Below are positions 1-55,296 of a stretch of DNA of 55,296 nucleotides, in pieces (the first letter of the stretch is position 1; every line of letters begins with the position of its first letter). The notes beneath the pieces were generated by a model that saw only the letters and a list, made by a program, of their open reading frames with translations, was not told the DNA's origin and ran no database searches. Source of the DNA: Cyanobium sp. PCC 7001 (lineage in GTDB: Bacteria; Cyanobacteriota; Cyanobacteriia; PCC-6307; Cyanobiaceae); NCBI RefSeq assembly GCF_000155635.1, contig NZ_DS990556.1:554780-610075 (forward strand). Reading direction: 5' to 3'. The translations under genes were made by a program, and so were the position numbers.

Positions 1-25
1 GGCTTGCAGCAGTTCCAGGCTGGAG

Positions 26-400
26 ATGGCAGGTTCGCGTGCGGAGTCCGGGGCCTGGCGCGGCAGATCGGGCCGATCCACGGCGGCCACATCCGCTGCG
101 ACCGGTGTCGCAGGCGATTCCTCGGCCCTGCTGTTCAGTGCCCTGGCCGGTGCGGTGATCGGCGCCGCCGGCCTGGCCTGGTGGCTGCTCTCGGCTGCCG
201 AGAACCGGCGTCTCCAAGCCCGCCAGCAGCGGGTCCTGCGCCTCTCCCGCTTCCAGGACAGCGGCGGTGTGCTCGACGACTCCGCCGCCGCCGGAGCTTC
301 CGAGCGCAGCGACCGTGAGCTGCACGACAAGGTGCACCAGCTCAATGAAGCCATCGACGAGGTGCGTCGCCAGCTCGAGGCGATGGCCACCGGCCGGTAG
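26..400 (+). CDS. Small membrane-anchored hypothetical protein with coiled-coil tail
   Basis: I do not recognise a named family. The 124-residue product has an Ala/Ser/Gly-rich N-terminus, one hydrophobic segment at about residues 34-56 (FSALAGAVIGAAGLAWWLL), and a charged helical tail ending in a likely coiled coil (residues 100-122). This suggests a single-pass inner or thylakoid membrane protein. The frame stays open to the left edge of the window, so the true start may lie outside; the ATG used here is only the first internal one and has a poorly spaced GGAG before it. It sits 30 bases upstream of ilvD on the same strand and may be cotranscribed with it. The membrane segment is clear; function is unknown. 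Confidence 0.6.
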   Translation: MAGSRAESGAWRGRSGRSTAATSAATGVAGDSSALLFSALAGAVIGAAGLAWWLLSAAENRRLQARQQRVLRLSRFQDSGGVLDDSAAAGASERSDRELHDKVHQLNEAIDEVRRQLEAMATGR

Positions 401-430
401 GTTGCCTCGAAGGCACTCTCCGCTGCGGCC

Positions 431-2101
431 ATGCTCCGTTCCGATGCGATCACCCAGGGCGTCCAGCGCTCGCCCAACCGGGCCATGCTGCGGGCCGTGG
501 GTTTCGGGGATGACGACTTCGGCAAGCCGATCATCGGGATCGCCAACGGCTACAGCACGATCACGCCCTGCAACCTCGGCCTGAACGACCTCACCCGCCG
601 GGCGGAGCAGGCCGCCCAGGCCGCCGGGGCCATGCCCCAGACCTTCGGCACCATCACGGTGAGCGATGGCATCTCGATGGGCACCGAAGGGATGAAGTAC
701 TCCCTGGTGAGCCGCGAGGTGATCGCCGATTCGATCGAAACCGCCTGCAACGCCCAGAGCATGGACGGCCTGCTGGCTGTGGGCGGCTGCGACAAGAACA
801 TGCCCGGCGCCATGCTGGCCATGGCCCGGATGAACATCCCGGCTATCTTCGTGTACGGGGGCACCATCAAGCCCGGCAGGCTGGGGCCCTGTGACCTCAC
901 GGTGGTGAGCGCCTTCGAGGCGGTCGGCCAGTTCTCCGGCGGTCGCATCGATGAGTCCGAACTCCTCGCGATCGAGAAGAACGCCTGTCCTGGTGCCGGC
1001 AGCTGCGGGGGCATGTTCACCGCCAACACGATGAGTTCGGCCTTCGAGGTGCTGGGCCTCAGCCTTCCCTACAGCTCCACCATGGCGGCGGAAGATCCGG
1101 AGAAGGCGGAGAGCGCCGCCCGTTCCGCCGAGGTGCTGGTGCAGGCCATCGCCGCCGACATCCGTCCCCGGGACCTGCTCACCCGGGAGGCCTTCGAGAA
1201 CGCCATCAGCGTGATCATGGCCGTGGGCGGTTCCACCAACTCGGTGCTGCACCTGCTGGCCATCGCCCGCACCGCAGGGGTGGAGCTCAGCATCGACGAC
1301 TTCGAGCGGATCCGCCAGCGCGTGCCGGTGATCTGCGACCTCAAGCCCAGCGGCCGCTATGTGACGGTGGACCTGCATCGGGCCGGGGGCATTCCCCAGG
1401 TGATGAAGCTCCTGCTCGACGCCGGTCTGCTGCATGGCGACTGCCGCACGATCGAAGGTAAGACCCTCACGGAGGTGCTGGCTTCGGTTCCCAGTGATCC
1501 CCCCGCCGATCAGGACGTGATCCGTCCGCTCAGCAACCCCCTCTATGCCAGGGGGCACCTGGCCATCCTCAAGGGAAATCTGGCGGAGGAAGGGGCGGTG
1601 GCCAAGATCTCCGGGGTGAAGACCCCGGTGATCACCGGCCCGGCCCGGGTGTTCGAGAGCGAGGAGTCCTGCCTGGCCGCCATTCTGGCCGGCGGCATCC
1701 AGCCCGGCGACGTGGTGGTGGTGCGCAACGAGGGGCCGGTGGGCGGGCCCGGCATGCGCGAGATGCTGAGCCCCACGGCCGCCATCATCGGCCAGGGGCT
1801 GGGCGAGAGCGTCGCCCTGATCACCGACGGTCGCTTCTCCGGTGGCTCCTACGGCCTGGTGGTGGGCCATGTGGCCCCGGAGGCCGCCGTGGGGGGAACG
1901 ATCGGCCTGGTGCACGAGGGGGACAGCATCACCGTGGATGCGAACCAGCTGCTGATCCAGCTGAACGTGCCCGACGAGGAACTGGCTGCCCGGCGGGCTG
2001 CCTGGGTGAAGCCCGAGCCCCGCTACCGAACCGGTGTGCTCGGCAAGTACGCCCGGCTGGTGAGCAGCAGCAGCCTCGGTGCGGTGACCGATCTGGCCTG
2101 A
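431..2101 (+). CDS. ilvD: Dihydroxy-acid dehydratase
   Basis: This enzyme dehydrates 2,3-dihydroxy-isovalerate and 2,3-dihydroxy-3-methylvalerate to the 2-keto acids that become valine, leucine and isoleucine, in the cytoplasm. The 556 residues match the usual family length. Conserved landmarks are visible: TPCNLGL with Cys47, GGCDKNMPG with Cys120 and [10 protein letters not shown] with Cys192, a three-cysteine set that fits a [2Fe-2S] cluster, followed by the C-terminal [10 protein letters not shown] block. The ATG start gives the normal N-terminus, [13 protein letters not shown]. It follows a small membrane protein by 30 bases and converges on the hypothetical gene ending at 2117. Identity is secure; cluster type is inferred from the cysteine pattern. 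Confidence 0.97.
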
Positions 2102-2116
2102 GGGGCCCGCCGCCGC

Positions 2117-2572
2117 TCAGGCTGGGGCAGGAGCCATCAGCGCCCGCAACCTCCTGGCCAGCGCCTCCAGGGCGGCACCATCCTGGGGGCGCTCGCAGCG
2201 CTCCCCCGTATCCGGCCGCATCCACACCGGGTGCTGGCCATGCCAGAGCATCGGCCGATCGGGGTCATCCGCCCAGGCGAGCGTGAGATTCAGCCCATCG
2301 CCGCTGCGGTAGAGCTCCAGTTCCAGGTCGTCCTGGGGCCGGCGTTCGCCGTCCGGGCTGCGCACCTCCAGCCTGAGACAACAGTCGTCCGCCTCATCTG
2401 GCTTCCCATCTGCCGCCCCATCTGCCTCCATGTCTGGGGCCGCCGCCGTGTCCTCCTCCACACGGGCGGGCAGCACGGCATGGCGCAGGGGCCTGCGGCA
2501 GAGATCGGCGGCGGCGGCCACCAGCTGCACCAGGTCGGTGTTCGGTGCGGTCTCGTCGTCAGGGGTAGGCAC
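2117..2572 (-). CDS. Hypothetical protein, last gene of the gnd operon
   Basis: I do not recognise a domain. The 151-residue acidic product has a short helical N-terminus (residues 12-32), a low-complexity Asp/Glu/Ala linker (about 40-65), and a more ordered second half with alternating beta-like stretches (RLEVRSPDGER, LELELYRSGDGLNLTLAW) and a Trp-rich patch (AWADDPDRPMLWHGQHPVWMRP). It starts inside the end of the CIA30 gene with a 14-base overlap, so it is almost certainly cotranscribed with gnd, pgl and CIA30. It converges on ilvD with a 15-base gap. Function is unknown; a role beside CIA30 is only suggested by position. Confidence 0.7.
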   Translation of the reverse strand: MPTPDDETAPNTDLVQLVAAAADLCRRPLRHAVLPARVEEDTAAAPDMEADGAADGKPDEADDCCLRLEVRSPDGERRPQDDLELELYRSGDGLNLTLAWADDPDRPMLWHGQHPVWMRPDTGERCERPQDGAALEALARRLRALMAPAPA

Positions 2573-3101
2573 GGATCGCCTGGATCAGGAAACGGATCGC
2601 TCCGGCCCGGAACCCGGCATTGGGGGAGCCGTCATCGCCGAAGCGGGAGTGCAGCACCTGCAGCCTGTTCACCCGGGTGGCATCGAAGCGCAGGGGCAGG
2701 CCCACCGGGCGGGCCCGCACGGAGGGCCGCAGGCCGGCGAAGGGGATCCGCACCTGGCTGACGCCCTCGACCTCGGTGGCGAATTCCGCCACCCAGCGCA
2801 GGCCGCCGGGAATCAGCTCCGTGAGGCCGGCCAGGCCGTCCGCACAACCCACGGCGAGCTTGAAGCGACGGCCCCCGCCCTCGATCAGCAGCTCCAGCCC
2901 CTCACAAGGGGAGAGATCGAGCGGCGGCGAGAACAACGGGGAGCGGCAGCTCACGAAGCCCCCGCCTTCCTCCACCAGCTCCCCCTGAAACCGCAGGCCG
3001 GCGGGCCCCACCGCGCATCCACCCTGGCTGCGGCCGCCCATGATCGTGTCGTTCAGGGCATGCCAGCCACTGAAGGCTTCGGCGGACGCGATCGGGATCA
3101 A
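2559..3101 (-). CDS. CIA30-family protein (complex I intermediate-associated protein 30)
   Basis: The 180-residue protein looks like a stand-alone CIA30/NDUFAF1-type domain, a galactose-binding-like beta sandwich. Visible family signs are the N-terminal WHALNDTIMGGRSQG block (residues 13-27), a GxLxFQGELVEEGGGFVSCRS strand pair, and the C-terminal RVNRLQVLHSRFGDDG segment. In mitochondria CIA30 helps complex I assembly; in cyanobacteria the role is not settled. The ATG overlaps the pgl stop (ATGA), and the next gene overlaps this one by 14 bases, so it sits inside the gnd-pgl operon. A link between NADPH made by the pentose phosphate enzymes and NDH-1 is my inference. Confidence 0.85.
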   Translation of the reverse strand: MIPIASAEAFSGWHALNDTIMGGRSQGGCAVGPAGLRFQGELVEEGGGFVSCRSPLFSPPLDLSPCEGLELLIEGGGRRFKLAVGCADGLAGLTELIPGGLRWVAEFATEVEGVSQVRIPFAGLRPSVRARPVGLPLRFDATRVNRLQVLHSRFGDDGSPNAGFRAGAIRFLIQAIRAYP

Positions 3102-3835
3102 GGCTGCAGCAGCGCGGCTGCCGCATTGTCGGCTAGCACCAGGATCGGGGTGGAGGGCCGCACCAGCCTGGCCGGCGTGCGCTCCGGGCTCTCCTGGGGA
3201 TCCAGCAGCCGCCGCAGGGCCTCGGCCTTGCCGGCGCCACTCACCAGGAAGATCACCCTGCGGGCAGCCGAGAGCACCGGCGCCGTGAGCGTGACCCGCG
3301 GCAGTCCCTTGCCCTCGCCGATGGTCACGAGTTCATCGCGAACCCGGGTGGCCGAGGTGCCGGGGAACAGTGATGCCGTGTGGCCATCGTCGCCGAGGCC
3401 GAGCAGCACCAGATCGAGCATGGGCGGCTCCCCCGGACACAGCAGGCGCAGCAGCTGGGCGTAGGCCCGGGCCCCCTCCTGCGGTGTGTCCAGATCCGTG
3501 GGCACCGGGTGGAGGCGGGCGCTCTGCCCCGCCGGCTGGGCCAGCAGGGTCTGGCGCAGCATGCGGGCGTTGCTGGAGGGATCCTCGGCCGGAACCCAGC
3601 GTTCGTCGCCCAGCACCACATCCACCCGGTCCCAGGGAAGGTGCTGCCCCCCCAGATGCACGTAGCTGGCCTCCGGTGTGCTGCCTCCGGCCAGGGCGAT
3701 CTGGCAGCGATCCCGCTGCGCCAGGGCCAGATCGATGCTGGTGGCCATCAGTTCGGCGGCGCGTCGGGCCAGCGGTTCGCCGCTCTCGCAGCATTCCAGC
3801 TTGTATGCCGGATCCAGGGACGGGGCAGCGCTCAT
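3098..3835 (-). CDS. pgl: 6-phosphogluconolactonase
   Basis: It hydrolyses 6-phosphogluconolactone to 6-phosphogluconate in the oxidative pentose phosphate pathway. The 245 residues match the NagB/DevB-like lactonase family, with LAGGSTPEASY near residue 48, VVLGDERWVPAEDPSSNARM in the middle, and the active-site region LGLGDDGHTASLFPGT. It lies 4 bases after gnd, which makes the product's next pathway step, and overlaps CIA30 by 4 bases. This cotranscription fits night-time NADPH production. The ATG start gives a normal-length N-terminus. Identity is clear from motifs and context. It is unrelated to the ABC-exporter devB at 32-33 kb, despite the old use of the name devB for lactonases. Confidence 0.96.
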   Translation of the reverse strand: MSAAPSLDPAYKLECCESGEPLARRAAELMATSIDLALAQRDRCQIALAGGSTPEASYVHLGGQHLPWDRVDVVLGDERWVPAEDPSSNARMLRQTLLAQPAGQSARLHPVPTDLDTPQEGARAYAQLLRLLCPGEPPMLDLVLLGLGDDGHTASLFPGTSATRVRDELVTIGEGKGLPRVTLTAPVLSAARRVIFLVSGAGKAEALRRLLDPQESPERTPARLVRPSTPILVLADNAAAALLQP

Positions 3836-3839
3836 CGGC

Positions 3840-5258
3840 TCAGTCCAGCCACTCGGTGTGGAACGTTCCGGCCTGGTCCACCCGTTCGTAGGTGTGGGAG
3901 CCGAAGCAGTCCCGCATGGCCTGCACCAGGTTCTGGGGCAGCCGGCCCGTGCGGTAGCTGTCGATGTAGTCGAGGGTGCTGGAGAGGCAGGGAACCGGAA
4001 TGCCGGCCAGGGCGGCGCCGGCCACGATCTGCCGCAGGCCGGGCAGGCGGCGGTTGATCTGCTCGGCGAACCAGGGGTCCAGCATCAGGTTCGGCAGACC
4101 GGGGGCGGCGGTGTAGGCATCCTGAATGCGCTGCAGCAGCCGCGCCCGGATGATGCAGCCACCCTTCCAGATCTGGCCGATGGCGGCGAAGTCCAGGCCG
4201 TAGTCGTGCAGCTTGGAGGCCTCCTGCAGCAGGGCCATGCCCTGGCCGTAGCTCACGATGCAGGCGGCGATGCAGGCATCCCGCAGCGGCTCCAGCCCCG
4301 CGGCCGGATCGCCCAGGTCCACCCGGTGGGGGCCGGGGCCGTGCAGCACGGATTCGGCGGCGAGGCGCTCCTGGCGCAGGGAGCTGAGCACCCGGGCGTT
4401 GAGCGCTGCGTAGATGGTGGGCACCGGCACCCCCATCTCCAGGGCGCTCACCACGGTCCAGAGGCCCGTACCTTTCTGGCCGGCCGCATCCACGATCGTC
4501 TCCACCAGGTCATTGCCGCTGTCCGGGTCCTTGGTGCGGAGACACACCTCGGTGATCTCCACCAGAAACGAGGCCAGCTCCTCGCTGTCGTTCCACTTGG
4601 CCAGCACGTCGGCCATCTGGTCGCCGTTCATGCCGCCGCAGCGCTTCATCAGGTCGTAGGCCTCGGCCAGGATCTGCTCGATCCCGTACTCGATGCCGTT
4701 GTGCACGGTCTTGACGAAGTGGCCGGCGCCACCGGGCCCGATGTAGGTGACGCAGGGGCCGTCCTCCACCTGGGCGGCCATCTTGCGCACGAGGGGCTCG
4801 ATCGCGTCGTAGGCCGAGCGGGTGCCCCCCGGCATCATGCTGGGCCCCTCCAGGGCTCCCTTGGCCCCGCCGGACACGCCCATGCCGATGTAGCCGAAAC
4901 TCTGGCTCTCCAGCTGGGCCACGCGACGCTCGGTGTCGGTGTAGAGGGAATTGCCGCCGTCGATCAGCAGATCGCCCTCCTCCAGCAGCGGAGAGATCGA
5001 GGCGATGGTGTCGTCCACGGGCTGTCCCGCCTTCACCATCATCAGGATGCGTCTGGGGCGTTCCAGGGCTCCCACGAACTCTTCCAGAGTGCTGGCCCCC
5101 ACGATGTCCTTGCCGGCGCCACGGCCCTTCAGGAACGCTTCCGTCTTGGCGTACGTGCGGTTGTAGACGACGCTGGAGAACCCGTTGCGCTCGGCATTAA
5201 GCACCAGGTTCTCCCCCATCACGCCGAGGCCGATCAGGCCGAAATGTGCCGTACCCAT
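3840..5258 (-). CDS. gnd: 6-phosphogluconate dehydrogenase (decarboxylating)
   Basis: It oxidises and decarboxylates 6-phosphogluconate to ribulose 5-phosphate with NADP+. At 472 residues it has the standard length. The N-terminal Rossmann motif GLGVMGENLVLNAERNG binds NADP, with Asn-Arg-Thr (YNRT) after beta-2. The substrate region includes GGAKGALEGPSMMPGG, and the catalytic stretch GGAGHFVKTVHNGIEYG carries the catalytic Lys. It is first in a leftward operon gnd-pgl-CIA30-hypothetical with 4-base spacing. The 211-base gap upstream (5259-5469) separates it from glgC and should hold its promoter. Identity is secure. Confidence 0.98.
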   Translation of the reverse strand: MGTAHFGLIGLGVMGENLVLNAERNGFSSVVYNRTYAKTEAFLKGRGAGKDIVGASTLEEFVGALERPRRILMMVKAGQPVDDTIASISPLLEEGDLLIDGGNSLYTDTERRVAQLESQSFGYIGMGVSGGAKGALEGPSMMPGGTRSAYDAIEPLVRKMAAQVEDGPCVTYIGPGGAGHFVKTVHNGIEYGIEQILAEAYDLMKRCGGMNGDQMADVLAKWNDSEELASFLVEITEVCLRTKDPDSGNDLVETIVDAAGQKGTGLWTVVSALEMGVPVPTIYAALNARVLSSLRQERLAAESVLHGPGPHRVDLGDPAAGLEPLRDACIAACIVSYGQGMALLQEASKLHDYGLDFAAIGQIWKGGCIIRARLLQRIQDAYTAAPGLPNLMLDPWFAEQINRRLPGLRQIVAGAALAGIPVPCLSSTLDYIDSYRTGRLPQNLVQAMRDCFGSHTYERVDQAGTFHTEWLD

Positions 5259-5469
5259 CCGTTGGTTCGAGGCTTTGGGCTCAGTGTGGCCAGAGCGTCC
5301 GGAAGCGGGGCCGATCCGTCACAACTGACGGCGCTCTGTCAGGGTCTCCTGGCCTAATGGCCTGATCACCGCCGCGCGCGATGGAGGGGCAGGGCACGGT
5401 CCCGCCCCCTGATCCGATCAGAGGATTCAGATCTCGGGGTTCCGATCACTGAAGTCAGATCACTGAAAT
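5259..5469. other. Intergenic region between glgC and gnd
   Basis: This 211-base gap lies downstream of glgC and upstream of gnd, both leftward. It has no credible ORF. It holds a GC hairpin (5386-5408), a short stem with arms CTGAC and GTCAG around 5327-5344, and a GGCC-TAAT-GGCC inverted repeat at about 5351-5362. Near the glgC stop are closely spaced copies of GATCACTGAA (about 5445-5475). The gnd promoter should lie here, but I could not assign a confident -10 box. Confidence 0.45.
5386..5408 (-). terminator. Possible glgC terminator hairpin
   Basis: GGGGC-A-GGG pairs with CCC-GCCCC around a six-base loop, giving eight GC pairs with one bulged A. It lies about 60 bases past the glgC stop. 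There is no U-run on the minus strand, so termination activity is uncertain. Confidence 0.35.
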
Positions 5470-6765
5470 TCAGATCACCGTGCCGTCGGCGATGGTGCCG
5501 TTCTTCACCACCACCACGATGCCGTTGCGGATGTAGAAGTTGAGCTCCGGTCGATCCGCCTCTTCCACCCGATCCTTGTTCACGATCGTGACATCGCGGC
5601 CGATGCGCACATTCTTGTCCAGAATCGCCCCCCTCACGGTGGTGCCGCTGCCCACGCCGAGAGGAATGCCGCCCCGCTGCCGCAGGGTGGCCCGCTCTTC
5701 CGACGATTCGAAATAATCGGATCCCATCACCAGCGTGTCCTGCAGCACCACCCGGTCTTCCACCCGGGAGCGCACGCCCAGCACACAGTGGTGGATGCTG
5801 CAGGCCTTGAGCAGCGACCCCTCGCCGATGATCGATTCGGTGACCTGGGCGTCCTGCAGTTTGCTGGGTGGCAGGTAACGGGGGCGGGTGTAGATCGGAA
5901 ACTTCTCGTCGTAAAAGGAGAACGGAGGATTCGGCTGCTGGGTGAGGGCCAGATTCGCCTCGTAGAAGGCGCCGATGGTGCCGATGTCCTCCCAGTAATC
6001 GTCGAAGAGGTAGCTGCGCAGCTGGTCCCCGCGTGCCAAGGAGGCGGGGATGATCTCCTTGCCGAAATCCGTGGCGGTGGGATTGGAATTGAGAAGATCG
6101 AACAGGGTGTCCCGGCTGAACACATAGATCCCCATCGAGGCGAGGTGGGGACGCTTGGCGGCTTCTTCGGGCGAGAGCCCCAGGCTCTGGGTGTCCACGC
6201 GCATCGCCTCGAGCGCCTCGCCCTTGGGCTTCTCGCGGAATTCCTGGATGTGCCCCTCCCCATCGGTGCGCATCAGTCCGAAGGCCTCGGCCTGGACAGG
6301 GTCCACCGGCAGGGCTCCCACCGAGAGATCGGCGCCGGTGTCGATGTGGTGCTGCACGAAGCGGCTGTAATCCATCCGGTAGAGCTGGTCGCCGGAGAGG
6401 ATCAGGTAGTGGTCCACATCCCATTCCTGGAACAGCCACTGGTATTTGCGCACGGCGTCGGCCGTTCCTTCGAACCAGCTGGGGCTGTCGGGCGTCTGCT
6501 GAGCCGCGAGCACTTCCACGAAGCCTTGGCCGAACCCAGCCGAGAGGTTGTAGCTCATCGACAGGTGCCGATTGAGCGAGGCGCTGTTGAACTGCGTCAG
6601 CACATAGATCTTGTTGATCTCCGAGTTGATGCAGTTGCTGATGGGAATGTCAATCAGCCTGTATTTTCCCGCCAGAGGCACAGCGGGCTTGGCGCGCATC
6701 TTGGTGAGCGGATAGAGGCGGGTTCCTGCACCTCCTCCCAGAATGATGGCGAGAACGCGTTTCAT
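5470..6765 (-). CDS. glgC: Glucose-1-phosphate adenylyltransferase (ADP-glucose pyrophosphorylase)
   Basis: It makes ADP-glucose from glucose 1-phosphate and ATP, the committed step of glycogen synthesis. The 431 residues match cyanobacterial enzymes. The N-terminal nucleotidyltransferase begins [20 protein letters not shown] (nucleotide loop). It continues with [10 protein letters not shown] (metal Asp), [11 protein letters not shown] (the substrate-binding Lys region) and [10 protein letters not shown]. The C-terminal third is a left-handed beta helix ending [17 protein letters not shown]. In this family 3-phosphoglycerate activates and phosphate inhibits. A minus-strand TACGGT about 35 bases upstream could be its -10 box. 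It stands between gnd and hemA, each separated by more than 120 bases, so it is probably transcribed alone. Confidence 0.98.
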
Positions 6766-6891
6766 GTCTCCTGATTCCTTCTCTTGTTGGGGGGACCGTA
6801 CAGGACCAGAGCTCCTGCGGGCGAGTGCGGGCTGTACCGCGCGGCGCTGTTGGTGGCGGGGAGCACCGGGCCGGGTGCCCCCGTTGACGTC

Positions 6892-8211
6892 CTAGGGACC
6901 GGAGCTCAGGGATCCGTCGTCCTGGAGCTCGAAGAGCTCCTCGATCACACGCATGGAGGTGTGCCGCTGCTGGCGGGGCTGGGGGGCCCGCAGGTTGGTC
7001 ATGGGGGTGTGGAGCACCTTGTTGATGATGCCCTTGCTCAAGGCCTCCACCACTTTCCGTTCCCGGGCCGAGAGGTCGGGGCCCATGCGGCTGAGGGCCT
7101 TCTGCAGCTCCTGCTCCCGGATCTCCTCCAGGCGTCTGCGCAGACGGTTCACCACCGGCACCGCCTCGAGGCCATCCCACCACTCCAGGAACAGACGGGC
7201 CTCCTCCCGCAACAGGCCCTCCGCCTCGGCGGCGATCTCGCGCCTGGCCTCCTGGTTGCGGGTCACCACCTCCTGCAGATCGTCCACGTCGAACGCCTGC
7301 ACCCCGGTGACCGTGGCGGTGTCGGCTGCGATGTTGCGGGGAACGCCGATGTCCACCAGCATCAGGGAACTGCGCCGGTTCAGGCCCGCCAGCCGCTGGG
7401 CCGTGATGATCGGCTCCTCGGCCGCGGTGCTGGTGAACACGAGGGAGCAGGTGCTCAGGCAGTGGTCCAGATCGTCCAGCGGACGGCACTGCACCGGCAG
7501 GGCGGGGAAGTCGGCGGCCAGTTGCTCGGCCCGCTCCACGGTGCGGTTGAGCAGCACCACAGCGCGGCAGCCCTTGGCCTGCAGATGCTGCAGCAGCAGG
7601 CGGGCCATGCGCCCGGCCCCCACCACCGCCACCTGCTCCTGGTCGAGCGGCACCAGCTCATCCTGTCCCCGGGCCTGGCCCACCTTGAGCTGGGCCAGCT
7701 CGACGGCAGCCGAGCTGATCGACACGGCGCCGGTGCCCAGGTTGGTCTCGGTGCGCACCCGCTTGCCGGTGCTCACGGCCTGGTTGAGCAGGCGGTTCAG
7801 GATCGGCCCGACGGAGTGGTGCTCCTGGCCGAGCCGCACCATCTTCTTCACCTGGGAGAGGATCTGGCCCTCGCCCAGCACCAGGGAATCGAGGCCGGCC
7901 GCCACCCGCAGCAGATGGGCCACCGCGTCCTCGTGGTGGTAGGTGAACAGGTGGGGCGTGAGCTCATCCACCGCCAGGCCGGAGTGCTGGCTGAGAAAGG
8001 CGCCCACCGAGGAGATCCCCTGCTCGGGATGGCGCAGCAGGGTGTAGATCTCGAGCCGGTTGCAGGTGCTGAGGATCGAGGCCTCCAGCACCTGGTCGTC
8101 CTCCCGGAGCTGCTGGAGGGAGGCATCCATGGCCTGCTCCGGGATGCTGAGCCGCTCCCGGATCTCAACCGGAGCTGTGCGGTGGCTCAGTCCGACAACG
8201 GCGATGTGCAT
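6892..8211 (-). CDS. hemA: Glutamyl-tRNA reductase
   Basis: It reduces the glutamate on tRNA-Glu to glutamate-1-semialdehyde with NADPH, the first committed step to chlorophyll, heme and bilins. The 439-residue protein shows GLSHRTAPVEIRERLS at the N-terminus, the catalytic Cys50 in STCNRLEIYTL, GEGQILSQVKKMV, the NADPH-binding VVGAGRMARLLL, and the C-terminal dimerisation helix region. Length and domain order are normal. It lies 35 bases after glpX on the same strand, so the two may be cotranscribed. ATG start. Identity is secure. Confidence 0.98.
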   Translation of the reverse strand: MHIAVVGLSHRTAPVEIRERLSIPEQAMDASLQQLREDDQVLEASILSTCNRLEIYTLLRHPEQGISSVGAFLSQHSGLAVDELTPHLFTYHHEDAVAHLLRVAAGLDSLVLGEGQILSQVKKMVRLGQEHHSVGPILNRLLNQAVSTGKRVRTETNLGTGAVSISSAAVELAQLKVGQARGQDELVPLDQEQVAVVGAGRMARLLLQHLQAKGCRAVVLLNRTVERAEQLAADFPALPVQCRPLDDLDHCLSTCSLVFTSTAAEEPIITAQRLAGLNRRSSLMLVDIGVPRNIAADTATVTGVQAFDVDDLQEVVTRNQEARREIAAEAEGLLREEARLFLEWWDGLEAVPVVNRLRRRLEEIREQELQKALSRMGPDLSARERKVVEALSKGIINKVLHTPMTNLRAPQPRQQRHTSMRVIEELFELQDDGSLSSGP

Positions 8212-8246
8212 GGTGGCAGGGAGGTGTGGGCTGATCGGTGGGCCGA

Positions 8247-9251
8247 TCAGCGCAACGCGATGCTCTGGGCACCAGGCTTGATGTGCACCGTGTCGGTGAA
8301 GCGGGCGGTGTTGTCCAGGGTGCTGATCACCAGGGAGCTGGTACGGGTGCAGTCCTTCTCGAACTTCACGCCGTGGAACAGCAGGCCATCGGTGATGCCG
8401 CTGCCGGCGAACACCACGTTCTCACCGGAGGCCAGTTCCTCGGCTTCATAGATCTTGTCGGGATCGCTGATGCCCATCTCGGCCAGGCGGGCCAGGTTGC
8501 CTTCGCGGGTGAGCCCTTCCCACTCCTTGGTCTGGGCCACGGCGGGGTCATACACCAGCTGGCCCTGGAAGTGGCCGCCGAGGGCGCGCATGGCAGCAGC
8601 CGAGATCACACCCTCCGGGGCCGCGCCGATGCCCATCAGGCAGTGGGTGCCGGTGCCGGCGAAGCCACAGGCGATGGCCGCCTGCACGTCACCGTCCGAG
8701 ATCGGCTGCACCCGGGCACCGGTCGAGCGGATCTCGGCGATCAGGTCCTTGTGCCGGGCCCGGTCCATCACCACGATCACTAGCTCGCTCGTGGCCAGGC
8801 CCAGGCACTGGCTGAGGATCTGGATGTTCTCGGTGGCGCTCTTGCGGATGTCCACCTTGCCCTTGGCGGCCGGCGGCGCCGCCAGCTTCTTCATGTAGAA
8901 GTCGGGGGCGTTGAACAGGCCGCCCCGGTCGGAGGCCGCCAGCACGGCCATCGAGCCGCGCTGGTTGTTGGCGCAGAGGTTGGTGCCTTCGCAGGGGTCG
9001 ACGGCGAAGTCGACGCCAGGGCCACTGCCGCTGCCGACCTCCTCGCCGATGTAGAGCATCGGGGCCTCGTCCCGCTCGCCCTCTCCGATCACGATGCGGC
9101 CCTGCATCTGGATCTGGCCCATGCGCTTGCGCATCGCCTCGACGGCTGCGGCGTCCGCCTCGTCCTTCTTGCCGAGACCCGTGAGTTCGGCCGAGGCGAT
9201 GGCGGCCTGTTCAACGACCTCGAGAATTTCCTGGATGAGGGTGCGATCCAC
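8247..9251 (-). CDS. glpX: Class II fructose-1,6-/sedoheptulose-1,7-bisphosphatase
   Basis: In cyanobacteria the GlpX-type enzyme (F/SBPase) carries both bisphosphatase steps of the Calvin cycle. The 334 residues fit. Metal and substrate motifs are visible: [12 protein letters not shown] near residue 55, [15 protein letters not shown] around residue 80, and [14 protein letters not shown] further on. The start is GTG ([16 protein letters not shown] follows), the normal N-terminus. A TACACT -10 box on the minus strand at 9335-9340 gives a leader of roughly 75 bases. It is divergent from rpe, another Calvin and pentose phosphate enzyme, and upstream of hemA. Activity in this family is commonly redox-linked; nothing in the sequence alone shows that here. 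Confidence 0.97.
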
Positions 9252-9334
9252 AGTGGTCCGGCAAGGGTGGAGGCTTCGGGCTGAGGCCTGAGATGCCAGC
9301 TGCTGCGGGGCATTTCAGGCAGGAAGCGGCGATC

Positions 9335-9340
9335 AGTGTA
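9335..9340 (-). promoter_or_regulatory. glpX -10 box
   Basis: TACACT read on the minus strand lies about 84 bases before the glpX GTG in the divergent gap with rpe. There is no clear -35 hexamer. This is a sequence match only. Confidence 0.4.
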
Positions 9341-9388
9341 TCAGCGCCGTTCCCCGCTCCTGCCGCTGGAGGGGGCAGGGGGCTTTCC

Positions 9389-9394
9389 TACAAT
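9389..9394 (+). promoter_or_regulatory. rpe -10 box
   Basis: TACAAT on the plus strand is a near-consensus -10 element 27 bases before the rpe ATG. It predicts a short leader of about 20 bases. It also supports starting rpe at 9422 rather than at in-frame starts further upstream, which would lie before the promoter. Confidence 0.55.
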
Positions 9395-9421
9395 CGCTCT
9401 TCCCTACCCACCGATCCCAGC

Positions 9422-10105
9422 ATGAGCACCAAGTCCCTGGTGGTGTCACCGTCGATTCTCTCGGCCGATTTCTCCCGGCTCGGGGATGACGTGCGGGCGG
9501 TCGATGCCGCTGGTGCCGACTGGATCCACGTGGATGTGATGGATGGCCGCTTCGTGCCCAACATCACGATCGGTCCCCTGATCGTGCAGGCCCTGCGCCC
9601 GGTCACGACCAAGCCGCTCGACGTTCACCTGATGATCGTGGAGCCCGAGAAGTACGTGGCCGACTTTGCCAAGGCCGGCGCCGACATCATCTCGGTGCAG
9701 GTCGAGGCATGCCCCCACCTGCACCGCAACCTCGCCCAGATCAAGGACCTCGGCAAGATGGCCGGCGCAGTGCTCAACCCCAGCACCCCGATCGACACGC
9801 TGGAGTACTGCCTCGAGCTCTGCGACCTGGTGCTGGTCATGAGCGTGAACCCCGGCTTCGGCGGCCAGAGCTTCATCGAGAGCCAGGTGGACAAGATTCG
9901 TGATCTGCGCCGCATGTGCGACGCCAAGGGGCTCGACCCCTGGATCGAGGTGGACGGTGGCATCAAGGCGGAGAACGCATGGAAGGTGATCGAAGCCGGC
10001 GCCAACGCGATTGTGAGCGGCTCCGGGGTGTTCAACCAGCCCAGCTACGCCGAGGCCATCACCGGCATCCGCCAGAGCCGCCGTCCTGCCCCCGTGGCGG
10101 TCTGA
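9422..10105 (+). CDS. rpe: Ribulose-phosphate 3-epimerase
   Basis: It interconverts ribulose 5-phosphate and xylulose 5-phosphate in the Calvin and pentose phosphate cycles. I start it at ATG 9422, giving 227 residues beginning [21 protein letters not shown]; the frame is open further upstream but that part is not protein-like and contains the promoter. TIM-barrel motifs are present: [13 protein letters not shown] (metal His and Asp), [20 protein letters not shown] (second metal region and phosphate loop) and [10 protein letters not shown]. It converges on ccsA across a strong hairpin. Identity is secure. Confidence 0.97.
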
Positions 10106-10125
10106 AGGGGTCCGCCAGGCTCCCG

Positions 10126-10162
10126 GCGGCAGGCTCCCACCGATCAGCTGGGAGCCTGCCGC
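10126..10162. terminator. Bidirectional terminator hairpin between rpe and ccsA
   Basis: A perfect 14-bp inverted repeat, GCGGCAGGCTCCCA and its complement, flanks a 9-base loop in the gap between the converging rpe and ccsA genes. There is no T-run on either side. Position and stem strength make it the likely transcription end for both genes. Confidence 0.7.
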
Positions 10163-10184
10163 ATGCATTCAGACTGCTGGAGCC

Positions 10185-11135
10185 TCAGCTCTCGAAGAAC
10201 CAGCCATAGCTGTGCAGACCGATGCCCAGCAGGTTCACGCCGATGTAGCAGACGACGATCACCACCAGACCCAGGGAGGCCACCACCGCCGGTCGGCGCC
10301 CCTGCCATCCCCGGATCAGGCGGGTGTGCAGATAGGCCGCATACACCAGCCAGCAGATCAGCGCCCAGGTTTCCTTGGGATCCCAGCTCCACCAGCTGCC
10401 CCAGGCCTCATTGGCCCACACCGCCCCGCTCACCAGCCCCACCGACAGCAGCAGGAATCCCACCGTGATCGTGCGGTAACTGAGCGAGTCGAGCTGTTCC
10501 GCCATCGAGAGGGCGCCACTGGTGAGCTTGAGTGGAGCTGCCATCGCCCCGGGCCCCTCGGTGGCCAACTGGGCCTGGCGGAAGCCGCCGCTGCCGATGG
10601 AACTGCTGCGCAGTTCCAGAGCCTTGCCGCGGTCGGTGAACAGCACCGCCACCGACAGCAGGGATCCCACCAGCAGGGCGGCGTAGCTGAGCATGATCAC
10701 GCTCACGTGCATCACCAGCCAGCTGGAGCGCAGGGCCGGCACCAGCGGGGAGGCCTCCTGGAGACGATCCGGCAGGGCAAAGCTGGCGAAGGCCACGCAG
10801 CCCAGGGCCATCGGGGTGGCGGCAGCGGGCACCAGCGGAGACGGCCAGGAGCGCTCCACCAGCAGCTGGGTGAGGGTGCAGCCCCAGGCCAGGAAGCAGA
10901 GCGACTCGTAGAGGTTGCTGATCGGGAAGTGACCGGAATCGATCCAGCGCAGCACGAGCTGGGCGGTGAGGCAGAGATTGGCGCTGGCCACCAGCAGCCG
11001 CACCACCGAGCTGGTGCCGCCGCCGCTCAGGGCCCAGAACGCCAGGGGCAGCACGAGCAGCAACAGGGCGAAGGCTGCCAGGCCGAGGCCCAGAACCGGA
11101 TCGTGGAGCAGATCGGGCAAGGTTTCAACGCACAA
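10185..11135 (-). CDS. ccsA: Cytochrome c biogenesis protein CcsA (heme delivery/ligation, system II)
   Basis: CcsA, with Ccs1 (not in this window), moves heme across the thylakoid membrane and attaches it to apocytochromes such as cytochrome f. The 316-residue protein is strongly hydrophobic with about eight membrane segments. The diagnostic Trp-rich motif is [15 protein letters not shown] near residue 255, and candidate heme-ligand His residues are in [19 protein letters not shown] and LHTRL. The start is TTG (codon at 11135); a slightly later TTG is possible. It lies 36 bases after the lptF/G permease on the same strand, so it may ride on that transcript. Identity is clear. Confidence 0.94.
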
Positions 11136-11171
11136 CCAGTGGCCAGTCTGGCGGGTCGCCGGCAGGGGCGC

Positions 11172-12358
11172 TCAGCGGCTGGCCTGCCGCACCAGCACCA
11201 GGCCGGTTCCCAGGCCGATCAGCACCGGCATCCATGCCGACAGCAGCGGGGTGAGGGTGCCCTTGACCCCCAGGGAACTGAAGCTGAAGGCCACCAGGTA
11301 ATAGCCGAAGATCAGCAGCACGGTGAGGCCGAAGCCCTGGCTGCGGCTGCGGCGGGAGTGCGGACGGGCCCCCAAGCTGCTGCCGATCAGGCCGAACACC
11401 AGGCAGACCGCCGGGAAGGAGAACTTCTCCTGGATGCGCACCCGCAGCTTGCGGGCGGCCCGCAGGTCGCCCGATTCCCGCAGGAGCCGTTCGGCGGTGC
11501 GGGCCTGGCCGATGCTCATCTCATTGGCGTCCTTCGGCAGTTTGGCCACCTTCAGCGGCTGGTTGCCAAGCGGATAGAGGTAGCGATCGAACCGGGCCGA
11601 GGTGATGGCCTCCGAGCCACTACTGCCGATGCCCACCACCTGGCCATCCAGAAATTCCCACTGGGCGTCCCTGGAGCTCCAGCGGGCCCGATCGGCCGTG
11701 AGCATCACCCGGTGGGCCGAGCGGCTCAGGTCCAGCAGGGTCACGTCCTCCATCACGCCCTTGTTGAAGCGCTGGGCGTAGAAGATGTGGGTCAGACCCC
11801 GTTCGGTGCTCCCATCGGGCAGCTCCACCCGGCCGTATTTGGAGTACACCACGTTGTCCCTCTGCTCGCCGGCCACGGCACGGCCGATGGCGCGGCTGAG
11901 GGTCGCTTCGGCCTGGCTGAGGGTGCTCGGCACGACCGCTTCGTTGAAGCCGAAGGTGAGCATGGTCATCGCCACGGCCAGCACCACGGCGGGCACCAGC
12001 ATGCGCCAGGTGGGCACGCCCACGCTGCGCAGGGCCGTGAGCTCACTGTTGCCCGAGAGCTTGCTGTAGGTGAGCAGGGTGGCCATCAGGGTGGCCATCG
12101 GGAAGGAGAGCACCAGGAAGGAGGGCAACTCCAGAAGCAGCACCTGAAGCGCCACATCGAGCGGCAGCCCCGACTCCGCCACCCGCCGCACCAGCTCGAA
12201 CACGGCGCCCACCGAGAGGGACACGGCCGTGAAGGCCGCCACCCCGAACACCAGGGGACCGATCAGCTCCCCCAGCATCCAGCGGTCCAGCAGCGGCAGG
12301 CGGCGCCACGACCCCAGCAGCCCTGACGGCAAGACGATCCTCCGTGGGTTGAGCGTGG

Positions 12359-12362
<4 letters not shown>
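11172..12362 (-). CDS. LptF/LptG family LPS export permease (YjgP/YjgQ)
   Basis: This is a permease of the Lpt machine that extracts lipopolysaccharide from the inner membrane toward the outer membrane. The 396 residues show the family layout: membrane helices near the N-terminus (LDRWMLGELIGPLVFGVAAF, then a pair around residues 65-130), a large periplasmic domain (about 140-300), and three C-terminal helices. Cyanobacteria commonly have a single LptF/G-like gene. It starts at ATG 12362 overlapping the lptB stop (ATGA), and lptB overlaps lptA, giving an lptA-lptB-lptF/G operon. I cannot decide between LptF and LptG from sequence alone. Confidence 0.93.
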
Positions 12363-13083
<721 letters not shown>

Positions 13084-13087
<4 letters not shown>

Positions 13088-13605
13088 GGCTGGGTCGAGG
13101 GCACGGGGGGCTGGATGGCCCTGAACCGGTAGAGGGTCAGCACCTGCTGGCCCGGCGCTGGCTCGGCCACGAGGCGCTCTCCCTCCACCAGGTACACCAG
13201 CCGCTCCGCCCGGATGCTGTTGCCCTCATCCTGCACCACATCCACATCGCCGCTGAGCACCACACGGCCTTCGCGGCTGAAGTACTGGGCCTGCCGCGCG
13301 GTGGCCACCACGCCCTGGTCGGCGTAGACAATGCGCACGTTGCCACTGGCCGTGAGGATGCCTGTGGCGTTGTCGGCCTTCTGGAGATCGGATTCGATCG
13401 TCACGACGCCGGTGACGGCAGCTCTGGCCGGCGAGGGGGCTGGAGCCGATCCTGCGGCCGTCGTCGAATCAGGAGCCCCCTGGGCGGTGGCCGTCAGGCT
13501 GACGAGGCCGCCGAGGCACAGGCCCAGCAGGGTGCTGGCGACGCGGGGAGCAGGCAGGGCCAAGAAGCGGTGCCAGTGATGCTGAGGCCACAATCTACAG
13601 AGCAT
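13084..13605 (-). CDS. lptA: LptA/OstA-like periplasmic LPS transport protein
   Basis: It is a periplasmic bridge protein for LPS transport. The 173 residues begin with a signal-like segment (residues 22-42, STLLGLCLGGLVSLTATAQG), a Pro/Ala-rich linker, then an OstA-type beta repeat: VTIESDLQKADNATGILTASG, VRIVYADQGVVATARQA, GRVVLSGDVDVVQDEGNSIRA. This jellyroll pattern is typical of the family. Only one OstA domain is visible. It overlaps lptB by 4 bases and the DUF309 gene by 11 bases. LptA versus LptC cannot be fully separated by eye; the repeat wording favours LptA. Confidence 0.88.
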
Positions 13606-13999
13606 GGCCCTGGGCCCGGTTCAGCCGGGGGGGGTCGAGAACAGGAGCATCCGCCGCGTTCTGCAGGGCCTGCAGCCACGCGGCCGCATGGCCTCTGAGC
13701 TGCTCCAGATCGAGCCCCAGGGCCTGATCGCCACAGCTGCGCAGCCTGCCCAGGCCTTCTCCTGTGAGGATGGTGGCACCGCGGCGGTTGCCGCGCTCCA
13801 GGTGCAACTGACCGACGGCGATCTGCAGGATTCCCTGCAGCACCGGGCGAAGCGGCCCCGCCGTTTCGTGCCAGAGCTCCTCGAATCCGTCATGGCAGGC
13901 GTACCAGTCGCCCGCGTTGAAGCGGGCGATGGCCTCGGCCAGCCGAGGGTCCCGGATCAGGCTGGCTTCCTCGTGGTCAGGGGGAGGCAGGGCCGCCAA
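13595..13999 (-). CDS. DUF309 domain protein
   Basis: This is a small all-helical cytoplasmic protein of the DUF309 family, whose biochemical function is unknown. The key motif is FNAGDWYACHDGFEELWHE (residues 28-46), followed by PVLQGILQIAVGQLHLERGN, both characteristic of the family. The 134 residues fit. The start is TTG, placed directly after the typA stop codon (TGA-TTG), so translation may be coupled to typA. Its end overlaps the lptA start by 11 bases, making a possible typA-DUF309-lptABF-ccsA run on one strand. Confidence 0.9.
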   Translation of the reverse strand: MAALPPPDHEEASLIRDPRLAEAIARFNAGDWYACHDGFEELWHETAGPLRPVLQGILQIAVGQLHLERGNRRGATILTGEGLGRLRSCGDQALGLDLEQLRGHAAAWLQALQNAADAPVLDPPRLNRAQGHAL

Positions 14000-15808
14000 T
14001 CAGCGCTTGGCCGCCTTCTTCGAGGGCAGCTTGCGCAGCCGGATCGATTCGGGGGTGACCTCGAGCATCTCGTCTGGACCGATGTACTCCAGAGCCCGCT
14101 CGAGGGTCATCTGCACCGGGGCCTGGAGAGTGTCGAGCTCTTCGGCGCCGGCGGAACGCATGTTGGTGAGCTGCTTGGCCTTGCAGACGTTGATCTCCAG
14201 GTCCTGGGGCCTGTTGTTCTCTCCGATGATCATGCCCTTGTACACCTTGGTGCCGGGTGTGATGAAGAACTGGCCCCGATCTTCGGCGTTCTTGAGGGCG
14301 TAGAAGGTGGCCGTTCCCTCCTCGAAGGCAATCAGCACGCCGTTGCGGCGCGCATCGAAATCCCCTTGCATCGGCCGGTAATCCAGGAAGGAGTGGCTCA
14401 TGATGCCTTCCCCACGGGTGGCACGGATGAACTCGCCGCGGAAGCCGATCAGCCCGCGGGAAGGCACCACGAATTCCAGCTGGGTGCGGCCGTCGTTGGT
14501 GTTCTCCATGTTCTGCATCTCCGCCTTGCGGATTCCCAGCTTCTCGATGCAGGCTCCCACCGCAGCCTCGGGCACATCGAGCACAAGGGTTTCGTAGGGC
14601 TCGTTGGGGGTGCCATCGATGGTGCGGAAGATCACCTGGGGTTGGCTCACCTGAAACTCGTAGCCCTCACGCCGCATCGTCTCGATCAGGATGCCGAGGT
14701 GCAGTTCGCCGCGTCCGCTCACGGACCAGCGATCGGGCGAATCGGTGTCCTCCACCCGCAGGGCCACGTTGGTGAGCAGTTCCTTCTGCAGACGATCGCG
14801 GATCTGGCGGCTGGTGACGAATTTGCCCTCCTTGCCGGCGAAGGGGGAATCGTTGACCACGAAGGTCATCTGCAGGGTGGGCTCGTCCACCTTGATCAGG
14901 GGGAGTGCCTCCGGGTTGTCCGGGCAGGCGATGGTCTCGCCGATGTTCACCTCGTCGAAACCGGCCACGGCCACCAGGTCACCGGCGCTGGCCTGCTCGA
15001 TCTCCACCCGCTGCAGGCCCTGGAAGCCGAGCAACTTGCTGATGCGGCCACGCTTGACGCTGCCGTCATCGCGCAGGAGAGCGGCGGGCTGGCCAGCCTT
15101 GATGGTGCCGTTGTGGATCCGGCCGATCATGATCCGGCCGAGAAAGTCGCTGTAGTCGAGGGTGGTGACCTGCAGCTGCAGGGGCTTGTTGGGATCGCCC
15201 ACCGGCGGCGGCACATGCCGGAGGATGGCATCGAAGAGCGGCCGCATCGTGTCGCTCTCGGTCTTCATGTCCGGCTTGGCGTAGCCGCCCATGCCGCTGC
15301 CGAACAGATACGGGAAATCGCACTGGTCGTCGTCGGCGCCGAGTTCCAGGAACAGATCCAGCACCTTGTCCACGGCAATCTCGGGATCCACGCGGGCCCG
15401 GTCGATCTTGTTCACGAAGACGATAGGCCGCAGGCCTTTTTCAAGGGCCTTCTTGAGCACAAAGCGCGTCTGCGGCATCGGGCCCTCGTTGGCATCCACG
15501 ATCAGCAGGCAGCCATCGACCATGCCCAGCACCCGCTCCACCTCGCCACCGAAATCGGCGTGGCCGGGGGTGTCCACGATGTTGATGCGGATGCCGTCGT
15601 AATCGACCGCCGTATTCTTGCTGAGAATGGTGATGCCGCGCTCGCGCTCCAGGTCGTTGGAGTCCATCACGCAGGTGGGAACCGCCTCGTTGTCGCGGAA
15701 GATGCCTGACTGAGCGAGCAGCGCGTCGACGAGGGTGGTTTTTCCGTGGTCGACGTGGGCAATGATCGCAATGTTGCGAATCGGCGTGCCTGGATGTGCG
15801 CCGCTCAT
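14000..15808 (-). CDS. typA: Ribosome-associated translational GTPase TypA/BipA
   Basis: It is a translation-factor-like GTPase that binds the ribosome and matters under stress and low temperature. The 602 residues have the expected layout: G1 [17 protein letters not shown] (from about residue 14), G3 [18 protein letters not shown]4 NKIDRA, an EF-Tu-like domain 2, an EF-G domain V-like part (around [15 protein letters not shown]) and the TypA-specific C-terminal domain with [11 protein letters not shown] minus-strand TAGGAT -10 box lies at 15850-15855, about 42 bases ahead of the ATG. DUF309 follows with no gap. Confidence 0.97.
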
Positions 15809-15849
15809 AGATTGAGATTTCCTACTTTTACGGTTGTAGCCAAGCGACC

Positions 15850-15855
15850 ATCCTA
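15850..15855 (-). promoter_or_regulatory. typA -10 box
   Basis: TAGGAT on the minus strand within GGGATAGGATGG lies 42 bases before the typA ATG. There is no confident -35. The rest of the gap to the VanY gene (15856-15988) holds no ORF or strong hairpin that I can see. Confidence 0.45.
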
Positions 15856-15988
15856 TCCCATCCTCTGAAACTCAAGCCTGACGAGCTCCCTTCCAAGGCC
15901 TGGTGTCGTAGCAGGGGGCATGGCCAGGCGCGGGCGGCTTCTCCCTTGAGCTCAGCCGTTTGACCGGCCTTTGGATGCGGCCCTTGGA

Positions 15989-16741
15989 TCAGCGACTGAG
16001 CTGCTGGGCCGGCTCGAACACCTGCAGGGCCTCCGCGGTTCCTTCAAAGCGCCAGTGCCACGGCTCGTAGCTCACCCCCTGAGGGTTGTCCCTGGGAAAG
16101 GAGAGGGTGAAGTGGTAGCGGGCGGCGTTCTGCTCCAGCCACCGAAAGGCCGGGGTCTCCTCGAAGCGGGGGGAGAGGTTGGTCTGGGGCAGCCGACCGT
16201 CGCCGAGATCGACGGCATAGCCGGTGCTGTGCTCGGAGAAGCCCGGTGGCGCGCTCACTTCGGCCCGTTCCCGGGCGTTCTGGTTCCGCTCCGCCTTCAC
16301 CCCGAAGAAGATGTCCTTCTGGAGTTCCTTCGAGCGGAAGGCGCTCAGCAGGCTCAGGCTCACGCCGTCGTCCTCCGCGGCCCGCAGCATGGACGTCAGG
16401 GCCGTGGCCGCATCCCGGTGCAGCTGCAGCCCGGGTTCCACGCTCACCAACAGCTCAGGATCGGCCTCCGGGTAAGGGAAATGGCCCAGCAGCCGTCCAT
16501 CCGGGCTCTGGCGGGCATCCAGCCCGGCCACGGGGCCCGGCGCCAGTTGGGGAGCCAGCCAGGTGCGCACCATGGGCAGCTGCAGGGCTCCGATCACCGC
16601 CACCAGCGCTCCCCCCACCACCAGCAGGATCCCGCGCAGCCCGTGGCCTTTCGGCACCGACGGCATGGGGCTGAGCCGCTCGGCCACCGGGATGTCGTCG
16701 GCCGGAAGCACCTGGCCCGTGCGCCTGGACTTCAGGACCAC
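15989..16741 (-). CDS. VanY-like D-alanyl-D-alanine carboxypeptidase
   Basis: It probably trims the terminal D-Ala of peptidoglycan stem peptides in the periplasm. The protein has one N-terminal membrane anchor (RGILLVVGGALVAVIGALQL) and then an M15B/VanY zinc peptidase domain: SLLSAFRSKELQKD (substrate Arg), the zinc motif SEHSTGYAVDL, and YEPWHWRFEG with the third zinc His and catalytic Glu. I choose GTG 16741 (250 residues) because the upstream part, open to 16846, is not protein-like and overlaps a promoter-like TATGGG; the longer start is possible. Together with the VanX-like protein at 23 kb it suggests active D-Ala-D-Ala turnover rather than vancomycin resistance. Confidence 0.9.
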   Translation of the reverse strand: MVLKSRRTGQVLPADDIPVAERLSPMPSVPKGHGLRGILLVVGGALVAVIGALQLPMVRTWLAPQLAPGPVAGLDARQSPDGRLLGHFPYPEADPELLVSVEPGLQLHRDAATALTSMLRAAEDDGVSLSLLSAFRSKELQKDIFFGVKAERNQNARERAEVSAPPGFSEHSTGYAVDLGDGRLPQTNLSPRFEETPAFRWLEQNAARYHFTLSFPRDNPQGVSYEPWHWRFEGTAEALQVFEPAQQLSR

Positions 16742-17092
16742 CTGCCGGCTCCGGCGGATGGAGCCCAGGGGTGGGCAAGCGGCAGCACAGCGAAGGGGTG
16801 ATCCGTCATGCCCTCCATCCCCCAGCCCCCGCTGCCACCCATACAAAACGCGGTGGATGTCACCAGCTGGGCGAACAGTGATGTGACGAGTTTGTTACAA
16901 GCCGGCATGGACTGTGGTGATGGAGGCAGCGGGGCGGCTCTGGGCCGGTGCAACGACCCCGGTTTCGCGGCTCTGGGAGGCCTTGAGTCGGCTGGTGACG
17001 ATCCTAGTTGCGAAGGCCGAATTCCACCCCGAAACGCCCGGCAACGGTGTTAGCTTCCGGGCCAGAACCTTTTCTGGCGGAGCGTTTTCCCG
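16742..17092. other. Divergent regulatory region between the VanY gene and chlP
   Basis: These 351 bases lie between two divergent genes. I see no credible gene; the short ORFs here have no protein-like content. It contains the chlP promoter motif (17048-17056), a TTTGTTACAAG stretch at about 16890, and on the minus strand a TTTTGTATGGG sequence near 16846 that could be the -10 box of the VanY gene. Confidence 0.5.
17048..17056 (+). promoter_or_regulatory. Extended -10 promoter element of chlP
   Basis: TGTTAGCTT followed by CCG lies 37 bases before the chlP ATG. The same TG-N-TAGCTT core appears upstream of apcF (46813-46821) and of the FkbM gene (50702-50710), so it is likely a real extended -10 element. 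Confidence 0.5.
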
Positions 17093-18520
17093 ATGTTGCG
17101 TGTCGCGGTGGTGGGCGGCGGCCCGAGTGGTTCCTGTGCCGCTGAGGTGCTCGCCAAGGCCGGCATCCAGACCTGGATCTTCGAGCGCAAGCTCGACAAC
17201 GCCAAGCCCTGCGGGGGTGCCATTCCCCTGTGCATGGTGTCTGAATTTGATCTGCCGGAAGAGATCATCGACCGCAAGGTGCGCAACATGCGGATGATCT
17301 CCCCTTCCAATCGGGAAGTGGATATCCACCTCGATGATCAGAATGAATACATCGGCATGTGCCGGCGCGAAATTCTTGACGCCTTCCTGCGCAACCGGGC
17401 GGCCGATCTCGGCGCCCATCTGATCAACGGACTCGTCACCAAGATCGACACCGGCAAGAACCGCCAGGGGCCCTACACCCTCACCTATTCGGACTACGGC
17501 TCCGGCGAGGCCACCGGGGAGACCAGAACCCTCGAGGTGGACCTGATCGTGGGCGCTGATGGCGCCAACAGCCGCGTGGCCAAGGCCATGGATGCAGGGG
17601 ACTACAACGTGGCGATCGCCTTCCAGGAGCGGATCAAGCTCCCGGCCAAGGAGATGAGCTACTACGAGGACCTGGCCGAGATGTATGTCGGCACCGATGT
17701 GTCCCCCGACTTCTACGCCTGGGTGTTCCCCAAGTACGACCATGTGGCCGTGGGCACCGGCACCATGCAGAACAACCAGGCCCTGATCAAGGGTCTGCAG
17801 GAGGGGATCCGCCTCAGGGCCCGCAAGAGGCTGGTGAACGGCGAAGTGATCAAGGTGGAGGCCCACCCGATTCCGGAACACCCCCGCCCCCGCCGGGTGG
17901 TGGGCCGCATGGCTCTGGTGGGGGATGCCGCCGGCTACGTGACCAAGAGCTCCGGCGAGGGCATCTACTTCGCCGCCAAGAGCGGGCGGATGTGCGCCGA
18001 GCAGATCGTGGCCGCCAGCCAGGCTGGCCAGAGCATTCCATCCGAGGCCGACCTCAAGGTCTACCTGCGCAAGTGGGACCGCCAGTACGGCGCCACCTAC
18101 AAAGTGCTGGAACTGCTTCAGAACATCTTCTACCGCAACGATGCGGCCCGCGAGGCGTTCGTGGAGATGTGCGATGACAAGGACGTGCAGCGGCTCACCT
18201 TCGACAGCTACCTGTACAAGCGGGTGGTGGCGATGAACCCCTGGCAGCAGCTCAAGCTCACGCTGCTCACCCTTGGGGCCGTGCTGCGGGGCAACGCCCT
18301 GGCACCCCAGGGTTACAAGCCTGTGGACAGCGCCGTACGGGACGACGATGAAGTCAACGCGATGCTGGCGGTGAGCACCATCAAAGGGGGCATCCGGGTT
18401 CGCGGCGACCAGTCGTCTCCAGCCCCTGTGGCAGCCCCGGCAACCACGGGGGCCACGGCTGAGGTCATCGCTGCCGAGGGGGAGGCGGCGGAGCGGGAAC
18501 CCGCTCTGGCCGCGAAGTGA
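17093..18520 (+). CDS. chlP: Geranylgeranyl reductase
   Basis: It reduces the geranylgeranyl chain to phytyl for chlorophyll and tocopherol, using NADPH and FAD at the membrane. The N-terminal FAD motif is VAVVGGGPSGSCAAEVLAKAG, followed by CGGAIPLCMV (about residue 40), the mid-protein DLIVGADGANSRVAK, and the second FAD block LVGDAAGYVTKSSGEGIYFA. The conserved part ends near residue 430. A 45-residue Ala/Pro/Glu-rich tail follows, so the protein (475 residues) is longer than the roughly 410-residue core seen in many cyanobacteria. ATG start with GGAG about 10 bases upstream. It converges on glyS. Confidence 0.96.
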   Translation: MLRVAVVGGGPSGSCAAEVLAKAGIQTWIFERKLDNAKPCGGAIPLCMVSEFDLPEEIIDRKVRNMRMISPSNREVDIHLDDQNEYIGMCRREILDAFLRNRAADLGAHLINGLVTKIDTGKNRQGPYTLTYSDYGSGEATGETRTLEVDLIVGADGANSRVAKAMDAGDYNVAIAFQERIKLPAKEMSYYEDLAEMYVGTDVSPDFYAWVFPKYDHVAVGTGTMQNNQALIKGLQEGIRLRARKRLVNGEVIKVEAHPIPEHPRPRRVVGRMALVGDAAGYVTKSSGEGIYFAAKSGRMCAEQIVAASQAGQSIPSEADLKVYLRKWDRQYGATYKVLELLQNIFYRNDAAREAFVEMCDDKDVQRLTFDSYLYKRVVAMNPWQQLKLTLLTLGAVLRGNALAPQGYKPVDSAVRDDDEVNAMLAVSTIKGGIRVRGDQSSPAPVAAPATTGATAEVIAAEGEAAEREPALAAK

Positions 18521-18526
18521 GACGCC

Positions 18527-18545
18527 GGGGCCCTGACCAGGCCCC
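18527..18545. terminator. Possible bidirectional terminator between chlP and glyS
   Basis: GGGGCC and GGCCCC form a 6-bp stem with a 7-base loop in the 34-base gap between the convergent chlP and glyS stops. There is no U-run; the call rests on position. Confidence 0.4.
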
Positions 18546-18554
18546 TGCCGCCGA

Positions 18555-20720
18555 TCAGTTCTGCAGCTGACGGAAGTCCGCCAGCACGGCGGCCTGGTTG
18601 CGCAGCACTCCGAGCATGGCGAGGCGGTTTGTGCGCACAGCCGCATCCTCCGCCATCACCATCACGCTGCCGTCTCCATCGAAGAACGCTCCCAGCGCCT
18701 CGGCACTGTCTTCCAGAGCCGAGGCCAACGCGTTGTAGCCCTCGCTGCTGCAGCTGGCGGCCAGCGGAGTGAGACGCTCAAGCACGGCCAGCATGCCGGC
18801 CTCCGATCCTTTCTCGAACAACCTGGCATCCACCACGGCATCCGGGCTGAGCACGTCGGGGGACAACGCGCCTTTCTCGGCCAGTCGTGCGGCCCGCGTC
18901 ACCACCGCCTGCACGGCGGCGAGCCGCCCCTCGCGCCGCAGAGCCGCGAGCAACAGGCCGCGCTGTCGCACATCGCCGGGATCCCGCAGGAGGCGGGCCC
19001 TGGGCAGGGAGGGCCCGGCCACCGCGGCCACCAGATCGGGCTCCAGTCCCTCCTCCTCCAGCAGGCTGGCCAGCCTCTGGCACAGGAATTCGGCCAGATC
19101 GCCGCGCAGCAGGCCAGCGGAAACCTCCAGGTCGGGCAGCAGCGTCGCCCAGTGGAGGCTGCAGCGCTGCAGCAGGGCGTCGAGGTCGAGCCGCCATTCC
19201 CTGGCCCAGAGGATCTGCAGCAGACCATTGCCGGCACGGCGCAGGGCGTAGGGATCGGAGGAGCCGCTCGGCCGTTCCCCCTTGGCAAAGATGCTGAGCA
19301 GCAATTCCAGCCGTTCGGCCAGGGCCACCACGGCGCCGGCCTCCGACTCCGGCAGGGCATCCCCTGCGCCCCGGGGCAGGTAGTGCTCCAGCACCGCCAG
19401 GGCCACGTGCCTCGGCTCCCCTTCAGCCAGCAGGTATTTGGCCCCCATCACCCCCTGCAGCTCGGGGAATTCCCCCACCATCTGGCTCACCAGGTCGTGC
19501 TTGCAGAGATGGGTGGCCCGGCGGGCATGCCCTGCCGCCTCTTCCGGCAGAGGCAGCACCTCGAGCAGCACGTCCGTGCACCACTCCATCCGCTCGACGC
19601 GATCCCGCAGGGAACCGAGACCCTCGGCGAAGGTGACCCGGGCCAGCTGGTCGCGCCGGTCGATGCTCGCCACGGCCCGGTCGGCCGTGACGAAGAAGCG
19701 GGCATCGGCCAGCCGGGCCCGCAGCACCCGTTCGTTGCCTCTGCGCACCGTCTCCCAGGCCTGCTCCCGGCCATTGCTGATGCACAGAAAACCAGGCTGC
19801 AACACGCCCCGGGCGGCCGGGGCCAGGGGATCCACCTGGGCGTCGCTCTGATAGAGCGGCACGTAGCGCTGGTGTGACCGCATCACCGTGCCCAGCACCT
19901 CGGCCGGCAGGTCCAGATAGGTGTGCTCCATCGCGCCCTCGATCAACAGGGGCTGCTCCACCAGATCCGTGAGCTCCTCCAGCAGCGCCTCGGGCAGATC
20001 CGGTCGGGCGTCGCGGGCCTCTGCCGCTGCAGCGATGGAGGTCTGAATCCTGTCGCGGCGGCGGCGGCGGCTCACGGTCACCCCGGCGGCCTCGAGCGTG
20101 TCGGCATACTGCGCGGCGCTGGGGATCACCACCGGCCGGGTTTCCAGCCGGTGTCCCCTGCTGTGACGTCCCGAGGCCACCACCGGATCGGTGCCCGGCA
20201 GCACCACCGGCACCACCGCCTCATCCAGCAGGGCCACCAACCAGCGCACGGGCCTGGAAAAGCGGCACTCCCCCTCTCCCCAGCGCATGAAGCGGCGGCC
20301 CTGCAGCTGCTGGATCCAGCCGGGGATCAGGGAGGCCAGCACCTCGGCGGCGCCACGGCCCGGCTCCCGCAGCACCGCGTACACGAACGGCCCCTTGGGC
20401 GTGTCACGGATCTCCAGCTGGTCAACAGCCACGCCGCAGCGCTTGGCAAAGCCCAGGGCGGCACCGGTGGGAGTGCCGTCGCGAAAGGCCTGTGCGGCGG
20501 GCGGGCCCTTGCGCTCCTCCTCCCTGTCCTGCTGGCGTGACGGCAGTCCCGGCACGGTCACGGCCAGCCGCCGCGGCGTGCTGGTGCAGTCCAGATCGCC
20601 GTGCTCCAGCCGCTGCTCCGCCAGGCTGGCGGCCACCAGCGCCTCCAGCTGGGGGAGGGCGAGGCGCGCGAAGTCGGCCGGCAGTTCCTCGGTTCCGATC
20701 TCGAGCAGAAACGTCGACAC
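18555..20720 (-). CDS. glyS: Glycyl-tRNA synthetase beta subunit
   Basis: It is the tRNA-binding subunit of the heterotetrameric glycyl-tRNA synthetase; the catalytic alpha subunit (glyQ) is not in this window. I start at GTG 20720, giving 721 residues beginning STFLLEIGTEELPADF after the start residue, the family N-terminus. The frame also reaches a TTG at 20744. The HD-like region (ATHLCKHDLVSQMVGEFPELQG, near residue 400) and the C-terminal anticodon-binding domain are present, and the length is standard. A CATAAAGT sequence just upstream on the minus strand could be its -10. It is divergent from the sulfite reductase gene. Confidence 0.96.
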   Translation of the reverse strand: MSTFLLEIGTEELPADFARLALPQLEALVAASLAEQRLEHGDLDCTSTPRRLAVTVPGLPSRQQDREEERKGPPAAQAFRDGTPTGAALGFAKRCGVAVDQLEIRDTPKGPFVYAVLREPGRGAAEVLASLIPGWIQQLQGRRFMRWGEGECRFSRPVRWLVALLDEAVVPVVLPGTDPVVASGRHSRGHRLETRPVVIPSAAQYADTLEAAGVTVSRRRRRDRIQTSIAAAAEARDARPDLPEALLEELTDLVEQPLLIEGAMEHTYLDLPAEVLGTVMRSHQRYVPLYQSDAQVDPLAPAARGVLQPGFLCISNGREQAWETVRRGNERVLRARLADARFFVTADRAVASIDRRDQLARVTFAEGLGSLRDRVERMEWCTDVLLEVLPLPEEAAGHARRATHLCKHDLVSQMVGEFPELQGVMGAKYLLAEGEPRHVALAVLEHYLPRGAGDALPESEAGAVVALAERLELLLSIFAKGERPSGSSDPYALRRAGNGLLQILWAREWRLDLDALLQRCSLHWATLLPDLEVSAGLLRGDLAEFLCQRLASLLEEEGLEPDLVAAVAGPSLPRARLLRDPGDVRQRGLLLAALRREGRLAAVQAVVTRAARLAEKGALSPDVLSPDAVVDARLFEKGSEAGMLAVLERLTPLAASCSSEGYNALASALEDSAEALGAFFDGDGSVMVMAEDAAVRTNRLAMLGVLRNQAAVLADFRQLQN

Positions 20721-20794
20721 GCAGGCAGCCACGGCAACCGCCAACTTTATGGAGCGACGCGCAACGCGGCAGGCTGGAAGCCGGCCCCATTCGC

Positions 20795-20800
20795 TACGGT
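20795..20800 (+). promoter_or_regulatory. Putative -10 box of the sulfite reductase gene
   Basis: TACGGT on the plus strand lies 30 bases before the GTG at 20830. It makes the in-frame ATG at 20749 an unlikely start, because that codon would be upstream of transcription. Confidence 0.35.
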
Positions 20801-20829
20801 CGTTGGGCTATCGGGTGGTTGCCGACATC

Positions 20830-22551
20830 GTGACGTCTGGGCCGACAAAGTTCGAGCAACTGAAGGCCAACAGTGGTCATCTGCGGGAGCCGCTCCTGAG
20901 CGAGCTGGGCAACACGGCGCCGAACTTCACCGAGAACGCCGTTCAGATCCTCAAGTTCCACGGGAGCTACCAACAGGACAACCGCGACAAGCGTCAGAAA
21001 GGCCAGACCAAGGACTGGCAGATGATGCTCCGGTTGCGCAATCCCGCCGGCCGGGTGCCAGCCCAGCTCTACCTGGCCATCGATGAGCTGGCCGAGCGCT
21101 ATGGCAACGGCACCCTGCGGGTCACCACCCGCCAGGCGTTCCAGATGCATGGCGTGCGCAAGGAGCACCTCAAGGAGGTGATCGGCACGATCGTGCGGTC
21201 ACTGGGGTCCACCCTGGCGGCCTGTGGAGACATCAACCGCAACGTGATGGCGCCCGCCGCCCCCTTCTCCAAGGCGGGCTATCCAGCCGCCCGCCAGCTG
21301 GCCGACGACATCGCCGATCTGCTCGCCCCCCAGGCGGCGGAGGGCTCCTACCTCGACCTCTGGGTGGACGGGGAGCTGAGCTACCGCATCAAGCCCAGTG
21401 CTCCGGTGCGCAAGGTGAAGGCGCGCCAGAGCGAAGGCGGTGTGTTCAGCGGTGACGGCCAGGAGCCTCTCTACGGCTCCACCTATCTGCCGAGGAAGTT
21501 CAAGGTGGCGGTCACCGTGCCCGGTGACAATTCGGTGGATCTCCTCACCCAGGACATCGGCCTGGTGCTGTTCTGCGATCCGCAGGGCCGACCCCAGGGC
21601 GCCAATGTCTATGTGGGCGGTGGCATGGGCCGGACCCACAACAAGGAGGAAACCTTCGCCCGCACGGCCGATCCGCTCGGCTATGTGGCCTATGGCCATC
21701 TGCTGGATCTGGTTCAGGCCATCGTGGCCCTGCAGCGTGATCACGGCGACCGCCAGCAGCGCCGCCACGCCCGCATGAAATACCTGATCCACGATCGTGG
21801 TGTGGACTGGTTCCGCTCCGAACTTCAGTCCTCCTACTTCTCCCATCCGATCAAGGGGATGCGTCAGGAGCCGACGATCCGGCTGGAGGACTACCTGGGC
21901 TGGCATCGTCAGGACCGGGGACTGTGGTTCGTGGGTCTGCCCGTGCTCTGCGGCCGCATCAGCGGCAGCTTCAAGGCGGGGCTGCGCCGCCTGGTGGACA
22001 CCTACAAGCTGGAGCTGCGGCTGACTCCCAACCAGGACGTGCTGCTGTGCAACATCGGCACGGCCCAGCGCAGCAGCATTCGGGCGGAGCTGGCTGCCAT
22101 GGGCATCGAGAGCCCTGAGGCACCGGCACCGCTGGCCCGCCATGCCCTGGCCTGCCCGGCCCTGCCGCTGTGCGGCCTGGCGGTGACCGAAGCCGAGCGG
22201 GTGCTGCCCGACGTGCTGGATCGCCTCGACGGGCTGCTGCACCAGCTGGGGATCAGCAAGCCCGTGCTGGTGCGCATGACCGGCTGCCCCAACGGCTGTG
22301 CCCGGCCTTACATGGCGGAGATCGGCCTGGTGGGCAGCGGCCCCGACCTCTATCAGCTCTGGCTGGGTGGCACCCCCAACCTCAGCCGTCTGGCCGAGCC
22401 CTACCTCGAGAAGATGCCCCTGGGCGAGCTGGAGCCCACCCTGGAGCCGTTGCTGCGGGCCTGGCAGGTGGCCGGAGGGCGGGTGAGCTTCGGTGACTTC
22501 GTGGTCCGCCAGGGTCGACCGGCCGTGGAAGCCCTGCTAACGGCGGCCTGA
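20830..22551 (+). CDS. sir: Ferredoxin-sulfite reductase
   Basis: It reduces sulfite to sulfide with six electrons from ferredoxin, the key step of assimilatory sulfur reduction. I start at GTG 20830 (573 residues); an in-frame GTG at 20815 and ATG at 20749 are alternatives. The start is followed by TSGPTKFEQLKANSGHLREP, and the conserved core begins ILKFHGSYQQDNRD. The siroheme-[4Fe-4S] ligands lie in ALACPALPLCGLAV and MTGCPNGCARPYMAE, the usual Cys-X5-Cys and Cys-X3-Cys pairs. Basic residues such as RVTTRQAFQMHG fit the siroheme pocket. A small exported protein follows after 2 bases. Nitrite reductase is the main relative; the overall wording fits Sir better. Confidence 0.94.
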   Translation: MTSGPTKFEQLKANSGHLREPLLSELGNTAPNFTENAVQILKFHGSYQQDNRDKRQKGQTKDWQMMLRLRNPAGRVPAQLYLAIDELAERYGNGTLRVTTRQAFQMHGVRKEHLKEVIGTIVRSLGSTLAACGDINRNVMAPAAPFSKAGYPAARQLADDIADLLAPQAAEGSYLDLWVDGELSYRIKPSAPVRKVKARQSEGGVFSGDGQEPLYGSTYLPRKFKVAVTVPGDNSVDLLTQDIGLVLFCDPQGRPQGANVYVGGGMGRTHNKEETFARTADPLGYVAYGHLLDLVQAIVALQRDHGDRQQRRHARMKYLIHDRGVDWFRSELQSSYFSHPIKGMRQEPTIRLEDYLGWHRQDRGLWFVGLPVLCGRISGSFKAGLRRLVDTYKLELRLTPNQDVLLCNIGTAQRSSIRAELAAMGIESPEAPAPLARHALACPALPLCGLAVTEAERVLPDVLDRLDGLLHQLGISKPVLVRMTGCPNGCARPYMAEIGLVGSGPDLYQLWLGGTPNLSRLAEPYLEKMPLGELEPTLEPLLRAWQVAGGRVSFGDFVVRQGRPAVEALLTAA

Positions 22552-22553
22552 CC

Positions 22554-22970
22554 ATGGCGGTGGTGGTGGTCCAGGGCCTGGACGAGCGGAGCGGTGGTGG
22601 TCGGGCAGGCTCTGGCCGGCCCTGGCCCTGGAGGGCATTGCAGCTCGCCGCCGCTGCCGCCCTGGCTGCCACAGCCGCGCTGCCGGCCCAGGCCCAGGGC
22701 CGCCGGGGTCCACCGCCACCGACACCGAAAGTGGTGATCTACGACCCCGATCCTGTGAGTTGTCAGCCGGACACCATCCGCCAGGCCTTCGCGCGGCATC
22801 TGGCCCCCTTTGCCGACCAGAGCCCGGCGGTGCTGGCCCGGCTGCGTGAGGTGCAGCTGGAGATGACGGACTCCAGCCTGCGGCGCTGCGTGGCCAAGGG
22901 GCTGATGGAGCCGGAAGCCGCTGCCGCCCTGCGCCAGGAGCTCGCGGCTCAGACTCCCACGCGGCCATAG
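22554..22970 (+). CDS. Small exported hypothetical protein
   Basis: I do not recognise the family. The 138-residue product has a signal-peptide-like segment at about residues 28-47 (ALQLAAAAALAATAALPAQA) with a plausible cleavage after AQA. A Pro-rich linker and a helical domain with two cysteines (SCQPD and RRCVAKG) that could form a disulfide follow. It starts 2 bases after the sulfite reductase stop, so it is cotranscribed. Its end overlaps the VanX-like gene on the other strand by 22 bases. Periplasmic location is inferred; function is unknown. Confidence 0.7.
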   Translation: MAVVVVQGLDERSGGGRAGSGRPWPWRALQLAAAAALAATAALPAQAQGRRGPPPPTPKVVIYDPDPVSCQPDTIRQAFARHLAPFADQSPAVLARLREVQLEMTDSSLRRCVAKGLMEPEAAAALRQELAAQTPTRP

Positions 22971-23668
22971 ATCGCCGCGGGCTGGCCGCAGCGCCAGGCC
23001 CAGAGCTGATCGCCCCAGCTGAAATGCCACCACTCCCCCGGGTGCTGGGCAAAGCCCGCTGCCGCCATCACCTTCTGCAGCAGGCGGCGATGGCCATGAA
23101 CCGCCAGGGCCCGCTCACGCTCACCCGCATCGCGGCTCGCCGCAGCCACCCCGAGAAAGTGGTCGGGTGCCGACACAGCACCGATGGCATCGATGGGCGA
23201 ACCCATGTCGATCGGGGCGCCGTGCCGGTCCGCCAGGGTGAGATCCACCGCTGCTCCGGTGCTGTGGGGCGGCGGGGCGCCTGGGTCCGGGTTCGGTGGC
23301 GCCCAGAAACGACCCACCTCGCGGCTCACCTCCGCCAGTGCCGGCCCGGCGGCGAGGGGATCGACCCCCCGGTCGCGGCAGAGTTCCGCTGTGGCGTGCC
23401 GCACCATGAACGCCTGAACCGCCAGGGGCCGCCATCCGTCGAAGATGGCCAGCCGCCATTCGGGCTGCTGGCTCTGCAGCGCCCGCTGGGCCGCCAGCAG
23501 CCGCTCCACCACGCCTTGCCGCAGCTGGAACGGCGATCCCCCCTCACCGTAGGGAGCGCCCAGGGCGACGTAGGGATGGGGTTCCAGCCGCCACAGCGCC
23601 GCCGGCAGGGGCACCAGGGCGTCCGGGCTGGGATCGATCGGAATCGCATTCCACGGACGCCGCTCCAT
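22949..23668 (-). CDS. VanX/DdpX-like D-alanyl-D-alanine dipeptidase
   Basis: It is a predicted M15D zinc dipeptidase that cleaves D-Ala-D-Ala. The 239 residues carry LAIFDGWRPLAVQ (substrate Arg, about residue 76), the zinc motif HSTGAAVDLT (His and Asp), and GEWWHFSWG with the catalytic Glu and third zinc His. The spacing matches VanX/DdpX. No signal peptide is visible, so it may act in the cytoplasm on recycled dipeptide. It has no vanH/vanA/vanR neighbours, so a housekeeping role in cell-wall turnover is more likely than antibiotic resistance. It converges on the small exported protein with a 22-base overlap. Confidence 0.92.
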   Translation of the reverse strand: MERRPWNAIPIDPSPDALVPLPAALWRLEPHPYVALGAPYGEGGSPFQLRQGVVERLLAAQRALQSQQPEWRLAIFDGWRPLAVQAFMVRHATAELCRDRGVDPLAAGPALAEVSREVGRFWAPPNPDPGAPPPHSTGAAVDLTLADRHGAPIDMGSPIDAIGAVSAPDHFLGVAAASRDAGERERALAVHGHRRLLQKVMAAAGFAQHPGEWWHFSWGDQLWAWRCGQPAAIYGRVGV

Positions 23669-23732
23669 CTGCTCACCGGGCTGGGCTGACCGGACTGTGT
23701 TGATCCTGGCCAGATTGCCTCACCCGATGGCC

Positions 23733-26270
23733 TCAGTTGAGCCGAACCCCACCGCTGAGCCGCTGCCGCTGGAGAGCCAGCATGGCGGCCAGCTTCGGAT
23801 GGTGCTGCAGCTCCGGATCGGCGGCCAGGATCTCCTGGGCCACCGCGCGCGCCTGCTCCAGCACGCTGCCGTCGTCGGTGAGGCTGGCCAGGGCGAGATC
23901 GGGCAGCCCCGACTGCCGCGTGCCCAGCACCTGACCGGGCCCCCGCAGGCGCAGGTCCATCTCGGCGATCTCGAAACCGTCGCTGGAGCGCACCAGCACA
24001 TCCAGCCGCTGCCGGGCCAGGGCGTTGCGGCTGTGGTTCACCAGCAGGCAGTGGGACGCGGCGGCTCCCCGGCCGACCCGGCCGCGCAACTGGTGCAGCT
24101 GGGCCAGTCCGAACCGCTCCGCATGCTCCACCACCATCACGCTGGCCTCCGGCACATCCACACCCACCTCCACCACCGTGGTGCTCACCAGCACCTGGCT
24201 CTCCCCGGCGGCGAAGGCGGCCAGGGCCGCCTGCTTGTCGGCACTGGCCATGCGCCCATGCAGCAGCCCCACGCACAGATCGGGGAAGATCGCCTCGCTC
24301 AGCTGCTGGTGCACCTCCACCGCGGAACGCAGATCGAGCTTTTCCGACTCCTCCACCAGCGGCAGCACCACATAGGCCCGCTGCCCCCGCGACACTTCCT
24401 TCCGGATCAGCTGGTAGGCCTCATCCCGCTCGCCGGCGCGGAGCAGGCGCGTCTGGATCGGCGTACGGCCCGGTGGCAGGCCATCGATCTGACTCACGTC
24501 CAGATCACCGTGGACCGAGAGGGCCAGGGTGCGCGGGATCGGGGTGGCGGTCATGGTGAGCAGATGGGGCTGGAGCCCCTTGGCGAGCAGACGATCGCGC
24601 TGGGCCACGCCGAAGCGGTGCTGTTCGTCCACCACCACCAGTCCCAGCCGGGCGAAGGCCACCGGATCCTCGAGCAGGGCGTGGGTGCCCACGAGCATCT
24701 GCAGCTGGCCGTTGGCCAGATCCTCCAGCAACCGCCGTCGCCGCCGCGCCGGTGTGGATCCGGTGAGCAGGGCGCAGCTCACGTGCAGCTGGGGAAGCCA
24801 GGCGCAGAGCTTCTGGTAGTGCTGCTCCGCCAGCACCTCGGTGGGCGCCATCAGGGCACCCTGGCAGCCGGCGTCGATGGCGGTGAGCAGGGCCGCAATG
24901 GCCACCACGGTCTTGCCGCTGCCCACATCCCCCTGCACCAACCGCGCCATCGGCTGCTCCCGGGCGAGGTCGGCGCGGATCTCCGCGATCACCCTCTGCT
25001 GCGCCGGGGTGAGCTGGAAGGGGAGGAGCTCCAGAAAGCGGGCCATCAGGCTGTCATGGACCGGGCTCTGCAGCGGCGGCGACGGGCTGCGGGTGAGCTC
25101 CCGCCGCCGTTGCAGCAGTCCGAGCTGCAGCAGCAGGAATTCATCGAACACCAGCCGATGGCGGCCGGCCTGCAGCTGCTCCTGGTCGGCGGGGGCATGG
25201 ATCTGCTCCAGGGCCTCGGCGCGCCCCACCAGACCATGGGCGTGGCGCAGGGCCTGGGGCAGGGGGTCGTCCCACTGACGCACCTGGGGCAGCACCGCCG
25301 CGATGGCCTGCCGCAGGCGGTCGGCGCCCAGCCCCTCGGTGAGGCCGTACACCGGCAGCAGGCGGCCGATCACGGGGGAGCGCACGGTGGCCTGCGGGCT
25401 CTCCAGCACCTCGATCAGCGGATCCTGGAAGGCCGGGCCGTAGGGGGTCTCCTTCACCAGACCGCTCACGGCCACGCTGGCGCCGGGGGGGTACTGGCGC
25501 TGTTGTGCCTTCAGCCAGGCCGGACTGGCAAACCGCCGGCCGGCGAAGAAACGGCTGACCCGCAACCGACCGGTGGGATCACTGAGCTGCAGCTCCAGGA
25601 TGCCCAGGTTGGGGTTGCGAGGACTGGTGAAGGCCTGGCAGCGGCGCACCGTGGCCACGATGGTGGCCGTGCGGCCCACCTCCAGGCCCGCGATCCGCAC
25701 CCGATGGGCGTAGTCGAGGTAGTCGCGGGGGTAGTAGTGCACCAGATCCCGCACCACGAACAGTCCAAGCTGGGCCAGACGGGCCGCCGTGCGGGGGCCG
25801 ACGCCGCGGATCGTGCCCAGGGGAGCCTCGGGGTCCAGCGCGCCTCTGGTCGCCAGTCCCCCCGCTGCCTGGGCGGGGCTGGCGACTGGCTGTGGCGCCA
25901 GCCGCAACCTGGGCGGGCCGATCGGCGCGGGGGGCTGCCACCACTGGCGCAGTTCATGGAGGTACTGGCGACAGTCCCTGACGAGGCCCTGCCGCCGGGC
26001 GGCCGTGAGCTCCCCATAGCGGGCGAAGCCTGCCACCAGGGCCTGCCGGCGCTCCGCTCCCGGCAGACCGGCGGCGGGAGGGTGCCGCAGGCTTCTCTCG
26101 AGAAACGTGCTGAAGCGTTCCTGACGCCCCTGCAGGTCTCCGAAGCCCCGATCCACCTCCAGCTGCAGGGCCTGTTGCAGGGTCCGAAGCCAAGGTTCGA
26201 GCTCAGGGCTGGCGCTCAGCTCTCGGCTGGGTCCCGCGGAGGGGCTGGCGTGCGGTTGTCCTCCAGCCAC
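23733..26270 (-). CDS. recG: ATP-dependent DNA helicase RecG
   Basis: It remodels stalled replication forks and branch-migrates recombination intermediates. The 845 residues include a cyanobacterial N-terminal extension of about 140 residues and a wedge/OB region beginning GVGPRTAARLAQLGLF (about residue 176). The helicase core follows: Walker A LVQGDVGSGKTVVAI, motif Ia MAPTEVLAEQHY, DEQH box VVVDEQHRFGVAQRD, motif III TMTATPIPRTLAL, and motif VI QLRGRVGRGAAASHC. The start is GTG and overlaps the upstream hypothetical gene by 55 bases; a later start is possible. Identity is secure. Confidence 0.96.
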   Translation of the reverse strand: MAGGQPHASPSAGPSRELSASPELEPWLRTLQQALQLEVDRGFGDLQGRQERFSTFLERSLRHPPAAGLPGAERRQALVAGFARYGELTAARRQGLVRDCRQYLHELRQWWQPPAPIGPPRLRLAPQPVASPAQAAGGLATRGALDPEAPLGTIRGVGPRTAARLAQLGLFVVRDLVHYYPRDYLDYAHRVRIAGLEVGRTATIVATVRRCQAFTSPRNPNLGILELQLSDPTGRLRVSRFFAGRRFASPAWLKAQQRQYPPGASVAVSGLVKETPYGPAFQDPLIEVLESPQATVRSPVIGRLLPVYGLTEGLGADRLRQAIAAVLPQVRQWDDPLPQALRHAHGLVGRAEALEQIHAPADQEQLQAGRHRLVFDEFLLLQLGLLQRRRELTRSPSPPLQSPVHDSLMARFLELLPFQLTPAQQRVIAEIRADLAREQPMARLVQGDVGSGKTVVAIAALLTAIDAGCQGALMAPTEVLAEQHYQKLCAWLPQLHVSCALLTGSTPARRRRRLLEDLANGQLQMLVGTHALLEDPVAFARLGLVVVDEQHRFGVAQRDRLLAKGLQPHLLTMTATPIPRTLALSVHGDLDVSQIDGLPPGRTPIQTRLLRAGERDEAYQLIRKEVSRGQRAYVVLPLVEESEKLDLRSAVEVHQQLSEAIFPDLCVGLLHGRMASADKQAALAAFAAGESQVLVSTTVVEVGVDVPEASVMVVEHAERFGLAQLHQLRGRVGRGAAASHCLLVNHSRNALARQRLDVLVRSSDGFEIAEMDLRLRGPGQVLGTRQSGLPDLALASLTDDGSVLEQARAVAQEILAADPELQHHPKLAAMLALQRQRLSGGVRLN

Positions 26271-27337
26271 AGCCGTTCGGCCTCCAGCGTTCGCAGCCGC
26301 CGCTGCACCCGGCGGTAGGTCTGGGCCATTCTGCGCACCTCCTGGGTGTGCTGCTGCAGCCGCTGGCGGCAGGTTCGCAGCCGGGGATCCTCCAGCTCCA
26401 GATCCACCAGCCGCAGCAGCACCGCCACCAGGGCAAGCGGGGCGCCGCTGCCCGCCGCCTCCGCAGGAACCTGGAGCCGCAGCAGGTTGGCAGGAGCGGG
26501 CAGCATCTCCACCTGGCCCTGCAGGGCGGCGTCGAGCAGCCCCACCGGCAACAACCCCTGGGTGAGCCCGAGGCGCAGGCAGTCCATGTTCAGCGCATGG
26601 GAGAGGTTGCGCAGCCGGCGCGTCAGAGCTCGCTCATAGCCGGTCAACCAGGTGAGCAGCCGTGTGGGATCCGTGGGGAGGCCTGCATCGCTCCAGGGAA
26701 CTCCACCCTCCGGACCTTCCGCGTCCTCGAGCGTTTCCGGTGCCAAGGCCTCCGAGAAGGCCTGCACCATGGCCTCCATGGCGCCGCCTGCCGGTTCGGT
26801 CCCCGGGTGCTCCTGGGCGGCGGCCCCGGCATCGCCAACGTCATCGGACGCCGCTGGGGGGGTGGCCTGCGGCAGGTGACGCGGATCGATCGGCGGTGCC
26901 ATGGCCAGGTGAATGGAGCCCGGGGCCCGGGGCCAGTCGCTCGCCTCCGGGGACGGCCGTTCCTCCTCTCCGGGTTCCGGTGTCCGCAGGTGCTCCAGCA
27001 TGCGGGCCTGGTCCTGGTGCCGCTCCCGCTGATCCACCCGGGCGATCTGGGCGGCCATGGCCGTCACCTGCTCCACCGTCAGCAGGGTGCAGGCACGCCG
27101 GGCCAGATCCTCCATCCGCCGATGCAGCTCATGGCGCCGGGCAGCGGGCAACCGGCAGTAGCGGTCGGGGCGGAGCTGGGTGGCCAGATGGAAACAGGCC
27201 TGCTGCATGGCGGGCAGCAGGCCCTGTCTCAGCACCTGGAGGTACAGGGCCAGATGGCGGTAGAGCTCGGGGTTGCCGCGTGCCACGTCGGCACGGATGG
27301 CGGCCAGCTGGCGCTGGGCCTCCTGGAAGGCGTCCAC
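26216..27337 (-). CDS. Uncharacterised helical protein between tsf and recG
   Basis: I do not recognise a domain. The 373-residue protein starts with GTG and has three parts: a helical N-terminal part (1-110) with conserved-looking aromatic and Arg positions; an acidic Pro/Ala/Glu-rich linker (about 115-215); and a helical C-terminal part (220-360) ending in a basic coiled coil (RRMAQTYRRVQRRLRTLEAER). It has no membrane segment or signal peptide. It lies 32 bases after tsf and overlaps recG by 55 bases, so it appears cotranscribed with rpsB-tsf and recG. The coding call rests on its length, codon bias and tight packing. Confidence 0.8.
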   Translation of the reverse strand: MDAFQEAQRQLAAIRADVARGNPELYRHLALYLQVLRQGLLPAMQQACFHLATQLRPDRYCRLPAARRHELHRRMEDLARRACTLLTVEQVTAMAAQIARVDQRERHQDQARMLEHLRTPEPGEEERPSPEASDWPRAPGSIHLAMAPPIDPRHLPQATPPAASDDVGDAGAAAQEHPGTEPAGGAMEAMVQAFSEALAPETLEDAEGPEGGVPWSDAGLPTDPTRLLTWLTGYERALTRRLRNLSHALNMDCLRLGLTQGLLPVGLLDAALQGQVEMLPAPANLLRLQVPAEAAGSGAPLALVAVLLRLVDLELEDPRLRTCRQRLQQHTQEVRRMAQTYRRVQRRLRTLEAERLWLEDNRTPAPPRDPAES

Positions 27338-27369
27338 AGGAGCGGTGGGAACGGGCGGCCCGATGGCGC

Positions 27370-28026
27370 TCAGGAGGCCTGCATGGCGGCCACTTCGGCG
27401 GCGAAGTCCATCTTCTCCACCTCGATACCCTCACCGAGGTTGAAGCGCACGAACCGCCGCACCTGGATGTTCTCCCCCACCTTGCCGGCCACCTGCTTCA
27501 CCAGTTCAGCCACGGTGATGGTGCTGTCCTTGATGTAGGGCTGGTCCATCAGCGCCATTTCCTTGAGACGCTTGCCGATCCGTCCGGCCACGATCTTCTC
27601 CTTCATCTCCTCCTTCTTGCCGGCGAGATCGTCCCGGCCCATCTCGATCTGCTTCTCCCGCTCGGACACGGCGGCAGGAATGTCCTCGGTGCTCACATAG
27701 TCCACGGAGGGGCAGGCTGCAATCTGCATGGCCACATTGCGGATGAGCTCCTGGAAGATCTCGCCGCGGGCCACGAAATCGGTCTCGCAATTCACCTCCA
27801 CCAGCACACCGACCCGGGCACCGGTGTGGATGTAGGAGCCGATGGCTCCTTCTGCAGCGGTGCGTCCGGCCTTCTTCTCTGCGGAGGCGATCCCCTTCTG
27901 ACGCAGCCACTCGACAGCCTTGTCGGCATCACCCTTGGTTTCGGTGAGTGCCTTCTTGCAGTCCATCATGCCCGCGCCAGTCTTGTCGCGCAGCTCTTTC
28001 ACCAGCTTCGCCGAAATGTCAGCCAT
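27370..28026 (-). CDS. tsf: Elongation factor Ts
   Basis: It is the nucleotide exchange factor that recharges EF-Tu with GTP. The 218-residue protein opens with the UBA-like domain containing [20 protein letters not shown] (two hallmark motifs), then the core with [21 protein letters not shown], and ends with the short dimerisation part [13 protein letters not shown]. The compact length without a second EF-Ts repeat is usual for cyanobacteria. It follows rpsB by 71 bases on the same strand, the classical rpsB-tsf order. The internal gap has no obvious terminator. Confidence 0.98.
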
Positions 28027-28097
28027 GGGTATGGAAATTACGGGATGGGTTGTTGAAAACAGAGAATCCGACTCAGGGATTCAGGTTGATCGCCAAC

Positions 28098-28811
28098 TCA
28101 GGCGTCGTCGGCCTGGGCCTGGTCACTGCTGCCGTGGCGGCCTTCGTTGATGGCGTCAGCCAGGCGGCCCAGCACCAGCTGCACGGAGCGCACGGCATCG
28201 TCGTTGCAGGGGATCGGCACGTCGCAGAGATCGGGATCGCAGTTCGTGTCCAGCATCGACACGAGCGGGATGTCCAGCTTGCGGGCTTCCAGAACGGCGT
28301 TGGTCTCCCGGCGCTGATCCACCAGCACCACCACATCGGGCAGACGCCGCATGTTCTTCAGGCCACCCAGATACTTCTGAAGCCGGTCCAGCTCGCGCCG
28401 CAGCACGGCCGCTTCCTTCTTCGGCCGCATGGCGATCGCGCCGGACGACTCCATGCGCTCCAGATCCTTCAGCCGCTCGATCCGCGCACGCATGGTGGTC
28501 CAGTTGGTGAGCATGCCACCGAGCCAACGCTGGTTCACGTAGGCGGCGCCGCAGCGGGTCGCCTCCAGGGCGATCACCTCGGAGGCCTGTTTCTTGGTGC
28601 CCACGAACAGAAAACGCTTGCCGCTGCGGGCGGCGCTGCGCACCCACTTGTAGGCGTTGTTCATGCAGACGGCGGTCTGCACGAGATCGATGATGTGAAC
28701 TCCGTTGCGCGCGCAGTAGATGTAGCGCGACATCTTGGGGTTCCAGCGACGGGTCTGGTGCCCGAAGTGGGCACCCGCCTCCATCATTTCGGCGAGAGTG
28801 ACGACAGCCAT
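28098..28811 (-). CDS. rpsB: 30S ribosomal protein S2
   Basis: It is a small-subunit ribosomal protein. The 237 residues begin [20 protein letters not shown] and include [34 protein letters not shown], and the C-terminal VDTNCDPDL-type block ([22 protein letters not shown]). It heads an rpsB-tsf unit. A minus-strand TAAGGT at 29016-29021 suggests transcription begins about 200 bases ahead of the ATG, leaving a long leader that could carry S2 autoregulation. Identity is secure. Confidence 0.98.
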
Positions 28812-29015
28812 GGTGGTTGGGGTTTCGGGTTTGCCTCCACCTGCCTAGGGATCAGGGGGCTCAGGGTTCAGGCCAGCAGGGAAGCGGAGCTCCCAATCGG
28901 TCCTTGCACCACCCGACGCCGACCAGGCAAGGCTGCAGGGCAGCAGGCCGGGGCCAGGGCTGAGTCCTCGATCACCCGAAACACGCAGGTGTGCGGAGTG
29001 AAAGTTGACCCTGGA

Positions 29016-29021
29016 ACCTTA
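29016..29021 (-). promoter_or_regulatory. Putative rpsB -10 box
   Basis: TAAGGT on the minus strand lies within GGTAAGGTTCC. It predicts a leader of roughly 200 bases (28812-29009). That leader holds no ORF that I trust. Confidence 0.35.
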
Positions 29022-29069
29022 CCAAATCGCCCTGCTGGTCTGTTCTCCCGGTTCTTTCGGCGGCAGGGA

Positions 29070-30002
29070 TCAGGCCAGTCCTTCGCGCCGCGCCTGGGCC
29101 CGGAGGGCCCGCACACCGAGGCGGTTGAGCGGCAGCCGCAGCAGCTCCAGCGCCAGGGCCGCCTGTCCCCGGCGGATCAGCCAGCCCAGCACGGGACGCA
29201 GAGTGCGCTCATTGAGCCATCCACCCAGGGTGAGGAGCTCCCAGAGCAGACGGTGGAACCAGGTGAACTGGATGATCATCCGCACCCGTCTGCTGGGATG
29301 CTTGCGGAAGAACACCAGCGCCATCCTGGCCCGCTCCTGCTCCAGCCGGATCAGGGCTGGAATCTGCTCCAGGCTGAAGGCGGGATGCCAGTGGTAGCCC
29401 ACGGCTTCGGGGCAACGGATCAGGAGCACGCCCAACTGGCGCAACCGCTCCCCCAGTTCCAGATCCTCCCAGCCATAGAGCCGGAAGCTGGTGTCGAACA
29501 GCCCGGCCTGCTCCAGCAGATCCCGGGCGATGGCCACATTGCCCGTGGCGAAGTAGGCCCAGGAGTGATCCCGCAGCTTGTGACGTTCGCCGGTGGGATC
29601 CTCGAAATCGGCCGTGTTGATCACGGCGCCATAGGTGAAGCAGCGCCGGTGGCCCAGCCGCTGCCAGGCACCACGCAGACCGGCCGCATGGCTGCGCAGA
29701 AAGCTGGGGGTGACCACCAGATCGCTGTCGATGAACACGATCACATCGCCGCGGGAATGATCCACCCCCCGGTTCCTTCCTTCGGCTGGGCCGCCATGGT
29801 CCTGCAGCACCAGCCGCACGTGGGGCAGCTGGTGCCGGTGGGCCTCCAGCCAGGCCACCGTGTCGTCAGTGGAACCGTCGTCCACCACCACCACCTCGTA
29901 GCCATCGGCCTGGTCCGCGAGCTCCTGCTGCTCGAGGGCCAGCAGACACTGGCGCAGGATCGGCAACCGGTTGTAGGTGGGAATGACGACACTGAGAAAC
30001 AT
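29070..30002 (-). CDS. Family 2 glycosyltransferase
   Basis: It is a cytoplasmic or membrane-peripheral GT-A sugar transferase, probably for cell-surface polysaccharide; donor and acceptor cannot be read from sequence. The 310 residues start SVVIPTYNRLPILRQC after the initiator region, then VVVVDDGSTDDTVAW (nucleotide-binding), the metal motif FIDSDLVV near residue 95, and GWEDLELGERLRQLG, where the ED pair is a likely catalytic base. The basic C-terminal tail has no membrane helix. It lies downstream of the terminator that ends the 51-residue gene and upstream of rpsB; it is probably independently transcribed. Confidence 0.92.
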   Translation of the reverse strand: MFLSVVIPTYNRLPILRQCLLALEQQELADQADGYEVVVVDDGSTDDTVAWLEAHRHQLPHVRLVLQDHGGPAEGRNRGVDHSRGDVIVFIDSDLVVTPSFLRSHAAGLRGAWQRLGHRRCFTYGAVINTADFEDPTGERHKLRDHSWAYFATGNVAIARDLLEQAGLFDTSFRLYGWEDLELGERLRQLGVLLIRCPEAVGYHWHPAFSLEQIPALIRLEQERARMALVFFRKHPSRRVRMIIQFTWFHRLLWELLTLGGWLNERTLRPVLGWLIRRGQAALALELLRLPLNRLGVRALRAQARREGLA

Positions 30003-30038
30003 GGGTCGTCCGGCTGTGATGCGGAAGCGGGCAGGGTC

Positions 30039-30065
30039 AAAAAAAGGGGATCCGCCCGGATCCCC
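30039..30065 (-). terminator. Rho-independent terminator after the small basic protein gene
   Basis: GGGGATCC-loop-GGATCCCC forms an 8-bp stem with a 4-base loop, followed on the minus strand by seven U. It lies 28 bases past the stop of the gene at 30093-30248. This is the most classical terminator in the window. Confidence 0.85.
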
Positions 30066-30092
30066 ACTGCAGGAAAGTGAACGGCAGACGGT

Positions 30093-30248
30093 TCAGTCGG
30101 CGGCGCCGCCGTTGTTGGCCGTGCCGGTCACGCCGTTGCCCACACCTTCACCCCGGCCGTCGTTGCGCAGCTTGCGTTTCTTGAACTTGCGCGCATAGGC
30201 GCGGTTCCGTTCCTGCTTTTCCTTCTTCAGATTTCTGCGCTTGGCCAT
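30093..30248 (-). CDS. 51-residue Lys/Arg-rich small protein
   Basis: The ORF codes for a very basic N-terminal half, MAKRRNLKKEKQERNRAYAR followed by KFKKRKLRN, and a Gly/Asn/Ala-rich tail ending in AAD. It is too short for most gene finders, but the coding case is good: it has an ATG, sits 38 bases after the devA stop on the same strand, and is followed by a classical terminator. The composition suggests RNA or ribosome binding, or a nucleoid role; that is inference. It may be the last gene of the pcyA-devBCA transcript or have its own promoter in the short gap. I recall similar short basic proteins in picocyanobacteria but cannot name a family. Confidence 0.75.
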   Translation of the reverse strand: MAKRRNLKKEKQERNRAYARKFKKRKLRNDGRGEGVGNGVTGTANNGGAAD

Positions 30249-30286
30249 AGGGTCGGTACTTCAGGTCAGAGGAAAACCCACCCTAC

Positions 30287-31072
30287 TCAACCAACCTCCT
30301 GGCCCTGCACCACGGCCGCCACGCTGGCTTCGCTGAGGCGTCCGTCCTCCATCTGCACCAGCCGGTCCGCCACGTCCAGGATGCGGGGGTCGTGGGTCAC
30401 CATCAGCACGCCGCACCCCTGTTCCCGTGCCAGACCCTTGAGCAGATCCACCACCTCGCGGCCGCTGCGGCGATCGAGGGCGGCGGTGGGCTCATCCGCC
30501 AGCAGCAGCCGCGGATGGGCCGCCAGTGCCCTGGCGATCGCCACCCGCTGCTTCTGGCCTCCCGAGAGGTCATGGGGAAGTTTGTGCAGATGGTCCCCCA
30601 GGCCCACGGCGCGGAGCCATTCGCGGGCCTGGTCACGGCGGGCCCGGTAACCCAGACCCCCGATCAGGTCGGAGCCCATCTGCACGTTCTGTTCAGCGCT
30701 GAGGCAGCGCAGCAGGTTGTGGCCCTGGAAGATCATGCCGATGTGCCGCCGCAGCCGCTGGCGCACGCCCCGGCCGGCCCCGTGCAGTTCCTCGCCGAAC
30801 AGCACCACCGAACCCTCCTGCACCTGGCGCAGGGCTCCCACCAGGGTGAGCAGGGTGGTCTTGCCGCAGCCGGATGGACCCGTGAGCAGCACCACCTCCC
30901 CCGGGGCGATCTGGAGGTTGATGCTCTGCAGCACCTGGCGGCGCATGTCGCCGGAGCCGAACCAGTGGCTCAGGCCCTGAATCCTCACCAGGGGGTCACG
31001 GCCGAGGCGGCCGGCGGCCTCGGATGCGGGATCGAGCACCGCCTGGCCAGAGGTGTGGGTGGAGGAGCCCAT
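30287..31072 (-). CDS. devA: DevA-type ABC exporter ATP-binding protein
   Basis: It is the ATPase of a DevBCA/MacB-like exporter. I start it at ATG 31072, which overlaps the devC stop as TGATG; the frame is open upstream but that part lies inside devC. The 261-residue protein has Walker A LLTGPSGCGKTTLLTLVG, Q-loop MIFQGHNLLRCLSA, signature LSGGQKQRVAIARAL, Walker B LLLADEPTAALD and the His switch MVTHDPRI. The wording is characteristic of DevA. In heterocyst formers DevBCA exports glycolipids with a TolC-like protein; here the substrate is unknown. Confidence 0.93.
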   Translation of the reverse strand: MGSSTHTSGQAVLDPASEAAGRLGRDPLVRIQGLSHWFGSGDMRRQVLQSINLQIAPGEVVLLTGPSGCGKTTLLTLVGALRQVQEGSVVLFGEELHGAGRGVRQRLRRHIGMIFQGHNLLRCLSAEQNVQMGSDLIGGLGYRARRDQAREWLRAVGLGDHLHKLPHDLSGGQKQRVAIARALAAHPRLLLADEPTAALDRRSGREVVDLLKGLAREQGCGVLMVTHDPRILDVADRLVQMEDGRLSEASVAAVVQGQEVG

Positions 31073-32244
31073 CAGAAGATCTCCGCCGGATCGGCATCCG
31101 CCAGCCGGCGCATGGCCAGCGCCGCCGATCCCATGCACATCACCAGAATCATGCTGAACACGATCACCGCACGGGGTGTGGACATCTCCACCGGGAGATT
31201 GGTGCCGCTGCGCACCAGGGCGTAGAGGCCCTGGCCTACCCCGTAGGCCGGCACGTAGCCGAGCATCGCCAGGATCAGTCCTTCGCGGGCCACCACGCCA
31301 AGCAGGGACGGCAGGCGGTAGCCCATGGCCATCAACGTGGCGTACTCGGGGAGGTGATCGCTCACGTCGGAGTAGAGGATCTGGTACACGATCACGCAGC
31401 CCACGATGAAGCCCATCGCGGCCCCGAGGGTGAAGATGAAGCCGATCGACGTGCTGGTGCGCCAGTAGGTCTTCTCGAACTCCTCGAAGCCCTCCTTGGT
31501 GAACACGCGCACGTCACTGGGAAGGCTGCGCTCCAGCCGCTCCAGCACCGCCTGGGGGTCGCTGCCGGGCTTGAGCCGGATCAGCCCCAGCTCGATGCTC
31601 CCCGCTGGAGTGCCGGGCACCAGCTGCAGGAAAGTTTCGCGGCTGGTGAGGATGTTGCCGTCGGCGCCGAAGGAGGGGCCCAGGCTGACCAGCCCGGTGA
31701 CCCGCACCCGGGTGCCGGCCACTTCCGTTTCCACGGTGCGGCCCTGCTTGAACCATTCGGCGATGGGGCCGAACTCGGGTCGGGAGGCCTGGTCAAACAG
31801 CACGCGCCCCTTCTGCGTGAGGGTTTTGGCCTTCTCCGCCAGCTCGGGATCGGTGAACAGGGGGTCGTTCGGTTCGAAGCCGAGGGCCAGAATCGAGCGG
31901 TTGCGGCTGGTCTCCGGGTTGCGCCAGAGCAGCAGGTTCCAGTGCACGGGCGTGGTGCCCTGCACGGCCGGATCGGCCATGGCCTGAATCAGCCGGCGGC
32001 GCGGGAAGCCAGCCATGCCGATGGAACTCATCGTGCGGGGGCTGATCAGCACCAGATCGGCGTCGAACAGCCGGTGCACCGTGACACTGGCATCGAACAG
32101 CCCGTCGCGGAAGCCGAGCTGCATGAACATCAGGATGCCGGCGAAGGCGATGCCGGCCAGGGCCACCGCCAGCCGCAGCGGCTGGCGGGACAGCAACAGC
32201 CAGGCCAGAGGGATCCTGCGGGCTTGCCAGAGGCGCTGCAGCAT
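31072..32244 (-). CDS. devC: DevC-type ABC exporter permease
   Basis: It is the inner-membrane permease of the exporter, FtsX/MacB-like. The 390 residues show one N-terminal helix (RLAVALAGIAFAGILMFMQL), a large periplasmic domain (about 45-260), and three C-terminal helices (around 270-300, 315-345 and 355-380). It starts with ATG overlapping the devB stop (TGATG) and ends overlapping devA, so the three are translationally coupled. The N-terminal phrase IPLAWLLLSRQPLRL is typical of DevC. The substrate cannot be inferred from sequence. Confidence 0.94.
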   Translation of the reverse strand: MLQRLWQARRIPLAWLLLSRQPLRLAVALAGIAFAGILMFMQLGFRDGLFDASVTVHRLFDADLVLISPRTMSSIGMAGFPRRRLIQAMADPAVQGTTPVHWNLLLWRNPETSRNRSILALGFEPNDPLFTDPELAEKAKTLTQKGRVLFDQASRPEFGPIAEWFKQGRTVETEVAGTRVRVTGLVSLGPSFGADGNILTSRETFLQLVPGTPAGSIELGLIRLKPGSDPQAVLERLERSLPSDVRVFTKEGFEEFEKTYWRTSTSIGFIFTLGAAMGFIVGCVIVYQILYSDVSDHLPEYATLMAMGYRLPSLLGVVAREGLILAMLGYVPAYGVGQGLYALVRSGTNLPVEMSTPRAVIVFSMILVMCMGSAALAMRRLADADPAEIF

Positions 32245-33170
32245 CAGGGGGTGAAGCGGGCGATCACCTTGAGGCCGGTGCGCTGGCGCACCCGCTGGGC
32301 GTCAGCCGGATCCAGCTCCACCCGCACCTCCACGATCCGGGCATCCACATCACCGGTGGGGTCGGTCTCGAGGACGTCCCGCTGCCGCACCTGGGGGCTG
32401 ATCCGGAGCACCCGGCCGCTGAGCGTACCCTCGAAGCCGCCGTTCTCACTCGTCAAGGTGACCGTCTGACCCACCCGCACCCGGTCGATGTCGCTCTCGT
32501 AGACCTCGATCAGGGCCTCCATGCGATCGCTGGCCCCCAGATCCAGCACGCCGTCGTCCGTGGGACGCTCGCCCACCCGGGCGTGCAGCCGCAGCACGGT
32601 GCCGCCGATCGGAGCTCGCAGCTCGGTGAGCTTGAGGTCCGCATCGATGCGGTCGCGCTCCGCCAGGGCCTCCTGCAGCTGGCCCTTGAGCTCGAGGAGA
32701 TTGGTCTCCCGGGTGTCGAGCTCGCCGCTGGGGATGGCGCCGCTTCGGCTGAGGGAGCGGTAGCGGGCGATGTCCCGTTCCTGAACGCTGACCCGGCTGC
32801 GCAGGTTGGCGATCCTGGCCTCCACCAGGCGACGCTGGGCCTGCAGCGGGTCGGCGGTGTCGAACACGGCCAGCAGCTGGCCTGGGGCCACCCGTTCGCC
32901 TTCCTGCACCAGCAGTCTGGTGATGCGGGGACTGCCGCCGATGCCCGTGATCGGGGCGGCCAGGGACCGGATCTCCCCCCGGGGATCGAGGCGGCCGAGG
33001 GCCGCCACCGCCTCGGGACGAGCCGGTTGGGCCACGCTGCCGGCGGGGGCTGCCGCGGGCTGGCGGCTCATCAGGCGTTGGCCGGCGATCACGGCCAGGG
33101 CCAGCACCACCGAGCCGCTGAGCACCAGCAGAAGCGTGCCGGAGCGGAACTCCCGGCCCAGGATCGTCAC
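32244..33170 (-). CDS. devB: DevB-type periplasmic adaptor (HlyD family)
   Basis: It is the membrane-fusion protein linking the DevCA pump to an outer-membrane TolC-type channel. I start at GTG 33170, which overlaps the pcyA stop as GTGA; the frame reaches 34298 but the upstream part lies inside pcyA and is not protein-like. The 308 residues have an N-terminal membrane anchor ([20 protein letters not shown]), a lipoyl-like half ([13 protein letters not shown]), a coiled-coil hairpin (about 110-200, with [19 protein letters not shown]), and a second lipoyl half ([18 protein letters not shown]) plus beta-barrel. Coupling to pcyA is notable. Confidence 0.92.
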
Positions 33171-33934
33171 GGTGCCGGTGGGTCGTCGAAAAGGAGCTCT
33201 TCGATGTAGCGGTCGGCCCAGGCCGGGTTGAACGCCTTCTCCAGCACCCGACGGGTCTTGTCGTTTTGTTTCTGCTGCTTGCAGTACCGGAGCTGGCCGT
33301 TCCATCGCGCAACAGTAGCCGGAGCGTCGCTGGGCTGCGCTTCGCTGACTCTGATCGCTGCGGCGAGCACGTCGAGCACGTCGGCCACCTCCCCGATGAA
33401 GGCCTGCTCCTCGGCTTCCGACACCGGCCGGATGAACCGCACATGGGGGGAGAAGATCGAGCCCCAGGCGGGCAGCTCCCGCTCCTGCTGGTACACGCGC
33501 TTCTGCCGCCGGGCCAGGGCCTGCTCGATGCCCGCGGGCAGCACGCCCGTCACCGGCGAGAGATCCACGATTGCAGCGGACACGCCGGCCGGTCCGGCCA
33601 CGATGTCGGCCCCGAACACCGGCAGGTCGTAGCGGGGATCCGGGAACAGCACGCAGTGCAGGATCTGCAGGCCGGCGCCGAGGCGGGCCGTTTCCAGGTG
33701 CAGCTTGCGCAGGCCCCGGCACTGCTTCAGCTCGTTGCGGATGAACAGGGCCTCGCCGTCCAGGCTGCCGCAGATGGCCTCCAGTTCGGGATCGATCGCC
33801 AGGGGGGCCAGATCCGGCATCGCCTGCCAGCAGCTGCGGATGCGCTCGGCCAGGGCATCCACCAGCGGATGCACTCCCCCCGCCGCCCTGCTCGCAGCCA
33901 CCCTGGCCCGGTCCTGATCGGAACTGCTCGCCAT
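33167..33934 (-). CDS. pcyA: Phycocyanobilin:ferredoxin oxidoreductase
   Basis: It reduces biliverdin by four electrons from ferredoxin to phycocyanobilin, the phycobilisome and phytochrome chromophore. I start at ATG 33934, which has a good AGGAG seven bases upstream; a start 18 bases earlier is in frame. The 255 residues contain the FDBR signatures [29 protein letters not shown] (with the catalytic-region His) and AAIVDLSPV (catalytic Asp), then [13 protein letters not shown]. This fits PcyA better than PebA/PebB. It is first in the pcyA-devBCA run and divergent from the M16 peptidase pair. Confidence 0.94.
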
Positions 33935-34008
33935 GGCTCGGCTCCTCAGCACACGCCTGTCTGCAGGGCCCGGAGGACGCCCCCAGCCAGCAGAATGCTG
34001 ATCCTGCC

Positions 34009-35295
34009 ATGCGTTGTGCCTTGCCCCTGGCTCCCGCTTCCATTCCCCTGCCAGGCCTGGCCGACCCCCAGCTGGACACCCTGCCCAACGGTGCCCGCAT
34101 CGCCCGGATGCCTCTCCCTGAGGCCCCGCTGGTGTGCGTGGATTTCTGGTGCCGGGCAGGCAGTGCCTTCGAGCAGCCCGGTGAGAGCGGTCTGGCCCAC
34201 TTCCTCGAGCACATGGTGTTCAAGGGCAGCGCCCATCTCGAACCGGGTGAGTTCGACTGGCGGATCGAAGCCATGGGCGGCAGCAGCAACGCCGCCACCG
34301 GCTATGACGATGTGCACTACCACGTGCTGATCCCCCCGGCCGCGGCTCCCGAAGCCCTCGACCTGTTGCTGGAGCTGGTGCTCGAACCTCGCCTGGAGCG
34401 CGAAGCCTTCCAGCTGGAGCGGCAGGTGGTGCTCGAGGAGCTGGCCCAGAGTGAGGATCAGCCCGAGGACGTCGCCCTGCAGCGGCTGCTGCGGCTCGGC
34501 TGCGGCGACCATCCCTACGGAGCCGCGATCCTGGGGGAGCGCCAGGCCCTGCTGCACCACACGCCCGCCGCCATGGCGGGGTTCCAGCGCCGGCTGTACG
34601 GCGCCAATGGTTGCGTGCTGGCCCTGGCCGGCGCTCTGGACTCCGTGGCTGCGTCCCTGGACAGCCGCATCCAGAACGGTGCCCTGGCCCGGCTGGCACC
34701 GATCCCGTCGCCACCGCCACCGCCGGCGCTGGCGGTGCAACCGGGTCAGCACCGCATCGCCCTGCCGCGGCTGGAGTCCGCCCGCCTGCTGATGCTCTGG
34801 CAGCTCCCCGCCGCCGAGGATCTGCATGCCGTGATGGGAGCGGATCTGCTCACCACGGTGCTGGCGGAAGGCCGCCGCAGCCGCCTGGTGGCGCTGCTGC
34901 GGGAAGAGCTGCGGTTGGTGGAGAGCATCGACCTCGACCTCCACGTGATGGAGTGCGGCAGCTTCGCCCTGCTGGAGGCCATCTGCGACGCCTCCGATCT
35001 GGAGACGGTGGCGGCCGCGATCGAACAGGCCTGGCACGAGCTCGGCGAACGCCCGCTCGGCGCCCAGGAGTGGGATCGGGCCTGCCATCTGGTGGGCAAT
35101 GGCTACCGCTTCGGCCTCGAGTCGGCCGGTGGCGTGGCGGGCACGGTGGGCAACAACCTGCTCTGGGGCCGCAGCCATCCCCTGGCCCGGCCGCTGGAGG
35201 AGCTGGGCCACTGGTCGCCCGATCGCCTGCAGACCAGCCTGGTGCCGCTGCTGGATCCGGCCCTGGCCTGCCGGCTCGAGGCGGTGCCCGCATGA
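34009..35295 (+). CDS. M16 family zinc peptidase, catalytic member
   Basis: It is an insulinase/processing-peptidase-like metalloprotease. The 428 residues carry the inverted zinc motif HFLEH (in [13 protein letters not shown], about residue 64) and the downstream Glu pair region [15 protein letters not shown]. The second half repeats the M16 fold, with the conserved [21 protein letters not shown] block. No signal peptide is obvious, so a cytoplasmic role is likely. It overlaps the next M16 gene by 4 bases (ATGA), suggesting a 1:1 heterodimer. It is divergent from pcyA, with about 74 bases between the starts. Confidence 0.94.
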
Positions 35296-36599
35296 GTCGC
35301 TGGACCTCCAGCCGCCTCGCTGGCGGCCTTCCCCTGGTGAGCCAGCACCGCCCCGGCGTCGGCCTGGTGGCGGCGCGCCTCTGGATCCGTGGCGGCAGCA
35401 GCGTGGAAGGGCCCGGGATGCGAGGGGCCATGCAGCTGCTGGCCGGGGTCATGACCCGTGGCTGCGGCGAGCTTGACGCCGAGCAGCTCGCCGATCTGGT
35501 GGAAGGACGCGGCGCCGCCCTGCGCAGCGAAGCCCATGAGGACGCCCTGGTGATCAGCCTCAAGTGCGCCAGCAGCGATCTGCTCGAGCTGCTGCCCCTG
35601 CTGATCGCCATGGCCCGCGATCCAGCCCTGGAGGACGACCAGGTGACCCTCGAGCGCGACCTGAACCTCCAGAACCTGCAGCGGCAGCAGGAGGATCCCT
35701 TTCAGCTCGCCCATGACCACCTGCGTCGCTTGCTCTACGACGACGGCCCCTACGGCCACGATCCTCTGGGGGTTCCCGATGAGCTCTCCCGGCTGGGCCC
35801 CGGCGAGATCCGCCCCCAGCTTGCGGACCTCGGGCGCCATGGCGCCGTGCTGGTGCTCTGCGGTGACCTGCCGGATCCCGATGCCGTGCGGCAGTGCCTC
35901 AATGCCCAGCTGGCCCTGACGCCCTGGCCGACGGCTGCCCCCCAGCCGGCACCCCAGCCGGCGCCCCTACGTCCCGGCTCCGCCGGCGCGGACCTGGCGC
36001 TGGTGCCCCAGGACACCGAACAACTGGTGCTGATGCTGGGGTCGGCCACGGTGCCCCTGGGCAACCCCGATGCCCTCTGCCTGCGGTTGCTGCAGGCCCA
36101 TGCCGGCGTAGGGATGTCCAGCCGGTTGTTCGTGGTGATGCGGGAGGAGCGGGGACTGGCCTACGACGTGGGGGTGCACATGCCGGGACGCTGCGGCCCC
36201 AGCCCCTTCGTGTGGCACATGTCCACCTCCGCCGATCGGGCCGCCGAGGCCCTGGACTGCCTGCTGGACGAGTGGATGGAGCTGGGCCGCTCGCCCCTCA
36301 ACGAAGACGAGCTCGTCCTGGCCAAGGCCAAATTCCGCGGCCAGGAAGCGATGGGCCGTCAGACCTGCGGCCAGGTGGCCGACCGCCAGGCCCTCGTGCT
36401 CGGCCACGGCCTTCCCGCCACCTATGTGCACGATGCCCTCGCCGAGGCGGAAGGGCTCGCGGCCATCAGCCTGCAGGCCGCAGCGCAACGCCAGCTGGAG
36501 CAGCCCAGGCTCAGCCTCTGCGGACCGGGCCCCGCCCTGGAGGCTGCGGCCGAGGTGTGGCGACGGCGCCAGCCCCATGGGCCGCCGGACACTCGTTAA
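35292..36599 (+). CDS. M16 family peptidase homologue, non-catalytic partner
   Basis: It is the second member of an M16 pair. I start at ATG 35292, overlapping the previous stop; the frame extends upstream but inside the first M16 gene. The 435 residues have the M16 fold (LWIRGGSSVEGPGMRGAMQL at the N-terminus; SSRLFVVMREERGLAYDVGV in the second half). At the zinc-site position HxxEH is replaced by AMQLLAGVM, so it should not bind zinc. In bacterial M16B pairs such a subunit supplies the conserved Arg-Tyr substrate contacts to its catalytic partner. The ferritin-like gene follows after 25 bases. Confidence 0.92.
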   Translation: MSRWTSSRLAGGLPLVSQHRPGVGLVAARLWIRGGSSVEGPGMRGAMQLLAGVMTRGCGELDAEQLADLVEGRGAALRSEAHEDALVISLKCASSDLLELLPLLIAMARDPALEDDQVTLERDLNLQNLQRQQEDPFQLAHDHLRRLLYDDGPYGHDPLGVPDELSRLGPGEIRPQLADLGRHGAVLVLCGDLPDPDAVRQCLNAQLALTPWPTAAPQPAPQPAPLRPGSAGADLALVPQDTEQLVLMLGSATVPLGNPDALCLRLLQAHAGVGMSSRLFVVMREERGLAYDVGVHMPGRCGPSPFVWHMSTSADRAAEALDCLLDEWMELGRSPLNEDELVLAKAKFRGQEAMGRQTCGQVADRQALVLGHGLPATYVHDALAEAEGLAAISLQAAAQRQLEQPRLSLCGPGPALEAAAEVWRRRQPHGPPDTR

Positions 36600-36624
36600 C
36601 GTCGAAGCACGATCCTGGCGTTCC

Positions 36625-37512
36625 ATGCCTGTCACCTATCCCCGCAAGCTCTCCAACAACCTCAGCGCCCGGCAGGTGATGCAGCAGGTGGTGAAAAAGC
36701 GGGAATTGCAGATTCTCTTTCTGAACAGTTATCGCTTCAACGAACAGCGCTCCTGCCTCGAACTCACCAGCCTGATCGAGTTGCTCGACGGCGAACCAGC
36801 GGAACTGGTGCGTGATCTCTCCCACCACGTGAGTGATGAGGCCCGCCATGCCGTGTGGCTCACCGACCTCCTCTACGAGCTGGGCGAACCGATCGGCAAC
36901 CCGGCCACGTCTTCCTACATCGACGAGCTCAACCGCCTGCTGGACAGCTCCGCCGCCGGTGCCCGCAAGGATGAGGCCGTGGTGGCGGCCCTGGCCTCGA
37001 TCAACGCCACCGAAAAGCGCGGCTGCCAGACCTTCTCGGCCCACATCCACGCCCTCAAGACGGCCCCGGCCAGCGAAGAGAACGCCAGGATCCAGGCCAC
37101 CCTCGAGAAGATCCTGCCCGAGGAGGCCGCCCACGTGCGCTGGGGCAACCGCTGGCTCTGCCGGATCGCCAGCCGCAGTGCCGCCGACCGCGCCCGGGTG
37201 GATGAGGCCAAGCACCGCTATTCCCTGATCGAGCACGCGGCCTATGCCGCCGGCATGGACATCACCGCCGGGGCAGAGCTGCGAAGGCTGGCGAGCCTGG
37301 TGGACATCGCCAACACCATTCCCGCCTGGCAGCGTCCGGCCTACCTGCTGGAGCGTCTGCCCCAGACGCTGCTGGCACCGGATCTGCAGAAATCCCGCTT
37401 CCTGGCGGCGCGCCGGGTGTGGGAGCAGGAACCGGCCCAGTTCTTCGAGACCTTCGTGCCGATGTTCCTCAGCGGCCTCAAGGGGCTGCGGCCCAGCTCC
37501 AGCCGGGCCTGA
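36625..37512 (+). CDS. Ferritin-like diiron-carboxylate protein
   Basis: It is a predicted four-helix-bundle protein with a dinuclear metal site. I start at ATG 36625 (295 residues); the frame is open further upstream, inside the M16 gene. Helix landmarks match the diiron pattern: Glu40 or Glu46 in helix A, E72-A-R-H75 in helix B, Glu130 in helix C, and E167-A-A-H170 in helix D. The C-terminal third is helical and ends in a Ser-rich tail. The reaction is unknown: hydroxylase, oxidase or iron handling are all possible. It sits 25 bases after the M16 pair, so cotranscription is likely. It converges on sipA. Confidence 0.8.
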   Translation: MPVTYPRKLSNNLSARQVMQQVVKKRELQILFLNSYRFNEQRSCLELTSLIELLDGEPAELVRDLSHHVSDEARHAVWLTDLLYELGEPIGNPATSSYIDELNRLLDSSAAGARKDEAVVAALASINATEKRGCQTFSAHIHALKTAPASEENARIQATLEKILPEEAAHVRWGNRWLCRIASRSAADRARVDEAKHRYSLIEHAAYAAGMDITAGAELRRLASLVDIANTIPAWQRPAYLLERLPQTLLAPDLQKSRFLAARRVWEQEPAQFFETFVPMFLSGLKGLRPSSSRA

Positions 37513-37578
37513 GGCCAGGGTCAAGGCAGATTCCAGATCCGCCAAGGCAGCTCGGCTCAGGCTGTTCAGCTGCTCGGC

Positions 37579-37965
37579 TCAACCCTGGGCCCCATCCTTC
37601 CCTTCGGAATCGGACCCTTCGGATCCGGACGCAGCGCTCACGGCTTCCGCTTCCACCAGAAAGGTGCCGCGCCGGAATCGCACGGCCAGCTGGCCCAGGG
37701 CCCGCAGGCCCACCACCGTGCCCACCTCATCGATCCCCACCAGATCGGGCGGCCGCAGCATGGGCATCGGATCGGCTGTCTTGAGATAGCGCGGTGTGCG
37801 CTGGAGGCTCACCTGATCACCGACGCGCCAGGCCCTCACCGCCTCCTGCGGTGCCATGCCGGCCTGCTCGGGGCTGGGGGAGCCGTCTTCGCCGCTGGTC
37901 GGGCTCGGCTCCGAAGGGCCGGTGGGTGATGGAACGGGTGGCATGGGCAGAGGCAGCAGCCCCAT
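37579..37965 (-). CDS. sipA: SipA-like regulator (DUF3148)
   Basis: The C-terminal two thirds (about residues 45-110) match the SipA/DUF3148 fold: WRVGDQVSLQRTPRYLKTAD, MPMLRPPDLVGIDEVGTVVG, and a final AVRFRRGTFLVEAE strand. SipA is a small SH3-like protein that binds the conserved cyanobacterial histidine kinase NblS/Hik33 and affects high-light and stress signalling. Here it has an unusual Pro/Ser-rich N-terminal extension of about 40 residues and an acidic Ser/Gly tail, so 128 residues against roughly 75 in other cyanobacteria. A later start (the next Met, at 37944) would still include part of the extension. It is divergent from bioY with overlapping possible starts. Confidence 0.75.
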   Translation of the reverse strand: MGLLPLPMPPVPSPTGPSEPSPTSGEDGSPSPEQAGMAPQEAVRAWRVGDQVSLQRTPRYLKTADPMPMLRPPDLVGIDEVGTVVGLRALGQLAVRFRRGTFLVEAEAVSAASGSEGSDSEGKDGAQG

Positions 37966-38606
37966 TCAACCCAACGGTGGCGGCCGGGGACGGCGGCGCG
38001 GCAAACTGGCCCCTGACCGGCACGGACGCTTTGCGGGCTCTAGCGAACTGGAGTGGAGCGGTTGCCGGCCTGCTGCTGATCCTGGTGGGTGGCCTGATCC
38101 AGGCTGCCCTCCCCCTTCCCCAGGCCTCCGGTGGCTGGGCCCTCACGCCCCTGCCGATCACGCTGCAGGTGCCGGCTCTGCTGCTCACCGCCCTGGTCTG
38201 CGGCCCCCGCAGCGCCATCCTGGCGGCGGTGGCCTACCTCAGCCTGGGCCTGTTCCAGCTTCCGGTGTTCCATGGTGGCGGAGGAGCGGCCTACCTGCTG
38301 GACCCGGGCTTCGGCTACCTGGCGGGCTTTCTTCCCGCCGCCTGGCTCACGGGCAGGCTCGCCCGTCAACGCGGCATGAACGATGTGCTCAACCTCACCC
38401 TCGCGAGCGTGACCGGCCTGGTGGTGATTCAGGTGTGTGGGGCCCTCAACCTCCTGCTCGGTGCCCTGGCCGGCCGCTGGCCTGGCGGCGTTCTGCCGCT
38501 GCTGATGAGCTATTCCGTGGGGCCATTGCTGCCCCAGCTGCTGCTCTGCTGCGCCGTGGCGACAACGGCCCTGGTGCTGCGGCGTCTGCTGCTGGTGCCC
38601 TCGTGA
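37929..38606 (+). CDS. bioY: Biotin transporter BioY (ECF-type substrate-binding subunit)
   Basis: It is a membrane protein that captures biotin, alone or with an ECF ATPase module not seen here. The protein has about six membrane segments. Family wording is visible in LPITLQVPALLLTALVCGPR, LGLFQLPVFHGGGGAAYLL and DPGFGYLAGFLPAAWLTG. I give ATG 37929 (225 residues), but this overlaps the divergent sipA start, and an in-frame GTG at 37944 or 37977 may be the true start. Its stop overlaps the GTG of lspA (GTGA), so bioY and lspA are coupled. Confidence 0.92.
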   Translation: MERVAWAEAAAPFNPTVAAGDGGAANWPLTGTDALRALANWSGAVAGLLLILVGGLIQAALPLPQASGGWALTPLPITLQVPALLLTALVCGPRSAILAAVAYLSLGLFQLPVFHGGGGAAYLLDPGFGYLAGFLPAAWLTGRLARQRGMNDVLNLTLASVTGLVVIQVCGALNLLLGALAGRWPGGVLPLLMSYSVGPLLPQLLLCCAVATTALVLRRLLLVPS

Positions 38607-39070
38607 GTGCCGGCCGCAGGCGCAGCTATCTGCTGGCCGCCCTGGTGGTGCTGCTGGATCAGGTCAGCAAGGCCTGGGCCGTGCAGGCCCTGCCACCCGG
38701 CGTGCCCCGACCCCTGCTGCCCGGACTCCTCGAGCTGCTGCTCACCTGGAACACCGGTGCGGCCTTCAGCCTCCTGACCGGCCACACCGAGGTGCTGGGG
38801 GTGGTGAGCCTGGTTGTGGGCCTCGGGGTTGCGGTGTGGATCGGGCGCCAGCGGGCGCTGAGCCTGGCCCGGAGCCTGGCGCTCGGCTTCCTGCTGGGGG
38901 GCGCGGTGGGCAATGGCATCGACCGCTGGCGGCTCGGGGCTGTGGTGGACTTCCTCTCCTTCGTGCCGTTGAGCTTTCCCGTGTTCAACCTCGCCGATGT
39001 GGCCATCAACCTGGCCGTGCTCTGCTTCGTGATCGATCTGTTCGGAAACCATGGCCCCCGTCGCGCTTGA
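38603..39070 (+). CDS. lspA: Lipoprotein signal peptidase
   Basis: It cleaves signal peptides of lipidated prolipoproteins in the membrane. I start at GTG 38603, overlapping the bioY stop; this gives 155 residues, the normal length. Four membrane segments are present. The catalytic aspartates lie in GNGIDRWRLG and FNLADVAIN. The signature LLDQVSKAWAV near the N-terminus and LLLTWNTGAAFSLL are also typical. It overlaps the FHA-PBP gene by 20 bases, so bioY, lspA and the PBP appear to be one transcript. Confidence 0.96.
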   Translation: MSAGRRRSYLLAALVVLLDQVSKAWAVQALPPGVPRPLLPGLLELLLTWNTGAAFSLLTGHTEVLGVVSLVVGLGVAVWIGRQRALSLARSLALGFLLGGAVGNGIDRWRLGAVVDFLSFVPLSFPVFNLADVAINLAVLCFVIDLFGNHGPRRA

Positions 39071-41222
39071 GCTGCTGCGTCAGCGCTGGCGACGCTGGCG
39101 CCAACCGGGCCAGGCCCAGCTGCTGCTCCATCTGCCGGGCCAGGGCAGCCGGTCCGTGGCGATCCACAGCGGGGCCTACCGCATCGGGCGGGAGGGGGAT
39201 GTGCAGATTCCGATCAACCATCCCGCCGTGAGCCGTCAGCACGCGTTGCTGGAACGGCGGGCCACGGGTTGGCTGCTCAGCGACCGCGGTTCCACCAATG
39301 GGCTCTGGTGGCGTGGCCGCAGGGTGCAGCAGCTGATGCTGCGCGACGGCGACACCGTGCGCTTCGGTCCCAGCCACCAGCCGGGGCTGCCGGAACTGGA
39401 GTTCCAGCAGCGGCCACGGCCGCAACTGGAGAGGATCGTGCGCGGCGCGTCCCTGGCCCTGGCCGGCCTCAGCGCCGGCGGCGTGGCTCTGCTGGCCCTC
39501 TCGGTGCTGCAGAGCCCCATCCGCGGCAGCCTGGCAACCGTGCGGGGCCCCCTGGCCCTCTACGACCGCCAGGGCAAGCCGATCAACTCGGTGCAGGGCC
39601 TGGAGCACCGGGAACTGGCGGGGTTGAACGACTACCCGGCCGTGCTCGTCGATGCCCTGCTCTCCAGTGAGGATGCCCGCTTCTGGTGGCATCCCGGAGT
39701 GGACCCGGTGGGCACCGCCCGGGCCCTGGTGACCAACCTGCTGGGCGGGCGGGTGCTCGAGGGTGGCAGCACCCTCACCCAGCAGCTCGCCCGCAGCCTC
39801 TATCCCGACCAGGTGGGCCAGGGGGAGACCCTCGCCCGCAAGTGGCGGGAACTGCTGGTGGCCCTGCAGCTGGAGGCCCGCTTCAGCAAGCACGACCTGC
39901 TGCTCAGCTACCTCAACCGGGTGTACCTGGGGGTGGGCTGGGGCTTCGAGGACGCTGCCCGCCACTACTTCGGCAAGCCCGCGGCCAAGCTGGAACTGCA
40001 GGAGGCGGCCCTGCTGGTGGGTCTGCTGCCCTCCCCCAATGGCTACGACCCTTGCTTCGATCCCCAGGCGGCCCTGGATTCGCGCAACGCCGTGCTGCTG
40101 AAGATGGTGGACACCGGCCGCCTCAACGCCGATGCGGGCCGCACCGCCCGGCGCAGTCCGATCAAGCTGGCTCCCGAGGCCTGCAAGCGCGCCGCCGAGC
40201 TGCGCGGCGCTCCCTTCTACACCGATCAGGTGCGCCGCGATCTGGCCGCCCAGGTGGGGCCGGCCGTGGCGGCGGAGGGCAACTTTCTGATCGACACCTA
40301 TTTCGACCCCCGCGTGCAGGCCCAGGTGGAGCGGCTGCTGCGGCAGCGGCTGAACAGCAGCCGGGGCCTCAACATCACCGAGGGGGCGGTGGTGATCCTG
40401 GATGTGCGCAACGGCGGCATCGTGGCGATCGCCGGCGGCCGCGATTACCAGCAGAGCCAGTTCAACCGGGCCACCATGGCCGTGCGTTCGCTGGGCAGCG
40501 CCTTCAAGCTCTTCCCCTACCTGGCGGCCCTGGGCCGCGGTGCCAGGCCCGCTGATCCGGTGAGCTGCGCCCAGCTGCGCTGGCGGGGGCAGACCTTCAG
40601 CAGCGACTGCAGCGGCAACCTCTCGCTCGTGTCGGCCTTCGCCACCAGCAGCAACACCGCCGCCCTGCGCACGGCCCAGAAGGTGGGCCTCGATGCGGTG
40701 GTGCAACAGGCCCGGGATCTGGGCATCACCAGCCCGTTGGCGGCGGTGCCCGGCCTCGTGCTCGGCCAGAGCGAAACCACCCTGCTGGAGCTCACCGCCG
40801 CCTATGGCGCCGTGGCGAACGATGGGGTCTGGCATCCACCCACCACCATCCGGCGGCTGGTGGATGCCGAGACCTGCCGCGGCAAGGAGAGTGCCCAATG
40901 CCGGCAGGAGGAGGCCGCCAGTCCGTCCACGGTCAGCCCCGGCCGCCGGGTGGTGACCGCCAAGACGGCTGAGGCCATGCAGCAGTTGCTGAGAGCCGTG
41001 GTGACCAGCGGCACCGGCCGGGCCGCCCGCCTGGGTGGCCGCGAGGGGGGCAAGACCGGCACCAGCAATGACAACCGCGATCTCGTGTTCATCGGCTATG
41101 CGCCGCAGCGCCACTGGGTGATGGGCGTCTGGCTCGGCAACGACGACAACAGCCCGACGAAGGGGTCCAGCGCCGTGGCCGCGGGGCTCTGGGGCGACAT
41201 CATGCGGGCCACGGGTTCCTGA
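39051..41222 (+). CDS. Class A penicillin-binding protein (PBP1) with N-terminal FHA domain
   Basis: It is a bifunctional peptidoglycan glycosyltransferase/transpeptidase. In order: an FHA phosphothreonine-binding domain (about 30-115; GRE at 46-48, SRQHA at 61-65, STNG at 81-84); one membrane helix (about 133-153); a GT51 domain with catalytic Glu207 in SSEDARFWWHPG and GGSTLTQQLAR; and a transpeptidase domain with S483-A-F-K, S533-S-N and K668-T-G-T. The FHA part precedes the membrane anchor and so faces the cytoplasm, where it could recruit the enzyme to Ser/Thr-phosphorylated partners. At 723 residues the enzyme is complete. The SXXK box reads LGSAFK rather than the common PGSTFK. Confidence 0.95.
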   Translation: MAPVALELLRQRWRRWRQPGQAQLLLHLPGQGSRSVAIHSGAYRIGREGDVQIPINHPAVSRQHALLERRATGWLLSDRGSTNGLWWRGRRVQQLMLRDGDTVRFGPSHQPGLPELEFQQRPRPQLERIVRGASLALAGLSAGGVALLALSVLQSPIRGSLATVRGPLALYDRQGKPINSVQGLEHRELAGLNDYPAVLVDALLSSEDARFWWHPGVDPVGTARALVTNLLGGRVLEGGSTLTQQLARSLYPDQVGQGETLARKWRELLVALQLEARFSKHDLLLSYLNRVYLGVGWGFEDAARHYFGKPAAKLELQEAALLVGLLPSPNGYDPCFDPQAALDSRNAVLLKMVDTGRLNADAGRTARRSPIKLAPEACKRAAELRGAPFYTDQVRRDLAAQVGPAVAAEGNFLIDTYFDPRVQAQVERLLRQRLNSSRGLNITEGAVVILDVRNGGIVAIAGGRDYQQSQFNRATMAVRSLGSAFKLFPYLAALGRGARPADPVSCAQLRWRGQTFSSDCSGNLSLVSAFATSSNTAALRTAQKVGLDAVVQQARDLGITSPLAAVPGLVLGQSETTLLELTAAYGAVANDGVWHPPTTIRRLVDAETCRGKESAQCRQEEAASPSTVSPGRRVVTAKTAEAMQQLLRAVVTSGTGRAARLGGREGGKTGTSNDNRDLVFIGYAPQRHWVMGVWLGNDDNSPTKGSSAVAAGLWGDIMRATGS

Positions 41223-41225
41223 GCG

Positions 41226-42779
41226 GTGAACACCCGCACCCGCCTCTGGATCGCCGCTGCTGCCCTGCTGCTGGCCCTGATGGTGGTGGGCCTGGTGCTG
41301 CAGGCCGTCAACCAGCTGGTGTGGCAGCTCAGCGCCATCCTTCCCTACGGCCTGGTGGGGCCTGTGGTGTTCCTGCTCATGGCCGGGGCAGCCCTGCTGC
41401 TGGCCCAGCTGGCCTGGCCCTGGCTGCGCAGTCTTCGGCCCGGGAACCGTCCCGGCGGTCGCCTCCCGGCCCAGCCGCCGGCGCCGCCGGACAACCGCCG
41501 GGAGGCGGCGGCGCGCCAGCTTGAGGGCATCGACCAGACCCTCGAACGGGTCCGGGATGCGGTGGAGCGGGAGGCCCTGCGCCAGCAGCAGCAGCGGATG
41601 GCCGCGGAACTGGAGCGGGGCGATCTGGTGATCGTGGTGTTCGGCACGGGCTCAGCCGGCAAGACCTCCCTGATCCGCGCCCTGCTGCGCAGGCTCGTGG
41701 GCCGTGTGGGGGCGCCCATGGGGGCCACCGGACGCAGCAGCCGTTACCGGCTGCGCCTGCAGGGGCTGCAGCGGGCGGTGTGGCTGGTGGACACCCCCGG
41801 AATCCTCGAGGCCGGCGTGGATGGGGCGGAGCGCGAACGGCTGGCCCGGGCCCAGGCCAGCCGCGCGGATCTGCTGCTCCTGGTGGTGGACGGTGATCTG
41901 CGGGCCGCGGAGTACCAGGTGTTCGAAGCGCTCGCGGCCCTCGGCAAGCGGCTGCTGCTGGTGCTCAACAAGTGTGATCTGCGGGGGGAGCAGGAGGAGC
42001 AGCGGCTGCTGGCCTTGCTGCGGCGCCGCTGTGGCTCCAGGCTGGCGCCAGAGGATGTCATCCCTGCCAGCGCTTCCCCCCAGAGCGTACCGATGCCGGG
42101 TGGCCAGCCCCACCAGCCGGAGCCGGAGGTGGAGCGGCTCCTGCTGCGCATCGCCGCCGTGCTCCATGCCGAAGGCGAGGACCTGATCGCCGACAACCTG
42201 CTGCTGCAGTGCCGGCAGCTGGGGGAGGCGAGCCGCCAGCTGCTGGGGGAGCAGCGGCGAGGCGATGCCGCCCGGATCGTGGACCGCTACATGTGGATCG
42301 GCGCCGGCGTGCTGGCGGTCACTCCCCTGCCCGGCATCGATCTGCTGGGGGCGGCGGCCGTCAACGCCCAGATGGTGGTGGAGATCGGCCGTGTCTATGG
42401 CGTCACCCTCAGCCGCGCCACGGCCCAGGACCTGGCCCTCTCGGTGGGGCGCACCCTGGCCGGTCTGGGTCTGGTGAAGGGAGGGGTGGGACTGCTCAGT
42501 GCGGCGCTCAGCCTTTCACTGCCGGCCCTGGTGGTGGGCCGGGCGATTCAGGCGGTGAGTGCGGCCTGGCTCACCCGGGTGGCTGGCCAGAGCTTCATCA
42601 CCTACTTCGAGCGCGACCAGGACTGGGGCGACGGCGGCATCCAGGATGTGGTGCAGCAGCACTACGACCTGGGCCGAAGGGAGGGCGCGCTGCAGCAGTT
42701 CCTGGCGGTGGCCTTCAGACGGGTGGTGGAACCGCTGCAGAGGAAGGAACGGCAGCTGCCGCCCCGCCCCCAGAACTGA
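41226..42779 (+). CDS. Membrane GTPase with DUF697-like C-terminal domain
   Basis: It is a predicted Era/YcjX-type GTP-binding protein of unknown cellular role. The 517 residues begin with two membrane helices (about 9-30 and 40-66). A basic coiled segment follows, then a G domain: P-loop VFGTGSAGKTSLI (about 138-150), G3 LVDTPGILEAG, and G4 LNKCDL. The C-terminal half has hydrophobic helices (MWIGAGVLAVTPLPGIDLLGA, and ALSLSLPALVVGRAI), typical of DUF697. The start is GTG, 3 bases after the PBP stop, so it is cotranscribed. Its 3' end overlaps the small membrane protein on the other strand by 65 bases. Confidence 0.92.
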   Translation: MNTRTRLWIAAAALLLALMVVGLVLQAVNQLVWQLSAILPYGLVGPVVFLLMAGAALLLAQLAWPWLRSLRPGNRPGGRLPAQPPAPPDNRREAAARQLEGIDQTLERVRDAVEREALRQQQQRMAAELERGDLVIVVFGTGSAGKTSLIRALLRRLVGRVGAPMGATGRSSRYRLRLQGLQRAVWLVDTPGILEAGVDGAERERLARAQASRADLLLLVVDGDLRAAEYQVFEALAALGKRLLLVLNKCDLRGEQEEQRLLALLRRRCGSRLAPEDVIPASASPQSVPMPGGQPHQPEPEVERLLLRIAAVLHAEGEDLIADNLLLQCRQLGEASRQLLGEQRRGDAARIVDRYMWIGAGVLAVTPLPGIDLLGAAAVNAQMVVEIGRVYGVTLSRATAQDLALSVGRTLAGLGLVKGGVGLLSAALSLSLPALVVGRAIQAVSAAWLTRVAGQSFITYFERDQDWGDGGIQDVVQQHYDLGRREGALQQFLAVAFRRVVEPLQRKERQLPPRPQN

Positions 42780-42924
42780 GCAGGGCTTCCGGCGGCGGCG
42801 GTTGGAGCGGCCCCCGGCTGTCGAGCACGAGGATGAGGCCCAGGTAGAGCACGCCCACCAGGATCGAGATGGTTCCGGTGACGATGGCCACCAGGCGGCC
42901 ACGGCGGTTCGCTTCGGGCGTCAT
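42715..42924 (-). CDS. Small single-pass membrane protein coupled to the PLP decarboxylase
   Basis: This is a 69-residue protein starting at ATG 42924, which overlaps the decarboxylase stop as ATGA. A basic N-terminus (MTPEANRRGR) precedes one membrane helix (VAIVTGTISILVGVLYLGLI), then LDSRGPLQPPPPEAL and an Ala/Pro/Val-rich tail. The frame extends further upstream only into decarboxylase coding sequence. I do not know a function; the positive-inside pattern puts the N-terminus in the cytoplasm. The last 65 bases overlap the converging GTPase gene. Confidence 0.75.
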   Translation of the reverse strand: MTPEANRRGRLVAIVTGTISILVGVLYLGLILVLDSRGPLQPPPPEALLSSGGGAAAAVPSSAAVPPPV

Positions 42925-44399
42925 CGGCGTACAGAGCGGCGGACAGAGGGCTGAATGGGGCGGGGGAGATCCCTCAGAGAGCCTGCCACCACCACCTGCA
43001 GCTGTTCCAGTTCCGTGGCCGTGGTGTGGGGATTGCCCAGAACCGCCTTGAGGTGATGGCGCCCTCCATGCAGGGGCCGCGACAGCATCAGCTGGTGGTT
43101 CAGCAGCTGCTGGCGCGTGGCCTGGCTCCAGCGATCGGCCTCCTCGCTGGCGAGACCGCGGGGCGTGAAGGCGAGCAGATGACAACGCCCCCCCCTGAGC
43201 TCGAGTTCAGGCAGGGAGGAGAGGAGGGTCTCCAGCATCCGGCGCCGCTGGATCGCCCCATCGAGCACCGCCTCGATGCCATCGAGCCCGAGCTGACGCA
43301 GCCCGAGCCAGAGCTTGAGGATGTCAGCGGGCCGCGTGCCCTGCAGCCCCCATTCACCGCCGTGGCCCCCACCCCAGCTGGGTTCCATGTACGGCAGGCC
43401 CGTGCCGAAGGCCCGCTCGAGGTGCCTGGGTTGGCGCAGCAGCAGCAGCGAGGAGGTCTTGGTGATCCCCAGCAGCTTCTGTGGGTTGATGGTCACCGAG
43501 TCGGCCAGCTCCAGGCCCGCCACCCGGTGGCGGTGGCGGGAGCTGAGGGCGAACACCGCGCCGATGGCCCCATCCACATGCATCCAGTGGCCATGGCGCC
43601 GGCACAGCTCGGCCACCGGGGCCAGGGGGTCCACCGCCCCACGCACCGTGGTGCCGGCCGTGGCCACCACCGCGACCACGGGAACGCCAGCGGCGCCCAG
43701 CTGCTCCAGCTCCCGCTCCAGCAGGGCCCCATCCATGCCGCCATCCGCCGCGGTGGGGATGGGGCGCAGGGCGGTGGGCGGCAGGCCCATCACCGTCACG
43801 GCCTTGCGCAGGGACACGTGGGCGTCGGCGCTGGCCACCACCACCGCCTCCGGGCAGCTGCCGAGACCGGCGTGGATGCGCGCCGTGACCAGCGCCATCA
43901 GGTTGGCGAGGGTGCCGCCGCTCGCCGCCACGCCGCCGCAACTGTCCCCCAGGCCCAGTTGCCGGGCCAGCCAGGCCGCCAGGTTGCGCTCCAGACGCGA
44001 GAGGCTGGGGGAGAGCTCCTCCGCCAGCAGGTTGTTGTTGAGTCCGGCGCAGATCAGATCCGCGGCGATGGAGGCGGGCAGTGGGGGTGGATCGAGATGG
44101 GCCAGCGCACCGGGATGGCTGGGGTTGTAGGCCCCATCCATCACCAGTTGCAGATCGGCGAGCAGGCCGCCTGGATCCAGACCCTGCCGCTGGGGCTCCA
44201 CCTCCGGCAGCACACTCAGGCCAGGCAGCGGCGAACGGCTTGCCGCCGAACCCAGCCAGGCGCAGAGCCGCTCGCTGGCCTGCTCCAGAAACTGCCTCAG
44301 GCGAGCATCGGGATGGTGCGGGCTGGCAAACGGCAGAGGTGGGGCGTCCCACGGGGATGGTGGCGCGGTTGCCAACGACGGACGATCGAATGGCACCAT
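42921..44399 (-). CDS. PLP-dependent group II decarboxylase (diaminobutyrate/glutamate/aromatic type)
   Basis: It is a fold-type I PLP decarboxylase; the amino acid substrate is not certain. The 492 residues show ADAHVSLRKA with the ring-stacking His194, VDGAIGAVFAL with Asp276 (PLP pyridine N contact), and the Schiff-base Lys308 in SVTINPQKLLGITKTSS. Most relatives read HK at this spot; here Gln307 precedes the Lys. PYMEPSWGGGHGGEWGLQG follows. Closest types by wording are L-2,4-diaminobutyrate decarboxylase-like enzymes, which would point to polyamine (diaminopropane) synthesis; tyrosine or aspartate decarboxylases are alternatives. The start overlaps possible tadA starts on the other strand. 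Confidence 0.88.
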   Translation of the reverse strand: MVPFDRPSLATAPPSPWDAPPLPFASPHHPDARLRQFLEQASERLCAWLGSAASRSPLPGLSVLPEVEPQRQGLDPGGLLADLQLVMDGAYNPSHPGALAHLDPPPLPASIAADLICAGLNNNLLAEELSPSLSRLERNLAAWLARQLGLGDSCGGVAASGGTLANLMALVTARIHAGLGSCPEAVVVASADAHVSLRKAVTVMGLPPTALRPIPTAADGGMDGALLERELEQLGAAGVPVVAVVATAGTTVRGAVDPLAPVAELCRRHGHWMHVDGAIGAVFALSSRHRHRVAGLELADSVTINPQKLLGITKTSSLLLLRQPRHLERAFGTGLPYMEPSWGGGHGGEWGLQGTRPADILKLWLGLRQLGLDGIEAVLDGAIQRRRMLETLLSSLPELELRGGRCHLLAFTPRGLASEEADRWSQATRQQLLNHQLMLSRPLHGGRHHLKAVLGNPHTTATELEQLQVVVAGSLRDLPRPIQPSVRRSVRR

Positions 44400-44407
44400 T
44401 CTCCCTT

Positions 44408-44977
44408 GTGAGCCCGAACCGGGCTTCCAGCATCGCCGGGGTGGCCGTGGGGCAGGGGATCGACAGGCCGCAAGGGCCGGAGCCAGCCGCGCTCCAGGCG
44501 GTGCAGGCCCGCTGGATGGAGCGGCTGCTGCGCTGTGCGCAACGGGTGGGAGAGGACGGTGAGATTCCTGTGGCTGCAGCGGTTCTCGATCAGCACGGGC
44601 GCTGCATCGGCTGGGGCTGCAACCGCCGCGAGCGGCAACAGGATCCCCTGGGCCATGCCGAGCTGGTGGCGCTGCGCCAGGCCAGCCAGCTGCTCGGCGA
44701 CTGGCGCCTCAACAGCTGCACCCTGCTGGTGACGCTGGAGCCCTGTCCGATGTGCGCGGGTGCCCTCGTGCAGGCCAGGATCGGCACCCTGGTGTACGGC
44801 GCCCCCGATCCGAAGCGCGGCGCCGTGGGCAGCTGCCTGGATCTGGTGCGCCACCCCAGTGCCCATCACCACATGCGGGTGGTGGGCGGGCTGGCAGGCG
44901 AGCAGGCCGGAGAGCTGCTGAAGGCCTGGTTCAGACAGCGACGGCAGCCGCCTGGCGGGAGCCAGCCCCAGGCCTGA
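44408..44977 (+). CDS. tadA: tRNA-specific adenosine deaminase
   Basis: It deaminates the wobble adenosine of tRNA-Arg(ACG) to inosine and is normally essential. The zinc and catalytic motifs are HAELVAL (His ligand and catalytic Glu) and PCPMCAGALV (two Cys ligands), with GAPDPKRGAVGS downstream. I use GTG 44408 (189 residues); ATG 44390 lies inside the overlapping start of the divergent decarboxylase, and a later ATG at 44516 would still keep the whole domain (MERLLRCAQRVGEDGEIPVA). The extra N-terminus of about 35 residues is unusual for TadA. It converges on the aminotransferase with a 47-base overlap. Confidence 0.92.
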   Translation: MSPNRASSIAGVAVGQGIDRPQGPEPAALQAVQARWMERLLRCAQRVGEDGEIPVAAAVLDQHGRCIGWGCNRRERQQDPLGHAELVALRQASQLLGDWRLNSCTLLVTLEPCPMCAGALVQARIGTLVYGAPDPKRGAVGSCLDLVRHPSAHHHMRVVGGLAGEQAGELLKAWFRQRRQPPGGSQPQA

Positions 44978-46124
44978 AGGCCGGCAGCTCGGTTCGGAAC
45001 AGCTCGAGCAGGCGGTCCACGTTCTCCGGACGGCTGTTGAAGCCCATCAGGCCGATCCGCCAGACCTTGCCGGCCAGGGCCCCCAGACCGCCTCCCACCT
45101 CGATGCCGTGCCGGTTGAGCAGGTGGAGGGAGAAGGCCTTGCCGTCGACACCCTCCGGTATGCGCACCGTGGTGAGCGTGGGAAGCCGCAGGTGCTCAGG
45201 CGCATGGAGTTCCAGGCCAAGATCCTCCAGGCCCGCCCACAGCCGTTCGGCATTGCTCTGATGCCGGGCCCAGGCGTTCTCGAGGCCCTCCTCGGCAAGG
45301 AGGCGAAGGGCCTCCCGCATGCCGAAGTTCATGTTCACCGGCGCGGTGTGGTGGTACACCCGATCGCTGCCCCAGTACTGGTTGAGCAGGGTCACGTCGA
45401 GATACCAGTTGGGCACCTTGCCCTCGCGCCGCCGCATCTTCTCCTCGGCGCGGGGACCCATCGTGAACGGACCGAGTCCGGGCGGGCAGCTCAGGCCCTT
45501 CTGGCTGCAGCTGTAGGCCAGATCCACCTGCCAGGCATCGAGATGCACCGGCACGGCCCCGAGGGAGGTCACCGTGTCCAGCAGCAGCAGGCAGCCGTGC
45601 GTCCTGCACACCTCACCGATGCCCTCCATGGGCTGGCGGATGCCGGTGGAGGTTTCGGCATGCACCAGGGCCAGCACCGTCGGTCGATGCTGCTTCACGG
45701 CCGCCTCGATCTCCTCGAGGGTGAAGGCCTCGCCCCAGGGACGTTCAATCGTCACCACCTCGGCGCGGTAGCGGCCCGCCATGTCCGCCAGACGCAGGCC
45801 GAAATAGCCCTTCACCGCCACCAGCACCTTGTCGCCGGGTTCGATGGTGTTGGCCAGGGTGGCCTCCATGGCGGCACTGCCCGTGCCGCTCATGGGAATC
45901 GTGAGGCGGTTGTCCGTCTGCCAGGCGTAGCGGAGCAGCTCCTGCACCTCCCCCATCAGCTCCACGTAGAGCGGATCGAGATGGCCGATCGGGTTGCGGG
46001 CCAACGCCTGCAGCACCGTGGGATGGGCATTGGAGGGCCCGGGACCCAGCAGCAGCCGATCGGGGGTGGCGATGGGCCCAAGGGCGCGGCGGTGGGCGTT
46101 GTTGACGGGGTGCGGCGCGGACAA
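44931..46124 (-). CDS. Alanine-glyoxylate/serine-glyoxylate type aminotransferase (class V)
   Basis: It is a class V PLP aminotransferase, most likely converting glyoxylate from photorespiration to glycine with alanine or serine as donor. Motifs: LLLGPGPSNAHPTV (N-terminal), MSGTGSAAMEATLAN (PLP phosphate), LLLDTVTSLGAVPV (PLP Asp), and the Schiff-base Lys in SCSQKGLSCPPGL. GGLGALAGKVWRIGLMG is the C-terminal substrate-Arg block. I choose TTG 46124 (397 residues); the frame is open to another TTG at 46175. The last 47 bases overlap tadA. The gene lies downstream of apcF on the same strand, with a 127-base gap. Confidence 0.93.
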   Translation of the reverse strand: MSAPHPVNNAHRRALGPIATPDRLLLGPGPSNAHPTVLQALARNPIGHLDPLYVELMGEVQELLRYAWQTDNRLTIPMSGTGSAAMEATLANTIEPGDKVLVAVKGYFGLRLADMAGRYRAEVVTIERPWGEAFTLEEIEAAVKQHRPTVLALVHAETSTGIRQPMEGIGEVCRTHGCLLLLDTVTSLGAVPVHLDAWQVDLAYSCSQKGLSCPPGLGPFTMGPRAEEKMRRREGKVPNWYLDVTLLNQYWGSDRVYHHTAPVNMNFGMREALRLLAEEGLENAWARHQSNAERLWAGLEDLGLELHAPEHLRLPTLTTVRIPEGVDGKAFSLHLLNRHGIEVGGGLGALAGKVWRIGLMGFNSRPENVDRLLELFRTELPAFRPGAGSRQAAAVAV

Positions 46125-46251
46125 AAGCCTGAGGACGTGGAGGGGAAAGGGGGAGGGGAGCCCGGTGCCGCGCAATCGGCGGCGGAGGCATGGGTGTCGG
46201 ACTCAACTCCGCTGGCCGGCAGCCTACGGACCGGAGCGGCGGCCGCGCTGT

Positions 46252-46782
46252 TCAGCGGGCGCGCACATCACTGGCGGCCAGACCCCGACAGAGGTGCTCG
46301 AAGGGCGGACGCACCACGGAGGCCAGAGCCGCGGGATCGTTCATGCCCTCGGCGCTGAGCAGCTCGCAGACCACATCGGCCAGCAGGGCGATGCTGCGCA
46401 CCGTGGGGCCGGTGGGCACTCCCAGACTCTTGTAGGTGTCATCGAGCCCGTTCAGCACCCGCTCGTTGAGGATGGTCGCGTCCGCGGCCATCAAGGCATA
46501 GCTGGCGTAGCGGAGGAAGTAGTCCATGTCCCGCAGACAGGCGGACAGCCGGCGGGTGGTGTAGGCGTTGCCACCGGGAAGGATCAGCTCGGGATCACCC
46601 AGCCACAGGCGCTGGGAGGCCTCGCGCACGATGGCGGCGGCTTCCCGGTTGATCAGTTCCACGGCCTTCAGCCGCAGCTCCGCCTCGGCGTAGTACGCCG
46701 TGATGCGATCGATGGCTTCACGGTCGAGATAACGGCCCAGCTGGTCGTAGCGGCCGATCAGACCGGTGATGGCATCGCGCAT
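46252..46782 (-). CDS. apcF: Allophycocyanin beta-18-type core subunit
   Basis: It is a phycobilisome core protein that replaces one ApcB chain in the trimer next to the linker ApcE and helps energy transfer to the photosystems. The 176 residues start MRDAITGLIGRYDQLGRYLD, the ApcF type of N-terminus. NAYTTRRLSACLRDMDYFLR holds the bilin-binding Cys, then YASYALMAADATILNERVL and YKSLGVPTGPTVRSI follow. The frame is open to a GTG at 46803. An extended -10 element lies at 46813-46821. It is divergent from glnA across a region with an NtcA-like site. ApcB is the nearest alternative; the N-terminus argues for ApcF. Confidence 0.93.
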   Translation of the reverse strand: MRDAITGLIGRYDQLGRYLDREAIDRITAYYAEAELRLKAVELINREAAAIVREASQRLWLGDPELILPGGNAYTTRRLSACLRDMDYFLRYASYALMAADATILNERVLNGLDDTYKSLGVPTGPTVRSIALLADVVCELLSAEGMNDPAALASVVRPPFEHLCRGLAASDVRAR

Positions 46783-46812
46783 GGCTGGAAGAATTCGACG
46801 CACCTGGCGCGG

Positions 46813-46821
46813 AAGCTAGCA
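46813..46821 (-). promoter_or_regulatory. Extended -10 promoter element of apcF
   Basis: On the minus strand the sequence reads GTGCTAGCTTC, with TAGCTT at 46818-46813 and TG one base before it. It is about 31 bases from the apcF ATG. The same core precedes chlP and the FkbM gene. Confidence 0.5.
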
Positions 46822-46904
46822 CTTGCGACCGGCCAGATCCCAGGCTGGCGGTGCGATCTGGCGGATTTGAGAGAAACAGTTACGCAAACCTCCGCGGCTG
46901 TTCG

Positions 46905-46918
46905 GTCACAACCGCTAC
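46905..46918 (+). promoter_or_regulatory. NtcA-like binding site upstream of glnA
   Basis: GTC-N8-TAC is one mismatch from the NtcA consensus GTA-N8-TAC. A TACCGT -10 box (46942-46947) follows 23 bases later, close to the 22-base spacing of NtcA-activated class II promoters. The architecture predicts nitrogen-responsive activation of glnA. Confidence 0.65.
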
Positions 46919-46941
46919 ACGGCGCTCCCCAGGGGTCTCCG

Positions 46942-46947
46942 TACCGT
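46942..46947 (+). promoter_or_regulatory. glnA -10 box
   Basis: TACCGT fits the TAN3T form of NtcA-dependent -10 boxes. It gives a leader of about 37 bases before the ATG at 46991. The leader has no visible Shine-Dalgarno sequence and is too short for a glutamine riboswitch. Confidence 0.6.
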
Positions 46948-46990
46948 CCGCTCACGCCGACTTCGGGGCGGCACCCAATCCATTCTCGTC

Positions 46991-48409
46991 ATGGCCCACA
47001 CAGCCCAGGACGTCCTCCGTCAGATCCAGGACGAGGGCATCGAGCTGATTGACCTCAAGTTCGTCGACCTGCACGGCAAATGGCAGCACCTCACGGTCTG
47101 CAAGGAACTGATCGATGAAGACGCCTTCACCAGCGGTGTGGCGTTCGACGGCTCCTCCATCCGCGGCTGGAAGGCGATCAACGAGTCGGACATGGCCATG
47201 GTGCCCGATCCGAAGACCGCCTGGATCGACCCCTTCTACAGCCACAAGACCCTCAGCCTGATCTGTTCGATCCAGGAGCCCCGCAGCGGCCAGCCCTACG
47301 GCCGCTGCCCCCGGGCCCTGGCCCAGAAGGCCCTGGAGTATCTGGCCTCCACGGGTATCGCCGATACGGCGTTTTTCGGCCCCGAGCCTGAATTCTTCGT
47401 CTTCGACGACGTGCGCTACACCTCCGGGAGTGGCAGCAGTTTCTACAGCGTCGATTCGATCGAGGCCCCCTGGAACACCGCCCGCCTTGAGGAGGGAGGC
47501 AACCTCGCCTACAAGATCCAGCTGAAGGAGGGCTACTTCCCGGTGTCGCCGAACGACACCCTGCAGGACATGAGGACCGAGATGATCCTCACCATGGCCT
47601 CCCTTGGGGTGCCGATCGAGAAGCACCACCACGAGGTGGCCACGGCCCAGCACGAGCTGGGCATGAAGTTCGCCGAGCTGATCAGCGCCGCGGACAACGT
47701 GATGATCTACAAGTACGTCGTCCGCAACGTCGCCAAGAAGTACGGCAAGACGGCCACGTTCATGCCCAAGCCCGTGTTCGCCGACAACGGCACCGGCATG
47801 CACGTGCACCAGAGCCTGTGGAAAGCCGGCAACCCCCTGTTCTTCGGTGAGGGCACCTACGCCAACCTCTCCCAGACCGCCCGCTGGTACATCGGCGGTC
47901 TGCTCAGGCACGCCCCCAGCTTCCTGGCCTTCACCAACCCCACCACCAACAGCTACAAGCGGCTGGTGCCCGGCTTCGAAGCTCCGGTGAACCTGGTGTA
48001 CTCCCAGGGCAACCGCTCAGCCGCCGTGCGCATTCCGCTCACGGGTCCGAGCCCGAAGGCCAAGCGCCTCGAGTTCCGCTCCGGCGATGCTCTCTCCAAC
48101 CCCTACCTGGGCTTCGCGGCCATGCTGATGGCCGGCATCGACGGCATCAAGAACCAGATCGATCCGGGCGATGGCACCGACGTCGACCTGTTCGAGCTCA
48201 GCGCCGAGGAGCTGGCCAAGATCTCCACCGTGCCCGCCTCCCTCAACGGTGCGCTCGAAGCACTCGATGCCGACAAGCACTACCTGATGGAAGGTGGGGT
48301 GTTCTCGGAGGACTTCATCAACAACTGGATCGCTCTCAAGTACGAAGAGGTGCAGCAGCTGCGCCAGCGTCCCCATCCGCATGAATTCGTGATGTACTAC
48401 GACGCATGA
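46991..48409 (+). CDS. glnA: Type I glutamine synthetase
   Basis: It makes glutamine from glutamate, ammonia and ATP, the entry point of nitrogen. The 472 residues match GSI. Motifs: [30 protein letters not shown] (metal Glu), [26 protein letters not shown] (ammonia site), [19 protein letters not shown], and [17 protein letters not shown]. The C-terminus has [23 protein letters not shown] with no adenylylation-loop Tyr that I can identify, in line with cyanobacterial GS being controlled by small inactivating proteins. An NtcA-like promoter lies upstream. The stop overlaps the oxygenase ATG. Confidence 0.98.
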
Positions 48410-49347
48410 TCGTTGGGGGACAGACCCTGGCTCGCCGTCCCCTCCTGGCTCCACTGCTCGCGCCACTCCCTCCGGCACCCCCGCGGATGCTGGAGGGTAC
48501 TCGCTTGGATGGGCTTCTCGCCCCCCTCAGCTTCGACGCCGCCGCACTCGCGGGCAAGCCGGAGCTGCAGCGGCGGGCGGCCCTGCAGCTCCGGCGCCAT
48601 GGGCTGCTGATCCTGCGCTCCGCAGCTGATCGTGGGCAGCTTCAGAACCTCGGCCGGGTCGTGGACAGCGCCTGGCATCTGGCCCGGCATGGGAAGGCGG
48701 GGGATCCCGCCGCCTCGGTGCTGATCAACCGCGGCAAGCGTCGTGCGATTCGCGGGTATCGCGCCCTCGTGGGGGCCAGCAAGGCCGTGATCAGCATCCG
48801 CGCCAATGAGGATGCGGGGATGCTGGATGTGTTCCATCCCGAGAAGCTCATCCCCGAGGCCTCCGCGCAGGTCGTCAACGCCCTGGCCGAAGGGCTGGTG
48901 ATCAGGCTGCTCGATCAGGCCTTCGGTCGACCCTTCCAGGTGCAGGCCCGCAACCTCTACGTGAACCGGGGTGTGCTCAACACCCGTGGCTTCCACACCG
49001 ACGGCGGCGGCATGAAGGCCAAGGCCTTCCTGTATCTCAGCGATGTGGGCAGCCTGGCTCAGGGACCGTTCTGCTACGTGCCCGGCTCCCATCGCTGGTT
49101 CTGGCGGCGCTGGCTCAACCGCTGGCACAGCCGCGCCCACGGACGGCGCCCCGATGACTGCGCTCTGCTGCCGGGCCAGATCGCCGTGCCGGTGCTCTGC
49201 GCCACCGGCGATCTGGTGATCGCCATGCAGCACGGTGTGCACCGGGGGTTGCCCCAGCAGCCCGGCGCCGAGCGCGCCGTGCTGCTCAGCATGCTGCAGC
49301 CCATCCACCGGCAGGGGCTGGAGCGTTGGTCAGCTCAGCCGGAGTGA
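48406..49347 (+). CDS. Phytanoyl-CoA dioxygenase (PhyH)-like Fe(II)/2-oxoglutarate oxygenase
   Basis: It is a predicted non-heme iron oxygenase using 2-oxoglutarate; the substrate is unknown. The double-stranded beta-helix core shows the iron triad His197-x-Asp199 ([18 protein letters not shown]) and a distal His in QHGVHRG (276 or 279), with Arg290 about 11 residues on as the likely 2-oxoglutarate anchor. [12 protein letters not shown] is another family-like block. The 313-residue form starts at ATG 48406, overlapping the glnA stop (ATGA); ATG 48487 is an alternative that removes a Pro-rich leader. Coupling to glnA suggests nitrogen-linked expression. Confidence 0.85.
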
Positions 49348-49605
49348 TGGCGAACCTGGGCGATGGCGCTGTCGTGGAGGTGTTTGTGATGGGCCTGGCG
49401 CACGGCCCAGGCCTGGAGCTGATGCGTGGCATCACCCGCGGGGTTCAGGTCGTGGTGCTCGGTGATCTGGGCGAGCTCGGCGCCATGGCGGCGCTGGTCA
49501 CGCTGATGATGAACGGCCCAGGCCAGAAACTCCCGCCCTGGACCGGCCTGGCGGGCGGCATTGGCGGGCGGCATTGGCGGGCAGGTGGAGCTTGGAGGCA
49601 GCCAT
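49335..49605 (-). pseudogene. Frameshifted small His-rich gene (13-bp tandem duplication)
   Basis: A minus-strand gene starts at ATG 49605 with a strong AGGAG seven bases upstream and reads MAASKLHLPANAARQ. It then runs into a 13-bp tandem duplication (49550-49575) that shifts the frame; that frame stops at 49498 after 35 residues. Removing one 13-bp copy joins it to the 49335 frame, giving about 84 residues: AGPGREFLAWAVHHQRDQRR, then a His/Gln-rich helical stretch ending RHHSG. The duplication also creates a new ATG at 49574 (MPPANAARQ, 79 residues) that could still make most of the protein, but without a Shine-Dalgarno sequence. The family is unknown. It overlaps the oxygenase gene end by 13 bases. 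Confidence 0.6.
49550..49575. repeat. 13-bp tandem duplication
   Basis: The unit GGCGGGCGGCATT occurs twice without a gap (49550-49562 and 49563-49575) and is followed by a 7-base partial copy. Thirteen is not a multiple of three, so each extra unit changes the reading frame of the small gene it lies in. Confidence 0.9.
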
Positions 49606-49675
49606 GGCAGGGCTCCTGGATCTCTCTTCAGTCTCCTGCCACTCTGTAGCCGTTGATACCGGAGCTGCTGGAGCG

Positions 49676-50674
49676 TTACACCTCTTGACCCACGGCGGCC
49701 GCCTGGGCGGTGCCGGCCGTTCCAGGCGGGCCCAGCTCGCCCAGCTGGCGCTGGAGGCGGGCATTGGTGGGATGGAGTGCCGTGCCCCTCAGCAGGATGG
49801 CGCGGGCCTCATCCAGCCGGCCCGCCGAGCGCAGCAGGGCCGAGAGCTCGAGGAAACCGCGCGGGTGGGGGCGGGCCCGTGAGAACAGGGTGGCGTAGAG
49901 GCCCGCAATCGCCCGATCGGGATCGGCCATCACCTTGTGCTGCAGGCGAGCCAGGTGCAGGCGGCCGCGCTCGTCATCGAGGCGTCGCAGCAGCCGGGCT
50001 GGCCATCCCCGGAACCGGACGGCCGTGTTCACGTACCAGTCGTCATGGCCGCTCAGCTCCCTGAACACGCGGCGGAACCCCTGCTCCACCATCAGCCGGT
50101 GAATCTTCGGCCGCTCGGCCGAGAAATTGTGTTCCACCGTGAAACAGCGAAATGTGAAGGCATCGAGGGGAAGATGGCTCAGCACCAGCATCTCCGCTCC
50201 TTCGACATCGAGGGAGAAATAATCAATCACCTTGGGTGCGCCCTCGCGCTGCAGGAGATCCCCCAGCGTGATCGTGGGAACGTCGAGGGTTTCGGTGAAT
50301 CCGGAGCGGGCTTCGCTGATCCGCAGCTCGGACGTCTCGTCCAGCCCTCCGTAAAGCCCATTGCAGGCGAATTGCAGGGTCTCACCCGTACGGGAATAGA
50401 GCGCTTCCCCCACAACGGGGATGGAGCGCCGCGCCTCAGCTGCCTTGCGCAGCAGGGGGTTGGGCTCTCCACCCAGCCCCTTCCAACCCATCAGTTCCAG
50501 CAGCAGCGTATTGGAGAGCTGGGTGCCGTTTGCGAGTCCGAATTCAAGAAAGTATCCCGGCTTCGGCCCGTGGCAATAGAGGGCAAACAGGTCCTGCAGG
50601 CACTGGGAATTGGTGAGGCTCTGGAACACCTCACAGAAGGCCAGAAAGCGGTCTCTGGAATCGAACAGCCCCAT
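49676..50674 (-). CDS. FkbM family methyltransferase with TPR-like C-terminal tail
   Basis: It is a predicted SAM-dependent O-methyltransferase, probably acting on a sugar or other surface or secondary metabolite. The 332 residues have the FkbM core (about 25-210): GYFLEFGLANGTQLSNTLLL (SAM site), LGGEPNPLLRKA, and IDYFSLDVEGAEMLVLSHLP, the typical Asp-x-Glu-Gly-Ala-Glu motif. The last 70 residues look like one or two TPR-type helical repeats (GFLELSALLRSAGRLDEARA, then HPTNARLQRQLGELG), an unusual add-on. An extended -10 element lies at 50702-50710, about 28 bases upstream. Confidence 0.9.
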   Translation of the reverse strand: MGLFDSRDRFLAFCEVFQSLTNSQCLQDLFALYCHGPKPGYFLEFGLANGTQLSNTLLLELMGWKGLGGEPNPLLRKAAEARRSIPVVGEALYSRTGETLQFACNGLYGGLDETSELRISEARSGFTETLDVPTITLGDLLQREGAPKVIDYFSLDVEGAEMLVLSHLPLDAFTFRCFTVEHNFSAERPKIHRLMVEQGFRRVFRELSGHDDWYVNTAVRFRGWPARLLRRLDDERGRLHLARLQHKVMADPDRAIAGLYATLFSRARPHPRGFLELSALLRSAGRLDEARAILLRGTALHPTNARLQRQLGELGPPGTAGTAQAAAVGQEV

Positions 50675-50701
50675 GGCGATCCAGCCGCTTCCGCAGCGCA
50701 G

Positions 50702-50710
50702 AAGCTAGCA
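50702..50710 (-). promoter_or_regulatory. Extended -10 promoter element of the FkbM gene
   Basis: The minus strand reads AGTGCTAGCTTCTGCGC, nearly the same as the apcF promoter (AGTGCTAGCTTCCGCGC). The TAGCTT hexamer is 28 bases before the FkbM ATG. Confidence 0.5.
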
Positions 50711-50757
50711 CTGAGACACCGCAGCCCTGAGGCACCGCAGCCCCGAGGCACCGGGCC
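50711..50757. repeat. Three imperfect 16-bp tandem repeats
   Basis: Consecutive copies of CTGAGGCACCGCAGCC (second copy exact; first and third with one to a few changes) occupy 50711-50726, 50727-50742 and 50743-50757. They lie in the gap immediately upstream of the FkbM promoter element. They could be a binding-site array or slippage. Confidence 0.75.
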
Positions 50758-50776
50758 TTCCGGCAGGGGGAACCGC

Positions 50777-51058
50777 TCAAGGCCTGAGCCACCAGGCCAG
50801 CACCAGGCCGAGGGTGCCCCAGCGCAGCATGCGCCAGAACACCGTCTCGATCCGCAGCGCTGGAGCCAGCTCCTTTGGCAGCGGGTCGAGCAGGCGTTGG
50901 GCCAGGGCCAGGCGCTGCTTCTGACGTCGCCCCGGGGCACCGCTGCTGTGGGAGGCCAGCGAGGCCAGGGTCAGCAGCCCGTCGAGGTGATGCAGCACGC
51001 CGACGGGACGCCGCGACGCGGCGCCGACGCGGGAGGACTTGGAGGTGACCCGCTTCAC
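50777..51058 (-). CDS. Small hypothetical protein with C-terminal membrane segment
   Basis: I do not recognise a family. The 93 residues start at GTG 51058. A basic, poorly ordered N-terminus is followed by an amphipathic helical part (VLHHLDGLLTLASLASHSSG, then KQRLALAQRLLDPLPKELAP) and a hydrophobic C-terminal end (MLRWGTLGLVLAWWL), so it may be a tail-anchored membrane protein. It is divergent from the gene at 51094 and is followed, after 102 bases that include a short tandem repeat, by the FkbM gene. The coding call rests on codon bias and its protein-like sequence. Confidence 0.6.
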   Translation of the reverse strand: MKRVTSKSSRVGAASRRPVGVLHHLDGLLTLASLASHSSGAPGRRQKQRLALAQRLLDPLPKELAPALRIETVFWRMLRWGTLGLVLAWWLRP

Positions 51059-51093
51059 GGCACGGGGCCCATGGCGGCGCAGGAACCGTCAGG

Positions 51094-51459
51094 ATGGACC
51101 TCTCCGGGGCAATTCGTCCAGTGCCGCAGCTGCCGACATCGCCGACCCAGCCAACCCCGCGAACACAGCCGACCCAGACGTCAACGAGGGCCTGGCCGGA
51201 GGGAGCCGCCGACCAGGCCAGGCAGCTCCACCGGTTGCTCGTCATCAACGACCGCGACTGGCATGCCCTCAAGACCCAGCGGGCCCGACGCGGCGCCGAA
51301 CAACTGGCCGCCGCCCTGGTGCAGCTTCTCGCTGCCGATGACCCCCGGCAGAGTGGGATCGGACCGGCACGTCAGGAAGCCGCCGAGCTGGTGGAGCACG
51401 CCCTGGCCTGGCTGCGGGCCGAGATCAGCGATCCGGGCTGCCCCAGCCACGGGCGCTGA
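51094..51459 (+). CDS. Small helical hypothetical protein
   Basis: A 121-residue protein from ATG 51094. The first 35 residues are a Pro/Thr/Gln-rich low-complexity leader with repeated TQPT-like units. The rest is helical: QLHRLLVINDRDWHALKTQR, then RGAEQLAAALVQLLAADDP, then EAAELVEHALAWLRAEI. It resembles short conserved proteins of picocyanobacteria, though I cannot name a function. There is no membrane segment. Its last 35 bases overlap the converging RsbW-like gene. Confidence 0.7.
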   Translation: MDLSGAIRPVPQLPTSPTQPTPRTQPTQTSTRAWPEGAADQARQLHRLLVINDRDWHALKTQRARRGAEQLAAALVQLLAADDPRQSGIGPARQEAAELVEHALAWLRAEISDPGCPSHGR

Positions 51460-51862
51460 GGGGAGAGGCCAGGCGCTGGCGCTTCACGGCCAGCTGCAGC
51501 CGATTGCCTCTGGCACTCCAGCGCACGTCGTCGAAGCAGTGGTGGATCAGGAACAGCCCGCGGCCATCGGGGGCATCGAGGGCTTCGGGCAGCCGGGCCC
51601 GGCGCGCGGTGGCGGGCACGCCGCAGCCTTCGTCCTGCACCTGCCACACCACCCAGCGCGGCGTCTCGATGCGGCGGATCCGGAGGCACTTGCCCGGATC
51701 GCAGCCGTTGCCGTGGCGTACGGCGTTGACCAGGGCTTCCTGCAGACCCAGCTGCACCTGGGCCTGCTGCCTCAGGCAGCGGATCGGCTCGAGCAGCAGT
51801 TCCACCAGTGGCGCCAGCTGCAGAGTGGACGGGGTGATGAAATCTGACCAGCGCAGGGCCAT
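51425..51862 (-). CDS. RsbW/SpoIIAB-like serine-protein kinase or anti-sigma factor
   Basis: It is a small GHKL ATPase domain of the anti-sigma type. I start at ATG 51862 (145 residues); a TTG three codons earlier is possible. The N-box is LQEALVNAVRHGNG (about residue 40-53), the G1-like motif is VQDEGCGVP, and the G2 motif is DGRGLFLIHH. Such proteins bind a sigma factor or phosphorylate an anti-anti-sigma (STAS) protein. No sigma or STAS gene is next to it, so the partner is elsewhere or it acts in a PP2C-type network. It lies downstream of the GUN4 gene on the same strand, 56 bases away. Confidence 0.88.
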   Translation of the reverse strand: MALRWSDFITPSTLQLAPLVELLLEPIRCLRQQAQVQLGLQEALVNAVRHGNGCDPGKCLRIRRIETPRWVVWQVQDEGCGVPATARRARLPEALDAPDGRGLFLIHHCFDDVRWSARGNRLQLAVKRQRLASPLSARGWGSPDR

Positions 51863-51918
51863 CAGCCGCAATCTTCAGGTCCCACGTCGACCCTACGCCG
51901 ACGCCGGCCGGGTGGCGA

Positions 51919-52650
51919 TCAGGGGCCGGGGGCGTTGATGCGTTGTTGCAGTGCGGGGTGCTGCAGCAGAGCGTCCATCAACCGAACCCCCCGCAGCTGG
52001 TTCACCAATGGCATGTGACCTTCCGGCGCCTCGATCGACCACTGGAAGGAACCGGGGTAGCGGGTCCAGCGCCCTCCTTCCTTCCAGGCGAGCCGGGGCC
52101 AGAGCTGCTCCCATCGGCCATTGCAGGCCTTCAGCAGCCTGCCCTGCACGGAAAAGCCGAACCGACCGCGCGAGTAGCAGACCCACAGGCGGTCGAGGGC
52201 ATCGAGATCGGCCGCCGGCATCGCCGCCACCTCGCTGTAGTACACGTAGCCGCGCCGCACGGCGTCCGCTCCTGCCAGCTCCCGCAGCAGGGCGCTGGTG
52301 AGCCGGTCGGCGTCCTCGAACTGCTGCCGGGCCAGGTGCTGCTGCAGCGGGGCGTAGGCGAGACCACAGGCGCTGGTGGTGGCCAGCCAGCCATCGGGGT
52401 AGCGCTGCAGGAAGGCTTCGGCCTCCGGTCCGTCTGCGGCCAGGAGCAGCTGGATCAGGGCCCCCGCGGCCCAGTCATCCCCTGTGGCGTCGAGGCCGGC
52501 CAGGTGGTCGAGGATCAGCGGGCGCAGGTCCGCGGCCCGCTCCTGCAGCGGCTTCAGCAGGGAGCGACGCTGGCGGGGGCTGGCCGTCTGAAAGCGTTCG
52601 AGCAGCGCTTCAGGACTGGCATTGGCGGAGACCGGTGGACCGGAGAGCAT
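51919..52650 (-). CDS. GUN4 domain protein
   Basis: GUN4 binds protoporphyrin IX and Mg-protoporphyrin and stimulates magnesium chelatase in chlorophyll synthesis. The 243 residues have an N-terminal helical repeat-like part (about 1-90) and a C-terminal GUN4 core (about 95-235): LARQQFEDADRLTSALL, DALDRLWVCYSRGRFGFSVQ, and WTRYPGSFQWSIEAPEGHMP. This two-domain layout matches cyanobacterial Gun4. A CATAGT -10 box on the minus strand (52684-52689) lies about 34 bases before the ATG. It is divergent from psb28, another photosynthesis gene. Some cyanobacteria have more than one GUN4 paralogue, so I leave the symbol open. Confidence 0.93.
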   Translation of the reverse strand: MLSGPPVSANASPEALLERFQTASPRQRRSLLKPLQERAADLRPLILDHLAGLDATGDDWAAGALIQLLLAADGPEAEAFLQRYPDGWLATTSACGLAYAPLQQHLARQQFEDADRLTSALLRELAGADAVRRGYVYYSEVAAMPAADLDALDRLWVCYSRGRFGFSVQGRLLKACNGRWEQLWPRLAWKEGGRWTRYPGSFQWSIEAPEGHMPLVNQLRGVRLMDALLQHPALQQRINAPGP

Positions 52651-52683
52651 GAAACCGTGTCTGTGCTGAGCCCGCAGGGGCCC

Positions 52684-52689
52684 ACTATG
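52684..52689 (-). promoter_or_regulatory. GUN4 gene -10 box
   Basis: CATAGT on the minus strand, preceded by TGA, lies 34 bases before the GUN4 ATG in the 110-base divergent gap with psb28. Confidence 0.35.
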
Positions 52690-52735
52690 TCAGGCACCAC
52701 AGGCCCCGGCGAGAGACGTTCCGGAGGCCTCTGCC

Positions 52736-52741
52736 TAGGAT
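52736..52741 (+). promoter_or_regulatory. psb28 -10 box
   Basis: TAGGAT lies 20 bases before the psb28 ATG, predicting a very short leader of about 12 bases. The typA promoter uses the same hexamer. Confidence 0.4.
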
Positions 52742-52760
52742 CGACGTTTGCCTCTCACCC

Positions 52761-53135
52761 ATGGGTGCTGCCATTCAGTTCTTCCGTGGTGTGGACGAAC
52801 CGGTCGTACCCGACATTCGCCTCACCCGCTCCCGCGATGGACGCACCGGTCAGGCCATGTTCGTGTTCGAGGAGCCCGATGCCCTCGCGCCCGAAAGCAT
52901 GGGGGACATCACCGGCATGTTCCTGGTGGATGAGGAAGGCGAGCTGGTGACCCGCGAGGTGAAGGCACGGTTTGTGAACGGCAAGGCCAGCGCCATCGAG
53001 GCCACCTACACATGGAAGAGCACGGCCGATTTCGAACGCTTCATGCGCTTCGCCCAGCGCTACGCCGACAGCCACGACCTTGGCTTCTCCGGCCAGAACG
53101 ATGGCGACGCCAGCGAGGCCACGAGCGAGGGCTGA
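52761..53135 (+). CDS. psb28: Photosystem II assembly protein Psb28
   Basis: It binds PSII assembly intermediates near cytochrome b559 and protects them during biogenesis and repair. The 124 residues match: [20 protein letters not shown] at the N-terminus, FVFEEPDAL, then [18 protein letters not shown] and [20 protein letters not shown]. The acidic Ser/Glu tail (about 112-124) is a small extension. ATG start. The end overlaps or abuts the first AI-2E permease depending on that gene's start. Confidence 0.97.
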
Positions 53136-53139
53136 GGTC

Positions 53140-54201
53140 TTGCGATTCGGCCAATGGCTGGGGCTGCTGGCCCTGGCGGCATCGCTGCTGCTGCTCTGGA
53201 GCCTGCGCCAGAGCCTGATGACCCTGTTCGCGGCGGTGGTGCTGGCCATGGCGCTGTGCACCCTCGTGGGCTGGGTGCGTCAGCGGCTCGGCTGCGGCCG
53301 TCCCCTGGCGGTGCTGCTGAGCCTGGGCCTGGTCTCGGTGGTGGCGGCCATCCTCGCCACGGCCGTCATCCCCCCGTTCATCGACCAGTTCGCCGAGCTG
53401 GTGGCCAAGCTGCCGGCGGCGGCGGCCACGCTGCTGAGCCTGATGCGGGGCTGGATCGCCGGCGCCAGCCAGATGCTCTACGGCCGCAGCGACGGCAGCC
53501 TCGACTGGCTCAGGGAAGGCCTGTTCAGCAGTGGAACCACGGAGAACCTCCGGGGCGGGGCCCTGCAACTGCTCGGTCTGGCCGGCGGCATCGGCTCCGG
53601 GCTGGTGCAGCTGCTGTTCGTGGTGGCCGTGGCCCTGATGATCACGGTGCAACCGGTGGCCTACCGCGAAATCGCCGTGCTGTTGATCCCGTCCTTCTAC
53701 CGGCGCCGCTTCCGCAGGGTTCTGATCCACTGCGGCGAGGCCCTGAGCGCCTGGATGGGAGGGGTGTTGATCAGTTCCCTCTGCGTGGGGGTGCTCGCCG
53801 CCATCGGCCTTTCCCTGCTGGACGTGAAGCTGGTGGCCGCCAATGCCGTCCTGGCCGGCCTGCTCAACATCATTCCCAACATCGGCCCCACCCTGAGCAC
53901 GATCTTCCCAATGTCGGTCGCCCTGCTCGATTCGCCGCTGAAGGCACTGGCTGTGCTGCTGCTGTATGTGGGCGTTCAGAACCTGGAGAGCTACCTCATC
54001 ACCCCATCGGTGATGCAGCACCAGCTGGATCTGCTGCCCGGGCTCACCCTCACCGCCCAGCTTCTGTTCACCGTGCTGTTCGGCCCTCTGGGTCTGCTGC
54101 TGGCCCTGCCGCTGGCCGTCTGTCTGCAGGTGATCGTGCGCGAGGTGCTGATCCACGACGTGCTGGATGGCTGGAAACGGCCGCCACTCGGGCGTGCCTG
54201 A
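53140..54201 (+). CDS. AI-2E family transporter (first of two)
   Basis: It is a polytopic membrane protein of the PerM/AI-2E family; substrates differ among members, so the AI-2 label does not prove quorum-signal export. I start at TTG 53140 (353 residues) with GAGG nine bases upstream; ATG 53101 or 53080 would overlap psb28. About eight membrane segments surround a central extramembrane region (about 80-170). The signature NIIPNIGPTLSTIFPM lies near residue 248, followed by a PLGLLLALPLAV C-terminal helix. The second paralogue follows after 27 bases. Confidence 0.88.
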   Translation: MRFGQWLGLLALAASLLLLWSLRQSLMTLFAAVVLAMALCTLVGWVRQRLGCGRPLAVLLSLGLVSVVAAILATAVIPPFIDQFAELVAKLPAAAATLLSLMRGWIAGASQMLYGRSDGSLDWLREGLFSSGTTENLRGGALQLLGLAGGIGSGLVQLLFVVAVALMITVQPVAYREIAVLLIPSFYRRRFRRVLIHCGEALSAWMGGVLISSLCVGVLAAIGLSLLDVKLVAANAVLAGLLNIIPNIGPTLSTIFPMSVALLDSPLKALAVLLLYVGVQNLESYLITPSVMQHQLDLLPGLTLTAQLLFTVLFGPLGLLLALPLAVCLQVIVREVLIHDVLDGWKRPPLGRA

Positions 54202-54228
54202 CCCCGTCGATCCGATGCGCTTCCTCTC

Positions 54229-55263
54229 GTGACGGGCCAGGACAGATCCGGACCAGTGATCGAGGGGCGCACCGTGCTCGGGCTCCTCGCCCTGATCGTT
54301 CTCGGGTTGCTCACCTGGGAGCTGCGCTGGGTGCTGCTGGTGTTCTTCGGCGCCGTGGTGCTCGGGGTGGCGCTGGATGTGCCCATCACCCTGCTGATGC
54401 GGCGGCTGCGGCTTAGGCGTCCGACCGCCCTGGCCCTGGTGCTGCTGGTGCTGCTGTTGGTGGGCGGGTGGTTGAGTCAGCAGCTGCTGCCCGAGCTGCT
54501 GCAGCAGATCAGCCAGCTGGGGCAGCTGATTCCGGAGGTGGCAGCCCGCCTGGCCAGCATGGCCGGGCGGGTGGCGTGGCTGCCGCGACTGGACCAGAGC
54601 CTGGAACGCCTCGCCAGCTGGGATGGTCTGCAGCCCCTGGGCGCCCAGCTGCTGGGCATGGCCGGCGGTGCCGCCAACACCACGGTGCAGATGCTGCTCA
54701 TGGGATTGCTGGCCATCCTGCTGGCCTTCGATCCTGCGACCCATCGCCGCCTGGTGATCGCTCTCACCCCGCGCAAGTGGCGCCAGCCCATGGCGGGCCT
54801 GCTGGATGAGTGTCGCGAGGCGCTGGGCGGCTGGCTGGCGGGGATGACCCTCTCGGCGGTGACGGTGTTCCTGCTCACCTGGGCCGGGCTGGTGCTGCTG
54901 CAGGTTCCCCTGGCCCTGCTCAGTGCCCTGGTGTGTGGGCTGCTCACCTTCGTGCCCACCATCGGACCCACCGCCGCCACGTTGCTGCCGCTGGCCGTGG
55001 CGCTGCTGGTGTCCCCCACCAAGGTGGTGCAGGTGCTGGTGCTGCGGCTGGTGCTCCAGAACGGCGAGGCCTTCCTGCTCACGCCGATGCTGCTCAGCCG
55101 CACCGTGAACCTCCTGCCCACCGTGGCGTTGATGGCCCAGCTCAGCCTGGGCACCCTGCTGGGTCTGCCCGGGGTGCTGCTGGCGCTGCCGCTGGTGGTG
55201 GTGCTGCAGGTGCTCTGCCGTGAGGTGGTGGTGCACGGCGTGATGGACCGCTGGACCTCCTGA
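54229..55263 (+). CDS. AI-2E family transporter (second of two)
   Basis: It is a paralogue of the preceding permease. The start is GTG 54229 (344 residues). It has the same layout: N-terminal helix pair, extramembrane segment rich in Gln/Leu (about 80-145), and a C-terminal helix bundle with FVPTIGPTAATLLPLAVALL in place of the NIIPNIGPT block, ending GLPGVLLALPLVVVLQV. The two copies differ a lot in sequence, so the duplication is old. The last 33 bases of the window after it hold nothing recognisable. Confidence 0.9.
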   Translation: MTGQDRSGPVIEGRTVLGLLALIVLGLLTWELRWVLLVFFGAVVLGVALDVPITLLMRRLRLRRPTALALVLLVLLLVGGWLSQQLLPELLQQISQLGQLIPEVAARLASMAGRVAWLPRLDQSLERLASWDGLQPLGAQLLGMAGGAANTTVQMLLMGLLAILLAFDPATHRRLVIALTPRKWRQPMAGLLDECREALGGWLAGMTLSAVTVFLLTWAGLVLLQVPLALLSALVCGLLTFVPTIGPTAATLLPLAVALLVSPTKVVQVLVLRLVLQNGEAFLLTPMLLSRTVNLLPTVALMAQLSLGTLLGLPGVLLALPLVVVLQVLCREVVVHGVMDRWTS

Positions 55264-55296
55264 TCCAGGCTCCTGGCCATCCGGGATCTCTGGCGC

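Follow-up and report, generated by a model that had tools for sequence, protein, structure and literature searches.

DUF455 (PF04305) is a ferritin-like Pfam family of unknown function, and no paper on that function was found in the open-access literature, an apparent match to the name being to DUF4551. Among other ferritin-like proteins, bacterioferritin has a six-ligand site. MiaE (PF06175), the tRNA 2-methylthio-N6-isopentenyladenosine hydroxylase, has a site of four glutamates and two histidines, as does the DUF455 protein described here. The aldehyde-deformylating oxygenase ADO is another cyanobacterial diiron enzyme, for which support by ferredoxin (Fd) and FNR is reported (PMC3691600). 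A function for DUF455 would give one remaining unassigned ferritin-like family a role, and cyanobacterial metabolism would gain a further diiron enzyme; the DUF455 protein is often the sole one in a carrier genome, with no partner to reveal its task.

In the window, the whole stretch of 55,296 nucleotides of the Cyanobium sp. PCC 7001 genome analysed here, a single open reading frame with an ATG start and a TGA stop encodes a DUF455 protein of 295 aa (Table 1). The window protein scores 40.1 bits with PF04305, whose cut-off is 34.3, and the match covers residues 55-190 and profile positions 89-212 of 247; in a homologue the match extends up to profile positions 37-241. The 295-aa cyanobacterial group differs from the family profile in having a C-terminal extension of its own. 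The initial annotation could not match the protein to a known enzyme, and this holds in so far as no enzyme was matched, but a named Pfam family does pass its cut-off. In the profile search against ferritin-like families that it proposed, DUF455 is matched, whereas PF00210 (bacterioferritin/ferritin), PF06175 (MiaE) and PF11266 (ADO) are absent from the window protein's Pfam matches at E values up to 10. Among 35 members, PF06175 matches one (E 0.077) and PF02915 Rubrerythrin weakly matches 13 (best E 2e-4). The window protein has no family match in NCBIfam or PADLOC and a single row in PHROGs (E 0.27). When the DUF455 model was run over 291 genomes of the phylum it found the same 30 full-length genes as the homologue search, 28 of them above the cut-off and two below it (31.6 and 27.4 bits), and one further match above the cut-off, in genome G035. 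The window protein is a genuine case of an uncharacterised, well-conserved diiron protein within an already named family.

Table 1. Features of the DUF455 locus (positions in the window, except where another locus is named) and the basis for each.
Feature	Position	Strand	Basis or remark
pcyA-like ORF, incidental neighbour	33167..33952	-	label by eye; synteny block
M16a peptidase-like ORF, incidental neighbour	34009..35295	+	Pfam PF00675 + PF05193; synteny
M16b peptidase-like ORF, incidental neighbour	35292..36599	+	25-26% identity to M16a
Candidate -10 element CTCGTTAACGTC of own promoter	36592..36603	+	overlaps M16b stop codon 36597-36599
DUF455-family ferritin-like diiron protein CDS	36625..37512	+	translation, Pfam PF04305, dN/dS
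Ligand E40 codon, helix 1 (26-54)	36742..36744	+	110/110 rows; AlphaFold model
Ligands E72xxH75 codons, helix 2 (59-85)	36838..36849	+	110/110 rows; AlphaFold model
Ligand E130 codon, helix 3 (115-146)	37012..37014	+	110/110 rows; AlphaFold model
Ligands E167xxH170 codons, helix 4 (151-182)	37123..37134	+	110/110 rows; AlphaFold model
E203 codon, helix 5; possible extra carboxylate near site	37231..37233	+	109/110 rows
ndhO-like ORF, right border of insert	37579..37965	-	label by eye; directly after M16b at empty sites
Small diiron proteins nearest in sequence	L124 8782-9351; L123 8104-8667		hhalign

Conserved residues and predicted fold

The initial annotation described an E...ExxH...E...ExxH set; the set is present and the residue numbers given for it are exact. 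E40, E72, H75, E130, E167 and H170 are identical in 110/110 aligned rows, the alignment consisting of the window protein, L001-L080 and L082-L110 with redundant rows kept, such that the same genome may occur twice; the named homologues, 80 in number, rank highest among the 174 relatives that one scan of genome contigs gave. The same six ligands are identical in 82/82 rows of a smaller alignment, in which the window's own copy accounts for two rows, and in 53/53 rows of an alignment that includes two relatives with 24% and 31% identity to the first row. The conservation of the six ligands in homologues, and of both ExxH motifs in particular, on which the diiron reading had been made to depend, is therefore found. 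E46, which had been offered as an alternative ligand, fares differently: position 46 is Asp in 98/110 rows, and E46 is therefore unlikely to be a required ligand. Also identical in 110/110 rows are Y36, R37, H68, Y98, R132, E166, W173, C44 and C134, and E203 is identical in 109/110. The residues invariant in the 53 rows are, in window numbering, Y36, R37, E40, H68, E72, H75, A76, T80, Y98, E130, R132, T159, I163, E167, H170, W173 and L178. C44 and C134, each four residues past the glutamate of helix 1 or helix 3, fall outside this set, as does E203, which aligns with Asp in a distant relative. Judged from the alignments, conservation of the putative active site is as strict as in a catalytic enzyme.

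Two AlphaFold models, one of the window protein (35 rows, mean pLDDT 74.3) and one of homologue L014 (53 rows, mean pLDDT 79.4), both carry E40, E72/H75, E130 and E167/H170 on four long helices, followed by a fifth helix with E203 and then by C-terminal helices of lower confidence. In VIA-align comparisons ranks 1-7 are taken in both models by the PDB chains 5ux1, 8fhc, 2itb, 6zma, 8afj, 6zmb and 8fhb, with Z of 16.8-19.0 for the window model and 17.6-19.6 for the L014 model. The row after these seven has Z 15.3 (window) and 15.5 (L014), and ADO and bacterioferritin follow at about 14-15. All seven top chains are MiaE-family by sequence, in a search with the Cyanobium sp. PCC 7001 MiaE. Three of the entries, 5ux1, 8fhb and 8fhc, have 'aldehyde deformylating' titles, yet are MiaE-family by sequence and by molecule name. 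Foldseek E-values for the window protein are weak, the best being 5.9e-3, and heme-oxygenase-like diiron families are not prominent among the fold rows listed, which is no evidence against them. The models support the window protein having a ferritin-like four-helix fold along with its conserved diiron set of six ligands, as had been proposed from the primary sequence: the ligands sit on four helices in each, and the two ExxH motifs are predicted to lie on helices opposite one another in a bundle that can be aligned with MiaE.

MiaE is the best fold match to both models, and the ligand spacings of the window protein (32/55/37 residues) may be compared with those of the MiaE of the same genome (31/50/30); the window protein is about 90 residues longer than MiaE at the C-terminus. 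An hhalign comparison with seven cyanobacterial MiaE proteins, a shallow profile of 7 rows, gives no significant match (probability 1%, E 0.057). Of the five weakest matches of the DUF455 model in the phylum, four fall on MiaE genes, with scores of 19.7-22 bits that are under the cut-off, a hint of distant kinship between DUF455 and MiaE. ADO is a ferritin-like diiron enzyme like the window protein, and aligns at Z of about 15, below MiaE. Bacterioferritin shares the four-helix core, but the chain of the window protein is much longer, with the fifth helix and the C-terminal extension in addition. The nearest sequence relatives found are small diiron proteins of 187-189 aa (hhalign 97.4%, E 9e-12), which share Y36, R37, E40, H68, E72, H75, Y98, E130, R132, E167, H170 and W173 with the window protein, but are without the C-terminal extension and the paired Cys44/Cys134, and are encoded within a cluster, unlike the stand-alone gene of the window. 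Two distant members of the phylum have this cluster with its six genes in identical order, at L124 4124-9351 (G239) and L123 3450-8667 (G026). The order is an ICMT/PEMT-like methyltransferase, a KASIII-like protein, an AurF-type diiron N-oxygenase (Pfam in both), a class II aaRS-like protein (Pfam in both), a thioester-reductase-like SDR and the small DUF455-like diiron protein; in L124 these are followed by ORFs resembling a DevBCA exporter and an acyl-AMP ligase (by eye). This gene set has the look of a biosynthetic cluster, one that includes two diiron enzymes.

An accessory gene that moves as one unit

Two M16-like ORFs lie directly upstream of the diiron gene, as the initial annotation reported, and pcyA lies about 2.7 kb from it. 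Within the genus M16a, M16b, ndhO, bioY, lspA and further genes (labels partly by eye) form a fixed block. In a comparison of 11 genus loci, with G458 and G459 left out, three (the window, G347 and G369) have the DUF455 gene inserted on its own between M16b and ndhO; in the other eight (G388, G449, G416, G404, G438, G427, G314 and G460) the site is empty and M16b is followed directly by ndhO. G427 has a DUF455 gene at another place (L128). No match to the M16 genes was found beside the 11 nearest named homologue loci, with flanks of up to 6 kb and some much shorter. Because of this distribution of insert and empty sites, and the M16-free flanks, the linkage of the diiron gene to the M16 pair and pcyA is incidental, and an operon or pathway with either is rejected. 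The use of these neighbours as a clue to function is consequently lost, and the empty sites are a warning against reading function from the M16/pcyA neighbourhood; the orphan status claimed for the gene agrees with its being a single-gene insert.

The contexts of the diiron gene differ in the other lineages looked at. In two other picocyanobacterial loci, L005 and L009, it lies beside an ilvD-like ORF (label by eye), and the counterpart of this ORF at window positions 431-2098 is without a diiron gene, so that the same 55 kb contain a second empty site. Filamentous strains often have a glnA-like gene upstream (40/103 loci, within two ORFs on the same strand). A link to nitrogen through the glnA, gifA and patX neighbours of filamentous strains (by eye) was considered and set aside, as conservation of these neighbours does not extend to the other lineages looked at. 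The Anabaena name alr2331 for a homologue is inferred from the gene order given in PMC7761841, not from sequence.

Full-length homologues were found in 30/291 genomes of the phylum (33 at E <= 1e-3, three of these weak). The 30 carriers are among some 141 genomes of the window's class, a total counted from the genome listing, and about one fifth of the sampled class therefore carries a DUF455 gene. In a sample of the family the gene is present in 4/201 genomes, all within the genus, from which 10 genomes were sampled. In a midpoint-rooted tree of 44 rows the 14 picocyanobacterial rows lie on one side of a branch with 100/100 support. Because of this grouping, the simplest reading of the tree is that the gene had one origin in the picocyanobacterial group, followed by losses and relocations. 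The third-position G+C of the diiron gene, 0.872, is like that of its neighbours (0.827-0.903), and there is thus no sign of a very recent arrival. No relatives of the diiron protein were found in the plasmids, phages or viral contigs searched. The dN/dS of the diiron gene is 0.076 against G347 and 0.134 against G369, compared with 0.202 and 0.365 for M16a and 0.197 and 0.347 for M16b; purifying selection on the diiron gene is strong, and stronger than on the M16 genes. The diiron gene is accessory, patchily held, and moves as one unit.

This unit may extend beyond the coding sequence. An element of the GTTANNNT type (GTTA...T) is found at -60..-18 in 72/107 distinct upstreams, against a mean of 4.4 and a maximum of 12 in 30 shuffles, counts that are descriptive, given the relatedness of the homologues and a pattern picked once the sequences had been read. 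The shuffles are first-order Markov samples rather than exact dinucleotide shuffles. In a control stretch, -250..-60, the same pattern occurs in 31/107, a slight excess over the shuffles (mean 20.9, maximum 28). The 55 non-redundant examples have the form (C)GTTANNAT, with little else conserved. The presence of an own -10-like element near the ATG in most upstreams suggests that the mobile unit may be a candidate promoter plus the gene. Patterns of known regulators are not consistent features of the 109 upstreams: an NtcA-like pattern is found in seven, a crude Fur-like pattern in six and the RpaB/HLR1 pattern in none.

Possible functions

We consider the best explanation to be that the window protein is a soluble, stand-alone, ferritin-like diiron-carboxylate oxygenase of the DUF455 family, with a probability of roughly 0.58. 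An oxygenase was also the suggestion of the initial annotation, and it remains the best guess, MiaE-family hydroxylases being the top fold match in both models. In such an enzyme E40, E72, H75, E130, E167 and H170 on the four helices would bind two irons, and ferredoxin might, by analogy to ADO, reduce the site to Fe2(II,II). The reduced site would then bind O2 and convert it to a peroxo or high-valent species, which would hydroxylate or otherwise oxidise an organic substrate. Since the gene moves without a constant partner, any cell that carries it probably makes this substrate; among the loci compared no partner or pathway was found. The complete conservation of the ligands over the 110 rows, the seven top MiaE-family ranks, the similar ligand spacing and the low dN/dS count for an oxygenase, as does the biosynthetic setting of the nearest sequence relative, whose gene lies in one cluster with those for an AurF-type N-oxygenase and a thioester-reductase-like SDR. 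The weak Foldseek E-values and the non-significant profile link to MiaE count against it. Since six-ligand sites are also found in bacterioferritin, whose chains align at Z 14-15, the fold alone does not show oxygenase chemistry.

We also speculate, tentatively and with the odds clearly against it, that there could be a class of stand-alone, O2-activating diiron enzymes, as yet uncharacterised, of which the cyanobacterial DUF455 group would be the first branch to be recognised. Its signature would be YRxxE ... HxxxExxHA ... E-x-R ... ExxHxxW, common to the enzyme of the biosynthetic cluster and lying outside the known oxygenase families. C44, C134 and E203 would set an unusual second-shell chemistry, and the promoter-plus-gene unit would travel between cyanobacterial lineages, adding one oxidation to a metabolite already in the cell.

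The main rival to an oxygenase is a protective role of the bacterioferritin or rubrerythrin kind, in which the protein would act as a ferroxidase, scavenge peroxide or handle iron and would need no organic substrate. The bacterioferritin-type chains at Z of about 14-15 and the weak Rubrerythrin matches point in this direction, and a free-standing, partnerless gene with its own promoter-like element would fit a stress gene. However, the MiaE-family chains score 3-4 Z units above the bacterioferritin-type ones, a 295-aa chain with a conserved C-terminal extension is unlike a compact cage subunit, and the Fur-like motif is inconsistent among the upstreams. We therefore regard this role as unlikely, if still deserving of serious consideration. 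That no function is known for the diiron protein would be compatible with a non-catalytic or structural four-helix protein in which the site is a relic, but a relic would hardly have kept the six ligands together with Y36, R37, H68, R132 and W173 invariant over 53 rows that include relatives of 24-31% identity, and we give this reading almost no weight.

The protein could also be a second MiaE-like hydroxylase of tRNA, or of another RNA, with a different target nucleoside. MiaE chains are the best structural matches to both models and the sub-cut-off DUF455 matches on MiaE genes hint at distant kinship, but the profile comparison with MiaE is not significant (on only 7 MiaE rows) and the window's own genome (G000) has a separate MiaE at 222.6 bits. 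MiaE is missing in 5/30 carriers and in 14/111 non-carriers of the class (Fisher p 0.55, or p 0.38 with the broken MiaE of G197 counted as missing). A second RNA hydroxylase appears improbable to us. Replacement of MiaE, the form of the earlier tRNA suggestion that was examined here, is rejected, since a MiaE is already present in the genome and the two genes vary independently across the class. Nearly all other genomes of the class have MiaE; in G161, G177, G262, G197 and G129 it is found as fragments, several with in-frame stops, or as a split gene.

A role in phycobilin or chlorophyll metabolism, which the nearness of pcyA had suggested, is very improbable. An apcF-like gene (by eye) does lie near the diiron gene in many filamentous cyanobacteria (45 loci), and phycobilisome-domain matches number 10-14 in the four carriers of the genus and 8-14 in the six non-carriers, a difference that assembly quality could cause. 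Against this, pcyA is retained at the eight genus loci where the insert is missing, and phycoerythrin-like matches (by eye, from match length) are present in 1/4 carriers and 2/6 non-carriers. A link to phycoerythrin was accordingly dropped, there being no pattern among the 10 genus genomes of known carrier status (pigment type by eye), and the phycobiliprotein inventory of the genus leaves the tetrapyrrole suggestion unsupported. The inventory also contains what appears by eye to be a tandem duplication of phycocyanin genes, with at least three closely spaced cpcBA-like pairs of equal score in G000 (C1:1499287-1504334), and four cpcBA-like pairs (by eye) in G347.
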